Part shown: one piece after another, positions 1-64,000 of the stretch
Position numbering within the stretch: the first letter of the stretch is position 1
Layout: each line of letters starts with the position of its first letter
Assembly: GCA_963995525.1 (NCBI GenBank)
Contig: OZ023207.1
Span: 3,316,105-3,380,104 of the forward strand
Source of the DNA: Escarpia spicata
Taxonomy: Eukaryota; Annelida; Polychaeta; Sabellida; Siboglinidae
Length of the DNA stretch: 64,000 bases
Direction: 5' to 3'
Notes under the pieces: generated by a model
Seen by the model: the letters and a program-made list of their open reading frames with translations, nothing else
What the model was told of the DNA's origin: nothing
Databases searched by the model: none
Program-made: the position numbers and the translations under genes

Positions 1-650
1 CGACTCCGCGAATGTTAGCGCTCGACTGCCATATTCTACTATGGAATTCTCTCCATCTATCTTCTTCTGTATAAGAATCGCTCATAGACAACGTGGACTG
101 GCATCCTCAACGAGTTTGGTGGGTAGCTTCGTATCAAAATAATTCAGCATTTTCCAGTGCGCCATTCAGTCTTACAGCTCACTGAGAACTTATCGCTGAT
201 CCTCTCCCCAATCCAAGGGAAAATCATGTTTCGTGTGGCTTCTCAACGGCTCTACCTCAGGGCTCTGGCCATTTCTACAACATTTTGCGGCTTGCTTGCG
301 TGATAACATACACTTTGTCTTAACCTGGTATAACTCCATCTCCACTGAAGACATGTCCAAAGAACTGGATTCTGCTCTTATAGAATTCAATTTTTTTTCT
401 CTATTTGCCGTGACATTTTACTCTCTCATTCGCTTAAGCACTTTCTTCCCAACCTCCATGTGCTCATCCGCTGTCTGACTGTACATTATGATGTAATCAA
501 AGATGTTGATGGTGTTGAAGGCTCGACAGTCGAGTAATTTTCGCACTTGGCCATTGGGCTAGTGTACTGCCTCAATTGGACTCACCCATGGCGTGGGACC
601 CTCTGAATCCTCTATCAAACCTAAATCTTTCAGATTATTTCCCTTTTACA
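1..650 (-). pseudogene. Ty3/Gypsy pol remnant (RT/RNase H), cut by window edge
   Basis: Reverse-strand sequence is a diverged copy of the Gypsy pol stretch at 10,131-10,794, including the GPTPWVSPI-type entry to the reverse transcriptase and the tract after the catalytic DD motif. No long open frame survives. It has the same internal RT deletion as the other copy, so the two were duplicated after that deletion. It continues beyond base 1. Confidence 0.7.
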
Positions 651-654
651 ACAT

Positions 655-1380
655 TTAACAAGATTATCTCACAGATAATTAACTGTAGGTGGACAAGGAA
701 GGCTTTTGGCTTATCGAGTGTCCAACCCTTATCTACGTGTATCCCGACATTCTGAGGTATGTGGTGATTTTATTTTAAAAAGTATTCACGCTACTAGCAC
801 CCACACATTAATTTACAGACCTTGGTGAAAAATGAAAACTTTCTGATAGCTAATCTGCACTGCTCCTTTACTAATGTAACTCCAGGTCGTCTAATCCTTC
901 TATCTTTCTAAACTGAGAAAAAATATTTCTATCAATATTTTCATAACCATTCAATATCTTAAGCCTTTTATCTTATTCCTCTCAAACTCCTGGTCTTGTC
1001 CTGTGTGGAAGCATTTAAATTTCCCAAAATTTAACAACATTTGCCATTTTTGAGACCATTTGATCAATCTGTCAAGATCTTCTTGTAAATGCTGTCTATC
1101 TCCATCACGTTTATTCCTTCTAAACACTTTTGTAGCATCCGCAAAATAAAACATTTCAACACCTTGCTTGTTATACCATCGTCCAAATCGTTCATATATA
1201 CTAAGAATAATATAGGTCTCAGTACTGATCCCTGTGGTACCTAACTCAAAACTAATTTCCAGTTTGAAGCCTCCCCGTCAACTACGACCCGTTGTCTTCT
1301 GTCAATCAATAATTTTTCTATCCAGTTTATTGTACCATTACCTATTAATTATGTTATTAATCTCTATATGATGGAGTCAA
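655..1380 (-). pseudogene. CR1-like LINE reverse transcriptase remnant
   Basis: The minus strand encodes the end of a CR1-type RT. A 67-residue open piece at 951-1,154 carries FADATKVFRR, a degenerate form of the FADDTKVFRR catalytic block seen intact at 43.5-46.1 kb. The 3' end with its ATCTTGTTAA-type tail lies near 655-670. Several frameshifts and stops make it a fossil. It is the counterpart of the copy at 8,876-10,125. Confidence 0.8.
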
Positions 1381-1799
1381 TTCTTGGTACACCAATCACC
1401 TAAGTCTCTATTATCTTTTGAGATAGATGGATGCCAATAATGATTGTTTGGATTCTGATTTGATACGTCATCAAGAGCCACTATTCTAACAAGGCTATAA
1501 TTTCCTGGCACGATTGTTCAACCAAATATCTGTCCAGTCTTTTTCTGTATAATCTGAACTGAAATTCCTTGCAGCATCACTATAGTCCACTCTATGCCCA
1601 CTCTATGTCCACTCTATGTCCACTTCCACATACCTAAATTTGCCCAAATGCGAGATGACCAGCCGGCCAACAGACAGCAGTCTGATATCTTACGGTACTC
1701 TAAAAGTCTCATCTGCCTCGCATTAAGTACATGTATTACCACGCAACACGCGTGCAAAAACACCGATTAGCGCATTGCACGGCAGTTATGTCTTTGTCG

Positions 1800-2450
1800 T
1801 AGCACTGAAAGATATGTATACTAGTATAGTTAAAATTGACATTGTTAATATAAAGTGATACTGAGTTTAATAAATACTAAACAGGATTCCAGATCTACAT
1901 GTATGTGTACGCATAATCAGCAAGTAGGAAACCAATCTGTCGAATACGACAGCCCGGTGTGAAAAAGGATTCTCCATCACTCACTAGTTGTAATAATATT
2001 TTATTATGTAAATGGTTCACAAACATGGAAACGTTGTTGTCTCATTTTATATATAATCATATATGTGGGGTAACACATATTTTTTCCTGAATAGTATGAT
2101 AACTAATTTTCTTTAAATAGTCACATTCATGTAAATAATCACATCTAAACGAGCGTTAATCACTCAAGACTGGACAAGAGGTTCAACGACTTTGAACCCA
2201 GATCGATCCTGCCGTGTACTCTCACCCGACTTGTAAACACTGTTTGTAACTCTAATTTCTGGTCATACAGAAATATAACATGTTTAGATACTCACATATT
2301 CGTAAACTATAACACATTATCTTTCTAATGAATCCAAAGACATGGCGATTATTCCAAATATTTACGGCATCTTGCTCATATTTCCGAAGGGCACACATCG
2401 ATCTTTAGCATGCAAAAATCGTATGTGAGGCTTCAGCGTTTCGGCGAGCG
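1800..2450. other. Non-coding, no recognisable feature
   Basis: AT-rich intergenic sequence without an open frame, RNA gene or tandem repeat that I can support. Confidence 0.5.
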
Positions 2451-2499
2451 ACCCGTAATACAAATTCCGCCAGATGGCAGAATGCCGGCGGAAAAGGGC

Positions 2500-4050
2500 T
2501 TCATATTGGCACTTAGCTACTTCGTAGATTTGTTCGTTGTTTGATCTGTGCTAATTTGCAATCCAAGCTGGCGAATTTTAGGGGGAAAACTGTAAACACG
2601 GCAGACGACTGGTGTTTTTTGGGCACGACAGAGTTTATTGAATTGGTCAATTTTAAGATCCCAGGTGGATATTCGACGTTATGTAACATATAAGTATATA
2701 ATGTTACAACTGGATAGTATTCGTATCTATTAACTATAGCAAAGGAACAACAATACATAAGCAATCTCAATACATTCACGTCACCTTCTGCACTACGTAA
2801 TTACACACCTATTATTATTATAGGACACTGTTCGCATATGTATGTTAAACCTTTTACAGACAGTAATACACAGGCAACGGAATTGCAGTCCTCCCATTGT
2901 AGGACCTGATAAAGGCAGTATACACATATGTCTAGTATTACACACAATTGATTGATATAATACACACACGTGAATTTGAGATGACAATCAGCTGCACGGA
3001 CGCAGCGCGCCAAATGTGACCAAACCGCAACTTAGGCCGTACGTATGAAGGAACCGATTACTGGGCCCAGAGACTCTACAAGTTGGTGTGTGGGTGTGTC
3101 TTTGCGCCAGTAACGTAAATGACAGGTCTAGCTTCACTAGCAGGGTGTGGTCTCTACCCCCTAGTGACCTCTGGTGAATTAACATTGACTTAAGTACTAG
3201 AATATCCACCAGGGCTACACATCCGCTGGGTGTTATGTTACATAGAGTTGTAAATTGAGTTTAATGTGTACGGTATGTTGGCAATTTAACCTGTTTGGAC
3301 TTGGCGATACAATGGGGTAGCCTTGAGAGGTCGACAAGAAAGTGGCCGATGTGGAGGAACGTTGCCGCTGTCCAAAAGGCCAATAGCCAGCAAGTACGTA
3401 AGTACGTAAGTACGTAAGTAGACTTGGCGAGATTTTGGTAATATATGTAGAATTTGACATCCTTTATTGAAACGGGAATTTCGATTTTTCAATAAACGTT
3501 CCAACCGTTGTTTTGAACATCATTATACTTTGACGCATGCCTACTATCTGATCAGTGACATAAGTGTACATTAGATGTATTCTTCAACATAAAATCTGTG
3601 ATTTCTTCAAATTGTAAATGTACATTTCGTTGTAATCTGTTGTTGAAAAAGAGACAAACTTCTGTTGTATGTGTGTGGGGGTGGGGGTGGGTACGACTGT
3701 GCGTGTGAGCGTGCGTGCGTGCGTGCGTGTGTGTGCAGCAGAATTCCATTAAAGTCTTAATACAAAGGATTTGTCGCCTAGGATCAGACACAGGTCTTCC
3801 AAAGATTAATCTTATTTAGCCAATTTAATTATATTGAGTGTGCCCAATAAATTAGTCGTGCCAACATGTGTTCATGCATGCGCGTGTATTTACGAATATA
3901 TGCACGCAAGCAAACATGCACGCATTTACGTATACACCTATACTCATATGCACACAATATATAGGGCCTATGCACTTATACACATATGCAGTCGAAGTAT
4001 GTAAGACGTTTAACAGTAAACAATACTACTACAAATAATTCAACAATGTG
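2500..4050. repeat. 3' flank of GPCR module 1 (segmental duplicate)
   Basis: Two blocks match the flank of receptor G5: 2,500-2,590 parallels 32,380-32,460, and 3,225-3,570 parallels 32,462-32,800. Between them module 1 has about 635 bp (2,592-3,225) that module 3 lacks, so an insertion or a deletion occurred. The block holds short GTAC-type repeats at 3,393-3,420 and a GT/GC microsatellite at 3,663-3,740. No protein-coding potential is evident. Confidence 0.7.
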
Positions 4051-4053
4051 AGT

Positions 4054-4059
4054 TTTATT
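4054..4059 (-). promoter_or_regulatory. Candidate polyadenylation signal AATAAA for G1
   Basis: The minus strand reads AATAAA about 50 bases past the G1 stop codon. The same hexamer sits at the same place downstream of G2 (12,836-12,841). The open paralog G5 has AATATA there. Confidence 0.45.
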
Positions 4060-4105
4060 TAAAAGGAAAAGACAAACTTAGCAAATAATAGCTGATATAT
4101 TACGT

Positions 4106-4870
4106 TCACTGCGTAATATTTTTGAACCACGTCGAAATCAATATAGCCGTTTTACTTGGAACACACGGAAAAAAGAGTAAATAAATAATACTATTGACCA
4201 AAGAATTACACATCAATATCCAAACTGCTGCAAATGTATAAGAATAATGCACATACTGGTCCATACCTATGACTGATATGAATTCGAGTATTACAACACG
4301 AATAGTTAGAATCAGATACGCGAAACATATAAACAAAATACTTCTACCAGCGCGAATGGATTTCAAATTCACCGATGGAATACTTTCAACATAGGCAGCT
4401 CCACCACCGATTGAGTTCACTTGCGCGGTTATTTGAAGGTGAGTTCGCACAATTACGGAGAATATCCTTGCATTGGCATAAACGATAACAATGACCGGTA
4501 CTACTATTATCAGTACCAAACCTGTAAGAAATGTAGCTTCAGTTGAGGAACTTATTTCTACATCGTACATGCATGTGGCAATGTCCCACGTTGTCTTTCC
4601 TTGGAGAAATACCGCAGATAAAACCGCCCCATTCAACCAAATGCTACAAATGATGATGTAACATCGATTTCTAGTGAGGATTTGTTCATATCGCAGTGGA
4701 TTCGTTATGGCGACCATCTTGCACACGGTCACCCAGCAGAGACTGTGCATGGAGTTGAATACGAACCAAGAACTGCAGAATAGTTGAATCTTAGGCAAGT
4801 AGCGAGTCATGTTATGTACATTCGGCGTCACGTTGAAAGGTTTGATGTCCTCAAAATAGCTTACACCCAT
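4106..4870 (-). pseudogene. G1: rhodopsin-like GPCR lacking TM1-TM2
   Basis: An uninterrupted 254-codon frame closely resembles receptor G5 (32,923-33,852). The first eleven residues (MGVSYFEDIKP) match the G5 N-terminus, but the next residues already correspond to the extracellular loop before TM3 (NVTPNV). About 58 residues covering TM1, the first intracellular loop and TM2 are missing, and the frame is kept. TM3 to TM7 follow in order, with CKM at the DRY position, an ECL2 cysteine and NSIIY in TM7. A five-helix product should not fold as a classical GPCR, so I call it a pseudogene despite the open frame. There is no intron sign at the junction, which lies near 4,836. Confidence 0.85.
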
Positions 4871-5032
4871 ACTTAATTTATATTCTCAATGTATGTTAGA
4901 TGCATTTTTGTGTCAACGCTGTTCATGATCAATGTCACACCGCCAACTATCTCCAACAAAGTGCGTTCATTACGACGTATCTTTTTTCAATTGTGAACAA
5001 CGCTTGCTGGTTGGTTTACGGTCCTCAGTGCC

Positions 5033-5410
5033 CGGATGATTCCACGCGCTGTAAATGGTGCTAAGGTATTGTACAGCATATCTGGCACAGGTGTGAGCTG
5101 GTATTCTTCACACCTAATTGAGCAATATCAAACCTTTAACATTGGGGACTGCTTTTCGGCTGCACTGCCGAATTTATGTGGTGTTCCCCAGGGTTCTGTT
5201 CTTGGGCCTTTGCTTTTCACTGTCTACACAACACCACTAAGTTATGTTATTAATAGTTATAATCTAAAACATCGTCACTATGCAGACGATACCCAGATTT
5301 ATATGTCTTTATCTACGACTAATATCAATTGCTCCATAAATCAGCTCAGAAATAATCTGCATCACATTTTCGTTTGGATGAGACAGAGTAGATTAAATAT
5401 AAAACTATAA
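5033..5410 (+). pseudogene. LINE-A copy A1: reverse transcriptase fragment
   Basis: An open frame of 124 codons (5,036-5,410) encodes the RT core of an L2-like [16 protein letters not shown] at about residue 50 and the catalytic HYADDTQIY at about residue 80. The 5' edge falls at the same target sequence (cagtgcccggatgat) as copies A2 and A4, so all descend from one truncated insertion upstream of the ancestral receptor. At 5,405 the LINE stops and the next module's boundary sequence begins. Confidence 0.85.
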
Positions 5411-6179
5411 TCAAAATGGATGTGTATAGTTCCAAAAGATTGAATGCGTTGCTATTGATTTTGGATTGACGTGGAACGTAGTCGCAATAGGCCCACAGGC
5501 GAAGCATATACGGTGCTACGGGGCGATATTATGTATGTTGAAGTTTCAAGATGACTATCTCAAGGCTGGGATAGTCTGGCACTTTTCGCCCGGCCTGACC
5601 AAACCAGACCAGACCAGATCAAACCACGTCAGACCACATCAGACCACAGCAGACTAGCACCGACTACAATCGACGTAGTGAACAGTTTTGACGTTTACGC
5701 GATTATGACTTCACGCTGGCTTCAGTTTCAATTGGTACCATTCGGTGTAGTGAACAAAATCAAAAATAGATAAGCGAGAGAAAAATGAACAACTCGAAAC
5801 ACGTCCAAAACATGAAAATCTACGGTCTCTAGTACCCTCACGGCTCGTCCTTTCCCGACGATCTTGGAGTCATTTGAAAGGAAGTACTTTCTGTTATTCT
5901 AGCGTCATCAATTCCCGGTAATCGTTTAAAGAGCCCCTATAAACGAACCTACAATCTTGCCGTTTCCGGTGTTCAGTACGATTCCAAACGATGTTGACGG
6001 CGGGTACTCAATACACTAATCTTCCGATTGCGGCGCTGTTTTCCTCATTTGCAGAGGTTCAGACATGCGCACTTCACCATTTCTTGATTTTGTGTTATAA
6101 ACTCCACGCACTTTTAAACACCGGCGAAACTCAACTTCCTTTTATGACAGCGAAACCGATCTATTTTTGAGACAATGCA

Positions 6180-6345
6180 GTCTAACCTGGTCTGTTTATA
6201 CACATTCATAACATTAGCACAATTTTCAGTGCCTGGAATCATCCGGGCACTGGGGAAGGTAAACCAATCAGAAGGAAAGGTCGCAATGTAGACACTTTGT
6301 TGGAGACAGTCGGTAGTATGATATTGGACATGACTAGTGTTTGTA
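6180..6345 (-). repeat. Inverted fragment of the GPCR upstream region / LINE-A junction
   Basis: On the minus strand this reads like the segment upstream of G1, G2 and G5 (about 4,930-5,045, 13,870-13,990 and 33,910-34,025), including the cagtgcccggatgattcc junction with LINE-A. It shows that a piece of the module was copied here in opposite orientation. Confidence 0.7.
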
Positions 6346-6534
6346 ATGTCGTTGTGATAGCAGTCAGTACCCATGACGTAGGTGGTGTGACCTTGCAGAG
6401 AACGGGACGTGCAAATATGGCGTCATGTGAATGTTCTATCAAGAATAAAAAATTGTATTTTCAATAACTCGTAATTTCCGAAGCCATCATAGTGGTGAAG
6501 AGAGTACATGGAATACGTACACAACAGTCATACT

Positions 6535-6845
6535 CTCGGTGACGCGAACAATGTTTTTAGTAACTTATGTTTTGATGAACATTACTGCCGGAGGCGTACA
6601 AAATGTTCTAGGGAGGGAGGGCGAAAGGGAGGGACTAAGAGTTGAACAGCTCAGCATCAGTGAGTGCAGTAAATGATGAAGGTCGATCACGACACCGTGT
6701 CACGCTATCACGCGAACAATGCTGTGAATAACTGATGGTTTGAAGATTACTCTTGGAGGCGTAGAAAATGTTCGAGTGAGGAAGCAGGGAAGGACATAAT
6801 GAATGATTAAGATCGGTCACGACACCGTGTCACGCTATCACATAG
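6535..6845. repeat. Imperfect tandem repeat, period about 130-165 bp
   Basis: The phrase gtgtcacgctatcac occurs at about 6,698 and 6,829, and gcgaacaatg at 6,545 and 6,711, with a shared GGAGGCGTA block between. Two to three diverged units. Confidence 0.6.
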
Positions 6846-6879
6846 CCGTGATAGATCCAAGAGTAGACATGGGTGTAAG

Positions 6880-7590
6880 AAATCGGAATCAAAGAAGACA
6901 TGTTTTCGCTGTGTATGAGAATACCCACACAAAGCGAATTTCCAGCCAAAGATGTAATGTAGAAATGTAGAAAATGTGGTAGATTTGGCACTTCTAAAAG
7001 AAATGTCATTCACAGTCGAAAATGGTGAGCCGACTATCCGACGAGGATTATATGACAATACCCTGTGTTTCTGGTGAGAACCAAAAGGATTACACCAGAT
7101 GTACAACTGTCAGAAGTAGATGTACGCTGCCTAATATACTCCGGTGCTGCACTGAACCTGATAGGAGAGGACTCTTTTCGAGAGTTGAAAACCTATAAGC
7201 TTAGTCAACCGACGAAAAAGCTATGTTGTACGGTACACAACGTGAAAAACGAAAGTAATCACTGCTAGGTTGTTTCCAGGAGAGAGCAAAGACACCACAG
7301 ACCAAAATAGCAACCGTCTCTGACGTTATGTCATGAAAGGATAAGTCAGCAATCTGTTAGGCTGTGAAACTGCTGAGAAGCTTGGCTTAATAACATTCAT
7401 ACAGATTGTGAATGATGTATCTTTTGACAAAGTAGTAGACCAACACAAAGACAGATTTGAAGGCCAAGGCAAGATGAAGGTCGTACAAGTCGAGTTGAAC
7501 TTTAATGAAGATGTGAAGTCGATAGCTCAGAAGAAGAAACACATTCCGTTCCATGGCCGAGATGATCAAGATGACCGTGTCAATATTTAA
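6880..7590 (+). pseudogene. Ty3/Gypsy gag-pro-RT remnant
   Basis: In plus-strand order I read a degenerate CCHC zinc knuckle region (about 6,895-7,010), an aspartic protease core (7,065-7,268) and the start of the reverse transcriptase (7,400-7,590, with a KKKHIPFHGRDD stretch typical of the RT entry). The protease block is CLIYSGAALNLIG, where the family has D-S-G-A, so the catalytic Asp is Tyr here. Frames shift between the domains. The downstream RT, RNase H and integrase parts resume at 10,131, after an intervening 2.5 kb that includes a CR1 insertion. Confidence 0.8.
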
Positions 7591-8870
7591 TAAAGTACGA
7601 TACCGTAATCACAGTGGTGAGCTTTCATGTATAAATGGAATGTATGTTTACCCTGGACAGATGTGTGACAGCATCCGTTGCGCAAATGAGAGTGAGTGTT
7701 GTCCAACCTTGGTGAATCAGGAGTTATATTTATTTCTGTCCATTTGAATCTGAAATATAACGAGGACTGCAAATTCGGGGTAGAATAAGATTCCTTACAC
7801 AGCGAATTTCTACTTCCGGATTAAGGGTCGGTGCGGCAGAATTTTACAACGGCAGGATTTTTCGCTACACCGTCATTATCGTGCCGTCATTATTAGCCAG
7901 CAAGCAGACGTTTTCCAACATGCAAGTGCTACTTGCGAACAGCTTGGCAGACTATTAGAATCAACTGGTGTGGGTTAATACATCGAGAAGACAAAGAGCG
8001 GCCCCTAATCACCTGGTAAACGGCGCCTGACAAAACGCCTGCTGCCGGCTGTCTCTGTACACTCGACAAAGACATAACTGCCGTGCAAAGCGCTAGTCAG
8101 TGTTTGTGCACGCTTGTTGCGTGGTAATACATGTACTTGAAGCGAGGCAGATGAGACCTCTAGAGTACCGTAAATATCAGTCTGCTGTCTGTTGGCCGGA
8201 TGGTCATCTCGCATTTGGGCAATTAGAGGTATGTGGGAGTGGACATAGAGTGGACTATATTGATGCTGCAAGGAATTTCAGTTGATGAATTGTGCAGACA
8301 GCAGACATCAGAATATACACAGAAGTACTGCGTGTATACTTGGTTGAACAGTCGTGCCAAGAAATTATAGCCTTTTTGGAATAGTGGCTATTTATGACGT
8401 ATCAAATCAGAATCCAAATAATAATTATTGGCATCCATCTATCTCAAACGATAAAAGGGATGTAGGTGATTGGTGTTCCAAGAATTAACACCATCGTATA
8501 GAGAGAATAAACTACTTCCTCTGCAACCATGTTATAGGTTCTGCACTGCAGGTTAATAAATAATTGTACCAAAAACAAACTACATATGGACAGAAAGACA
8601 GCACTACTCATGTCATGATATCTTATGGCTACAAAAGGCAACAAGCCAGCTGATCTCTAACCACCTCGATAAGTTCAGATATCGCCAATGCCCACCTGCA
8701 TTTTATTGTTATTCCCAGTAGCATAATAATAATAACAACAACATATGTTTGATATGCGATCTCTAACTTCATTAACTAAGCAATGCTCTTATAGAAGTAA
8801 AACACATTACAAAGTCAGTTAAAACATGAGGGAAATTAAAACAAATTACAAATACGCAACTGGTCTTAAC
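7591..8870. other. Non-coding stretch inside the split Gypsy element
   Basis: It separates the two Gypsy halves upstream of the CR1 copy. From 8,067 to about 8,510 it is duplicated in inverted orientation at 1,380-1,799. No open frame looks real and I recognise no element type. Confidence 0.5.
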
Positions 8871-10794
8871 CAACTCTATGAAATTATGTAACCCCGGAAA
8901 TGATAGCAAACAAAATAAGGTCTATGAAAGATAATAAATCACTTGGAGTGGATGGGATTACGCACAAACAACTATTGTAAATTGTAAAATAAATGAGCAT
9001 ATAGCTTACAACAGTTTTTATTTTGTCATTAGAAGAAGGAGTGGTTCCTTTAGAATGGAAAGAAGCAAACATTATACCGTTATTTTAAAAATGTTCGAGA
9101 AACAAGTCAGAGAACTATCGACCAGTGAGTATAACATCGGTGATTTGCAAATTATTAGAAAGACTATACCCTTTAAAGCGAGGTCCTGCTTAAAATTATG
9201 CTATGATTTTTTAAATATCTCACTAAGTGGGTAGGCGAGGGACCACCAGTAGATATCAATGGCATAATTATTAGGCAATGGTATAATTAACTGCATACAA
9301 AAATGATTGATTGACAGAAGACAACGGGTCGTAGTTGACGAGGAGGCATCAAGCTGGAAATCAGTTTTGAGTTGGGTACCACAGGGATCGGTATTGAGAA
9401 TTGTATTATTCTTAGTATAAAAAAACGATTTGGACGATGTTATAGTAAGCAAGGTGTTGAAATGTTTTATGTTGCGGATGCTACAAGAGTGATTAGAAGG
9501 ATTAAACGTGTTGGAGACAGACAGCATTTACAAGATGATCTTGACAGATTCATCAAATGGTCTGAAATGTTGTTCAATTTTGGGAAATGTAAATGTTTCC
9601 TTATAGGCCATAGGGGGCCTTATCGCAAGAAGGACATATATAATATTATGTTAGAAAGAGTACAGAGGAGAACGACTAGAATGTTACCAAAACTTAGGGA
9701 TCTTAATTATCAAATACGCTTCAAAAATGTGGTTTAACAACACTTGAGATCAGGAGATTGAGTGGAAAAAGATAATAGTGCTTAAGATATTGTATGGTTA
9801 TGAAAATATTGATAGAAATATTTTTTTTAGTTTAGAAAGATAGAAAGATTAGACGACCTGGAGTTACATTAGTAAAGGAGCAGTGTAGATTACCTATCAG
9901 AAAGTTTTCATTTTCACAAAGGTCTGTAAATGAATGAAACAGATTATCTGCTGAATGTGTGGGTGATAGTAGCGTGAATACTTTTTAAAATAAAATCAAA
10001 ACAAACCTCAGAATGTCGGAATACACGTAGATAAAAAGGGTTGGACTCTCGATAAGCCAAAATGCTTCCTTGTCCACCTGCCATCTGAAGTTAATTATCT
10101 GGGAGGCAATCTTATTAAATGTTCTAAAAGGGAAAGAATCTGAAAGATTTAGATCTGATAGAGGATTCAGTGGGTCCCACGCCATGGGTGAGTCCAATTG
10201 AGGCGGTACACTAGCCCAATGGCCAAGTGCGAATATGTCTCGACAGTCGAGCCTTCAACACCGTCAACATCTTTGATGACATCATAATGTACAGTCAGAC
10301 AGCAGATGAGCACACGAAGGTTGGGAACAAAGTGCTTAAGCGAATGAGAGAGTAAAATGTCACAGCAAACAGAGACAAAATGTGAATTCCATAAGAGCAG
10401 AATCCAGTTTTTTGGACATGTCTTCAGTGAAGATGGAGTTAGTCTCGGTGAAGACAAAGTGTATGTTATCACGCAAGCAAGCAAGCCGAAGAATGTTGTA
10501 GAAATGGCCCAATATGTCTCCATATTAATTCCAGTGCACTGTGGTAGAGCCGTTGAAACCGCCTCACGAAACAAGATTTTCGCTTGGATTGGGGAGAGGA
10601 TCAGCATCAAGCTCTCAGTGAAAAACTGAATGGCGCACTGGGAAATGCTAAGTTATTTTTATATAAAGCTACACGCCAAACTCGTTAAGGATGCCAGCCC
10701 ACGTGGTCTATGAGCGATTCTTACACAGAAGAATATAGATGGAGAGTATTCCATAATTGAATATGGCAGTCGAGCGTTAATAGACGCGGAGTCG
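8067..10794. repeat. Right arm of the large inverted duplication
   Basis: Reverse-complement partner of 1-1,799. It contains a non-coding block, the CR1 copy at 8,876-10,125 and the Gypsy RT/RNase H segment. Because both arms carry the same CR1 insertion into the same Gypsy position, duplication followed the nested insertion. Confidence 0.8.
8876..10125 (+). pseudogene. CR1-like LINE fragment, 5'-truncated, plus strand
   Basis: Diverged relative of the 43.5-46.1 kb CR1 element. RT and C-terminal blocks are recognisable across stops and frameshifts: an EEGVVPLEWKEANIIPLF-like tract near 9,030-9,085, the YVADATRVIRR form of the catalytic block at about 9,465, and LERVQRRTTRMLPKLRDL at about 9,650. 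The 3' end runs into a GGCAATCTTATTAAATG tail near 10,110-10,125. It lies inside the Gypsy pol gene. Confidence 0.85.
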
Positions 10795-11440
10795 ATGACC
10801 AGCCAGACTGAACGAGAGGCATTCGTTATATGCTGGGTTTGTGAGCATTTCAGTTACTACATTGAAGTTTCAGAGTTTATGGTCGTCACACACGACAAAC
10901 TACTCGAGGGCATCATCAGGAAATGTAAAGACACCGAGACTTCATCGAATATTTCTGCATCTCCAGCCTTACAACATGGAAGTGGTATATTGTTTACGTA
11001 AGAAGAATCGGTAGATGATCTTTCTCGACGTACTCCGTTTCCAAGAAAACAAGATAGCAAATCACGGCTAGATTTGAAGCTAGCCATCACATCTTCAACG
11101 CAATTGAACGCTACCATAATGAAGGAATTAAGAGTATTCTCCGAGAAGAACTCCGTAATGAAACGGCAGGAGACGAGGGACTGCAGATTGTGTTGAACTG
11201 CATTTTTCCAGAAAGGTGGAACGAAATAGATGACAAATACGCTGCGTACCTGCGGGTCAAACACCAATTGTCTATACTGGATGGATTAGTTCTCCGAGGA
11301 GAAAGGATCGTTCTCCCGCAGATATTACAGAACCGTGCTGTGAATATTGCATATGCCCGCCATCAGGGTATCGTAAGGACGGTAGTCCTACTCCTGAATG
11401 TTGACGTTAAGCCGACAACAACCGACACAGTGAGGTGATA
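10131..11440 (+). pseudogene. Ty3/Gypsy pol remnant: RT, RNase H, integrase N-terminus
   Basis: Read across frameshifts, the order is the RT entry block (VGPTPWVSPIE, about 10,165-10,200), RT after the catalytic site (FDDIIMYSQTADEH, about 10,265-10,310, then KCEFHKSRIQFFGHVFS at 10,378), the RNase H connection (SQTEREAFVICWVCEHF at 10,800) and an integrase HHCC-like region (DGLVLRGERIVLPQ at about 11,280 and ARHQGIVRT at 11,360). The RT palm between the entry block and the DD motif is deleted, and the left arm at 1-650 shares this. No LTR was identified. Confidence 0.85.
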
Positions 11441-12880
11441 AACAAATACCTCTCCACTTAACAGCATCCCCTCTTACACGTCATTGGTTATTACGAGTGT
11501 GTGTCGTACGTGTTTACGAAAAGCTCCCTCCGCAATTAATTAGAATAATCAAGATTTCTGGTTCGTTGATGTTCATATTTGTGGAGTTTGAATTGTTTAG
11601 ATTAAGTATTATGCGCAACAGGTTTTAGAAAATATTTGTTTTCAAAATATCTTAAATACATTATTTCGATCGAGAGGATGGTTAACTACGAAGGTGTAAA
11701 TAACCGTATATATTTTAATCCAAAAGCGTACTATGCATATTTGACTGGAAGAGTTTCAAGAAGTTTGTGAAGCGCGATTGCAAAATGTAGAACTTCACCG
11801 TGGCGGTACCTCAGGACCATATTACTGGGCGTAAAGAGCGTGTTGACGAAAGGCCATTTATTAGAAAGCTTATTATCGTAAACACTCTTTCCACTGCATT
11901 GATACTAGCATCCTATAATCAAAATAGATACATAAAACTGCGAAACAATGAATGCGTTTTTATTTATTTTTGATTGACGTGGAACGTAGTCGCAATTTCG
12001 ACTTTTCAGTAAACCTTTCAAATCGTCGTTTTGATCTTGTTTATACTTTCACGCATGCGTACCATCGGTACACTGACCTAAGTGCACATTAGTTGTTTTC
12101 TTCAAACATATTTCTTAATGACCCCACCGATATGGTGTCAATTGTAAAACTAGTATAGCTATACAGTTAGTGCTGGTGGCTGGTACTACGTCTAGGACTG
12201 ATATGTATTGGTTAGCCATACCATTCGGGCCGGCATGCTTGCTGTGAATATGTATTGATGTATTTATGTTGTTGTTTACATGATATGTGTCTCTGAATAA
12301 AACTAAAATGTCATTACGTTGGCCTTTTTCAATCTACACTTGTCTTCTTGCCTTGCATTGTTGCTTTGCATATGAATATGTATGTGACATAGGCGCATAC
12401 ATGTATATTTCTTTGTTATCTAGTGTTGAAAAAGACACAAATTTATGCTTGGTGTGCGTGTGTGTGTGTGCGTGTGTGGGTACGTGTGTGCGTGTGTGTG
12501 TGCGTGCGTGTGCACCGCATAATTCCATGAAAGTCTGAATACAAAGTACTTGTCGCCTAGTGTTAGGTACAGGTCTTACAAAAGTTAAACTTATTTAACA
12601 AATTTCATTATGTTCAGTGTACCCAATACATTAGTCATGAACACTTGTATCCATACATGCGCATGTATCTAGGAACGAATGCACGCAAGCAAACATGCAC
12701 GAATGTATGTACGAATGTATGTACATATATATTCATATGCACTAAATATGTATGCTCTTATGCAAATATCAGTGCTACTGTGCAAATCTCCTTAACAGTA
12801 AACAAAACTACTGAAAATAATTCAACAATGTGAGTTTTATTTAAAAGGACAACACAAACTCACCAAATAATAGCGAATAT
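11441..12880. other. 5' flank and 3' flank of GPCR module 2, non-coding
   Basis: 11,765-11,990 parallels 32,073-32,280. It then joins directly to sequence matching 32,705-32,800, so about 430 bp present in module 3 are absent. A GT/GC microsatellite occupies 12,452-12,515. The open frames here are translations of that repeat and are not genes. Confidence 0.6.
12836..12841 (-). promoter_or_regulatory. Candidate polyadenylation signal AATAAA for G2
   Basis: Minus-strand AATAAA just past the G2 stop, at the same relative place as the G1 signal. Confidence 0.4.
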
Positions 12881-12881
12881 G

Positions 12882-13816
12882 TTACATACACTGTGTAACA
12901 CTGTTGAACCACGTCGAAATAATTTTAGCCGTTTTACTTCGAACAGACGGGAAAAAGACTAAATAAATCATACTATTGACCGAAGAATTACACATCATTA
13001 TCCAAACTGCTACAAACCTATACGAATTAGGCAAATACTTGTCCATACCTATGACTGTTGTGAATAAGTATATTGCAATAGGAATAGTTAGAATCAGATA
13101 CGATAAACATATTAACAAAATATTTATACCAGAGCGAAAGTCACCGATGGAATACCTTCAACATAGACAGCTCCACCACCGATTGAGTTCACTTGCGCGG
13201 TTATTTGAAGGTGAGTTCGCACAATCACGGAAAATATCCTTGCATTGGCATAAACGATGACAATGATCGGTAATACTATTATCAGTATCAACTCTGTAAG
13301 AAATGTAGCTTCAATTGTAGAAGTTCCTTTTATATTGGGCATGCATGTGTCAATGTCCAACGTTGTCGTTCCTTGGAGAAATGCCACAGTTAAAACCGCC
13401 CCAATCAACCATATGCAACAAATGATGAATTAACATCGATTCTTAGTGAGGATTTGTTTATATCGCAGCGATTTCTTTATGGCGACCATCTTACACACGG
13501 TCACCCAACAGAGACTGTGCATGGAGTTGAATACGAACCAAGTACTGCAGACTTGTTGAATCTTACTCAGGTAGCGAGTCATGTTACGTGCATTCGACGT
13601 TACGTTCGAACACAAGGCAGCGCTGATTGGCATCATCGTACAGCCGTTGGCGAGATCACACAGCGTGAGAGACAACATGAAGAGCGTCGTGCGATCTTCG
13701 CGCAGTTGCGGATGTTTTACAATTACCGCGATCACGAGCACGTTCAATGTTATATTGATAGCGATCACTGCACTGATGATGACGGGCTTCATATCCTCAA
13801 AATGTGTTACATCCAT
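12882..13816 (-). pseudogene. G2: rhodopsin-like GPCR with a nonsense codon and a 10-bp deletion
   Basis: Full-length relative of G5. Residues 1-128 (13,816 down to 13,430) cover the short N-terminus, TM1, TM2 (SLTLCDL), TM3 and the CKM motif. The codon after NRC is TAA where G1 and G5 have TAC, which ends the frame at the start of TM4. The frame then continues in register through TM4 and TM5 (13,408-13,124). Near 13,139 ten bases present in G5 are missing, shifting the frame between TM5 and TM6. TM6, TM7 and the tail (12,882-13,118) are open in the new frame. Only two lesions are visible, which suggests recent loss, though a sequencing error in one is possible. Confidence 0.9.
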
Positions 13817-13973
13817 ATTTCATGTATATCCTCTATGTATGTTAGATGCACTTTGTGTCAACGCTAGTCATGATCAATGTCACACCGCCGACTATCTCCA
13901 ACAAAGTGCGTACATTACGACGTATCTTCTATCAATAGTGAACGACGCTTGCTGATTGGTTTACGCTCCTCAG

Positions 13974-15412
13974 TGCCCGGATGAATCCACGCACCGAACA
14001 TGGCGTTGAGATAATGTACGGCATATCTGGCACAGCTCTGAGCTGTTTTGTTTCACACTTTACTGAGAGATACGAAACCATTAAGATTGGGAACTGCTTT
14101 TAGGCTACACTGCCCACTTTATGTGCTGTTCCACAAGCTCCGTTTTTGAGTCTTTGATTTTCACTCTACACAACAAGACTAAGCTCTGTTAGTTTCTGAT
14201 TTCAAGACTAAGCTCAGTTAGTAACATTCATAATATAAACCAACACCTTCATGGAGACGATACCGATATTTACATTTCCTTATCAACGTCTAATACTAAT
14301 TGCTCCTTAGGTCAGCTCAGAAATACTCTCAATGACATTTTCGTTTGGATGATTCAGAGTAGATTAAAGTTAAATGCTGATAAAACAGAGTTTCTCATAA
14401 TTGGTACACAGAGGCAACGTAACAAAATTAAAAGCTTTTTTCCCACACCTTTGTTTAACCTGTATGACACGCCTGCAGCTTCAGCACGAAAACCTTTGTT
14501 TAACATGTATGACACGCCTGCAGCTTCAGCACGAAAACCTTTGTTTAATCTGTATGACACGCCTGCAGCTTCAGCACGAAAACCTTTGTTTAACCTGTAT
14601 GACACGCCTGCAGCTTCAGCACGAAAACCTTTGTCTAACCTGTATGACACGCCTGCAGCTTCAGCACGAAATCTTGGAGTAATATTTCATAATAATTTCA
14701 ATTTAGACAGCATATTTCTCAAACTTGTCGCTGCTGCTAATACCGTATTCGTGATTTATGACGTATTCGCCGTTATTTTCCTCTTTCTGTTTCAAAAACT
14801 ATCGCAACTGCACTTGTTACTAATAGGCTTGAATATTCCCATTCCTTTTTCACAATATTGTCCTTGAGAATATCACTAGGCTACCACGAGTACAGCATTG
14901 CTTAATGAAGGTTACGACTAGTTCTACGCGGTTTTCTCACTCAGTGCCTCTTCTAAAGTCCTTGCACTGGCGTCCTGTATGATATCTTATTATTTTAAAG
15001 ATCTGTACCATTACGAATCAGGCACTTTCGTGTAAGCAAATATCTTATTTATATGCATTAATCCTGTACAAAAGCCTACCAACTTTCGGTCATTTAGTTC
15101 TGATTTACGTTTTGTTCCTAGAGTCAATTCTAATACGGAACATTTTCTGTTGCTGCAACAACTCTTTGGAATATGCTTCCTGTTTGTTTTAGATCAGTTG
15201 AACATATTATACAATTTCGCCGTCATTTAGAAACTTACCTTCATAACTTGTGTATCCACATTAGCTCCCTGGCCTACTGATACATCTGTTGCCGACATTA
15301 ATATGGCGTATCGATTTTGATATTGACTAACCCTTTTGTGTTGATGCGCCTTTGAGTTTGGTTTCCGTTGAGTTAGGCGCAAAAGAAATTACCTTATTAT
15401 TATTATTATTAT
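13974..15412 (+). pseudogene. LINE-A copy A2 (L2-like LINE), with internal minisatellite
   Basis: Plus-strand LINE remnant beginning at the shared module junction and ending in an ATT microsatellite tail (15,393-15,412). RT blocks are degenerate before 14,349. From 14,349 an open frame of 172 codons carries SRLKLNADKTEFLIIGTQRQRNK, then an in-frame 45-bp repeat array, then NLGVIF and the following region. The C-terminal part (14,930-15,270) is broken but keeps recognisable HWRPV-, PRVNSNTEHFLL- and LWNM-like pieces of the L2 tail. A tandem duplication of about 30 bp sits at 14,185-14,222. Confidence 0.85.
14447..14670 (+). repeat. 45-bp minisatellite, 5 units, inside an RT frame
   Basis: Five near-identical units; tgtatgacac recurs at 14,461, 14,506, 14,551, 14,596 and 14,641. 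The unit is 45 bp and encodes LYDTPAASARKPLFN in the RT frame. Being a multiple of three without stops, it also stays open in other frames, producing spurious ORFs on both strands. Confidence 0.98.
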
Positions 15413-16044
15413 ATCACGACGTAACAGGAACATTCTTATACAAAAAAGCAATGCAAGTAACAACACCGGTGAGATTGCATTTGATCAAATGTGGGTAGTT
15501 ATTATTGGTAAGTGGAAATGTCATGTATCATGTATTTGTTCAATTCAGTACTCACTTGCTTCTACCATGTCCGAACTACATTTTGTTTCCCAAAAGTGCG
15601 GATGTGAATAGGAGAATAGTTCAAATATAACTAATTTTAAACCCTTGTAAAACCTATATACTGAATGAACGAACGAACGAATGAACAAATGAATGAATGA
15701 ATGGATGACTCACTTTATTACAGAATATTACATTTGTTACAAAAATATGATTCTGTGTAAAGCTGTTATTATGATATGAGGGAATTTGAGTTGTGGTTAT
15801 TGTAAAAATGGCCGCGATGTCAAGGAATGCACTTACATAAGTGATATCAAATGAACAGGGAACCGTGGGTGATACGGAACTTCTCTGGCAGGTCAAACCT
15901 TTGATACTGTGAGTGCCCAACGAAAGTAAAACTTTCTATACTTGGAAACAGTAAGCTAAAATACTAATAAATAATTTAATAAATTGGGTTTAATTAAAAA
16001 CACAAACTTTAAAAAGTGTTAACATAAGCTACTGTATTGCCACA
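15413..16044. repeat. Linker between LINE-A tail and GPCR fragment (copy 1 of 3)
   Basis: Non-coding. Nearly the same sequence follows the LINE-A tails at 20,911 and 21,453. It includes a GAAC/GAAT tetranucleotide run at 15,664-15,705 whose length differs between copies. Confidence 0.9.
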
Positions 16045-16416
16045 TACACTGTGTAATGTGGTTGAACCATAATGAAATCATCTTAGTCGCTCTATTCCGA
16101 ACTGACTAAAAAGGACTACATAAATTATAGTATTGACTAAATAATTGCACATCATTATCCAAATTTCAACAAATCGATATGGAGAGTTCAAATAATTGTC
16201 CTTTCATAGAGAGTACGTGTATAACAATAGGAACAGTTTTAATTATATATGCCAAACATCGATTTCTTTGTCAACGACGGCATGCTTCCAATACATTCAG
16301 TTGTTCTCCCAGTCGAGTACACTTTCGAGGTGATTTGAAGATGTGTCTGCACAATCAGGTAGAATATCCTTGCGCTAAAGTATACAATCATTTTCGTGCA
16401 ATGTTCGTCAAGTGGT
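16045..16416 (-). pseudogene. G3: GPCR fragment, TM5 to C-terminus
   Basis: Minus-strand pieces align to G5 from the end of TM5 (SARIFYLIVQTHLQITSKV, about 16,400-16,330) through TM6 and TM7 to the C-terminal tail and the conserved stop region. A stop lies at 16,239 and frameshifts follow. The N-terminal half was replaced at about 16,417 by unrelated sequence. G4 and G6 are its closest relatives. Confidence 0.85.
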
Positions 16417-16512
16417 GTGATGCCTCCCTTCTCGAGAAGCTCCTTCGCGCCACGGTGAGACAGGTCGATGTTGGTGAGGAGCACCTCCAGCCAGGCCAAG
16501 TACCTGGAGTAG
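16417..16512 (-). pseudogene. 96-bp fragment of the unknown-family gene found at 25.3-27.6 kb
   Basis: The minus strand encodes WLEVLLTNIDLSHRGAKELLEKGGIT, matching the reading of 26,199-26,299. It is joined in frame to G3, giving an 86-codon chimeric open frame (16,239-16,499). The boundary with G3 has a few bases of shared sequence (gtgatgcc / gtgtgatgcc). The other boundary abuts LINE-A copy A3. Confidence 0.9.
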
Positions 16513-17190
16513 TTTGATTTTCACTCTACACAACAAGGCTAAGCTCTGTTAGTAACAGTCATAATATAAACCAACACCTATATGGAGACGATACCGATAT
16601 TTACATTTCTTTATCTACGTCTAATACAAATTGCTCCTTAGGTCAGCTCAGAGAAAGTCTCAATGACATTTTCGTTTGGATGATTCAGAGTAGAATAGTT
16701 AGATGCTGATAAAACAGAGTTTCTCATAATTGGTACCCAGATGCAGCGTAACAAAATTAAAAGCTTTTTTCCGCACACCTTTGTTTAACCTGTATGACAC
16801 GCCTGCAGCTTCAGCACGAAAACCTTTGTTTAACCTGTATGACACGCCTGCAGCTTCAGCACGAAAACCTTTGTTTAACCTGTATGACACGCCTGCAGCT
16901 TCAGCACGAAAACCTTTGTTTAACCTGTATGACACGCCTGCAGCTTCAGCACGAAAACCTTTGTTTAACCTGTATGACACGCCTGCAGCTTCAGCACGAA
17001 AACCTTTGTTTAACCTGTATGACACGCCTGCAGCTTCAGCACGAAATCTTGGAAGAATATTTGATGACAATTTAAATTTACACAACATATTTCTCAAACT
17101 TGTCCCTGCTGCTAATACCGTATACGTCATTTATGACGTATTCACCGTTATTTTCCTCTTTCTTTTTTAAAAAACTATCGCAACTGCACT
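16511..17190 (+). pseudogene. LINE-A copy A3, 5' part
   Basis: Starts within the RT at tttgattttcactctacac, matching A2 from 14,154. It continues through the LIIGTQMQRNK region and the six-unit repeat to gcaactgcactt at 17,190, where a CR1 element interrupts it. The LINE resumes at 20,314. An open frame of 146 codons covers 16,730-17,170. Confidence 0.9.
16777..17045 (+). repeat. 45-bp minisatellite, 6 units, inside an RT frame
   Basis: Same unit as at 14,447-14,670; tgtatgacac recurs at 16,791, 16,836, 16,881, 16,926, 16,971 and 17,016. The units are essentially identical to one another, more homogeneous than in the five-unit array. Confidence 0.98.
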
Positions 17191-20100
17191 TTAACAAGAT
17201 TATCAAGATTGAATAAGATTGCCACCCAGAGAATCAACTCTAGGTGGCAGGTGGACAAGGAAGCCTTTTGGCTTACCGAGTGTCCAACCCTTTTATCTAT
17301 GTGTATCCAGCCCTTCTGAGGTATGTGTCGATTTTATTCTTAAACATATTCACGCTACTAGCGCCAACACAATCAGCAGATAATCTGTTCCATTAATTTA
17401 CAGGCCTTTGTGAAAATGAGAACTTTCTTATATATAATCTACACTGCTCCTTTGCTAATGTAACTTTATGTCCTCTAGTCCTTCTATCTTTGTTAACTGA
17501 GAAAAATTTCTATCAATATTTTCAAAATCATTTATTATTTTAAGCACTTCTATCTGATCTCCTCTCAATCTCCTGGTCTGTAGTGTTGTTAAACCACATT
17601 CTTTTAGGCGAATTTAATAAATAAGATCCCTCTTATTCTTAATGAGGCCTGCCTATTGTTTTGTACAGCGGTATTATTAGTTCTTTCTCCTTATACGCTA
17701 TATTTCGCCTAATTAATCCAAAGATTTGATTTCCCTTTGAAGCTACAATTCCGTTAAGCCTAAGTCCTTTTCTTTTGCAGTAGTACTTAGTACAGTACCC
17801 CGATTGTATATTCTACCTCTTCGTTCCCATGTCCTGTGTGGAGGCATTTGCATTTCCCAAAATTGAACAGCATTTGCCACTTTTCAGACCATTTGATCAA
17901 CCTGTCAAGATCATCTTGAAATGCTGTCTATCTTCATCACTTTTAATCCTTCTACACTTTTGTATCATCCACAAATTTCATCACCTTGCTTGTTATTTCA
18001 TCATCCAAATCGTTGATATATATTAAGAATAATATTGGTCCTAGTACTGATCCCTGTGGTACCCCAATCAATAGCGATTTCAAGTTTGAAACCTCCCCAT
18101 CAACTACAACACGTTGTGTAAACTGTATTAGAATGTTGGTTAAACTGCATTAGAATGCATTAGCTCCTACCACTAGAAATACAGTTTTATTATTAAGTTT
18201 CTTTCTCGTGCCATCTTGTCAAAAGAATAATATAGGTCCTAGTACTGATACCTGTGGTACCCCACTCAATACCGATTTCAAGTTTGAAGCCTCCCCATCA
18301 ACTACTACACGTTGTCTTCTGTCAATCAGCCATTTTTCTATCCAGTTTATTATACCATTTCCTATGCCATGGGCCTATAGTTTAAGCAGTAATCTTTGAT
18401 ATGGTACTTCGTCGAACATTTTTTGAAAATCTAAGTAGACGATATCTACTGGTGATCCCTCATCTACCCACTTAGTGATGTTTTCCAAACAACATAACAT
18501 ATTTGTTAAACATGATCTCGCTTTAAAAAAACCATGTCGAGATGGGTTTATCAAGTGGTGTTTAAGAAGAAAATCAACCATGTGATCTTTAATTAGTCTT
18601 TCTAATAATTTACAAATCACTGATGTTAAACTCACTGGTCTATAGTTCTCTGACTTGTTTCTCGAACCTTTTTTTAAAATAACGGTATAATGTTTGCCTC
18701 TTTCCATCCTAAATCAACCATTCCGTCTTCGAATGACAAATTGAAAACTGTTGCAAGCGGTACGCTAATTTGTTCTACAATTTCCAATAGTAGTTTGGGC
18801 GGAATCCCATCCACTCCAGGTGATTTATTATCCTTCATAAACCTTATTTTCTTAGCTACCATTTCCGGGGTTACAATTAATTGTCCTACATAGTCTGAAT
18901 CTGCCCCCTTGAACTTAGCCTCTGGTACTTGGCAGTGAACTAATATCTTCCCTGGTAAACACTGAACTAAAGTACTCATTCAGGTCTTCTGCCATTATGA
19001 ATCCCTCTGATATTATATTTCCAGCATTATCTTCTAGAGGACCGACCTTACCTTGAACTTTCTATTTGCTTCGAACATACGCATACAAATTCTTGCTGTC
19101 ATGTTTTATATTACTAGCTAATTGTTGTTCATAGCTTCTCTTTGAATTTCAGCTGTAGCTTGGTTAAGTGCTTCTTTATAAATGTTGTAGTCTTTATCAT
19201 TTCCAGTACATCTATATGACTTCCATATCGTTTGTTTATACTTAATTTTTCTAATGGCTTCTTTCGATAAGTGTTTCTTTTTGGACCGTTTCCCTTGTTT
19301 TTTGAAGGGTACAAATTTATTGATTATGTACTTAATTCCATTCTTTAATACATTCCAGCATTCTGTTGCTGTTTTATTTTTCATTGTGTTATTCCAGTCT
19401 ATCTTTGCTAAATATTTCCCCATGTCGTTATACCTTCCTTTGTGGAAAATTCTCCAATACTGCTTTTTACTATTCCTTTCTGATTTTACTTTGATGGTAA
19501 AATGTATCTGGTTGTTATCACTACTCCCCAGTGGCTCGCATATCTTGACATTGTCGACTAATTCATTCTGTGAGGACAAAACTACGTCTAACACATTCTC
19601 ACCACTTGTTCATTCTAGCACATGTTGAGAAAGGAAAGTATCTTGAAATAAAAATAAAAACTCACTCCCCATACTCTGTAAAGATTTCCATTGTATATGC
19701 CCATGTTTAAAATACCCCATAATAACACAGTCCCGTTTGCGTACTTCCCTTGTAGCGTTTTGTACTTTTTCATTCTCTTCTATGCTTATGTTAGGACTTC
19801 GATACACTAACCCAACTGTTAACGTTGAGTTTCCTGTAACTATTTCCTGTAACTATGTTACACCAAACAGCTTCTTCGCAATCTGCTTCTCTTTCTAATT
19901 TATTTCATAAGCCTGGATAGATTCTTTAATTTATAAAATAACTCTACCTCCCTTTCTTCCTATTCTATATTTTCTAAACATTACATATCCTGTCAGTTCC
20001 AATTCGGCATCTGATGTATCGATGGTGGTCCAGGATTCTGTTATACCTATACATATGAGGGTCAATATCTTCTACCATAATGTTTAGTTCATTTCTTTTG

Positions 20101-20313
20101 TTTACTCTACCCTGTCAGTCACATGTTCTATCCTTACCCCCGGTATACAAACAACGACGTCCTTCCCCTCGCTTAGTGTCTTGTCCGTCTTTCTCATAAT
20201 GGAGTCGCCCATAAACACCCTCTCTTTCCTCATTGCCCCCTCAATCACTGCCTCAGAGTAGCTCCTTCTTCGGTTTGCATCTGTCTGGTTGTTGTCTTTT
20301 CCCCCTAAACTTG
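17191..20313 (-). pseudogene. CR1-like LINE inserted into LINE-A copy A3
   Basis: A long minus-strand CR1 copy, closely related to 43,364-46,144 but with many lesions. The 3' tail is at 17,191-17,230. RT and linker open pieces lie at 18,375-18,707, 18,674-18,979 and 19,118-19,594. The endonuclease piece at 19,610-19,807 has GYFKHGHIQW where the intact copy has GDFNHGHIQW, so a catalytic-site Asp is lost. The 5' part extends further than in the 43-46 kb copy, through about 20,033-20,313, and includes GDSIMRKTDKTLSEGKDVVV, the start of an SGNH/GDSL esterase-type ORF1. A segment of the RT is duplicated at 18,016-18,117 and 18,225-18,320. Confidence 0.9.
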
Positions 20314-20910
20314 GTACTAATAGGCTTGAATATTGCCATTCCTTTTTTTACAATATTGCTCTTTAAAATATCACTAGGTTACAACGAGTACAACTTTGCT
20401 TAATGAGGGTTATGACTCGATCTAGGCGGTTTTATCACTATGTGCCTCTTCTAAAGTCCTTGCACTGGCTTCCTGTATTGTATCTTATTATTGTTTTTAA
20501 TCTGTACCATTACCTATCAAGCACTACACGCAAGCAAACATCTTATTTATATTTATTAATCCTGTAAAAAAGCCTATTCACTTTCGTTCATTTAGTTCTG
20601 ATTTACTTTTGTTCCTAGAATCAATTCTAATATGGAACATTTTATGTTGCTGCACCAACTCTTTGGAATATGCTCCCTGTTTGTATTCGATCATTAGAAT
20701 ATGTTATACAATTTCACCGTCATTTAGAAACTTACCTTTATAACTTGTGTATCCACATTAACTCCCTGGCCTACTGATACATCTGTTGCCGACATTAATA
20801 TGGCGTATCGATTTTGATATTGACTAACCCTTTTGTATTGATGCGCCTTTGAATTTGGTTTCCGTTGAGTTAGGCGCAAAAGAAATTACCTTATTATTAT
20901 TATTATATCA
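20314..20910 (+). pseudogene. LINE-A copy A3, 3' part
   Basis: Continues A3 after the CR1 insertion: actaataggcttgaatattgcc matches A2 at 14,819. The C-terminal RT region is degenerate and the end is an ATT tail (20,892-20,907). Confidence 0.9.
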
Positions 20911-22079
20911 CGACGTAACAGGAACATTCTTATACAAAAAAGCAATGCAAGTAACAACACCGGTGAGATTGCATTTGATCAAATGTGGGTAGTTATTATT
21001 GGAAAGTGGAAATGTCATGTATCATGTATTTGTTCAATTCAGTACTCACTTGCTTCTACCATGTCCGAACTACATTTTGTTTCCTAAAAGTGCGGATGTG
21101 AATAGGAGAATAGTTCAAATATAACTAATTTAAAACCCTTGTAAAACCTATATATTGAATGAACGAACGAACGAACGAACGAACGAACGAACGAACAAAT
21201 GAATGAATGAATGGATGACTCACTTTATTACAGAATATTACATTTATTACCAAGATATGATTATATGTAAAGCTGATATTATGATATGAGGGAATTTGAG
21301 TTGTGGTTATTGTAAAAACAGTTGACGACTTTAATATGGCGTATCGATTTTGATATTGACTGACCCTTTTGTATTGATGCACCTCTGAGTTTGGTTTCAG
21401 TTGATTTAGGCGCAAAAGAAGTCACCTTATTATTATTATTATTATTATATAACGACGTAACAGGAACATTCCTATTCAAAAAGCAATGCAAGTAACCACT
21501 ATTGAGATGCATTTGATGAAATGTGGGTAGATATTATTGGTAAGTTGAAATGTCTTGTGTCATGTACTTGTATTCAATTGCTTCTACGATGTCCGAACTA
21601 CATTTTGTTGCCCAAAATGGCGGATGTGAATAGGAGAATAGTTCAAACATAACTAATTTGAAACGCTTCTAAAACCTATATATTGAACGAACGAACGAAT
21701 GAACGAAAGAACGAACGAACGAACGAAAGAATGAATGGATGACTCACTTTATTACAGAATATGACATTTATTACAAAAATATGATTGTATGTGAAGCTGT
21801 TATTATGATATGAGGGAATTTGAGTTGTGGTTATTGTAAGAAATGGCCGCGATGTCAAGGAATGCACTTACATAAGTGATATTCAAATGAACAGGGAACC
21901 GTGGGTCATACGGAACTTCTCTGGCAGGTCAAACCTTTGATACTGTGAGTGCCCAAAGAAAGTACAACTTTCTGTACTTGGAAACAGTAAGCTAAAATAC
22001 TAATAAATAATTTAATAAACTGGGTTTAATTAAAAAACACAAACTTTAAAAAGTGTTAACATAAGCTACTGTATTGCCA
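20911..22079. repeat. Tandem linker copies 2 and 3 with a third LINE-A tail
   Basis: 20,911-21,315 repeats the linker of 15,413-15,800. At about 21,315-21,330 it breaks and restarts in a LINE-A 3' end (21,331-21,452, ATT tail 21,428-21,449). The linker then repeats again, at 21,453-22,079. GAAC-type tetranucleotide runs at 21,158-21,210 and 21,686-21,735 mark the two copies. Confidence 0.9.
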
Positions 22080-22450
22080 CATACACTGTGTAATGTGGTT
22101 GAACCATATTGAAATCATCCTAGTCGCTCTACTCCGAACTGACTAAAAAGGATTTAATAAATTATAGCGTTGACTAAAGAAGTGCATATCATTATCAAAA
22201 TTTCAGCAAATCGATATGGAGAGTTCAAATACTTGTCCTTTCATAGAGAGTACGTGTATAACAATAGAAACAGTTATACTTATATATGCCAAACATCGAT
22301 TTCTTTGTCAACGACGGAATGCTTCCAATACATTCAGTTGTTCCCCCAGTCGAGTACACTTTCAAGGTGATTTGAAGGTGTGTCCGCACAATCAGGTAGA
22401 ATATCCTTGCGATGGAGAATACAATCATTCTCGTGCAATGTACGTAAAGT
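22080..22450 (-). pseudogene. G4: GPCR fragment, TM5 to C-terminus
   Basis: Close relative of G3. A 67-codon open piece (22,225-22,428) reads IARIFYLIVRTHLQITLKVYSTG, the end of TM5 and the third intracellular loop, before a frameshift. TM6, TM7 and the tail are recognisable in other frames down to 22,080. Similarity to the G6 region continues past TM5 to about 22,650. Confidence 0.85.
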
Positions 22451-22739
22451 GGTGTGAGCTGTCTTGTAAGTATGGAGTTTGAGATATCATAATCTCCGAC
22501 TACGTCTCAACGCTGTGGCTGACACACTTCTTATATAGAGGTGTATATGTAACGGATACTTATATCTTACACAATGTATTTTTATATAACAGTCGGCCGT
22601 GGGTTGTATTTTTACGAAGTGAAAACAGAGAGTGTTACTTATATAGGGTGGACAATTGAACCGCAAATACCTGCGGCAGACAAACTGAAGCCTTGGATAT
22701 GTATGGAGAGCCTACGCCACCACTATGCTGGCTCAGTAG

Positions 22740-23130
22740 CCAGTACCGTGATTTCAGATTGATTCACTTTCTGGAATCTACGCTAGAATGCACAGGATAG
22801 TATACAAGACTGGGAAGTGAAAGTACGCTAAAAAGGAAGTATGCGTGAATACGATGCTACGGGAGATGAACTGATCCGGAACAAATTCATATTCGGGGTG
22901 CTAAGCCAGGCTACAAGGACCGACTTGCTGAAAGGCCACAGGAAACCTGATGGGTCTAAGAAAACAAACAACAAAATCATGACTCGCATATGTTGGTATT
23001 ATCGCCCAAGGCAAACACTGAAAGAAAGGTCATGCTTTCGTGATGTCGTAACGCAAATACGAAAGCATATGGTTTATTTTGGTTGTATTGGAAATCCGCC
23101 ATGTTTAATTACATCTGCTGATTATCACTG
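22740..23130 (+). pseudogene. Ty3/Gypsy gag remnant
   Basis: A plus-strand frame (97 codons at 22,841-23,134, extended upstream across a stop by IQDWEVKVR) reads EYDATGDELIRNKFIFGVLS, the gag capsid region before the zinc knuckle. A degraded CCHC stretch follows (CWYYRPRQTLKERSC). Several cysteines expected in the knuckle are replaced. No pol follows. Confidence 0.7.
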
Positions 23131-24990
23131 CTAGTTTTGTAGCGCTTCAAGCTCCGTACAGTTATATGATTTCAACGAAGCTTTCCAATATGTGGCAGTC
23201 AGTTCATGCTAAACACCAATGTAAGATCGTTGTTCATAAGTCAATGGATTTCTTGCCATAACTGCCATACATAGCTTATTACTGTACGTCAATCTCGTTC
23301 CATCAAGTTAAGTCTATTGGCTGCAACAGAAGAAGCTTTACAATCAGCGGAACAATAGAAACATTGTGATTAAGTGAACAATTATTGGCCTACCCAGCAA
23401 TAAGCAGCTTAATTACAACACATGGTAATTGGGCAGTGACTGAAGCGGGTGTTTGCTGCAACGTGTGTAAGTGCTGACGCGAACAGACGAAGAAGGACTG
23501 ACCCAAGGGAACAGTTCAGGTTAACTACAACGATTAAAATGAAGTCCGACGAGAATATTGTTTGGCCCCTTCATGAGAATTAGGCAACGTCAGACAATCA
23601 CAGAAAGCAGAGGCGGAGAATCGTCGTGATCGCATGAAAAGTGGACGACCTCAGCTGAAGAGATAGTTTTTAAAGGTTATTTGAAGATTAGAGTTGGAGA
23701 GAGTTGGCTGCTGATAGGGAGCAATGGACAGAAACAATCATAAATAATAGTGAAACAATATATTTGATTTAATTTCTGTAGGAGGGAACCGTGAGGAAGA
23801 ACACAAAATTATCACTTTTGAAAGTCGCTCAATCCACAAATTTAAGAAGACCATACCATCGACGGGAGTCGGAGAGTACACTGGTAGAACCGGTTGTGGC
23901 GTGAGGCAGCTCGGCATATTACATTGTCACCACACGTCTTCTCCACTAGTCTGTTGCCTTGTAGTGATAGCATATTCTTGTATTTTTCATGCAACATTGG
24001 CGGTAATTGGACAAATACTAGGCGATCCCATGGTTGTTTTCACGCTTGTGTGGTTAACTTGTTCCGTGAGCCGAAGTAATTATATGGTGCTATACATACG
24101 TACATATATACGTACACAGTTACATACATATGTATACAGTTTCCAAACGCATACATGAATACATATTACTATAGCCACATGATAGAGGCTTAATAATTAA
24201 TCCTTTGTCTTTGACGGAGTTAGATCGTAGAAAGTGGTGGTGCAGTAAAGTTGATAAACGAGTGGAATTACTGATTGATATGTATTATTCTTGCCTTAAT
24301 ATAATTCATAAATTAGCAATAAACATATATTGAGTAGCAGTTGTGCTTAAAATTAGTTAGATAAAGTATTTTAAAACACTTTAGTATAGTGAGTGAATAT
24401 TGGGTACGTTAGCCTACTATACATTTGAAAACAAGATCTAACAAAACCTCATTATGTGGTAGAATATGTAGGTGATAAAGTAACCAACATAAAACTACTT
24501 TCATAATACAATACGTGTGTAAGCCAGTACCTGCTAGACACTTTGATTACGTAGCTATGTTGTTAAAATTAAGCATTTGCGATAACCGGGCGAACTAAGT
24601 TTGTCTATGTAGCTAGTGTCCCACGTATTCGCTAGGGCCGGTATATCCTAAATAAATAAGACAGTCTAGCGTAAAGTAATTGGTTGTATTTAAATTAGGT
24701 CACTACCGGTAACGTTAGTATTTGTTATAGGATAGATAATCAGCTGTGACTCTAACAAAAAACTGTAACCGAAACAAACAAGGCAATATTACGTAAAGTG
24801 TAACATTTGTGCACAGTAAACAGTTTTTTTTAAATACTACATAGACATAGTGAATAGTGTAAACATAGTTGACTAAACTATTTTAAATAGCTAATTACAT
24901 TATTACTATTAAAGAAATACTGATATGGCGCCTTGAAGCGGTAAGTCAAGGCAAAGCGACGCTTGGTGTGCGACGACTGGCACAGTTAGG
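23131..24990. other. Non-coding, no recognisable feature
   Basis: AT-rich intergenic sequence with a short tacgtacata-type repeat near 24,090-24,130. The open frames at 23,894-24,158 show no familiar motif. I find nothing to annotate. Confidence 0.5.
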
Positions 24991-24995
24991 TGGAT

Positions 24996-25037
24996 TTTGC
25001 CCTATCCGGCTATGGTAGGTTAGCCGGATAGGGCAAA
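24996..25037. repeat. Perfect 17-bp hairpin
   Basis: TTTGCCCTATCCGGCTA (24,996-25,012) and its exact reverse complement (25,021-25,037) flank an 8-base loop. It stands just upstream of the CR1 ORF1 remnant. Confidence 0.95.
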
Positions 25038-25039
25038 GT

Positions 25040-25279
25040 AAATGTGACAGAAGGGAATTTGGGAGTGACGATGACAGGAGGAAAGGTGACAATAGACACA
25101 GCATAAGGAAAGAATGGAACGGAAGAGATTGTGACAGGAAAGCAGAAGACAGGGGAACAAGACTACAACCAGACAGATGCAAACCGGAGAAGAAGCTATT
25201 CTGAGACAGTGATTGAGGGGGCATTGATAAAAGAGAGGTGTTCATGGGCGACTCTATTCTGAGAAAGACACTAAGCGAA
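25040..25279 (+). pseudogene. CR1 ORF1 (SGNH esterase-type) 5' remnant, part 1
   Basis: A purine-rich leader is followed by a reading with FMGDSILRKTLSE, where GDS is the block I motif of SGNH/GDSL hydrolases that some CR1 elements carry in ORF1. It resembles 58,330-58,560 and the minus strand of 20,150-20,313. The frame breaks at 25,280, where the TIR-bounded element begins, and resumes at 28,129. Confidence 0.75.
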
Positions 25280-28128
25280 TAGTCCTGTCGGAAGGTATTC
25301 CCCCAAGCACCCAGTGTATTTCTAAATGAAACATATTTTATTGCAACCCTGAAGGTGTCTAGTAAACATATTTGGATGTTCCCATTTCCAAATAATATCC
25401 GAAAAGGCAAATGTCACCGCTCGTCTGGGGCAGATTGGTAAGCACATACCGGAGAGCCATACCATCCTGGATGTGGATCGCGTCTTTTGGGTAGGGTACT
25501 TCCTCGGGGGTGTCATTTAGCAAGAAATGTAGCATGTAGACCTTCTTCGTTTTGGCGAAGAATCCGTCGGGGGTGCCGAGGCTGGGAGGAGCAGGGGTGA
25601 GGGAGTACCGCATCAACTCATCAAGGAGCTGCTCACGGCATTGGATTAACTTTCCCTGTGTGGAGGTGAGCTTGACTGTCTTGTTGGAGGCCCCCATCGT
25701 CTTCAGCTTCTGCTTCTTGATGGGTTCAAAAAGGTCACCCCGGATGACCCATTCTGGAAACAATCACTGATGAGGGCCTTCTTGTCTTCCTTGCCAACAG
25801 TGTCAGCTCGAAAGACATTGATCTCGACCTCTGTGAAAATATTAACACTGGATGCGACGTCGTAGAGCCGGTCTTTGTTAGGGATGGCGAAGGAGTCCGT
25901 GAAGTTCTATATAGCAGTGAGTGTTCGCTTCACAGCTCTCTCGCTCTTCTTGACCTCAGCAGCCTCGAGCTCGCGATGCTTCCCTGCCTTTTCACTCGGG
26001 GTCATTGATATCTCCACACATCTCGAGCATCCTCTCAAAATACTGGGCATGAGTGGATGTGGTGCGGCACCAATGATAGGCACTGAACATTGAGAACAGC
26101 CCTACTCGACCTTCTGCCGTTTTGCCGAACTTCATGATCGTTTCCTCCATTGTTTTACCGACTGCGCTGAGTGCACAGAAAATGAGTGGCCGTGCCACCG
26201 TGATGCCGCCCTTCTCGAGAAGTTCCTTCGCGCCAGGGTGAAACATGTCGATGTTGGTGAGGAACACCTCCAGTCAAGCCAAGTATCTGGAGTAATTCGG
26301 GCCATCAAATGCGAAGAACGGGTTAGCCATCTCCCCATTGCACATGTGGAAGAGCTTGAGGCTGTTGGTTTCCACAGAATAGATGAGCATGAGGATGATG
26401 CGGGTGTGCTCAATGAAGCCGAACCAGAAGGTAGGGGTCTTGCCGAAGTGACCGACACGCACCTTGTCCTCAAACTCCACGTATTTGTTGATGATGGTGA
26501 GAGTTGAGGGGTCCTGGAGAGCGAGGTCGAGGTTCTCTCGGCTGCAGGACTTGACCAGGTTGAGTAGGGCCATATGGTTGTCTCCATCTACTTTTTTCTC
26601 ATGATCAAACTGCTCCATCAGTTGCCGCTCCATCGCCTTACATACATTCTTCAGACCGAATAGCGCCTTGCCATCAGTCTTCCCACTGAGGACATTGTTC
26701 AGGCAGCCGCTGATGACGAGGCTACCCTCGAGGATAATCTCAGCGTAGCCCCAACCCCTGAACTTGTTGCCCAATCACCAAACGCATGTAATTCATCACA
26801 GTGTGGAACTGTCCTGGGGTGACTACATGCGTACTTCTGTCCGACCTCGGAGGTGGCTTCTTCAGACCGTCTCAGTAGCTCCTGGGTGACGGAGTACTCG
26901 GTGAAACGTAATCAATGGTCATCTTCATGGCGGGCTTCGTTCCAGTGGCGGAGATGAATCCACCAAATGCAGGGACCGGCTGCTTACCACTGCTCCCCGT
27001 CATCCGCACCAAGAACCACACACGGTACTCCGTCAAACTTGCTTCGTACACCTTGTCGTTCTCCGCAGGAGCTGTGTACATGAATTTGGGTCCTATATAT
27101 AGAGGAGGGAGGGTTTCGGGGGTATCCACCTTGAGTGACCGACTCTTAGCCAGGTCATACAGCGGCAAGCTCTATGATCTGAACCATGATGCCGCCTATA
27201 CGATTTACGACATTGGGGCCATGGGCACTGGTAGTGATTTTGCTTAGGTTATTCCATCGAGACGGAACACGTCGTTTCCTTCCCCACTGATAATCGGAGG
27301 AATCAGGTAGGTCGACACCTCAATGATGGACTTGGCCATGACCGTCTCGAGTTCTAGGCCGAAGTCGTAGGACTCAGAATAGCCGAGTCTGATAGAGGTC
27401 AGCTCCTTGCTGCGGTACGGGTGCCGGACTGTGCAACAGAGGAGGATGTGTTTCGGCAGCTTCCATTCACCCTTCGTCACCGCACGGCAGAGGTCCTGGC
27501 AAATATAAAGCACGAGGCATGTCGTCTTCTCACACTTCTCTCCAACCTCTGCCTCTCCAGACATAGCAATGTTGAGGAAATTGATCAGAACATTAGAAAG
27601 CTGCTAAGGAGGAGAGGGAAGAGGAATATGATCAGGAGATTGACTATGATGAACTGCTTCTTGGCGATGATGTTGATTAGTATGTAGTGTCGAGGGTAAG
27701 TTACGGGTAGTTTTCTTTCTTCTTGGACTCATAATGTGCCCATTGGCATATAATGTTGAGTCAGTGCTTATGCGCAATCACCTATCCTTAACTTAGTAAG
27801 TGACTGGATTTCAGGCTTTAAAATATGGTATTATGTGCATTTTGAGACAATAAGTATCGTTGAATCGTCAAAATAACCATCTCAAGCGATTCCTCATGCC
27901 ACAATTATACGAAATGTGGGTTCATTTGTCTTTGTATGACGAATTATTCAAAAGTTATGGGTATCCTTGATTTTACCAGTCGCGCGTGACAAAATCCAAT
28001 ATGGCTGCCAAACGGACCCCTTCGGACATTATTTGGAAAAGGGAGCTTCCAAATATGTTTACTAGACACCTTCAGGGTTGCAAAAAAGTAAGTTTCATTT
28101 AGAAATGTCATACCTTCCGTCTGTACTA
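25280..28128. mobile_element. 2,849-bp element with long inverted termini, family unknown
   Basis: The left end (25,280-about 25,408) and right end (about 28,015-28,128) are inverted repeats. Both begin TAGT(C/A)C(T/A)G(T/A)CGGAAGGTAT read inward, then share TTTCTAAATGAAAC, TTGCAACCCTGAAGGTGTCT, AGTAAACATATTTGGA and CCAAATAAT(A/G)TCCGAA. The left end has about 15 extra bases. GAA flanks both sides (25,277-25,279 and 28,129-28,131), consistent with a 3-bp target duplication in the CR1 ORF1 remnant. It carries one decayed minus-strand gene. No known transposase motif was recognised, so I cannot assign a superfamily. Confidence 0.88.
25359..27564 (-). pseudogene. Decayed gene of an unplaced, repeat-associated protein family
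   Basis: Successive minus-strand open pieces read as one protein in order: 27,564-27,244 (LCCTVRHPYRSKELTSIRLG, SYDFGLELETVMAK), 27,168-26,872 (VWFLVRMTGSSG, KPAMKMTIDYVSP), 26,774-26,274 (KFRGWGYAEIILEG, FFAFDGPNYSRYLA), 26,267-25,992 (LEKGGITVARPLIFCALSAV, EETIMKF) and 25,763-25,359 (FFAKTKKVYMLHFLLNDTP). Frames shift between pieces. From memory, unverified, similar predicted proteins recur in many copies in cnidarian and other invertebrate genomes. The last 14 or so codons and the stop lie inside the left inverted terminus, and the right terminus encodes the same tail on the plus strand. The C-terminus looks truncated at about IHIQDG...SGDICLFG. Function unknown. Confidence 0.75.
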
Positions 28129-28200
28129 GAAGGGGAGGACGTCGGTGTTTGTTTGTCCGGGGCTAGATTAGAACATGTGACTGAAAGGGTAGATAATAAT
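28129..28200 (+). pseudogene. CR1 ORF1 remnant, part 2
   Basis: After the inserted element the frame reads GEDVGVCLSGARLEHVTERV, continuing the esterase-type ORF1 of 25,040-25,279. The same stretch is seen at 58,555-58,600 and on the minus strand near 20,140. At about 28,195 it is cut by the ATT-type tail of a minus-strand L2-like LINE. Confidence 0.8.
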
Positions 28201-29380
28201 AATAATATAATAATAAAGTCTTATATAGCGCTGTATCCAGTCCTTAATTCTGTTCAAAGCGCTTAGCAGAAAAATTCACAATTATATATGACTCATTTAG
28301 GTAGTGAAAGCGATTTTAAAAAGGTGTATCTTCAGCGCTGTCTTAAACGACACAATAGTGTAAAACTGTCTGACTGATTGTGGCAGATTGTTCCAAAATA
28401 CAGTGGCCGCTTTGGATAACGCACGGGCTCCGAAAGACTTGAGGCGTATGGTTGGTACTGTCAGCAAACCAGCAGAATTTGATCGGAGGGAGCGTGTGGG
28501 CTGATATTCAACAAGAAGCTAGGAAATGTATTGCGGTGCAAGTCCGTGGAATGCCTTGAAGGATATTAGGATAATTTTAAACGTAATTCTTTCTTGGATG
28601 GGAAGCCAATGGATTACAGGACTGGTGTTACGTGCTCGTGTTTCTTCGTTCGTGTGATTAGACGAGCAATCGTATTCTCAATGCAGTGCAGTCGACGTAG
28701 CTGACATTTGTTAATTCCGAACAGCAGCGAAACACAACCATCCAGTCTGGACGTTATAAATGAATGTATTATTTGTTCGGCAGCTCCTGGCGTAAAAAAT
28801 TGATGATTGTTTACACATTTCGGATTTGCAGACCAGAAGATCTACAAATGGCACTGACTTGTTGATCCATTGTAAGTCCAGCATTGAACATGACCCCAAT
28901 ATGTCTGACATGTGTTCTGGGGGGTCACTTGGGCGTCTTCAACGTCGATCTTTGTTGTTTTAAGAAACTTTCTGTGCAGCGCCTCTGATCCCGTGAACAG
29001 AACTTCAGTTCTGTCACCATTTAATTGAAGTTTGTTTGCTGTCATCCAACCGTTGATGTCAGCAATGCATGTTTCTAGCTGAGATAAGGCAATGGATGTG
29101 TCGGGATCTGGAATGTTGTGTAGAGCTGCGTATCGTCAGCGTACATATGAAAATCCAAGCCATGTTGTCGGATTTTGCAACCCAGTTCACCAGCCGTATA
29201 TATGGTGAACAGTGACTGTCCCAAGATTGACCCTTGGGGGACACCGCATGTCAGCACGGACACGTTCGAGATGGCTTCTCCAATCTTAATAGCCTGTTTT
29301 CTGTTTTGGAGATACGAGGTAAACTAGTTTAGTGCTGTGCCCGAAAGGCCGACCTTCTTAGACAGACGTTGCTACAAGTC
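28190..29380 (-). pseudogene. L2-like LINE, RT and C-terminal part
   Basis: In minus-strand order: an RT piece at 29,263-29,075 with CGVPQGSILGQSLFTIY and MYADDTQLYTTF (catalytic YADD), a NKLQLNGDRTEVLFTGS block at 29,045-28,990, and the C-terminal region with YQPTRSLRSNSAGLLTVP and VFWNNLPQSVRQF near 28,510-28,370. The 3' tail is an AT-rich trinucleotide run at about 28,192-28,218. Frameshifts separate the blocks. It is distinct from LINE-A. Confidence 0.88.
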
Positions 29381-29586
29381 GCTCGAACGCCTTTATATCT
29401 TAACGACACTCCACGGTAAAGGCTTAATCAGTAGCGGACTCTAGCGGTCGCGCGAGCGCCTATATCACTTAACGACAGTCGCACTTACTAAGCGAGGGCG
29501 CCACCACGCGAAAGCGTGTGTGTCGATATAGACCGTACGTACGATTCCTGTTTCATTCATACTTACTGATACGAACATAGTTACAC

Positions 29587-29642
<56 letters not shown>

Positions 29643-30010
29643 ACATTGTTACCAAAAAACATACATACATACATGAATTCTTATATACTTACTTACATGC
29701 AAACACTTATACTTTACTAGTAGCGTGCATACGTACATACTTTCATATCATAATACCATTTATTTGTATAGGGCCCGAATCAATCAGAATGCTCTCAGAT
29801 GCGTTACATGTATGTACACGTAACTATTTAGAATTGTATAATAGATAGAAACAAAAATAATTCTAAAATGTATACCATAAACTATTATAATTAAAACATT
29901 CATTACATAAATTATTAAACCTCCACATACAAACAATTAAAAATTATATGATAAGTATTAAACCATAGAAAAAATTGAAATGTAATAACTATTTTTAAAA
30001 TAATAATAAT
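29381..30010. other. Non-coding with microsatellites
   Basis: An acttaacgac-type phrase recurs near 29,400 and 29,468. An AT/GT microsatellite spans 29,585-29,645, followed by a catacatacat run at 29,660-29,675. A stretch at 29,760-29,810 resembles a LINE 3' end. No gene. Confidence 0.55.
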
Positions 30011-30012
30011 AA

Positions 30013-30627
30013 ATGCATAAAATGTGGGTAAGTGCAGTTGATAAAGTCCACGTGATCTTATTACAGAAACGCTACAGTGCAGCCAGGCTAGTAACACGTA
30101 CCAGCAGACATAACCACGTAACGACAGTGTTAAAAGAACTGCATTGGCTGCCGGTTGCGTGTCGAATTGTGTTCAATGTGTTGGTGGTGACTTACAAATG
30201 TATTCATGGCTTAGCGCCGTCTTATCTGGCAGAACTTGTGCAGCCACGAGAGCGTGATGGACGCCTACGCCAGGACCATGCGCCGACACTGCACCAAGGC
30301 ACCACCAAGAAATGCATCGGCGACTCTGCATTTGGTGCAGCAGCACCGCGACTATGGAATGAACTACCGGTGGACATTCGTGCATCAGGGACACTGCATA
30401 GGTTTAGGAAGACTTTAAAGACTCATCTTTTTATTATACATTTTAATTTATTTAAATTGTTTCGTCGTGACGGACATTATTTTATAATTTTAGTATTATT
30501 TGTCTTAAAATGCGTGTTTCTATTTTAATATTTAGTATTATATGTATAAACACCAGTGCTTAGTTTTTTACCTAGCAATGCGGGAATTAGCGCTAAAGAG
30601 ATACTCTATTATTATTATTATTATAGT
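30013..30627 (+). pseudogene. L2-like LINE 3' end (C-terminal RT domain)
   Basis: A 171-codon open frame (30,013-30,528) encodes the C-terminal domain of L2-type ORF2: ARLVTRTSRHNHVTTVLKEL, HWLPVACRI, YKCIHGLAPSYLAEL, then FGAAAPRLWNELP and FRKTLKTHLF. An ATT tail ends it at about 30,608-30,627. The conserved reading frame indicates a fairly young, 5'-truncated copy. It is too short to be active. Confidence 0.92.
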
Positions 30628-30879
30628 TAGTTTCATCAATAAGGGATGGTTTTTAACAAATACATTATTTATTTTATTTTATGGAGGTTTTTTAACCGTC
30701 TGAAAACCATGATTTTCTGTTACTGTATATTATTTGAATCTTTACTTCAGGAAAGCTTTTACAGTAACGCTTACTTAACTCTGAATAGAAGGCAGCATAC
30801 TCATTATTTGGGTCTTCAAACTCAGAGATTAGAATAAACCAGACATAATTAGATATACTTGTTATAAACCTTGCTATGG

Positions 30880-31570
30880 TCTGGTCGGTGTAAGACTGTT
30901 TTGTTAAGTATGTTGGGTTTACATGTGTTGAACAATAATTATCATCAGCTTAGAAGCCAGGAAAATGATCTGATATGTCAGAATGTGGTATGCCTAAACA
31001 GGTGTCTTTGTTATTTAAAGTTAGGTTATTAGTAAATATATTGTCAATAAGTGTGGTAGATGTAGCAGTTACTCAAGTTGGTTTGGTAATTAGAGGAATA
31101 TATGACAAAAATACATTACAAAAATTCAGGGCTAGAGACATGTCCGTCCACATTTAGTAGATTGATGTTGAAATCAATCACGAGATAACATATGCAGTTC
31201 TCTTCATAAATAGTTTTTTTAATAGTATGCCCTAAGATTGCCCTAAATATATTTGTCTTTGTCTGGCGACCTGTATATAACTCCAGTAAAGATGTTCCTA
31301 TTAAACGTAAGGGTACCTTTGTCCATTTCAATAAACACACATTCTATATCTTCATTTTTTGTTTAAATCGTCTCTACGTTTGCAAATAAGCGAATCATTT
31401 ATGCAGACAGCCACGTAACCACCCTTTTATTTTTTATATAGCTATTCGTCATTTGATAACATACAATATTATAATTATCGACATTGCTGTCCTGGAGCCA
31501 GGTTTCAGAAAGTTCCAATTACCAAAAACGAGTGTCTGATATTGGCAAACAAATTTTTGAATTGTTGATG
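30880..31570 (-). pseudogene. LINE apurinic-endonuclease domain remnant
   Basis: The minus strand reads, across frameshifts, an ETWLQDSNVDNYNI-like start (about 31,510), VIYRSPDKDKYI, DFNINLLNVDGH (31,178-31,143) and KPTRVTATSATLIDNIFT-like and SDISDHFP-like blocks near 31,080-30,960. These are the APE endonuclease motifs of CR1/L2-type elements. Its RT part is not attached. Confidence 0.8.
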
Positions 31571-31985
31571 GTGGCGGGGTAAATTTCTAATATTGACATG
31601 AACAACATAACAGATTGCATATGTTACAACAAATTGTAAATATTATTTATTAAATGTACCCCTTCTATATGATAATGAACTTATTCGTGTTTATGAGTAA
31701 ATTCACAATAATAATTTGTATCAGGATCAGTGTTAATAGAATGTTTATGTCTGAACCACGGTTAATTTCCAACGGTATGACAATTTTCTTTTCTAGTCCT
31801 TGGAATGATAAATAACTATTAATATGCATCCAAATTTCCGAGATGACATCTATCAATTCATTGATAATGTCGATATGATTGTATGGAAAAACGCTAAACA
31901 TAAAATTAATACAATACCAGTGCTCAAAGAAAACTCCGTTGTCAGTGAAAAATACTTAACCGAAGGCTGCAGTACCGTTTATATA

Positions 31986-32033
<48 letters not shown>

Positions 32034-32072
32034 ACTCAAGAATTTCGACAACCAGCGAAAGCAATATTTGAT
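31571..32072. other. Non-coding with an AT dinucleotide tract
   Basis: Low-complexity AT run at 31,987-32,030. The overlapping 89-codon frame only translates the tract as alternating Ile/Tyr. Confidence 0.6.
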
Positions 32073-32922
32073 GCCGCGCGATTGCAAATGTAGATCATTA
32101 CCATTGCTGTACCCCAGGGCCGTAAAGAGTGTGTTGACGAAAGCCATTAAGTAGAAAGCTAATAATTGCCACGACTCATTCCATTGTAATTATGCTACCA
32201 GCCTATAATCAAAATGGATGCGTAAAGTTGCGATAGATTGAATGCGTTGTTATTGATTTTTGTTTGACTTGGAACGTAGTCGTAGTAGGCGCAGAGGCAA
32301 AGCGGCACTAGGGACGATATTATGTACGTTGAAGTTTAAGCATCACTATCTTAATCGCAGTTGACACAATTTAGTGGCACAAAGCAATTTAGTAGATTGG
32401 TTCGTTGTTTTTTCTGTTCTGATTTTCAATCCAACATGGCGAATTTTAGGGGGAAATCCGCTGCATAGAATTATAAATTGTTGAGTTTAATGTGTACGGT
32501 ATGTTGGCAATTTAACCTGTTTGGACTTGTCGGTAAATTGGGGTAGCCTCGAGAGGTCAGCAAGAAACTAACCGAAGTGGAGGAACCTTGCCGCTATCCA
32601 AAACGCCAATAGCCAGTAAGTAGGTAAGTAGGTAAGTACGTTAGTAGACTTGGCGATATTTTTGTAATATATGTAGAATTTTACATCTTTTAACGAAATT
32701 GTAAGTTCGACGTTTCAATAAACGTGTCGAGCCGTTGTTTTGAAATTGTTTATACTTTCACGCATGCATATCATCTGTTCAGCAACCTAAGTGCACATTA
32801 TATGTTTTCTTGCAGTGCTACTATGTAAAACGTCTAACAGTAAACAAAACTACTGAAAATAATTCAACAATGTGAGTTATATTTAAAAGGAAAACAAAAC
32901 TTAGCAAATAACAGCGAATATG
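32073..32922. repeat. 3' flank of GPCR module 3
   Basis: Non-coding. The module boundary (32,203-32,340) matches 5,405-5,560 and 11,915-11,990. 32,380-32,800 matches 2,500-3,570 of module 1 apart from the insertion there. At the place of the AATAAA signal of G1 and G2 this copy reads AATATA on the minus strand (about 32,877-32,882). Confidence 0.8.
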
Positions 32923-33852
32923 TTACACACACTGTGTAACATCGCTGAACCACGTCGAAATCATTTTAGCCGTTTTACTTCGAACAGACGGGAAAAAGAC
33001 TAAATAACTCATACTGTTGACCGAAGAATTACACATCATTATCCAAACTGCTGCAAATCTATACCAATAAGGCAGATATTTCTCCATACCTACGACTATT
33101 GTGAATAAGTATATTGCAATAGGAATAGTTAGAATCAGATACGCCAAACATATAAACAAAATACTTCTACCAGAGCGAATGGATTTCAAAGTTACCGATG
33201 GAATGCTTTCAACATGGGCAGCTCCACCACCGATTGAGTTCACTTGCGCGGTTATTTGAAGGTGTGTTCGCACAATCACGGAGAGTATCCTTGCATTGGC
33301 ATAAATGATAACAATGATAGGCACTACAATTACAAGTATCAGCCCTGTAAGATATTTAGCTTCAATTGCAGAAGTTCCTTCTATATTGAACGTGCATGTG
33401 TCAATGTCCCACCTTGTCGTTATTTGGAGATATGACGCAGCAAAAACCGCCCCAGTCAACCAAATGCAACAAATGATGATGTAACATCGGTTTCGAGTGA
33501 GGATTTTTTCATATCGAAACGGATTCGTTATGGCGACCATCTTACACACGGTCACCCAGCAGAGACTGTGCATGGAATTGAATACGAACCAAGTACTGCA
33601 GACTTGTTGAATCTTAGTCATGTTACGTACATTCGGCGTCACATTGGAACACAAGGCAGCGCTGATTGGCATCGCCGTACATCCGTTGGTGAGATCACAC
33701 AGCGTGAGAGAGAACATGAAGAGCGTCGTGCGATCCTCGCGCAGTTGCGGATGTTTTATAATTACAGCGATCACGAGCACGTTCAATATTATATTCATCA
33801 CGATCACTGCACTGATGATGACGGGCTTCATATCCTCAAAATATGCATCCAT
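32923..33852 (-). CDS. G5: open rhodopsin-like GPCR, 309 residues
   Basis: Intronless 7TM receptor, the only full-length open copy in the window. TM1 is about 11-33 (N24 in the GN position), TM2 43-68 (D53), TM3 85-107 (C85), TM4 124-146 (W131), TM5 168-190 (P178), TM6 230-252 and TM7 265-288. The ECL2 cysteine is C153. Two N-glycosylation sequons (NVT and NMT) lie between TM2 and TM3. The DRY motif is replaced by C103-K-M105, the CWxP motif of TM6 is absent (LAYLILTIP), and NPxxY is N279-S-M-S-Y283. The N-terminus is about ten residues and the tail is short, so a small or membrane-borne ligand is possible but unknown. Compared with G1 and G2 it lacks four residues (RYLS/P) before TM3. I chose the ATG at 33,852 because G2 starts there too. 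G-protein coupling is uncertain given the missing Arg. Confidence 0.88.
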   Translation of the reverse strand: MDAYFEDMKPVIISAVIVMNIILNVLVIAVIIKHPQLREDRTTLFMFSLTLCDLTNGCTAMPISAALCSNVTPNVRNMTKIQQVCSTWFVFNSMHSLCWVTVCKMVAITNPFRYEKILTRNRCYIIICCIWLTGAVFAASYLQITTRWDIDTCTFNIEGTSAIEAKYLTGLILVIVVPIIVIIYANARILSVIVRTHLQITAQVNSIGGGAAHVESIPSVTLKSIRSGRSILFICLAYLILTIPIAIYLFTIVVGMEKYLPYWYRFAAVWIMMCNSSVNSMSYLVFFPSVRSKTAKMISTWFSDVTQCV

Positions 33853-34009
33853 ACTTAATTTATATTCTGAATGTATGTTAGATCCAATTTTGTGTCAACG
33901 CTAGTCGTGATCAGTGTCTCACCACCGACTGTCTCCAACAAAGTGCGTACATTACGACGTATCTTTTGTTAATAGTCAACAACGCTTGCTGATTGGTTTA
34001 CTTTCCTCA

Positions 34010-34335
34010 GTGCCCGGATGATTCCCCGCGCTGTAAATTGTGCTGAGGTAATGTACGACATATCTGGCACAGCTCTGAGCTGGTTTTCATTACACCTAAC
34101 TGATAGACACCAAACCATTAAAATGTATGTACTATTCCCCAGTGTTACGTATTTGGGCCTTTGCTGTACCACTCTCTACACAACACCACTAAGCTCTGTT
34201 ATTAACAGGCATAATCTAAACCAACATCTTGATGCAGACGATACCCAGATTTACATTTCGTTATCTACGTCTAATACTAACAACTCCTTAGGTCAGTTCA
34301 TGACATTTTCGTTTGCACGCCTCAGAGTACATTAA
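34010..34335 (+). pseudogene. LINE-A copy A4, 5' part
   Basis: Begins at the shared cagtgcccggatgat junction. It keeps an open frame of 105 codons with SGTALSWFSLHLTDRHQTIK and DADDTQIYISLSTSN. The sequence between is shortened: the VPQGSVLGP block is degraded to a few residues. It is interrupted at TTAA (34,332-34,335) by the 6.7-kb element and resumes at 41,021. Confidence 0.9.
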
Positions 34336-37300
34336 AGGTGCTCAATCATTTCGAGTGTTGTGCTCCTCACGTGTCAGACTAATTTCATGAAACGTAATCG
34401 TATCAGGTATTCATTATTGATACACTGGTTCATTTGTACGTATGCTTTACTTCGTTTTAGTGAAATTAACAGACAAACAATAAAATTATTTTCGGTCAGT
34501 CCTAACCGAATATCAAGACACATATCTGAACTTGGATGTGGTCTGAGATAGACCTCTCGTGTAATAGTCACGTGAACGGGAATATGCGGCGACATCGGCC
34601 TTTGACCCCCACCTTTCGGTGCCTGGATTCAGTCAACATTACGTATTTACGAGTCGCCATCCATTTTTTGTACAAGTGATAGCTCGATAATTTTATCTGT
34701 GACGAAGGGATGCCCACGGATATATGTCACCGACTCGGCTAAAAAGAGGGTGAGAGCGGAAAGACAGAGAGTATCCGCGTACAAAGGTGTATATTGGAAA
34801 GGTTATGGATTTGTGAAACCGAACGAAAGAAACGGTTGGCGTGAAAAGTGATGCAGCATTCGCCAAGTTTCTTCTGGACAGGTTAGTAATATTGAATTTA
34901 TCAGCAAGCACACACGACTGTGTGTTCAATAGATGGAACAGCCAAAACAATAAAGCCGTCATCGTCCGCCATCTTAATTCCATCTTCGATCGACGTTCCG
35001 CGACGTTCCATTGCACATGAATATACATTATTGTAGATATTATGACTTTATATTGATGGACATGTTATATTATATCAATAGTTAACTAAGTGCGAAGTGT
35101 CAGTCTCTTGCGAAGCACACACCGAATGGTAGATGAACTTAAAAATCCGCTCCATCGACGTTCCGCGACGTTTCATCGACGTTCCATCAATCCGTGTCGT
35201 TCCATCGCAAATTAATATACAGTAATGTAGATATTATGCCTTCATATTTAAGGACATGCCGTATTATATCAATATTTAACTATGTATAATGTAATATATA
35301 ATACAGCTGTAGCACCCACTGGACATTCACACGTTACTCCCAATCACTGACTGACACTGCCACTGGCTGGACATTTGAGACTAATAAAATAATCGAATGC
35401 CTAAAATAATTGCCTGGATCTAACTATAAGTACTTGCTTTCTTGGATGTCAGTTGAAACTTGAGTCACTGGCTGCTTGTAGTGTGCACTTTGATCATCAA
35501 AGCTAGTTACATTTACTGACAGCAGATCAGTGACAATCACCTCAGGAATCACATAATACCCAGTAAAACACAGCTACCAATTGACCTTTAGGCTTTACCC
35601 ATGCCTACTTAATAGCAGTATGAGTCTATGAGATTTACTACCATGTTTTGTATGATATAAATATATCTTTACTTGCCTTCAGCAATGTAGAATACAAAAT
35701 AACACTTATTTACTGTTTGTCCATGTGTGATGTACAACATGAATGCTGATTGTAATAACATATAAATTTAATAATCTTGTATTATGTAAATTTAAAGAGT
35801 AGTAATAATTTATGATTTCTGTAGAGAATACTAATCATTTATATGTATATTGTGACCGTAATAGTCTACATATATTACCAAGGGGTAAACGACCCAAACT
35901 GCATATAGTATGTGTAGAAGTATGTATAATATATAAAGAAAAGTTTATAAGTTACATCTCTGAAAAGTGTAGAATATGTATACACATTGATAGAGATCTT
36001 CTAGGCCTCTATGCTAACCTTAGTTTGATAGGGAGCAAGAAAACAACTACACCGAGTGTATGAACATAGGAGGACAATTTATTTTATTATTTCTGAAAGT
36101 TATTTAAATAGCCTGGATATTATTTTGATGTGTTATACTACGCTGTCCATTTTTATGGGTAGTAGTACTATTAAAAAAATGTAAAATTTAATCAATTTTG
36201 GCCATTCCACTTTATGCCTTCACTTGAGTTTCACCACAAATATATGCAAATGACGTCCACGCCAATCCAGCCACCACAGACAACAACCGCTACATTGGCT
36301 CTATCGAGTATCGGTGGTCGCAGTAAAACCAGTTCACTGTCAGGTATTCAGTCTCTTCCCGAGGCTGGGTGCAGCTCTAAACCATTACAACCAATGTCAG
36401 TTTAAGTAATGGTATTAATGTACTGTTATGTTCTGGTTTGACCAGTCTAATGTGTGTACAATTATTCAATGTTTGTATGATAGGGTGGTTGTCAAACTGT
36501 CAACTACATAGCACATTTCATTTGCAGATCATTTTTTTAACTTATGTTTCTTTTTATTTAATTTGGAATGTTTGTATTGCAAACATAAATGTGTATATAC
36601 AATGCAAGTAAGTATACGTGACACAATATAGCCAAGCCACTTGCTGAGGCTGGATGCAGCTCAGGACAGTAAGTAAACGTAAGTATTAATTGCTGCTGGT
36701 ATGCAAACGTGATATATACAGCTGTATATATATATATATATACATAAATCATAGCATAACATTTGGAAGATATGCAAACATGTGTTTGGTTGTTTTGACA
36801 ATTATGTTTTATTCTGACCAATCTTATTATTTGGTACACCATCTTTGAAAATGTTTCAACAGCACCCCCCCGTCTTCCGATATCACCATTCCAGCCGAGA
36901 CAGCAGAGCAGCTGAAGTTATAGCGGCTTGATAGCGACAACATTTAGACTACACCATTTGGTTCAGTCGCCAGTGGAGGTTTTTGTGCCCCCCAGACCAG
37001 ACTCCACCACTGTATGTGATAGTTTTGGTTGTCTGCATTAGGATTTTGCAGTAATGGGTGTCCTCGTTAAATTGCATATTGTTAGAAATGCATGTGAATT
37101 AAAGTAAAGACAATGTAAATTAAAAACACTTTATTGAAACTATTTGATGAGATCATGACTACAAAACTATGAAAAGCACAATACAACTACAGGTACAATC
37201 ATTGTACTTGATGTGTATAATGTAATAATTTTTAATATCACATACACATAAAATGCAAAGCAACAATAGAAACAAAAATTAGGAAGAGGTTGAAAAAATG

Positions 37301-40300
37301 TCAGGTACATATAACAAAACAAACAGTTACTTTTATCACAATTCTTTGTTACAAAAAAACAACACTACACATGTGATATCAAATGCTAGTTATATGTTTA
37401 CAACTCACAAAATTAGTGACTAAACAATTATGTGTATTTAACAACTAATTTTTATATTTAATGCCCATAACATGTAAACCAATGAGAACAAATTACTTAG
37501 GACGATGTTTAGTTGAACAAATTTAATATGTACATATCAAATAAAAATAACTATATTATGATTTTTTGTTAAAAAACATCAATAGGATATAAAATTCAAA
37601 AATGTTGTAGTATGTGCAATGCTTGGTATGTTTACAACTCGCAAAAAATAGTGACTAGACTAGACAGGGTCATCGCCATGTGACTGAGAATTACATGTAC
37701 AATCGCTACATGCTACATTGCTCCAGTTTACCCAGCTGTATGAAGAGTACCGGCTACAGACGGTGGATATTTTTGTATGAATAATCTTTGCATATTAATT
37801 TCAGTGTGGCTGAATTCTTCCCACATAAGTCAAGATGGTGTTTTCAATTTAACAGGTCTGCCAGGGAGTAAAGTTTAAAGCGCTTTGAGTAATCCCAATG
37901 ACTGGATACTACACCATATCAGAACTAAACTTACCCAAGTGTTGTTTAATTATCATGCAAAATGAAAATTAATGTAAATTGTGAAAATATAAAACAGTGA
38001 TAAAAAAGAATAATTTAGAAAAATTATACATGGCATGAAAAATATATAACAGTCCTCGTGATACATAGATAATTTAAACAAGTAAAATGCTGCTGTCGGT
38101 GTATCAACAGATTGTTGTTGAAAAATGTGAAAAGGCTTTCAATACCATTACTTCCTCACAAACTTGTGCCTGGTGTATGTTGCAAGAACTCAGCTGGCTG
38201 CCACTGACTATCAGCAACACAAAGGCAATGAAACCCTACCAGTTGTAACAATTCTGGATAATTAATGTATTTTTTCATGGACACTGCTAAAAGTTATAGT
38301 TGAATTGAATACAAATACCTTGTATTATTGACTTTTGATAAATGTGTCGTCACATATAAAAATATCATGCATGTCAGAGCCATCCTAATTGTCATTTTGT
38401 CTCCGGTATAGGTAGATGCAGACGTACAGCAAAATGTCAGGAAGCTGGTATGCAGTACCATCAAAGACAGCGAAAACATACAGTGATGTCATCGATATCT
38501 AAACCGATGCAGTTCACCGAAGAATGCTCGACACTGAACCTGTCTGACAGCATCGAAAGTTGTTGTCACTTCTGCACACCCTGGCACCCACCGTTCCATC
38601 ACCAACTACAGAGCTAGTCAGGCGTCATCACATTCTTATGTCGAGCAACCTGCATTCTACATTGGTTTCCAGGCAGTCAAGCTAACTGACTGACCTGGAA
38701 GCCAGTGTACACCCCATCGGCACTGGGAATTTGTCACGGATTCAACACGAGACAATTGGGATCACTCGGTGGACATTCATATGATAAACTGTTAATATGC
38801 AGCATGTTGCATGACTGTAGAATCTTGTCCGAGATCCTGGACAAATACAACTGCCCAGTATGCCATATTAACTTGGAGAGCTAGTGGTACTAAGCACACT
38901 AGTTCAATTTCCTGTAAAAAAAGCATATATTCAGTAAACAAAAACAGGCATCATAGTAGTGTTGGGAGTAAATAATTATGATGTGTTCATTGTCATAATC
39001 AGTATATAATAATGTTTCATGTATGACCTGCAGCATTTCACAAGAAAAAAGGCAGCAAGAAATGTTCTACTACAGCTGCATCTATACATGTTGATATCTT
39101 AGGAACAGTCAGTGTTTACCAGGGTTGTTCTGGGGAAGGGTGGCTTGATACAGCATGCAGACATTAGTGGAATATGCAATTTCTCAAAACGGTGAACAAT
39201 TTTAACTATTTTTCTTTACTAGGTGTTCATTGTCATTACATGAACTAAAAATTTTTCAATTTCATTACAGTGACGCCTGATCTTAGTCAATATTATAGAC
39301 TGATTGGAATTCTGCTCATCAGTAAAGTGCATTTATATTTTTAGTTTTGTTTTCAGTATACAACTTCATGTCAGTATCTGCCATGTACCTACTATACATA
39401 TTCATGTTTTACATTTTAAGCCTGAGGTTGAATGGTCAAGGTGAATGTTGGAAATGACAGAATGAGGTGTTATTGTGATGCTAACAATATATTTTCCTCG
39501 TCAAGTATTCAAAGGTTCATAATACGTATGTCTACCTTCTTCAAGAATGACTAATTTATTTTATAAACTTATTTCAGAGTCATCGCCATATGCTAAATAC
39601 TGTTTAAAGGTGTATTAATATGTCTGTTTTGATACACTTGTGGGTATAATATACAAGTGCAGAAGTCAATCTAGTTTTCCATGCCCAAGATGTTATTATT
39701 AAAATGTGTATGAAAACAAATGTGGTATATTTAAATGTGCACATTACAATTTTTTGATAACTTATACGTGGTTGATTGTTATAAATTTGAAATTACCTGG
39801 ATTGATCAAATGTGGGCCTGCCGCAGACTATGTATCCTCCCTGTGTCTGCCTGGCCCGGGTGACCGCCTCTAGCCCCTCTTCTGCCTCCTCTCATTCTCA
39901 TTCATGGGTTGCAGAGTGGTCTCTAGCAATATCACAATTCATGTTACATATATTATTATGTATTCATATATTGCTGTGGTGAGAGTATATACATATATTG
40001 GTAAATACATAAGAATAGCCGGCATATGTCAGTTGAAAGGTATCACAGGATACCAATTAATGCATTACATACACTATAGCCAGGCATCAAGGACCACAAT
40101 GGAGACATGTGCGTGCATTTTCTTGTGTAATCCTTATATATGGTGTACTCTAGGTGTATAGATATTTTATGTATTTACACGTTTACATTTTTATATTGAA
40201 TAAAATCATCACCATCATGCTTGTCATAAAAATCTAAATTATTTTGCATAAAATACAATGCAAATCAACAATATTCTGCAGTAATAGTATAAAAAATATG

Positions 40301-41020
40301 AGTCACAAAAAATGTTTTAATAATTACGATCACCAACATAATACTTCCGTGTTTGACGTTCTGTTGCACAAAATTACGGATGCTCCCTGACTAAGTTACT
40401 TGGACGATCAACAGGGGCCTGCTGCCAAAGCAATGTTACTTGTCATTTCGCACCCTCACGTCATCTACTCTCAATATGTATTGTCGGAATAACAGCTTAT
40501 TAACAACATCCTGCGTAACCAAATACAATACATATCAAATATTATGCTCGTTGTCACTCTGACTGAATCTCTGGCTGATATGGTGACTGTCTTAGACTTA
40601 GACTTGTCAGGCTCGAGTCGAGACATTCGCAAGTTGCAATTCTCGTTGAATTAATACACGGCTACGCGTTCTTGTTGCTAACTGCGATAGTGTAATACGT
40701 ACCTTCGTGCAACTACTTTGGAATTATAATCTTCATCTTGATACGCTAAAGCACGTGTGTGTTGTGATTGTTTTCGAATGCCTGGGATGCCGATCTCGCG
40801 TAAAGCACGTGACCGAAGTGGCGCAGTAGGCAGACAGCGCAATTGGCTTTCGCCAGCGATACCCGCTGTAACGACAACTCTTTTTTTGTACGATTAAAAA
40901 ACAAGTACGCATTTTTTTAAATTAAACCGACTGTGAGCACTAGTTAAACTATTCACACATTACACATCTGGACATAAAAGAACCGGATTGGCGATGGGCA
41001 AACGAAGTGATTGAGCACCT
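34336..41020. mobile_element. 6,685-bp TTAA-flanked element with short inverted termini
   Basis: Both ends read AGGTGCTCAATCA(T/C)TTCG inward (34,336-34,353 and 41,003-41,020), flanked by TTAA at 34,332-34,335 and 41,021-41,024. Removing the element and one TTAA restores LINE-A (attaaacttaaatgctgat, compare A2 at 14,362). TTAA duplication is characteristic of piggyBac and Kolobok type transposons. I see no transposase ORF; the interior is AT-rich, and its longest open frames are about 60-111 codons without known motifs. A direct repeat of roughly 110-130 bp occurs at about 34,985-35,095 and 35,190-35,290. An AT tract is at 36,722-36,742. A GC-richer island sits at 39,800-39,905, with a minus-strand GT donor-like edge at about 39,798. 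Confidence 0.88.
36214..36405 (+). other. Unassigned 63-codon open frame inside the TTAA element
   Basis: Pro/Thr/Ser-rich peptide (QPPQTTTATLALSSIGGRSK) ending in EAGCSSKPLQ. A similar phrase, PLAEAGCSSG, is encoded at 36,634-36,667. It might be an exon of an element gene, but there is no recognisable domain. Confidence 0.2.
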
Positions 41021-41870
41021 TTAAACTTAAATGCTGATGATATAGAGTTTCTTATAATTGGTACACAGAGGCAGCGGGACAAACTTAAAAGCTTTTTCCA
41101 AAACCTATGCGTAGCCAGGGTGTTACACCTGCACATTCAACACGAAATCTTGGAGTAATCTTTGATGACAATTTCAATTTTAGACGGCAAATTTATCCAA
41201 TTTGTTGCTGCTGCTGTTTTCGTATTTGTGATGTACGACGTGTTCGCCGTTATTTGCCTCTTTCTTTTGCAAACAAACTATCGCATCTGCACTTATCACT
41301 AGTAGGCTTGACTATTGCTATTCCCTTTTAACAATAATTATTGTCTCTAAGGATATCACTCGGTTACAATGTGTACAGAATTGATTAGCTAACGTTGTGA
41401 CTCGGTCTCCGCGGTTATCTCTCTCATCTTCTCATGTCTTTGCACTGGCTTCCTGTACGATATCGTATTATTTCTAAGATCTGTACCACTACCTATCAGG
41501 CACTTTTATGTAAGCAACCAGCATATTTATATTAATTGCTCCTCTAAAAGACACACCCAGATTCGATCATCTAGTTCTGATTTAATTTTTGTTTCTAGAA
41601 TCGATACTAATATTGAAACTAGGGCATTTTCCGTTGCTCCACCAACTCTTTGGAGTATACTCCTTCTTAATGTTAGATCAGTTGAACATAACATACAATT
41701 TCGCCGTCATTTCAAAACTTACCTTTATAACTAGCATATCCACATTAGCTCCCTGGCGAACCGATCCATCTTCAACATGGGTTATTAATTTTGAAATCAA
41801 CTAACCATTTTGTATTGATGTGCCTCTGAGCTTAGTTTCCGTTGATTTAGGCGCAAAAGAAGTTACCGTA
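41021..41870 (+). pseudogene. LINE-A copy A4, 3' part
   Basis: Continues A4: LNADDIEFLIIGTQRQRDKLKSFF, then a single diverged counterpart of the 45-bp unit (about 41,102-41,146), then NLGVIFDDNFNF (in the 41,107-41,331 frame). The C-terminal region is frameshifted and ends near 41,860 in a short ATT remnant. It shows the pre-expansion state of the repeat region. Confidence 0.9.
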
Positions 41871-42440
41871 TTATTTACTACCTAAGTATATAACCCTGTT
41901 ATTACGATATGAGGAAATTTGAGTTATGCACGTCATCATCCAAATCGCAGCAAATCGATATGAAGAGAACAAATACCTGTTCTTTCCTTGAGCAGCTGTG
42001 AATACGTCTATAACAATAGGAACAGTTAGACTTATATACGCCAGACATATGTATAAACAGCACATTTCTACTAGAGCGAATCGATTTCTTCGTCATCGAC
42101 GGAATGCTTTCAATACGGGCAGTTTTTATCTCGATCGATTTCATTTGTGAGGTGATTTGAAAGTGTGTCTGCAAATTCACGTAGAACATCTTTGAGGTGG
42201 AACATACAATCATTTTCGTGTACGACACGTGGTGTGAGCTGTGTTGTAAGTATGTAGTTTGAGTTATCATAATATCCGACTGCGTTGCAACACTGTGGAT
42301 GACAGACTTCTTATCGATATGCAATTTGTACTTATATCTTCCTCAAAGTCTTCTTCGATAACAGTCAGCCGTGGGTTGTCATTTAACGAAGTAAAAACAG
42401 ACAATGGTACTTATAGAGGGTGGAAAATGTATTACGGTTG
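41871..42440 (-). pseudogene. G6: GPCR fragment, TM5 to TM7
   Basis: Minus-strand pieces at 42,324-41,902 and 42,065-41,871 give the end of TM5 (FYVNLQTHFQITSQM), the third loop with KKSIRSSRNVLF, TM6 (YICLAYISLTVPIVIDVF) and part of TM7 (RFAAIWMMTC), with a frameshift at about 42,060. TM7 is cut at about 41,930, where roughly 380 bp present in the G3 and G4 modules is missing. The region upstream to 42,440 matches that of G4 to 22,650. Confidence 0.85.
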
Positions 42441-42830
42441 GGTATGAAATGTTATTTTATGACAACATTTATAAATGCATTCTCTCATTCATAGGGTGGC
42501 TCCTAGGACAGCGACTATATTTAGTCTTAATAGTAGTCTCCCTTCCCTTACGATGACATTTTTGTTTCTATAGTACATTATATACTTACCACATTTGTTC
42601 TCATGTCAACTCGATTACAATACAGTGTACGTTTTATGTTGTATTGTGGATTTTGGGAGAAATAAATATTTCCTATTCCTATTTCAGAGTCTAAGTAACC
42701 AGACAACTGATATTGGCATTTCAGTTGACATTGAAATGGCTCTGTACTAAGGGCAATTTATTCGCCCAAAATTGGGAAAACATTGCTCCACCACTAAGTA
42801 TTTAGTGTGCATGTCAGGCAGGCACGTATT
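42441..42830. other. Non-coding, no recognisable feature
   Basis: Unique-looking AT-rich sequence. The complementary open frames at 42,747-42,978 are on and next to the SINE and are not genes. Confidence 0.5.
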
Positions 42831-42842
42831 CTCGAACGACTT

Positions 42843-43100
42843 AGGGAGCGCGGCTAGTGTAGTGGTTAGCACGTCCGCCTGGCATGTCATCGCTCTGCGT
42901 TCGAAACCCGGACCGAGCAGGCATGATATTTGGTGTAAAAACCTGGCTTTCAACTTTGGGGACTGTTATCTCTCCTGACTCGGAGATCACATTAATGTCG
43001 GTCCCGTCTCAATTTGTGAAGTAAAAGAACCACTGAGAACGAAAAGCACACTGGCAGTGACCTTCCTCAGTGGCAGCATATAAAGGTCCGTTTGGCGATA
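42843..43100 (+). mobile_element. tRNA-derived SINE
   Basis: The head resembles a tRNA: an A-box-like ggctagtgtagtggttagc at 42,852-42,870 and a B-box gttcgaaaccc at 42,899-42,909, the expected internal RNA polymerase III promoter. Sequence after the head (atctctcctgactcggagatcacattaatgtcggtcccg region) has the look of a SINE body. I cannot fold a complete acceptor stem. The 3' end is uncertain. Confidence 0.75.
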
Positions 43101-43363
43101 ATGTTCTGAAAAAGACTGACTAGTTGAATGATATATCATAAGACCATTAAATTGTAACCACAATAATACAGACTAGTCAGTTAATACAACGTTGCCGAGC
43201 GCTGGAAACAACTAGAACTTACGAATTTCTTAGGGCCATGTTTATATAACATTGACGTCAAAACAGCGTAAGTTGTCATTTTTCACTAGTGCTATTCTCG
43301 AAACATTTACGATTTGGATATTCTCAAATATGGCATATGTTTCACTGTAAAGTTACGCCAATG

Positions 43364-46144
43364 CAAGATTTAACAAGATTTAACAAGATTGCCACCCAGA
43401 GAATTAACTCTAGGTAGCAGGTGGACAAGGAAGCCCTTGGCTTTTCGAGAGTCCGACCTTTTTATCTATGTGTATCCCGCCCGTCTGAGGTATGTGTCGA
43501 TTTTATTTTTAAACATATTCACGCTACTAGCACCCACACAATCAGCAGGTAATCTGTTCCATTCATTTACAGTCCTTTGTGAAAATGAAAACTTTCTTAT
43601 ATCCAATCTACTCTGCTCCTTTGCTAATGCAAGATCATGTCCTCTAGTCCTTCTATCTTTCTTAACTGAGAAAAACATATTTCTATCAATATTTTCATAA
43701 CCCTTCAATATTTTAAACACTTCTATCTGATCTCCTCTCAATCTCCTGGTCTCTAGTGTTGTTAAACCGCATTTTTTTAGGCGTATTTCATAACTAAGAT
43801 CCCTCAGATTTGGTATCATTTTAGTTGCTCTCCTCTGCACTCTTTCTAGCATATCTATGTCCTTCCTGCGATATGGCCTCCACGCTTGAATACAATATTC
43901 TAAATGAGGCCTAACTATTGTTTTGTACAGCGGTATTATTAGCTCTTTTTCCTTATACGTTATGTTTCGCCTAATTAATCCAAGGATTTGATTTCCCTTT
44001 GAAGCTGCAATTCCGCACTGCTCTGAAATCTTCATATCAGCACTAACGGTTAACCCTAAGTCCTTTTCTTTTACAGTAGTACTTAGTACAGTACCCCCCA
44101 TTGTATATTCTACCTCTTCGTTCCCATGTCCTATGTGGAGGCATTTACATTTCCCAAAATTGAACATCATTTGCCATTTTTCAGACCATTTCATCAACCT
44201 GTCAAGATCATCTTGTAAATGCTGTCTATCTCCATCACTTTTAATCCTTCTAAACACTTTTGTATCATCCGCAAATTTCAACACCTTGCTTGTTATTTCA
44301 TCATCCAAATCGTTGATGTATATTAAGAATAATATAGGACCTAATACTGATCCCTGTGGTACCCCACTCAATACCGATTTCCAGTTTGAAGCCTCCCCAT
44401 CAACTACTACACGTTGTCTTCTGTCAATCAGCCATTGTTCTATCCAGTTTATTATACCATTTCCTATGCCATGGGCCTTTAGTTTAAGCAGTAATCTTTG
44501 ATGTGGTACTTTGTCAAAAGCTTTTTGAAAATCTAAGTAGACGATATCTACTGGTGTTCCCTCATCTACCCACTTAGTGATGTCTTCCAAAAAACATAAC
44601 ATATTTGTTAAGCATGACCTCGCTTTAAAAAAACCATGTTGAGATGGGTTTATCAAGTTTTGTTTAGCAAGAAAATCCACCATGTGATCTTTAATTAGTC
44701 TTTCTAATAATTTACAAATCACTGATGTTAAACTCACTGGTCTATAGTTCTCTGACTTGTTTCTCGAACCTTTTTTGAATAACGGTATAATGTTTGCTTC
44801 TTTCCATTCTAAAGGAACCACTCCCTCTTCTAATGACAAGTTGAAAACTGTTGCAAGTGGTATGCTAATTTGTTCTACAATTTCCAATAGTAGTTTGGGT
44901 GGAATACCATCCACTCCAGGTGATTTATTTTCCTTCATAGCCCTTATTTTCTTAGCTACCATTTCCGGGGTTACAATTAATTGTCCTAAATAGTCTGAAT
45001 CTGCCCCCTTGAACTTAGCCTCTGGTATTGGCAGTGAACTAATATCTTCCCTGGTAAACACTGAACTAAAGTACTCATTCAGGTCTTCTGCCATTATGAA
45101 TCCCTCTGATATCATATTTCCAGCACTATCTTCTAGAGGACCGACCTTATCTTGAACTTTCTGTTTGCTTCGAACATACGCATAAAAACTCTTGCTGTCA
45201 TGTTTTATATTACTAGCTAATTGTTGTTCATAGCTTCTCTTTGAATTTCTAATTTCAGCAGTAGCTTGGTTAAGTGCTTCTTTATAATTGTTGTAGTCTT
45301 CATCATTTCCAGTACATCTATATGACTTCCACATCATTTGTTTATACTTAATTTTTCTAATGGCTTCTTTCGATAAGTGTTTCTTTTTGGACCGTTTTCC
45401 TTGGTTTTTGAAGGGTACAAATTTATCGATTATGCACTTAATTTCACTCTTTAATATATTCCAGCATTCTGTTGCCGTCTTATTTTTCAGTGTCTTATTC
45501 CAGTCTATCTTTGCTAAATATTTCCTCATGTCCTTATACCTTCCTTTGTGGAAATTTCTCCTATACTGCTTTTTGCTATTCCTTTCTGATTTTACTTTGA
45601 TGGTAAAATGTATCTGGTTGTGATCGCTACTCCCCAGTGGCTCACATATCTTGACATTGTCAACTAATTCATTCTGTGAGGACAAAACTATATCTAACAC
45701 ATTCTCACCCCTGGTTGGTTCTAGCACATGTTGAGAAAGGAATGTATCTTGAACTAAAACTAAAAACTTGTGGTCCTCTCTCCCCATACTCTGTAGAGAT
45801 TTCCATTGTATATGCCCATGGTTAAAATCCCCCATAATAATACAGTCCCGTTTGCTTACTTCCCTTATAGCGTTTTGTATTTTTTCATTCTCATCTATGC
45901 TTATGTTTGGACTTCGATAAACCAACCCAACCGTCAACGTTGAGTTTCCTGTAACTATGTTACACCAAACAGCTTCTTCGCAATCTGCTTCTCTTTCTAA
46001 TTTTATTTCATAAGCCTGAATAGATTCTTTAATATATAAAATAACTCCACCTCCCTTTCTTCCTATTCTATCTTTTCTAAACATTACATATCCTGTCAGT
46101 CCCAATTCAGCATCTGATATATCGGTGGTGGTCCAGGATTCGGT
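43364..46144 (-). mobile_element. CR1-like LINE, nearly intact ORF2, 5'-truncated
   Basis: Minus-strand element from about 46,144 to its tail at 43,364-43,395, where the 3' end repeats TTAAATCTTG, the short tandem tail typical of CR1-group elements. Truncation falls at the start of the endonuclease, directly after an in-frame TAA at 46,145-46,147. No ORF1 is present. Confidence 0.92.
43466..46144 (-). CDS. CR1-type ORF2: endonuclease (partial) and reverse transcriptase
   Basis: An uninterrupted frame of about 892 codons. From the first possible TTG codon at 46,105 it is 879 residues, and 13 sense codons (TESWTTTDISDAE) precede it. Positions below use the 879-residue numbering. The APE endonuclease runs to about 170: YRSPN at 63, GDFNHGHIQW at 92 and SSDHNQIHF at 159; the N-terminal catalytic strand is lost. 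The RT runs about 375-640: motif A YLDFQKAFDKV at 524, [10 protein letters not shown] at 581 and FADDTKVF at 611, with catalytic Asp 525, 613 and 614 present. The C-terminal domain ends in YLRRAGYT. In the element it would copy its own RNA at a nicked target; this copy probably cannot nick. It has no ATG start and no ORF1. The frame is far better preserved than in the copies at 0.7, 8.9 and 17.2 kb. Confidence 0.93.
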   Translation of the reverse strand, partial: TESWTTTDISDAELGLTGYVMFRKDRIGRKGGGVILYIKESIQAYEIKLEREADCEEAVWCNIVTGNSTLTVGLVYRSPNISIDENEKIQNAIREVSKRDCIIMGDFNHGHIQWKSLQSMGREDHKFLVLVQDTFLSQHVLEPTRGENVLDIVLSSQNELVDNVKICEPLGSSDHNQIHFTIKVKSERNSKKQYRRNFHKGRYKDMRKYLAKIDWNKTLKNKTATECWNILKSEIKCIIDKFVPFKNQGKRSKKKHLSKEAIRKIKYKQMMWKSYRCTGNDEDYNNYKEALNQATAEIRNSKRSYEQQLASNIKHDSKSFYAYVRSKQKVQDKVGPLEDSAGNMISEGFIMAEDLNEYFSSVFTREDISSLPIPEAKFKGADSDYLGQLIVTPEMVAKKIRAMKENKSPGVDGIPPKLLLEIVEQISIPLATVFNLSLEEGVVPLEWKEANIIPLFKKGSRNKSENYRPVSLTSVICKLLERLIKDHMVDFLAKQNLINPSQHGFFKARSCLTNMLCFLEDITKWVDEGTPVDIVYLDFQKAFDKVPHQRLLLKLKAHGIGNGIINWIEQWLIDRRQRVVVDGEASNWKSVLSGVPQGSVLGPILFLIYINDLDDEITSKVLKFADDTKVFRRIKSDGDRQHLQDDLDRLMKWSEKWQMMFNFGKCKCLHIGHGNEEVEYTMGGTVLSTTVKEKDLGLTVSADMKISEQCGIAASKGNQILGLIRRNITYKEKELIIPLYKTIVRPHLEYCIQAWRPYRRKDIDMLERVQRRATKMIPNLRDLSYEIRLKKCGLTTLETRRLRGDQIEVFKILKGYENIDRNMFFSVKKDRRTRGHDLALAKEQSRLDIRKFSFSQRTVNEWNRLPADCVGASSVNMFKNKIDTYLRRAGYT

Positions 46145-46147
46145 TTA

Positions 46148-46770
46148 ACGTTTTCGTAACTTTCGTGGTAGTGCGTTCAGATGGAGATTTCTCTGTTAAT
46201 TGATGTTACAAAGTCGCCAAAATGTGTTAGTAAATTTGGTGTAATTCAATGACACTAACGTGTGTTTGTGATTTATATTGAACGCTCTAATTGCACAAAG
46301 ATCGTCTTTGAAAGCTTCGCAACTAGTCAATGCAAAATTCCACAATAAAAAGTAAACAAGCGGGACCAGCCAATAAACGGGAACGATTAGTAAGTCACCG
46401 CAGTAATTTAAAGATTGACTGCGTGCTATAAAATTATTTATTTATATTTAATATTCAACTACACTAGAAACCACACTTTCCATTTCAAAATACCACAGTA
46501 TTGCTCATATGAATCCGATGGCATGTAAATTAATTTGCACCAACACAAAATCTAGGTGCAGCATTCAACATCAATCTAATAATCTTATTTCGTGTAGTCT
46601 GCATCCGGCATTTAAATGTGTTTGACAATCAACTATACCAAGCTGAATAAAAATATTCAAAATTACATTAAATCAAAGCAGTAATTCTACGTGTTTTGTT
46701 TTTATATTATACGTTATGGCGTTCCCGTACAAACATATTTTATTTGAACAGTTAGACATTATTTTATAAG
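46148..46770. other. Non-coding, no recognisable feature
   Basis: AT-rich sequence between the CR1 element and a LINE remnant. Nothing supported. Confidence 0.5.
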
Positions 46771-47020
46771 CTATAAGATAGCTGTAATATATCCAGAAAG
46801 GGTTTGATTTAACAACTCATTGAAATAACTGACGTCTGTCCTTGATGGAATGTCATTTCCATTGCATGCGACATTAAGACTGTCACATTTGCACAATTGT
46901 CTCTTCGTTCCAAACACGATGGATTGGGTTTTACCTAAATGAAGACACCATTTGTTGTCGGTTACAGCTCTTGAATCCAATATCCCATTGGTCAGTTCAT
47001 TTGATATGCCATGCAAAAAT
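46771..47020 (-). pseudogene. LINE reverse transcriptase fragment of another family
   Basis: An 81-codon minus-strand piece reads DNKWCLHLGKTQSIVFGTKR, the conserved L-HLGKTE-ILFG block that follows the RT palm in many CR1/L2-group LINEs, then CNGNDIPSRTDVSYF. Flanking blocks are lost. It belongs to neither LINE-A nor the CR1 copies here. Confidence 0.75.
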
Positions 47021-48940
47021 AGTTAGTTACGCACAGACATTGCTTATACTATTTCTGTGACATATGGCAATCTTTTTATAATAAGGTTGGAATAAATGAA
47101 TTGTAAAAATTGTGACTGTTCACTTACAACATTTTTATTTAAAAAAAATAATAATAAACGGCTAAAACGACTCTGTGGAAATACGAAACTTTCGCCAAAT
47201 ATAGTTGCCCACACTCAGTTTGGTGGCCGGGAATTCTAACACACTGAGCCGATTTCCGGGAAATTGCCGCAAACGAATTATCGGATTATGTTCACCAAGG
47301 ACGAACAATTGGTTAGACATTAATTAACCTGCTTTTTTGCTTGGTACATTTAACACTTTAATAGCCACGTCGAACAAAATCAAATCGTATATAATAATTA
47401 CAATAGACTTTACACATTTGCGACAGTGTGATACTCTTCATTGTTAAATCTGGTGTGCCACACCGGAGAAAGACCAATGGGATATCGGATTCAGGGGTCT
47501 TATCAATCATCCGAGACAACTAATAGTAATGAGGCAATGCCAATAAACGTCGGGACTTCTGCTGTCGCGAAGTTGGTATGCATGGACCGGACGTTAGACC
47601 GAGACATTAAAATCGGAGACTTTAACGCGATTGTCCCGACGTTTGGTGTTGGGCTAATTTTAGACGAGGGGATCCCGGGAAACACCAAATAGTTTTGCGA
47701 AGAGCGCAGGCGCCTCCAGTTACTTCCTTCCGGATAACATTCGTGTGCTTCTATTTGTTGTAAACAAGGACTTGCATTTAGAAGTGTCATTTTATTCACC
47801 CTGATTTTACGTTGATCCTCATGTTTTACAATGTAATCGTGGATATAACAAGAAAGGGAGTCATACATTGACTCACGTATTCCTCTTCCTATTCCTGAGG
47901 TATCTCTCCATGTGTCCTTTGTATCGTTTTTCGCTGCAATCAGCAATGAGCCAGGCCCAATGTTGGTTGCCATTATCATTATGATTATCATGAATTGAAC
48001 CGCTGTCGCCTATCGGCGTCGCTGGCTCCGAAAATGATTTCTCTATTCCATTCGGGCACAGTGATATATCAAAATACGTGTCACTGAAATCTCTTCACGC
48101 TGTTAGCCTATTTTAATATACTGTCTGGTCTTGCAGTTGTTCAAGTGACACGTTCTGGCCAAAGAGTGATTTACACAGCGCAAATAGGACGCACGGTTTT
48201 TATCCTAGTCCTACGCGTCATTTACGTAAATTACGAGATTTGGATTCCATCTATTTTTGTAAGAACTTCACTTAAAACGATTGTTCTAACATCTTGTTTT
48301 CACGGCATTGGAAACACATTCGTTAATGATTTAGAACATAGTTACATTGATACGGAGATATAAATTTTTCGTTAAAGTTCTTATCAAAACAGCATAAAAC
48401 AGTAGGACGCACGATTACTGCTCCACCAGTAAACCTTGGCTCAATTGACTCGAGTAGTGATGTCAAGTGCTTTCAATCTCTTAAAGAAGTTGTTATAACT
48501 CAATTCCAGTATCATTCTGGTCGTCCTCTGTTCATCACTCCTTCGTCGTATATGTCATGGCTCAGTGTTCACCATGTAGATCTTCTTTTTCTTCAGGTTA
48601 TTGTGGAAACCCCGGCAGACGAAGAATAACTCCACAGTTGGTGTAGGGGTGGCATGGGTTTAAACAAAATTAAATGGTTTAAAATATAATGAAAAACAAG
48701 TTAGAAGGTTAAAAAGGTTATAAGATTAAAACATAAAAAAGTTTTAAAAGAACATTGTTTTGCAGTTACATTATTCGTAACGGTTGGGAATAATAATAAC
48801 AAAGAATAAAAAAACATAGATATAAAGGGTTTAGAAGGCTAAGATTCCGCATTATAACCGTAGTGGCTATTGTTCCACAATGCAGTGGTAGTATTATGTT
48901 ACTCTTGTGGAAACTGTTGTTTTGTTAAAGGAAGTTTTTT
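47021..48940. other. Mostly non-coding; one unassigned 162-codon frame
   Basis: The minus-strand frame 47,503-47,991 (contains WRDTSGIGRGIRESMYDSL and LNASPCLQQIEAHECYPEG) is the longest here. A plus-strand frame overlaps it at 47,441-47,692. I recognise neither, and neither has a supporting domain, so coding status is open. The remainder shows no feature. Confidence 0.3.
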
Positions 48941-48950
48941 CATTTTCTAA

Positions 48951-49200
48951 ATGGAATTACTCTTAACAAAGGAGGTGGTCTGGCAGAGGATTGCCGAAAA
49001 AGTGAATGCTGTGAAGGGCAATGGGCTCACAGTGGCCCAGATAAAAGAGATGAAAATACATGAAACAAGCCGTTTGATAAAGACGGCTCAAATAAAAACC
49101 AGAGGCATGGAGAACCTCTACCTGAAGTGCCCTATGAGAACTTGGCGGGATCATCGTCTCATTGACAACACCGACATGGTGGATCGTTCAGATGGTAAAT
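48951..49200 (+). pseudogene. Myb/SANT-like DNA-binding exon, partial
   Basis: The frame includes VWQRIAEKVNAVKGNGLTVAQIKEM, the second and third helices of a Myb/SANT-like (trihelix) domain as found in Harbinger-type transposon accessory proteins and their domesticated relatives. The first helix with its Trp is not visible. A GTAAATG at 49,195 could be a splice donor after SDG. The second half of this exon is repeated, broken, at 61,337. Probably a transposon-derived fragment. Confidence 0.6.
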
Positions 49201-49995
49201 GTCCTGTAATCTTGCATTAAAATTTACATCACCTTAAATTATTTATATTTTTGTCTTGTTTCAATGACAATACATTTTATCCTAGCATTACTCTGGCAAA
49301 TCAGTTAAGGTAACATTTGAAGATCAATGGCAGACCATAAGCCTGTAAAGTTATTTCAGTGGTCAAATTTGTTACAGCATTTCCGTAGACCTTTTACAAA
49401 TAGAGCGATATAGTTTACACTTAGCGGCAGTGGTATTTGAGCGTTGTGTGGGAGTCTCAACCCCTTCTGGTGTTTGTATTTTGCAATGAAAAACAGTATT
49501 AGATGTGCACATCTACTGATACCGTATATTGGGTGTATGTTGTAGTACCACTGGTTGTCCCATCATCACCAACTCTTGAGCAAGAAAGTATCGTGATGAT
49601 TAACAACATACATGTATTCTAGGTAAATTATAATATACAACACACTAGTGAGAATTAGTCATGTCATTCATATTCACAATAAATGGGCTAGATCGTCTTA
49701 AAAGTAAAGTATAACTTAACTTCTTTTTATATAAATATATAAGAAACCTGGTAGAAGTCCAGATCAATGTTATATTTAAATGCGTACTAGTATACTTCTT
49801 CACTTGTTTTTAATTATCTACCAACCACACAGTTTTTAACTGGTTACATCAACATTGTGTTAAATGCTGTATCTGAAGATGTCCCTGTGGTACAGCCCTC
49901 AAGCAGCTGTGGGATACATTGGTAGTGGTCCATGCCACACAGTGGTCCACTTTCTTCCTGCAGTGGTTCAACGGCAACTACCAAAGAGACAAGAA
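49080..49995 (+). repeat. Two-copy repeat, copy 1 (with 61,337-62,640)
   Basis: Starts in the Myb-like exon and continues through non-coding sequence to gtggtccactttcttcctgcag at about 49,962. The copy at 61,337-62,640 is colinear but has about 455 bp extra at 61,885-62,345. The colinear length and the exon at one end suggest a DNA transposon or a duplicated host segment. Confidence 0.85.
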
Positions 49996-51650
49996 GAAAA
50001 AATGGCTGACTCCTGATTGCCGATGCAGTGTCCCGTATTTTTAAAATGGCTGCATTATGAAATGAAAAAATGCGGTGCAATCACAGAAATGATACAGCTA
50101 AATATAAAGCTTGCCCTATAAATATAACAATTAAAGCAACCGGGATGCATCATCAATGAAACATAGCATGAACAATGGACAGAAAGTAATATATATTATC
50201 CCTAGTTTCAATAGGAAGTTACGTCAACCTGGTTTTGGCAATAAGGCATTTATTATGCCCATTTATATATTTGACTGCAAGCGTACCACAGTAGATACTG
50301 CAATGTTGAAGTGTCAGAATATATGTCAGAATGAACTATTTGAATATTAGCTACACTATTTTATCATTTGGATAAAATATATTTAAGCAAATTAATTAGC
50401 TTGTGTATTCTGTTGAAAATAACATTTTTAGTGTATACCTTCAACGTCGGTTATGAAGAATGATTTTCTTAGACTTGGGCCATATTGGTCATGACATTGG
50501 ATTGATGAAAATCGGATCTGCATCACAGATTTTCTGAAAGTAAAAGAATAATTAAAGTTGTTGACGGCAAGTTTATATTTTGCAAGCGTGATCAGCATAT
50601 CTGGAACAGTCATTCTCTTGAGTCGTGCAGATTTTCGTTCTTGAGAAAATGGTGTAAGTTCAGCAAAATCCACGAAGAAGCCAACGTTGGGTCACGTGAA
50701 CGTGGAACAATTCAGAAGGGGGTCAAGCAAACTCTTCTAGAAATGCGGATTGACTGAAGATGAGTTCCAGTCAGTTGAATTCTTGATGAAAAGGATAGCG
50801 ACCCATCTTCTCAGAGGAGGAACTTTCGATGTGAAAGACGGACCTCGTGGTGTGCCACAGAGCAAGTGCGATGACATAGTCAGACACTTGGTTTGTTGAT
50901 GCCAGTGAATATAGTTCAGTTCTGGAGCGGAATGCCTATCAACGACACTTCTTTCGACATGATTGACGCCGAGTGACACAATGTAGTATACCCTACCTGT
51001 CGTAGCTTTTGCTTTTATACCGGTACTTTTGTTTAATTGCTGTTTTAAAGCAAGAATGTCAATCTACGATGATTATATGAAACTGCAAGTTTGCAATTTG
51101 CATCCACGAGGGACAACATAGTAAATAAACTGACTGATTAAATTTGGTTTAACAGTAAATCAACTTACTGATTAAAAATGTTTTTTAAAGATTGTGTACT
51201 GTCATTTTTCAATATCATTTTGTCATCTCCAGTTATAGTTTGTTCTGACATGATTTAATAGTACTTGTTTCCTTTTGTCATAAAATTGTGTTGATATCGA
51301 TCGCATAATAAAATGACAAAAGGGAGTAACACTAAGTCACCAAACACTCTGTAAAACCCGAAGTATTGATATATAATAGTCATTCTTATAAATACGCAAT
51401 TGCCAGCTCCAGTTGTAGTTTGTTCTGACAAGATTTAATAGCACTTGCAGTACTGTTACAGTACTGCTGGTCGAATCGAATGCTAGATTTGACACGCTGT
51501 TTTGTAAACAATCTGAACACACTTGCATAAATTATCAATATTCTAGACAACTAGCTGTTATATTACATCGATGGCATGCAAACAAGTTGTGAGATAAGTT
51601 GTTTAGAGTAACATACGATTGTTGTTCAACGACGGAAACATGCTTCGCAA
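49996..51650. other. Non-coding; short internal duplication
   Basis: Blocks near 51,228-51,275 and 51,408-51,450 share ctccagtt(a/g)tagtttgttctgaca(t/a)gatttaatag, a duplication about 180 bp apart. Open frames at 50,156-50,979 show no motif. Confidence 0.5.
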
Positions 51651-51652
51651 CC

Positions 51653-52387
51653 ACGACAACAGATGTTATTTATGGAAAGGTCTATACTTGTATAGACCAC
51701 GACCACAGATGTTATTTATGGAAAGGTCTATACTTGTATAGACCACGACAACATATGTTATTTATGGAAAGGTCTATACTTGTATAGACCACGACAACAG
51801 ATGTTATTTATGGAAAAGTCTATACTTGTATAGACCACGATAACATATGTTATTTATGGAAAGGTCTATACTAGTATAGACCACGACAACATATGATATT
51901 TATGGAAAGGTCTATACTTGTATAGACCACGACAACATATGTTATTTATGGAAAGGTCTATACTAGTATAGACCACGAAAACAGATGTTATTTATGGAAA
52001 GATCTATACTTGTATAGACCACGACAATAGATGTTATTTATGGAAAGGTCAATACTTGTATAGACCACGACAACAGATGTTATTTATGGAAAGGTCTATA
52101 CTTGTATAGACCACGACAACAGATGTTATTTATGGAAAGGTCTATACTTGTATAGACCACGACAACAGATGTTATTTATGGAAAGGTCTATACTTGTATA
52201 GACCACGACAACAGATGTTATTTATGGAAAGGTCTATACTTGTATAGACCACGACAACAGATGTTATTTATGGAAAGGTCTATACTTGTATAGACCACGA
52301 CAACAGATGTTATTTATGGAAAGGTCTATACTTGTATAGACCACGACAACAGATTTTATTTATGGAAAGGTCTATACTTGTATAGAC
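51653..52387. repeat. 46-bp satellite, 16 units, each with a hairpin
   Basis: The tract atgttatttatgg recurs every 46 bases from 51,663 to 52,353 with few substitutions. Each unit holds GGTCTATAC-TT-GTATAGACC, a 9-bp inverted repeat with a 2-base centre. Units near 51,847 and 51,939 have CTAG at the centre, making a perfect 20-base palindrome. The period is not a multiple of three, so no protein repeat is encoded. There are no variable spacers. Confidence 0.98.
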
Positions 52388-53850
52388 GTGTTTGAAAGAT
52401 GCAAAGTACGGGACCGTTCATTGTCTTTCCTATGGCTACTACAACTCAAGTCAAGTACAACTATGTAGACAGTCGAACAAAACGTGAAAGATATGCTTTC
52501 ATCACTATCACCGATATGCCCCGACGGCGAAGAGGTACCGCCTTTTCTGATAGTTGTTCTACTAAAATGCGTCGTCCGAAAATCCTGTTTGCGTCGCGCG
52601 TAATATTTCGTCGAACATGATAACTTTTGGTCGGACTATTATACTTCCAGTGACTATATCCGACTAACAACGTATTTATTGAAATATCCAGTGACGTCTC
52701 AAAGATATATGCAAGGTAAAGTTCGATAATAACTACTCTGAGTCCTTAATTACCTGAACAGTGGTTTGATGGAGTTGATTCTTTTCGATTAACGAAATAA
52801 TTATGTTGTTGTTGTGGCGCTAGAATGCAGTAATTGGTCTCATTAACTCATCCGATCACATAAACATAACGGCAAAGTCAGCCATTAATTACGAAATTGT
52901 CAGATACAACTGCGTTTAGGCCAGCGTCATCGCGGGTCTAAAAATCGTGTCGTTTCGTCCAGCGGAAAGTCCGAGACTTCTAATTGTCTGCTTTCATGCA
53001 TAGCGATTATCCGGTCAATGTCCCGACGTTCTTAACTAGTCCCAGACAACGCTCATTGTCTCGGTTCATGCATAAGACCCCAGGGGTTTTAACTATACAC
53101 TGACAGATTCCATTTCGAAACTCAAGTTTGCCTCTATAACTGCTACACCGTGTGTATCCTTTCCCGAGGCAAACAAGTCTGAGATGTCCGCATACAACAC
53201 AGGCTTTCGTTTTATTGCTGCAGACATGAAGGTATGAACGCAGAGCATACTGTATTTTATGCAATGGCCAGGACAGGCCTAGTGCGGGTAGTGAGGTAAC
53301 TGGCTGAGGCGATAATTACTTCCAGCTGTCTGGCTTAATAAAACCGCCCAGCGCCTTCAGCCAATCATGACATTCCAGGATTAGGCCCCAGCCTACGATG
53401 TGGATTACCGGTTAAGCCGCCACTTGCGCGTTAGGGATCTGTGTGTCATGTCGTGTATATCCTGATATTTCTAAATCCGCCCTCCTCCCCACCTTTTTGC
53501 CTAGGCACGTTTAGTTATACAACTACTGTACACCGTTGGTAAAAAAATAAGTTGGAAAATGTCGCAACGCTTTCCCAAATTTCGGAGTTAACACAGGGCA
53601 TATACCAAATTCTTGAATGTGTTGGGTTTTGGTGCGTCGACAGGCTTTTTGTTTTACAAACGGTATATATTTTTCCTTATGTTTATACAGGATAGGCGGA
53701 ATGGCCCCACCTTTTTGTAATTGCATGTGTCTATTGGTGGTGGAATGTTTGTATTGTTTGCTTAGGTTTATATTCATAGTGGTTTTATACTTCTATAGCG
53801 ACAAATAATGTATGTCTGTATATTGTCGTCATGTTGTAGGAATGTGTGCC
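52388..53850. other. Non-coding, no recognisable feature
   Basis: Mixed composition, short frames without motifs (for example 52,399-52,620 and 53,007-53,264). A GC-richer stretch at 53,265-53,420 might be a SINE relic but has no A or B box I can defend. Confidence 0.4.
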
Positions 53851-54990
53851 TGAGAAACTTTGATGGGGCTGTACAAGGGTTCAGTTTCCCATCTGGTTTG
53901 CATGTTATACATCACATTCCTACTATCTTTATGCCCAAAAGTGGCTGCATTAGATGCAATCCACTTTTCAATAAAAACGTCATCCTTTGGCCAATTTCAA
54001 TTCTCAAACTACAATGGGCTTGTGTTGGTTATTGCATAAAGGTCATTTACATATAACAGGAACTGTAGCAGCCCATGTATGGAACCTTGTGGTACGCCGC
54101 AAGTTATACATTTGGCCCCAGACATATTTCATAAACATTGGTAACTAATATTCTACCGGTCAACTATGATATAAACCAACATACAATTATTTCACCTGCA
54201 TCTAAACTTAAAAAAATAGTTCTTTGTTTTGTACATCCAACAAAACCATGCCTACTTAAGTACCACTTTCTTGCTTAATATAATCAGTTAGGTGCAACAA
54301 GCTTGTACCAGTGGAATACGACGACCGAAAATAACATTGAAGTTTATATAATAATTTAACTATGAAGTGATTGAATTAATTGAAGACATTGTTTCGAACA
54401 CTTCAGAAATTATACGTAACACTGAAGAATGTCTGTAGTTAGCAACATCGGTCTCATTATTCTCCCTATATAGTGGGAAAACCATAGCCATCTTCAAATA
54501 AGCGGGAATATCCCCAGTAGTTTCTGATCAGTTTACAATGTGAGTAAGAAGTTTAGATATTACAGAAGAAGCATCTTTTCAGTGATATTTACTAGGCCTA
54601 ACATATTTTCCAGAACATTTTCTTACAATAAAAATCAATAACATGAGTTTTACCAAAACGACCGGAATTCTCTGGTACCTTTTCAACAAGTGATGATGCA
54701 ATAGAAGTGAAGAATTCATTAAAATTAATGACAACAGTAAATTCCCCTCTTTTGACGCAAAGCTATTTGAACATGGTATATTTCTGTTAATGCTTCATCC
54801 AAATCCTTATCATCACCAACAGATAAGCAAGGGGACAAAATTGTAAACTCTAAATACGTCCCAAGACCCTCATTATAGCGGCTACTAGCACCCTTATTGC
54901 TTGTCTCATCCTAACAATCTTGATATCGTTTAAAAGTTTACGTATTCTGCTATTCTAATTTGTAAATGGTTTCCCGGTAATCTTTCTTAA
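53850..54990 (-). pseudogene. Degenerate LINE ('LINE-D'), RT region
   Basis: In minus-strand order: FNEFFTSIASSLVEKVP (about 54,722-54,670), TGDIPAYLKMAMVFPLYREN and NYRHSSVL (about 54,510-54,420), then CGVPQGSIHGLLQFLLYVNDL (about 54,100-54,035). These are the pre-RT, RT entry and RT motif blocks of a CR1/L2-group LINE. Many stops. The pre-RT portion is duplicated at 63,648-64,000. Confidence 0.82.
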
Positions 54991-55253
54991 AATAACTTAT
55001 AAAAGGACATACATGTCGCTTCCGGTGTTTTAGACACTGGCAAACGATGTTGATTCGTCGACACAGTTAAACTATTTACCGATTGAGGCGCAACTTTATG
55101 ATTTCATGCTAAAAGCTCCACCCACTTTTAAACGACGGCGAAACTAACATTCTCGAAGTCGGCGTTACGTCACAATCTCGTTTATCAACCAAGCAGTGCA
55201 AAAAATGTTGACCTTTAACCACCGTAGGGTGGCTTCGGACACCCAAATACCAA

Positions 55254-56160
55254 TCATAATGAACAAGCAAACGGCGTCGAATGAGGGTTAGTTGATAGAG
55301 GTTTCCTTATGGCAACCATTTTGAACACAGTCACCCAGCACAGGTTGTTCGTCGAAATGAGACTGAACCAAGTCGAGCAAAATGTTAGTGTCCTGGGAAG
55401 TATTGGTTGGAGTTCGTTAAGAACAGTTGTTGATAGCTTCGAACACACGGCCGCGCTTACAGATATCTTTTAAAATCCGTTTGCGAGATCAGACAGCGCG
55501 AGAGACAACATTAAGTGCGTCATCATCGTCATCATCACCTTCGTCTTCAACATCTTACTCTTCTTCATAATCTTCATATTTATATTCATCACCGTCATTT
55601 TTGTCACATCTTTTCGTCATATTCTTTATCTTCGTCTTAACCAACATCTTCATTTTCAGTGTAACAATACTCTTCACCCTAATCATCGTAATCTCCGTCC
55701 TCATCATCATATTGTGTGTGTGTGTGTGCGTGTGAGAGAGAGAGAGAGAGAGAGCGTGCGTGCGTGCGTGCGTGCGTGTCCGCGCGCATGTAGGGTTTAC
55801 GTGTTGTAGTCAAATCTTTTTTTACATTAATTGATGGTCAGTCATTGTTAGTACCAAATTCGCCTGAATATTCTTACAAAGTGTGCAAACCTGAAATTAT
55901 TACAAAAAGGATCTCAATGTCATTATAATAATGTTATTACATAATTACATTATTACGGTTTGTTGTAAAGTGGGCATGTTTTTATTACAATATGGGTCGA
56001 TTGTTACAAAATGGGTCGTAACAGTCGTGCAATCTTCGCGCAGTTGGGGGTATTTCACAATAATGATTAAAGCGATCACGAGAGAGTTCAATGCTATGTT
56101 CAGTACGGTGATTACGCTGATGATAACTGGCTTGATATCGTCGATCTCCAAAGTACCCAT
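55254..56160 (-). pseudogene. G7: GPCR, second subfamily, TM1-TM3 split by a microsatellite-rich insert
   Basis: TM1 is encoded at 56,160-56,030 (TLEIDDIKPVIISVITVLNI, KYPQLRED), TM2 at about 55,513-55,470 (LMLSLALSDLANGF) and TM3 at 55,410-55,260 (FCSTWFSLISTNNLCWVTVFKMVAIRKP). Between TM1 and TM2, 55,514-56,025 is foreign: CATC/CTTC-rich and GT/GA/GC microsatellite sequence. FKM stands at the DRY position. TM4-TM7 are missing and the frame breaks after TM2. The same subfamily is seen at 61,060. Confidence 0.85.
55711..55790. repeat. Compound GT / GA / GCGT microsatellite
   Basis: Successive runs of GT, GAGA and GCGT within the insert that splits G7. Confidence 0.95.
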
Positions 56161-56240
56161 GTTGTTGAAAGGCTGTGCGTTTCCACCGTGGCACGTTCAC
56201 GTGTTGACAACTGCAGACGTCGCCTTGTTGTGTTATTAAT

Positions 56241-57834
56241 GATTCGGGTACTAGAGACCAAGCAACGATTTGTCCCATCTCTAAGCACCGCGAAATGGTA
56301 CTAAATTGACAATGCGTTGTGATTAACAATTCTCACTCGAGCCTCCCCGATATTTGAAGCGCCTACGCATTATCATGCTACTAATTTGATTACTTCGCTG
56401 GTTGCTGTTCCTTTGTAAATTGCTCGTTCCAATTATTAACTTGATACTATTTTCACGTTGTACGAGAACGTGGAGTAGGATTTCTGTCATCATATCAGTT
56501 TCTAATGTTACAATTAGTGGCGTAATGAAATTATTAAAGGTATTGAATTCACACTCAGCATCACTTAAGTACTGTCACATAGCGTGGCGTTGAGGCTAAT
56601 AAAAATAAATAAATCTGGCAACTTTAAAGCCGCATAAAAGAAAAGAACATGTTCCAAGCAAGCATTAAGTAGAAAGATCCACTGACGTTGTTCTTGTATT
56701 CGACAGATCAATGGTGCCACTGTCAAGCCACAACTGATTTGAACGTTCTCTTTTTGCATTACTTTTAGAGTAGAGATGAACGTTTAATCTGACCAAAGCT
56801 CTTAACGCGTATTGTCTATCACTACACGCTACAGAATGGGCAGTTTATTATAGGTACATAACTTCTCCTCGACAATTTCCGTGCATTGTTTGTTCGACAT
56901 AAAGAAGGACGTTTCACGTTGGATCACACGACGCTGACCAAAGCTCTTAACGCGTATTGGCTATCACTACACCTACGTAAGTTTAGCCACTGTTCTTGTC
57001 AGGAGATTCCAGGAAACAACTTAACTTCCAACCGCAATTCAAGGAAATGCTTATATTTACTGAAACGAACAACCACAATACGTAATAAAGGGATACTATT
57101 TCCAAAATACAAAACAAATACAAAACATCTAAATTGTGTCAGGTCATTGGTTACCAGGCCATGCGGTAGATAATAGTTACAACAAATCAGTATGCGAGGG
57201 GCAAAGGCCTAGTGATATTAATGTAGCAAGAAACGCTCCTGGAGTAAGTTGAAGCCGAGTGTTAATCGCACCAAAGCTTATTCCAAAATCAATACGGCAA
57301 AGTGGACAAGGTGCATGTACGCAATGCCTTCTTAGTAGAGCTTCTTAACTCTTGTAACACTCAGATGACAATAGAGTCAAGACTGATGCACATGTGCAGA
57401 AGTAGGTACTAGTTAACACATTATGTCGACCAGAACAATTCCTCTTAAGGGGTATAAATTATCATAGTACCCACCTGAATGCCACGAAAATATTTCACTT
57501 GGCATGTCACCACGTCTAAGTAACAGCAAATAGAATAACATAATAAGTGGCCGCATTCCGTATTTAAAACGTTGTGACTGATCGATCGTAGCGTCGCCTG
57601 TCCGCAGTAGAGCCATGGCCAGCCATGGCCAGCCATGGCCATCATTGTGCGGTTTTTATTTGCCACAATAGTAGTAAAAAGACTAGATTTGAGTTTGTTT
57701 CGGTTTCCCCGAGAAGATGAAAGGTTGGTTCACCAAACTATTTTACCAAAAATAATACAAACTGTAATTTGTAACTGAAATAATCGTTATAAAAGTAACT
57801 ATTCAGTCTATTTGGCGATATTTAAGGGTGCATT
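56241..57834. other. Non-coding; short direct repeats
   Basis: ctgaccaaagctcttaacgc recurs at about 56,789 and 56,935. Three perfect copies of the decamer agccatggcc occupy 57,611-57,640. The 95-codon frame at 56,886-57,173 is basic and unrecognised. Confidence 0.45.
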
Positions 57835-58860
57835 CTATTGTACCAATGAGTGTAAAATAATAAGCGGCCGCAGTTCACAATTTTGCGTGATTCCGCGATA
57901 GCAGCTATTGTAGTTTATTACTCTTTTTAGATGTTGCAAATGAATACAAAACACTCGCAGGGAGGACCTGCACAAAACAAAACATGCCAAATATATCAAT
58001 GCCAACTGGAAGGTGGAGTGTCTGCAAAAGGAGATACTTACGTTGACATACATTGTAAAGGGGATGGAGACGAGGATAAGCAAGGAGACAGGTGAAATGG
58101 AGAGAGATGACAGGGAGAGAGTTGGGAATACTGTGAGACTGAGGGAGCAGACTAGTGGCAAGAAGACTGAGGAAAGGAGACAGAGAGGAGAGAAGGTGAT
58201 TGGAGGGGAAGAAATGGGAGAATAGACGACCGAAAACATGATAGGCGTGACGGTGACAGTGGAGAAAGTGACCGTAGAAAAGGAGGTAGGATAAAAAAGG
58301 GACGGGAGAGGAGAGAATAAAATGTGATGGAAGGAAAGATGAAGGAACGAAACGAAGTGAGAGTAAATGTTGTAAAAGAGAATATGACAGGAGGAAAGGG
58401 GACAAGAGAAAAAGTGACAGGAAAGAATGGAACGGAAGAAAATGTGACAGGAGAGAAGAAGGCAGTGGGAAAAGACAACAACTAGATTGATGCACACCGG
58501 AGAAGGAGCTATTCTGAGGCAGCGATTGAGGGGGCAAGGAGAAAAGAGTGGAAGTCGTTGTTTGTCTTCCGGGGGTTAGGATAGAGCATGTGATTGAAAG
58601 GGTACAGAAAGAGTCTATATTAGTACTCGTCGGGACAAATAATGCAGACAGGGAGTGAGCAACTGGGATAATATAGAAGAACAGACAGTTAGTGTGGAAG
58701 CTAAAGAAGAAAAGAGTTTAACATATTATTCTCTCAGGAATTCTTAATGTAACATGCATGCTGTAAATCAGCTGCACTGCGGACAGGCTGTGCTGCGATC
58801 GCGGAATCACACACAATTGTGAAGTGCGACCTCTTATTGTTTTAACTCTTTGGTAATAGG
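57835..58860. mobile_element. About 1.0-kb element with inverted termini, carrying a CR1 ORF1 piece
   Basis: 57,835-57,907 and 58,788-58,860 are inverted repeats of about 70 bp with mismatches and small gaps, sharing TTCACAATT and GTGATTCCGCGAT. The interior is strongly purine-rich on the plus strand and from about 58,300 resembles the CR1 leader and ORF1 start at 25,040-25,279. Target duplication is not clear. Confidence 0.65.
58330..58690 (+). pseudogene. CR1 ORF1 (SGNH esterase-type) remnant
   Basis: Purine-rich leader, then VVVCLPGVRIEHVIERVQ and LVLVGTNNADRE (about 58,558-58,660). GTNNA is the block III-like motif of SGNH hydrolases. The catalytic GDS of block I is lost in a deletion near 58,545. 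Confidence 0.7.
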
Positions 58861-59339
58861 TTCGAGTATGCTATCATTACACAATAGTTTTGAATGACCA
58901 GTCGACTTAAATCATATGTAAAATGATTATAGTATTGTATCTTTTGAATATGTAAGATGAAGCACATTTTGTAAGTATTACTCCATTGAAACACTCCACT
59001 GAACATTCCAATAATGTTCACCCCATACTCAGATTACATTGGACTATATTATAAACAAATACTCAGCAAGACGCAGCAGTATTGCTTTGTTAATAGGGAC
59101 CACTCATTATCACACCACAGAGTTAAAGGTTTCTCCCGCGAAAGTGTCCGTAAGCCACTTTTTCTTCACCAAGATATCGAGAAAAAGCGACCGAAAACTG
59201 ACGATCTTCACTCAACTCAATAACGGCAAAATAGCGTCCTGTTAAAGAGAAGGTGCTACCAACAGCGTTGTCTTCCCTCATTGTCTCTTGGAACCTTAAT
59301 GCATGCATGTTTGGTTTGCCAGCTACTTCAGACCTTCCA
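58861..59339. other. Non-coding, no recognisable feature
   Basis: Short overlapping frames on both strands at 59,014-59,347 show no motif. Confidence 0.45.
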
Positions 59340-59730
59340 GTAGGCATTTCCGTTTACTAGCTTTATGTCTTGTTGTGTTCGGATGCTTGCTGCCCTAACG
59401 GGATTAGTGTACTCCGCTGCAAGAATGCGCCATCATACGAGCTCAACGACAAACGGTAGCACAAACTGGGTCGATCGGAGGTCTTGTCTTCGTCGGAAAC
59501 ATCCCGTGTTTGACTAAGTCAATGCGTTCCGGTAGGATTGTTTTGATTATATGTCTGGCGTATGTAGTACCCACAATTCCTGTCATTGTACGCACAACTG
59601 CATTAGTTTTATGGATGAAATAGACGTTGCCGTCTTCCTTTCAATTCTTAGCAATGTGGGCTATATTTAGCAACTCCTTTTTGTCGCTAGTCTACTGTAC
59701 ATGGTCTTGTTTAGATATGTTCCTAGCAAA
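59340..59730 (+). pseudogene. G8: GPCR fragment, TM5 to TM7
   Basis: Plus-strand reading gives a TM5-like end with VYSAARMRHH (about 59,408), then SMRSGRIVLIICLAYVVPTIPVI (about 59,520-59,590, TM6, aligning to SIRSGRSILFICLAYLILTIP of G5), then FLAMWAIFSNSFLSLVYCTW (59,646-59,705, TM7). One stop precedes TM7. No long open frame exists, so ORF calling misses it. Its TM1-TM4 are not adjacent. Confidence 0.75.
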
Positions 59731-59950
59731 ACCTTTAAACGCTATAGTTATTATGCCTGTTGGAAGAAGTATAACTTTCTGTAACAGTATATAATATGTC
59801 ATCGTTTTTCGTTAAATAAAAAAGTAAATATGTCATGCACGCATTTAACGATTCACATAGGATAGTGCATTGAGTCACCTCCTGTTCGTTGTGGTGATTA
59901 ATTTGATCAATATAAAAGTATCTGGACACAAAGAACTCACGAACTGAAGA
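59731..59950. other. Non-coding spacer
   Basis: No feature found between G8 and the following LINE remnant. Confidence 0.4.
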
Positions 59951-59951
59951 A

Positions 59952-60650
59952 ACAACATATGCAGACGATATAGGAGTGGCGGCTGATGAAACCAGGAACT
60001 AGAGGAAAAGTTGAAAGAATGGCCTCTGAATGAACCTGGAGAAGACTGTAGTTGTGTGGATATATGAAAAGTAGATTGATTTGCACGTAGGTGTTGAAGA
60101 CGATTAAACAGGTAAACTGCTTTCTGTGCTTAAGCGGTACAGTGTTTGACAACGGAGGAAGTAGTAAGACAGTACGGGGGAGGGTACATGGAGTAGGGCA
60201 GAAGGCATTATATGAGAAGGAGGACAGAAGAAACAAATAAAAGGAAATGTGTGGTACAAAACTCTGTATATAGGTTGCGAACTCAGGCACAGAGAGAGCG
60301 ATTGAAAAAGCTACTGGTACCAGGCAACAACTACCTCCGAAGGAAATGTAAAATAACCCAAGAAGATGAAGGAAGACGAAGGAATTGAGAGAAGAGATGG
60401 GCATGAAAACATAACAATTACAATTAAACTAGTTGGAAATTGACAGCGGTATCTGCAACATATAACAAACGGAAAGAAGGGCATTGGCAGCACAAGAGGC
60501 GGCAGAGGAAGAACAGGAAGACCAAAGCTTCGACAGAATGACAGCGTGAAACTAAACCTTGGAAAGAGAAATGCGAACACCCGAGAACGGAAGACCACTG
60601 AAGTAATCAGGGGGAGATGGAGATCACTGCCAAGCACAGTAGAGTAAGTT
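59952..60650 (+). pseudogene. Degenerate LINE, RT catalytic block to C-terminus
   Basis: Across frameshifts the plus strand gives TYADDIGVAADE (59,954-59,990, catalytic YADD), QELEEKLKEW, a GTVFDNGGSSK block, RLKKL...NNYLRR, DEGRRRN-LREEMGM, and a final KLRQNDSVKLNLGKRNANTR-like end near 60,525-60,580. This order (YADD, thumb, basic GRPKLRW-type C-terminus) is that of a LINE family different from CR1 and L2. Long minus-strand frames over it are shadows. Confidence 0.7.
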
Positions 60651-61055
60651 ACTTATTGAAGTGGAACCCGACTCCCAAGGGATGCACGAAGAATAGTTGA
60701 GCGTCAAGGGATGATTCGGTGTTCATTGGTACACGAAGTTTTGCACCAATAATGCACACCTATTATATTCATACTATAACACTTTCTTGTGAAACTGGGT
60801 GGTAATATTAATGGTTAACACAATACTATAGAATGTGTCAAAATACTATAAAAACAATTTGACCACAAGGTCATTTACTTAGAGTTCACATTAATATGTG
60901 CAGGTGAATACCGGACCCGCTCAGTCCAGGTGGTTGTGCGTATCATTGATCACTCGTTGGTCATTGGTGTTTGTAAGCAACGGTCTTTAGAAAATAACGA
61001 GGTTATAGGCATGGTGGGAACGTGTGAACACGCCACGGGAACACAGGAACTCTAA
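60651..61055. other. Non-coding spacer
   Basis: No feature supported. Confidence 0.4.
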
Positions 61056-61059
61056 GTCT

Positions 61060-61280
61060 TGTACAAATATTGGTACATTGGAGATCGACGATATCAAGCC
61101 AGTTCTCATCAGTGTTTTCACAGTTTTGAATTTAGCACGGAACTGTGTCGTGATCGTAGTAATCGTCAAATATCCGCAACTCTTCGATTATCGCACGACG
61201 CTCTTCATGTTGTCTCTCGCGCTGTCTGATCTCGCCAACGACTGTACGTCGATGCCCATCATGTACAATTGTTGCCATAA
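61060..61280 (+). pseudogene. G9: GPCR fragment, TM1 and TM2
   Basis: The frame 61,024-61,299 reads IGTLEIDDIKPVLISVFTVL, KYPQLFDYRTTLFMLSLALSDLAN, DCTSMPIM and then leaves the family. It matches the TM1-TM2 part of G7 but is uninterrupted here and lies on the opposite strand. Cut off before TM3. Confidence 0.88.
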
Positions 61281-61336
61281 TGAACCGGATCAGCTATGAA
61301 ATAACCCACACTCGGCGCCGTTGTTAGTACGTAAAG

Positions 61337-62640
61337 GCATGGAGAACCTCTACCTGAGGTGTCTTATGAGAACTTGGTGAGGCTCATCGTCTCATTGACA
61401 ACAGCAACATTGTAGATGGTACAGAGTGTAAGTGTCCTGTAATCTTGCATTAAAATTTAAACCACCTTAAATTATTTTTATTTGTGTTTTGTTTCTATGA
61501 CAGTACATTTGTTCCTAGCATTATTTAGGCAAATCAGTTAAGGTAACATTTGAAGATCAATGGCACGAGTGTCTTCAGTGGTCAACTTTATCATAGCATC
61601 TCCGTAAGCCTTTTACATATAGAGCGACATAATGTACACTTGGCGATATTAGTATTTCAGTGTTGCATGGGAGTCTCAACCCCTTATAGTGTTTGTATTT
61701 TGCAATGAAACAGTATTGGTTGTGTACATCCACTCATCCCATACATTGGGTGTCTGTTGTAGTACCACTGATTGTCCCATCATCACCCACTCCTGAACAA
61801 GAAAGTCTGCTTATGATTAACAATATATAAGTACTCTACGGAAGTTGTAATATGCAACACACTAGTGAGAAATAATCATATCATCTACAAAACTAAGATA
61901 TTGAAGAATATGACGATAACAGTTCCTTCTATGTTTGCTTGATCAGCTTCTTCACTTCATAATACAATTATTGTAATGTACCGGTATGTTATTTATTGCT
62001 AATCTACAAAGGTTTACAGGGCGTAATTACATGTGGGTGATAATGTGTCTACATATTGTATTCCCATTCAATCCAATTAACTGGAAATTACTTTATAGCC
62101 AATGGACAAGTTGTGGGAATAAAGGGGATTATAATTTCAATTATAAAATAAAGGGGTTAATTAAAAACATCAAGAGGGACAAATGATAGCAGTCTGTGGA
62201 GGAATCTCATCGCATATGGTCATTACAGGAAATTAGGAATGGGGTATGTCAATTGTTTTGTAATTTCTCTAAACACCGTGTTTCATAATTGTGAATCACT
62301 TTTTCTGCTATAAAAAGCACATGCTACAACATTTCACATACAAAATTAAGAGGCTAGATCATCTTAAAAGTAAAGTATAATTCAACTTATTTGTACACAT
62401 ATTTATTAGAAGCCTGATAGGTGTTCAGATCAATATTATATTTAAATGCATAATATTACACTTTTACACTTGTTTTTAACTGTTTACATCAACATTGTTC
62501 CAGATGCTGGTGATGGTGTGCTAAATGCTGTATCTGAATATGTCCCTGGGGTACAGCCCTCAAGAAGCTATGGGATACAGTGGTAGTGGTCCATGACATC
62601 CATTGGTCCACTTTCTTCCTGCAGTTGTTCTTCAGCAACT
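61337..62640 (+). repeat. Two-copy repeat, copy 2 (with 49,080-49,995)
   Basis: Begins with the same GMENLYL(R/K)C phrase of the Myb-like exon, already broken by a stop, and runs colinearly to cactttcttcctgcag at about 62,624. About 455 bp at 61,885-62,345 has no counterpart in copy 1. Confidence 0.85.
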
Positions 62641-62945
62641 AAGAGTTTAATAGATAGTGTTCTTACCTTCAGTTGTGTTGTATGGTTTGGTAGCCTGGAC
62701 ATGAAAGACAATGGTGCGCTGTCTCGCATTGTCAAAGTCACAGGAACAAAATATTGGGTCAGGGCAGACTTGTACATTGGCGCTGTCAGATGGAAAGCTA
62801 CTACTATTTTCTGCGACCCCACCCATACTTTTTTGGTCAGTTCCAGCAGCTTCCGTCAGGCTGACGATACAAGATGCTCCTTGCACGGAAGAATCTCTTT
62901 AATAATTTTTTTACACCAACTGCAGTGTCAATTCTCAACTGTAAG
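62640..62945 (+). pseudogene. LINE C-terminal fragment
   Basis: Reads SVLTFSCVVWFGSL, LSRIVKVTGTKYWV, TTIFCDPTHTF, then after a frameshift LPSG-RYKMLLARKNLFNNFF and AVSILN. This is the C-terminal signature (VLTF-WFG, LPSGRRYR, NSF-P-A--LN) of a LINE family common in aquatic animals. No tail was found. Confidence 0.8.
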
Positions 62946-63647
62946 TAAGGGTATTCTGTAACAGTATTTTGATTGCGTTTAATCGGCAGTATGATCAATA
63001 CTCTGCTGGAACACTATTACTGTTTCACTCTAGGCCCCTCTTCGTGGTACATTGTATGTCATTACACTGTACTGTTTGTGCCTTAGTGTCCTGCAGTGTC
63101 TATGTCGTGGCTCCACAGTGGCTGTGTTCTAACTTGTAATGCCGGCGCCAGACGTCTAGTTAGTCATGATAACGCCATTATTCTTCTTCTTTTATCTGGA
63201 TTATTATTTAGCTTAAGGACTGAATGTTCATAATAAACGTGTGCATTTGTAAATGAATCTTAGGAATTTTAAGCATGACTGTGATTTCCTAATAATCTCT
63301 TGCAATATATATATATGTGTTTAATTGAACTATTATAATCTTTGATATAATGCTTACCATTTTATAACGTTTACCATTTTATAATGTATTTATTCTGACC
63401 CCATGTATTAGCCTGATTGTTTATAGTAGTACTTGCATGGTAGACATTCTCCTCCTGTGGTTTTATTTTTTATTTGTTTACCTGTTTACTTATTTACTTA
63501 TCTATTTTTCTATTGTGGTTTACTTATCTATGTGTATGGGATGTATCACTATATCCTATTGTGCACTTAATATGAACATCATGTGATAACCTTAACATTG
63601 TATACATATATATGTAAGTTACACTTCTTACTCTATGTTTTTACTCT
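62946..63647. other. Non-coding, no recognisable feature
   Basis: AT-rich, with tatttacttatttactta-like low complexity around 63,470-63,530. Confidence 0.5.
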
Positions 63648-64000
63648 TTTCAGTGATATTTACTAGGCCAAACATATTTTCGAAAACATTTTGTTACGAT
63701 AAAAATCAATAACATGAGCTTGTCCAAACGACCGGAAATCGCTGGTAGCTTCTCAACAAGTGATGATGCAATAGAAGTGAATAATTTATTGAACTTAATG
63801 ACAAGAGTAATTTCCCCCTCTTTTGCTGCAAATCTGTTTGAACATTGTACATTTATTTTAATGCTTCATCCAAGTACATATCATAAAAAAACAGATAAGC
63901 GAGCGAAAAAAATTAAAACTCCAAATACATTTACGCCCCAATACACTCATCATAGCGGCTACTAGCATCCTTATGGCTTGTCCCTTCCTAAGAATCTTGA
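63648..64000 (-). pseudogene. LINE-D fragment, cut by window end
   Basis: Colinear with 54,580-54,930: the same minus-strand pre-RT region (GQAHVIDFY near 63,720) with additional lesions. It continues past the window. Confidence 0.85.

Follow-up and report, generated by a model that had tools for sequence, protein, structure and literature searches.

Within a 64,000-nucleotide stretch of the Escarpia spicata genome (hereafter the window), the segment from position 25280 to 28128 is a genuine DNA-transposon insertion, as evidenced by its inverted termini, the GAA triplets that flank it and an uninterrupted relative of its host sequence (labelled CR1 ORF1 in an initial annotation) elsewhere in the window. 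The copy is dead and internally deleted, and we are fairly confident that it represents a cut-and-paste transposon of the Academ superfamily, most likely of its AcademX-like branch, the element having been set beside Academ by means of published descriptions, not curated sequences. Its description as a DDE cut-and-paste element with a fused FEN-type nuclease holds irrespective of the Academ label. The parts recognized in the window are the following:

25277–25279, no strand: left target duplication, GAA; a 3-bp duplication is the rule of the family.
25280–25403, plus strand: left inverted terminus with its inner part lost, cut at 25403, where the gene remnant abuts.
25404–27639, minus strand: decayed transposase-nuclease gene with stops and frameshifts, located by tblastn with the long relative P0001 (residues 379–1195).
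27595–28106, no strand: inner part of the right terminus, present at both ends in most fetched copies and only at the right in this one (the part matching both ends spans positions 2915–3426 of the window piece).
28021–28128, minus strand: right inverted terminus, pairing with the left one in the inverted-arm alignment.
28129–28131, no strand: right target duplication, GAA, read from the flank.
20106–20306 (approximate), minus strand: natural empty site, a related host sequence without the insertion, from an alignment across the junction.

The main inverted arms (25318–25403 and 28021–28106) pair over 86 nt at 92%, and the outer ones (25280–25298 and 28110–28128) over 19 nt at 84%. A short stretch is missing from the right arm close to its outer end, which puts the two pairs out of register. 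The initial annotation of this DNA had proposed inverted termini of about 115–130 bp and a GAA at either side of the element. The triplets are present and the termini are real, but that length describes the remnant in the window copy, as arm length varies between 86 bp and about 1.48 kb among the 19 copies that were oriented. The single decayed gene that it placed inside the element was found on the minus strand (27639–25404), and the three protein blocks it quoted, AKELLEKGGI and DFGLELE among them, were all located in this copy. According to tblastn, the copy covers residues 379–1195 of the 1580-amino-acid P0001, and is devoid of the N-terminal part, of the stretch with the second catalytic D and of almost the whole nuclease (residue 1196 onwards). 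At the first catalytic D, the frame that still matches reads N (WNN), and stops and shifts break that frame. The inner left terminus is also missing, with the terminus ending at 25403 and the gene starting at 25404.

As the same annotation had claimed, the host sequence is continuous once the element and one GAA are removed: the joined flanks give the open frame MGDSILRKTLSEGEDVGVCLSGARLEHVTERVD, whereas the unjoined frame hits a stop where the element begins. The host relative at about 20106–20306 aligns over the junction without gaps, carrying GAG in place of GAA and a 9-base difference upstream. Empty sites were also found for another genomic copy (L018), which is inserted into a repeat that has three insertion-free copies in the window. 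Their junctions, near 9030, 18733 and 44832, read CATTAGAAG, CATTCGAAG and CATTAGAAG, respectively, compared to TTA-element-TTA in L018. The repeat copies that hold them span 8887–9166, 18223–18903 and 44304–45003. The window also contains, at 16416–16514 on the minus strand, a 99-bp fragment of the same transposase gene with sharp bounds (block NYSRYLAWLEVLLTNIDLSHRGAKELLEKGGIT); its identity to genomic copies reaches 95%, and no termini were recognized nearby.

With up to 3 mismatches allowed, the terminal 20-mer matches the 1.06-Gb genome 274 times and its reversed control 35 times. Many of its exact matches form inverted pairs 0.8–5.5 kb apart, so that the genome-wide pairing put forward earlier as a check was indeed observed. 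From the listed exact matches with such pairs, 20 loci (L009–L028) were fetched, and the terminus common to them is close to TAGTACAGTCGGAAGGTATGCCCCCCATGCACCC. One of them (L010) is identical to the window copy over 3943 of 3943 bases, flanks included, and another (L011) is an inverted duplicate of it at 96.5%, also including the flanks; because of this, the three were counted as a single event. These duplicates lie at C3:3809937–3813879, about 0.47 Mb from the window, and at C3:4070180–4074135, and reflect either a recent segmental duplication or an uncollapsed assembly. A perfect 3-bp duplication, which had also been proposed for verification, was detected just outside the terminus in 15 of the 19 independent sites, and a longer duplication in none, while shuffling the partners (20000 trials) yielded 1.1 duplications on average and 6 at most. 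The four remaining sites comprise two in which one end is poorly kept (L009 and L015) along with L028 and with L016, in which both ends are intact. An inverted repeat arising by chance around a fragment of a host gene, or an error of assembly, would be compatible with the single window copy alone and with its identical duplicate, but is refuted by the paired termini across the genome, the 3-bp duplications and the natural empty sites, and we assign it a negligible probability. The five longest fetched copies (L012, L016, L021, L025 and L028) measure 5.0–5.6 kb, the length of L012 including about 0.7 kb absent from the others. No intact copy was found among the 20 fetched loci and the window, and some copies with the same termini are short and carry no gene (L027, 0.84 kb).

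A 177-amino-acid core of the protein has at least 152 matches in the genome, as scoring covered 150 of the 472 candidates. The protein matches at 80% identity or more on contigs C1–C14 (118 rows) were merged into 97 places, and 52 of these have an exact terminal 20-mer within 6 kb, compared to 0–2 after shifting by 20–200 kb in six ways; the figure counts exact 20-mers, so that any mutated termini in the other 45 places do not enter into it. Conversely, 71 of the 99 exact 20-mers listed on these contigs are near such a place. With more than half of the close protein matches next to a terminus, the gene belongs to the transposon as the initial annotation had supposed, and this linkage, together with the paired termini and the 3-bp duplications, bears out its reading of the element as a DNA transposon. 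On contig C3, near 38394342, a protein match at 82% identity lies inside an open frame of 1833 amino acids, a length well beyond that of other copies, which may reflect a fusion or overlapping frames. None of 21 divergent protein matches is near a terminus of the window family, as expected if they belong to other families. Four such loci were fetched (46–50% identity to the core), and three of them (L030, L031 and L032, but not L029) have inverted repeats around the gene that total about 0.5–1 kb. L031 and L032 share, with small variants, the terminal motif GATATGCCCCTCGTGCACCCC, similar to GTATGCCCCCCATGCACCC of the window family, and L032 shows GAT at both sides if the element start is taken as TGTATATA (read by eye and unscored).

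In long relatives, of up to 1580 amino acids (P0001, from the sea anemone Actinostola), the middle part is predicted to fold like the DDE transposases of the P element, Hermes and RAG1, the DDE-core models aligned by VIA-align 2 matching transposases with a helical insertion. This re-alignment acts only on what Foldseek ranks, so that families missing from it are not thereby excluded, and Foldseek with the DDE model alone gave no significant match. The C-terminal part is predicted to fold like EXO1, FEN1 and XPG, with the acids of flap nucleases conserved, and fetched copies, L021 and L017 among them, contain its coding sequence. The protein had been described as matching no known transposase motif; its predicted DDE core and FEN/XPG-type nuclease do not support that view, and the structure prediction suggested along with it did return an RNase H-like fold. 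At the sequence level, a profile of 31 relatives had no match among PDB sequences, and Pfam scans of the family ORFs and relatives gave no transposase or nuclease model above the cut-off; those of the sister-clade relatives described below also gave one unrelated lectin match. Active sites were aligned in the 56 relatives of at least 1000 amino acids, out of 186. The triad was assigned from strand order in the models and conservation counts, not from measured distances: the D of WDN is kept in 47 of 48 rows with a letter (8 gaps), the D of TFD in 53 of 53 (3 gaps) and the E of the DKTME block in 54 of 56. The seven FEN-type acids are kept in 47/49, 47/49, 44/45, 45/45, 43/44, 43/44 and 41/41 rows with a letter (7 to 15 gaps), and one of them is D where FEN1 has E. 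In P0001 the presumed triad corresponds to D509, D680 and E928, and D1175, D1212, D1340, D1342 and D1398 are among the presumed nuclease acids. The Cys/His segments at the N-terminus probably bind zinc and DNA.

Sub-threshold matches to Pfam DUF6589 (PF20231) overlap the DDE core in 4 of 31 relatives (best 3.7e-5) and were also seen in three of seven sister-clade proteins (P0130, 5.3e-6). Despite falling below the curated cut-off of a model with no assigned function, this overlap suggests that DUF6589 may be a transposase core of the same kind; the literature searched contained no mention of it.

A further explanation is that the protein is a passenger and that another transposase mobilizes the termini in trans. 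It would account for the lack of an intact copy among the fetched loci and the window and for the gene-less copies, but the protein itself has a predicted DDE core, and in three of the four divergent families fetched it also sits between long inverted repeats, which makes this explanation highly improbable.

The terminal repeats fall into length classes. Measured in 19 copies from the terminus at the 3' end of the gene, in L021 coordinates, the other arm reaches 438–515 (6 copies), 583–601 (3), 904–907 (3), 1021–1057 (3) or 1438–1473 (4); two of the three copies in the second class are the window copy and its duplicate L011, and L017 and L023 show an additional matching piece beyond a gap. Three unrelated sites end exactly at 1473 and two at 904, and from these shared endpoints at least those lengths probably arose once and were then amplified. 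In long arms, the 3' part of the gene is inverted at the opposite end, and the copies with the longest arms, such as L024, lack much of the 5' part of the gene. As long-repeat copies have the 3' end of the gene at each end, a majority consensus mixes both ends, and the consensus was taken from six copies with long 5' parts. The length classes likely result from repair of the excision gap that copies from the wrong arm, and such stepwise changes in terminal-repeat length (about 0.45–1.5 kb) are possibly new.

The initial annotation considered the group unclassified, but the combination of DDE core, FEN/XPG-type nuclease and 3-bp duplication fits a known superfamily, Academ, in its AcademX form. 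To our knowledge no fused nuclease occurs in Zator, which also makes 3-bp duplications; its duplication length agrees with that found here, the comparison being by description only. PIF/Harbinger elements target the 3-bp TWA, and were rejected because TWA is present in only 1 of the 15 duplicated triplets (L018, TTA). The P element, hAT (Hermes) and RAG1/Transib share the predicted DDE fold with a helical insertion, at 5–11% identity in the aligned rows, but produce duplications of lengths other than 3 bp, and we know of no fused flap nuclease in any of them. With the 5' nucleases FEN1, EXO1, XPG and XRN the C-terminal part shares fold and acid set (8–16% identity in the listed rows), while differing in being joined to a transposase and in having D in place of one E. 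The nuclease of AcademX is of the XPG type. In the published descriptions, as far as consulted, AcademX duplications are 3 or 4 bp and those of AcademH 9 or 10, a difference tied to nuclease versus helicase (PMC10045372), Academ is counted among the DDD/E superfamilies (PMC9587614), and the mean length of curated Academ elements in bivalves is 5565 bp (PMC10294476). The window family shares with AcademX so described a DDD/E transposase (here by predicted RNase H fold and conserved triad) and a nuclease (FEN/EXO1/XPG fold, conserved acids and coding sequence in the copies) in one element, duplications of 3–4 bp (here exactly 3 bp, with empty sites) and a length near 5.5 kb; these features, at about 5 kb, fit AcademX. 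What may set it apart are long terminal repeats of varying length and the lack of a C-terminal CXC cluster seen in many sister-clade proteins. AcademH requires duplications of 9–10 bp and a helicase, compared to 3 bp and no helicase model in our Pfam scans. The Kyakuja, Dileera and Zisupton group (KDZ), for which the text consulted gives duplications of 7–8 bp (PMC12730594), was rejected on the 3-bp duplication.

Relatives of the protein were found in fish, molluscs, echinoderms, cnidarians, annelids and sea spiders, and most are unnamed or called uncharacterized or hypothetical, in agreement with the initial annotation, which had similar proteins as usually unnamed. In a tree of 33 rows drawn with a midpoint root, the window family groups with fish, anemone, urchin, annelid, sea-spider and bivalve proteins, and a long, fully supported branch (1.92) divides this clade from another with Strongylocentrotus, Hydra, Holothuria, Anneissia and others, identity between the two being about 25%. 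Of 35 long proteins from the second search, 24 have a CXC-like tail (6 or more Cys in the last 160 residues), and in 2–3 of seven sister-clade proteins scanned Pfam TCR falls on the tail. By contrast, this C-terminal cluster of the sister clade (the P0070/P0071 group) is absent from the window clade, with 0 of 21 long relatives from the first search, some of them cut short. The branch, the tails and the low identity would favor a separate superfamily, sister to Academ proper, with the same architecture and chemistry but split early and lacking the CXC cluster, which curators would keep apart. However, both clades share the transposase triad and the nuclease acids in one alignment, and we consider such a separation unlikely, retaining the AcademX-like placement.

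The sister clade seems to be present in the same genome too: a search with P0067 gave 63 matches, some of which are window-clade copies. Of the loci fetched (L033–L038), two came with enough flank for repeats to be judged: the gene in L038 sits between inverted repeats of 275 bp, while none could be recognized in L037. In viral contigs (IMG/VR), 27 pattern matches included no encoded relative. Within the window clade, the smallest group with good support (100/98) unites the window consensus with two proteins, one from a grouper and one unnamed, and there is a weakly supported pairing (89/63) of the anemone protein with an urchin one. This branching order departs from the host phylogeny, which hints at possible horizontal transfer. 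The family and its clade, spread over several animal phyla without the CXC cluster, are possibly new, no description of this element having been found in the titles and abstracts searched.

Taken from the predicted folds, transposition would depend on one large protein made of N-terminal Cys/His segments, a DDE core (RNase H fold with helical insertion) and a C-terminal 5' nuclease of the FEN1/EXO1/XPG type. Copies of the protein would bind and pair the inverted termini, and the DDE site, judging from its fold and conserved triad, would free the 3' ends and join them to the target three bases apart, a spacing whose repair leaves a 3-bp duplication. The nuclease may act at the ends of the element, cutting or trimming the 5' strands that are not transferred, or it may remove flaps after joining, in a role that could be likened to that of TnsA beside TnsB in Tn7. 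A broader reading, which we put forward tentatively and hold to be rather improbable as a whole, is that the window clade constitutes a hitherto undescribed lineage of animal elements next to Academ. One polypeptide would then combine a DDE core acting on the transferred strand with a complete FEN-type nuclease acting on the other, as a single-chain counterpart of TnsA plus TnsB; the lineage would have re-set its repeat length repeatedly, by copying the 3' end of its own gene to the other end, and would have moved between animal phyla.

In any case, the superfamily is known but thinly described, and the noteworthy part is the protein, in which a transposase core and a complete flap-nuclease site coexist in one chain. 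Unnamed and uncharacterized relatives in the databases can now be interpreted as proteins of transposons in which two active sites are identified, and through their conserved residues the role of a nuclease in a DDE transposon becomes open to direct testing. If the nuclease cuts the second strand, this protein would constitute a eukaryotic single-chain parallel to the TnsA/TnsB pair of Tn7.
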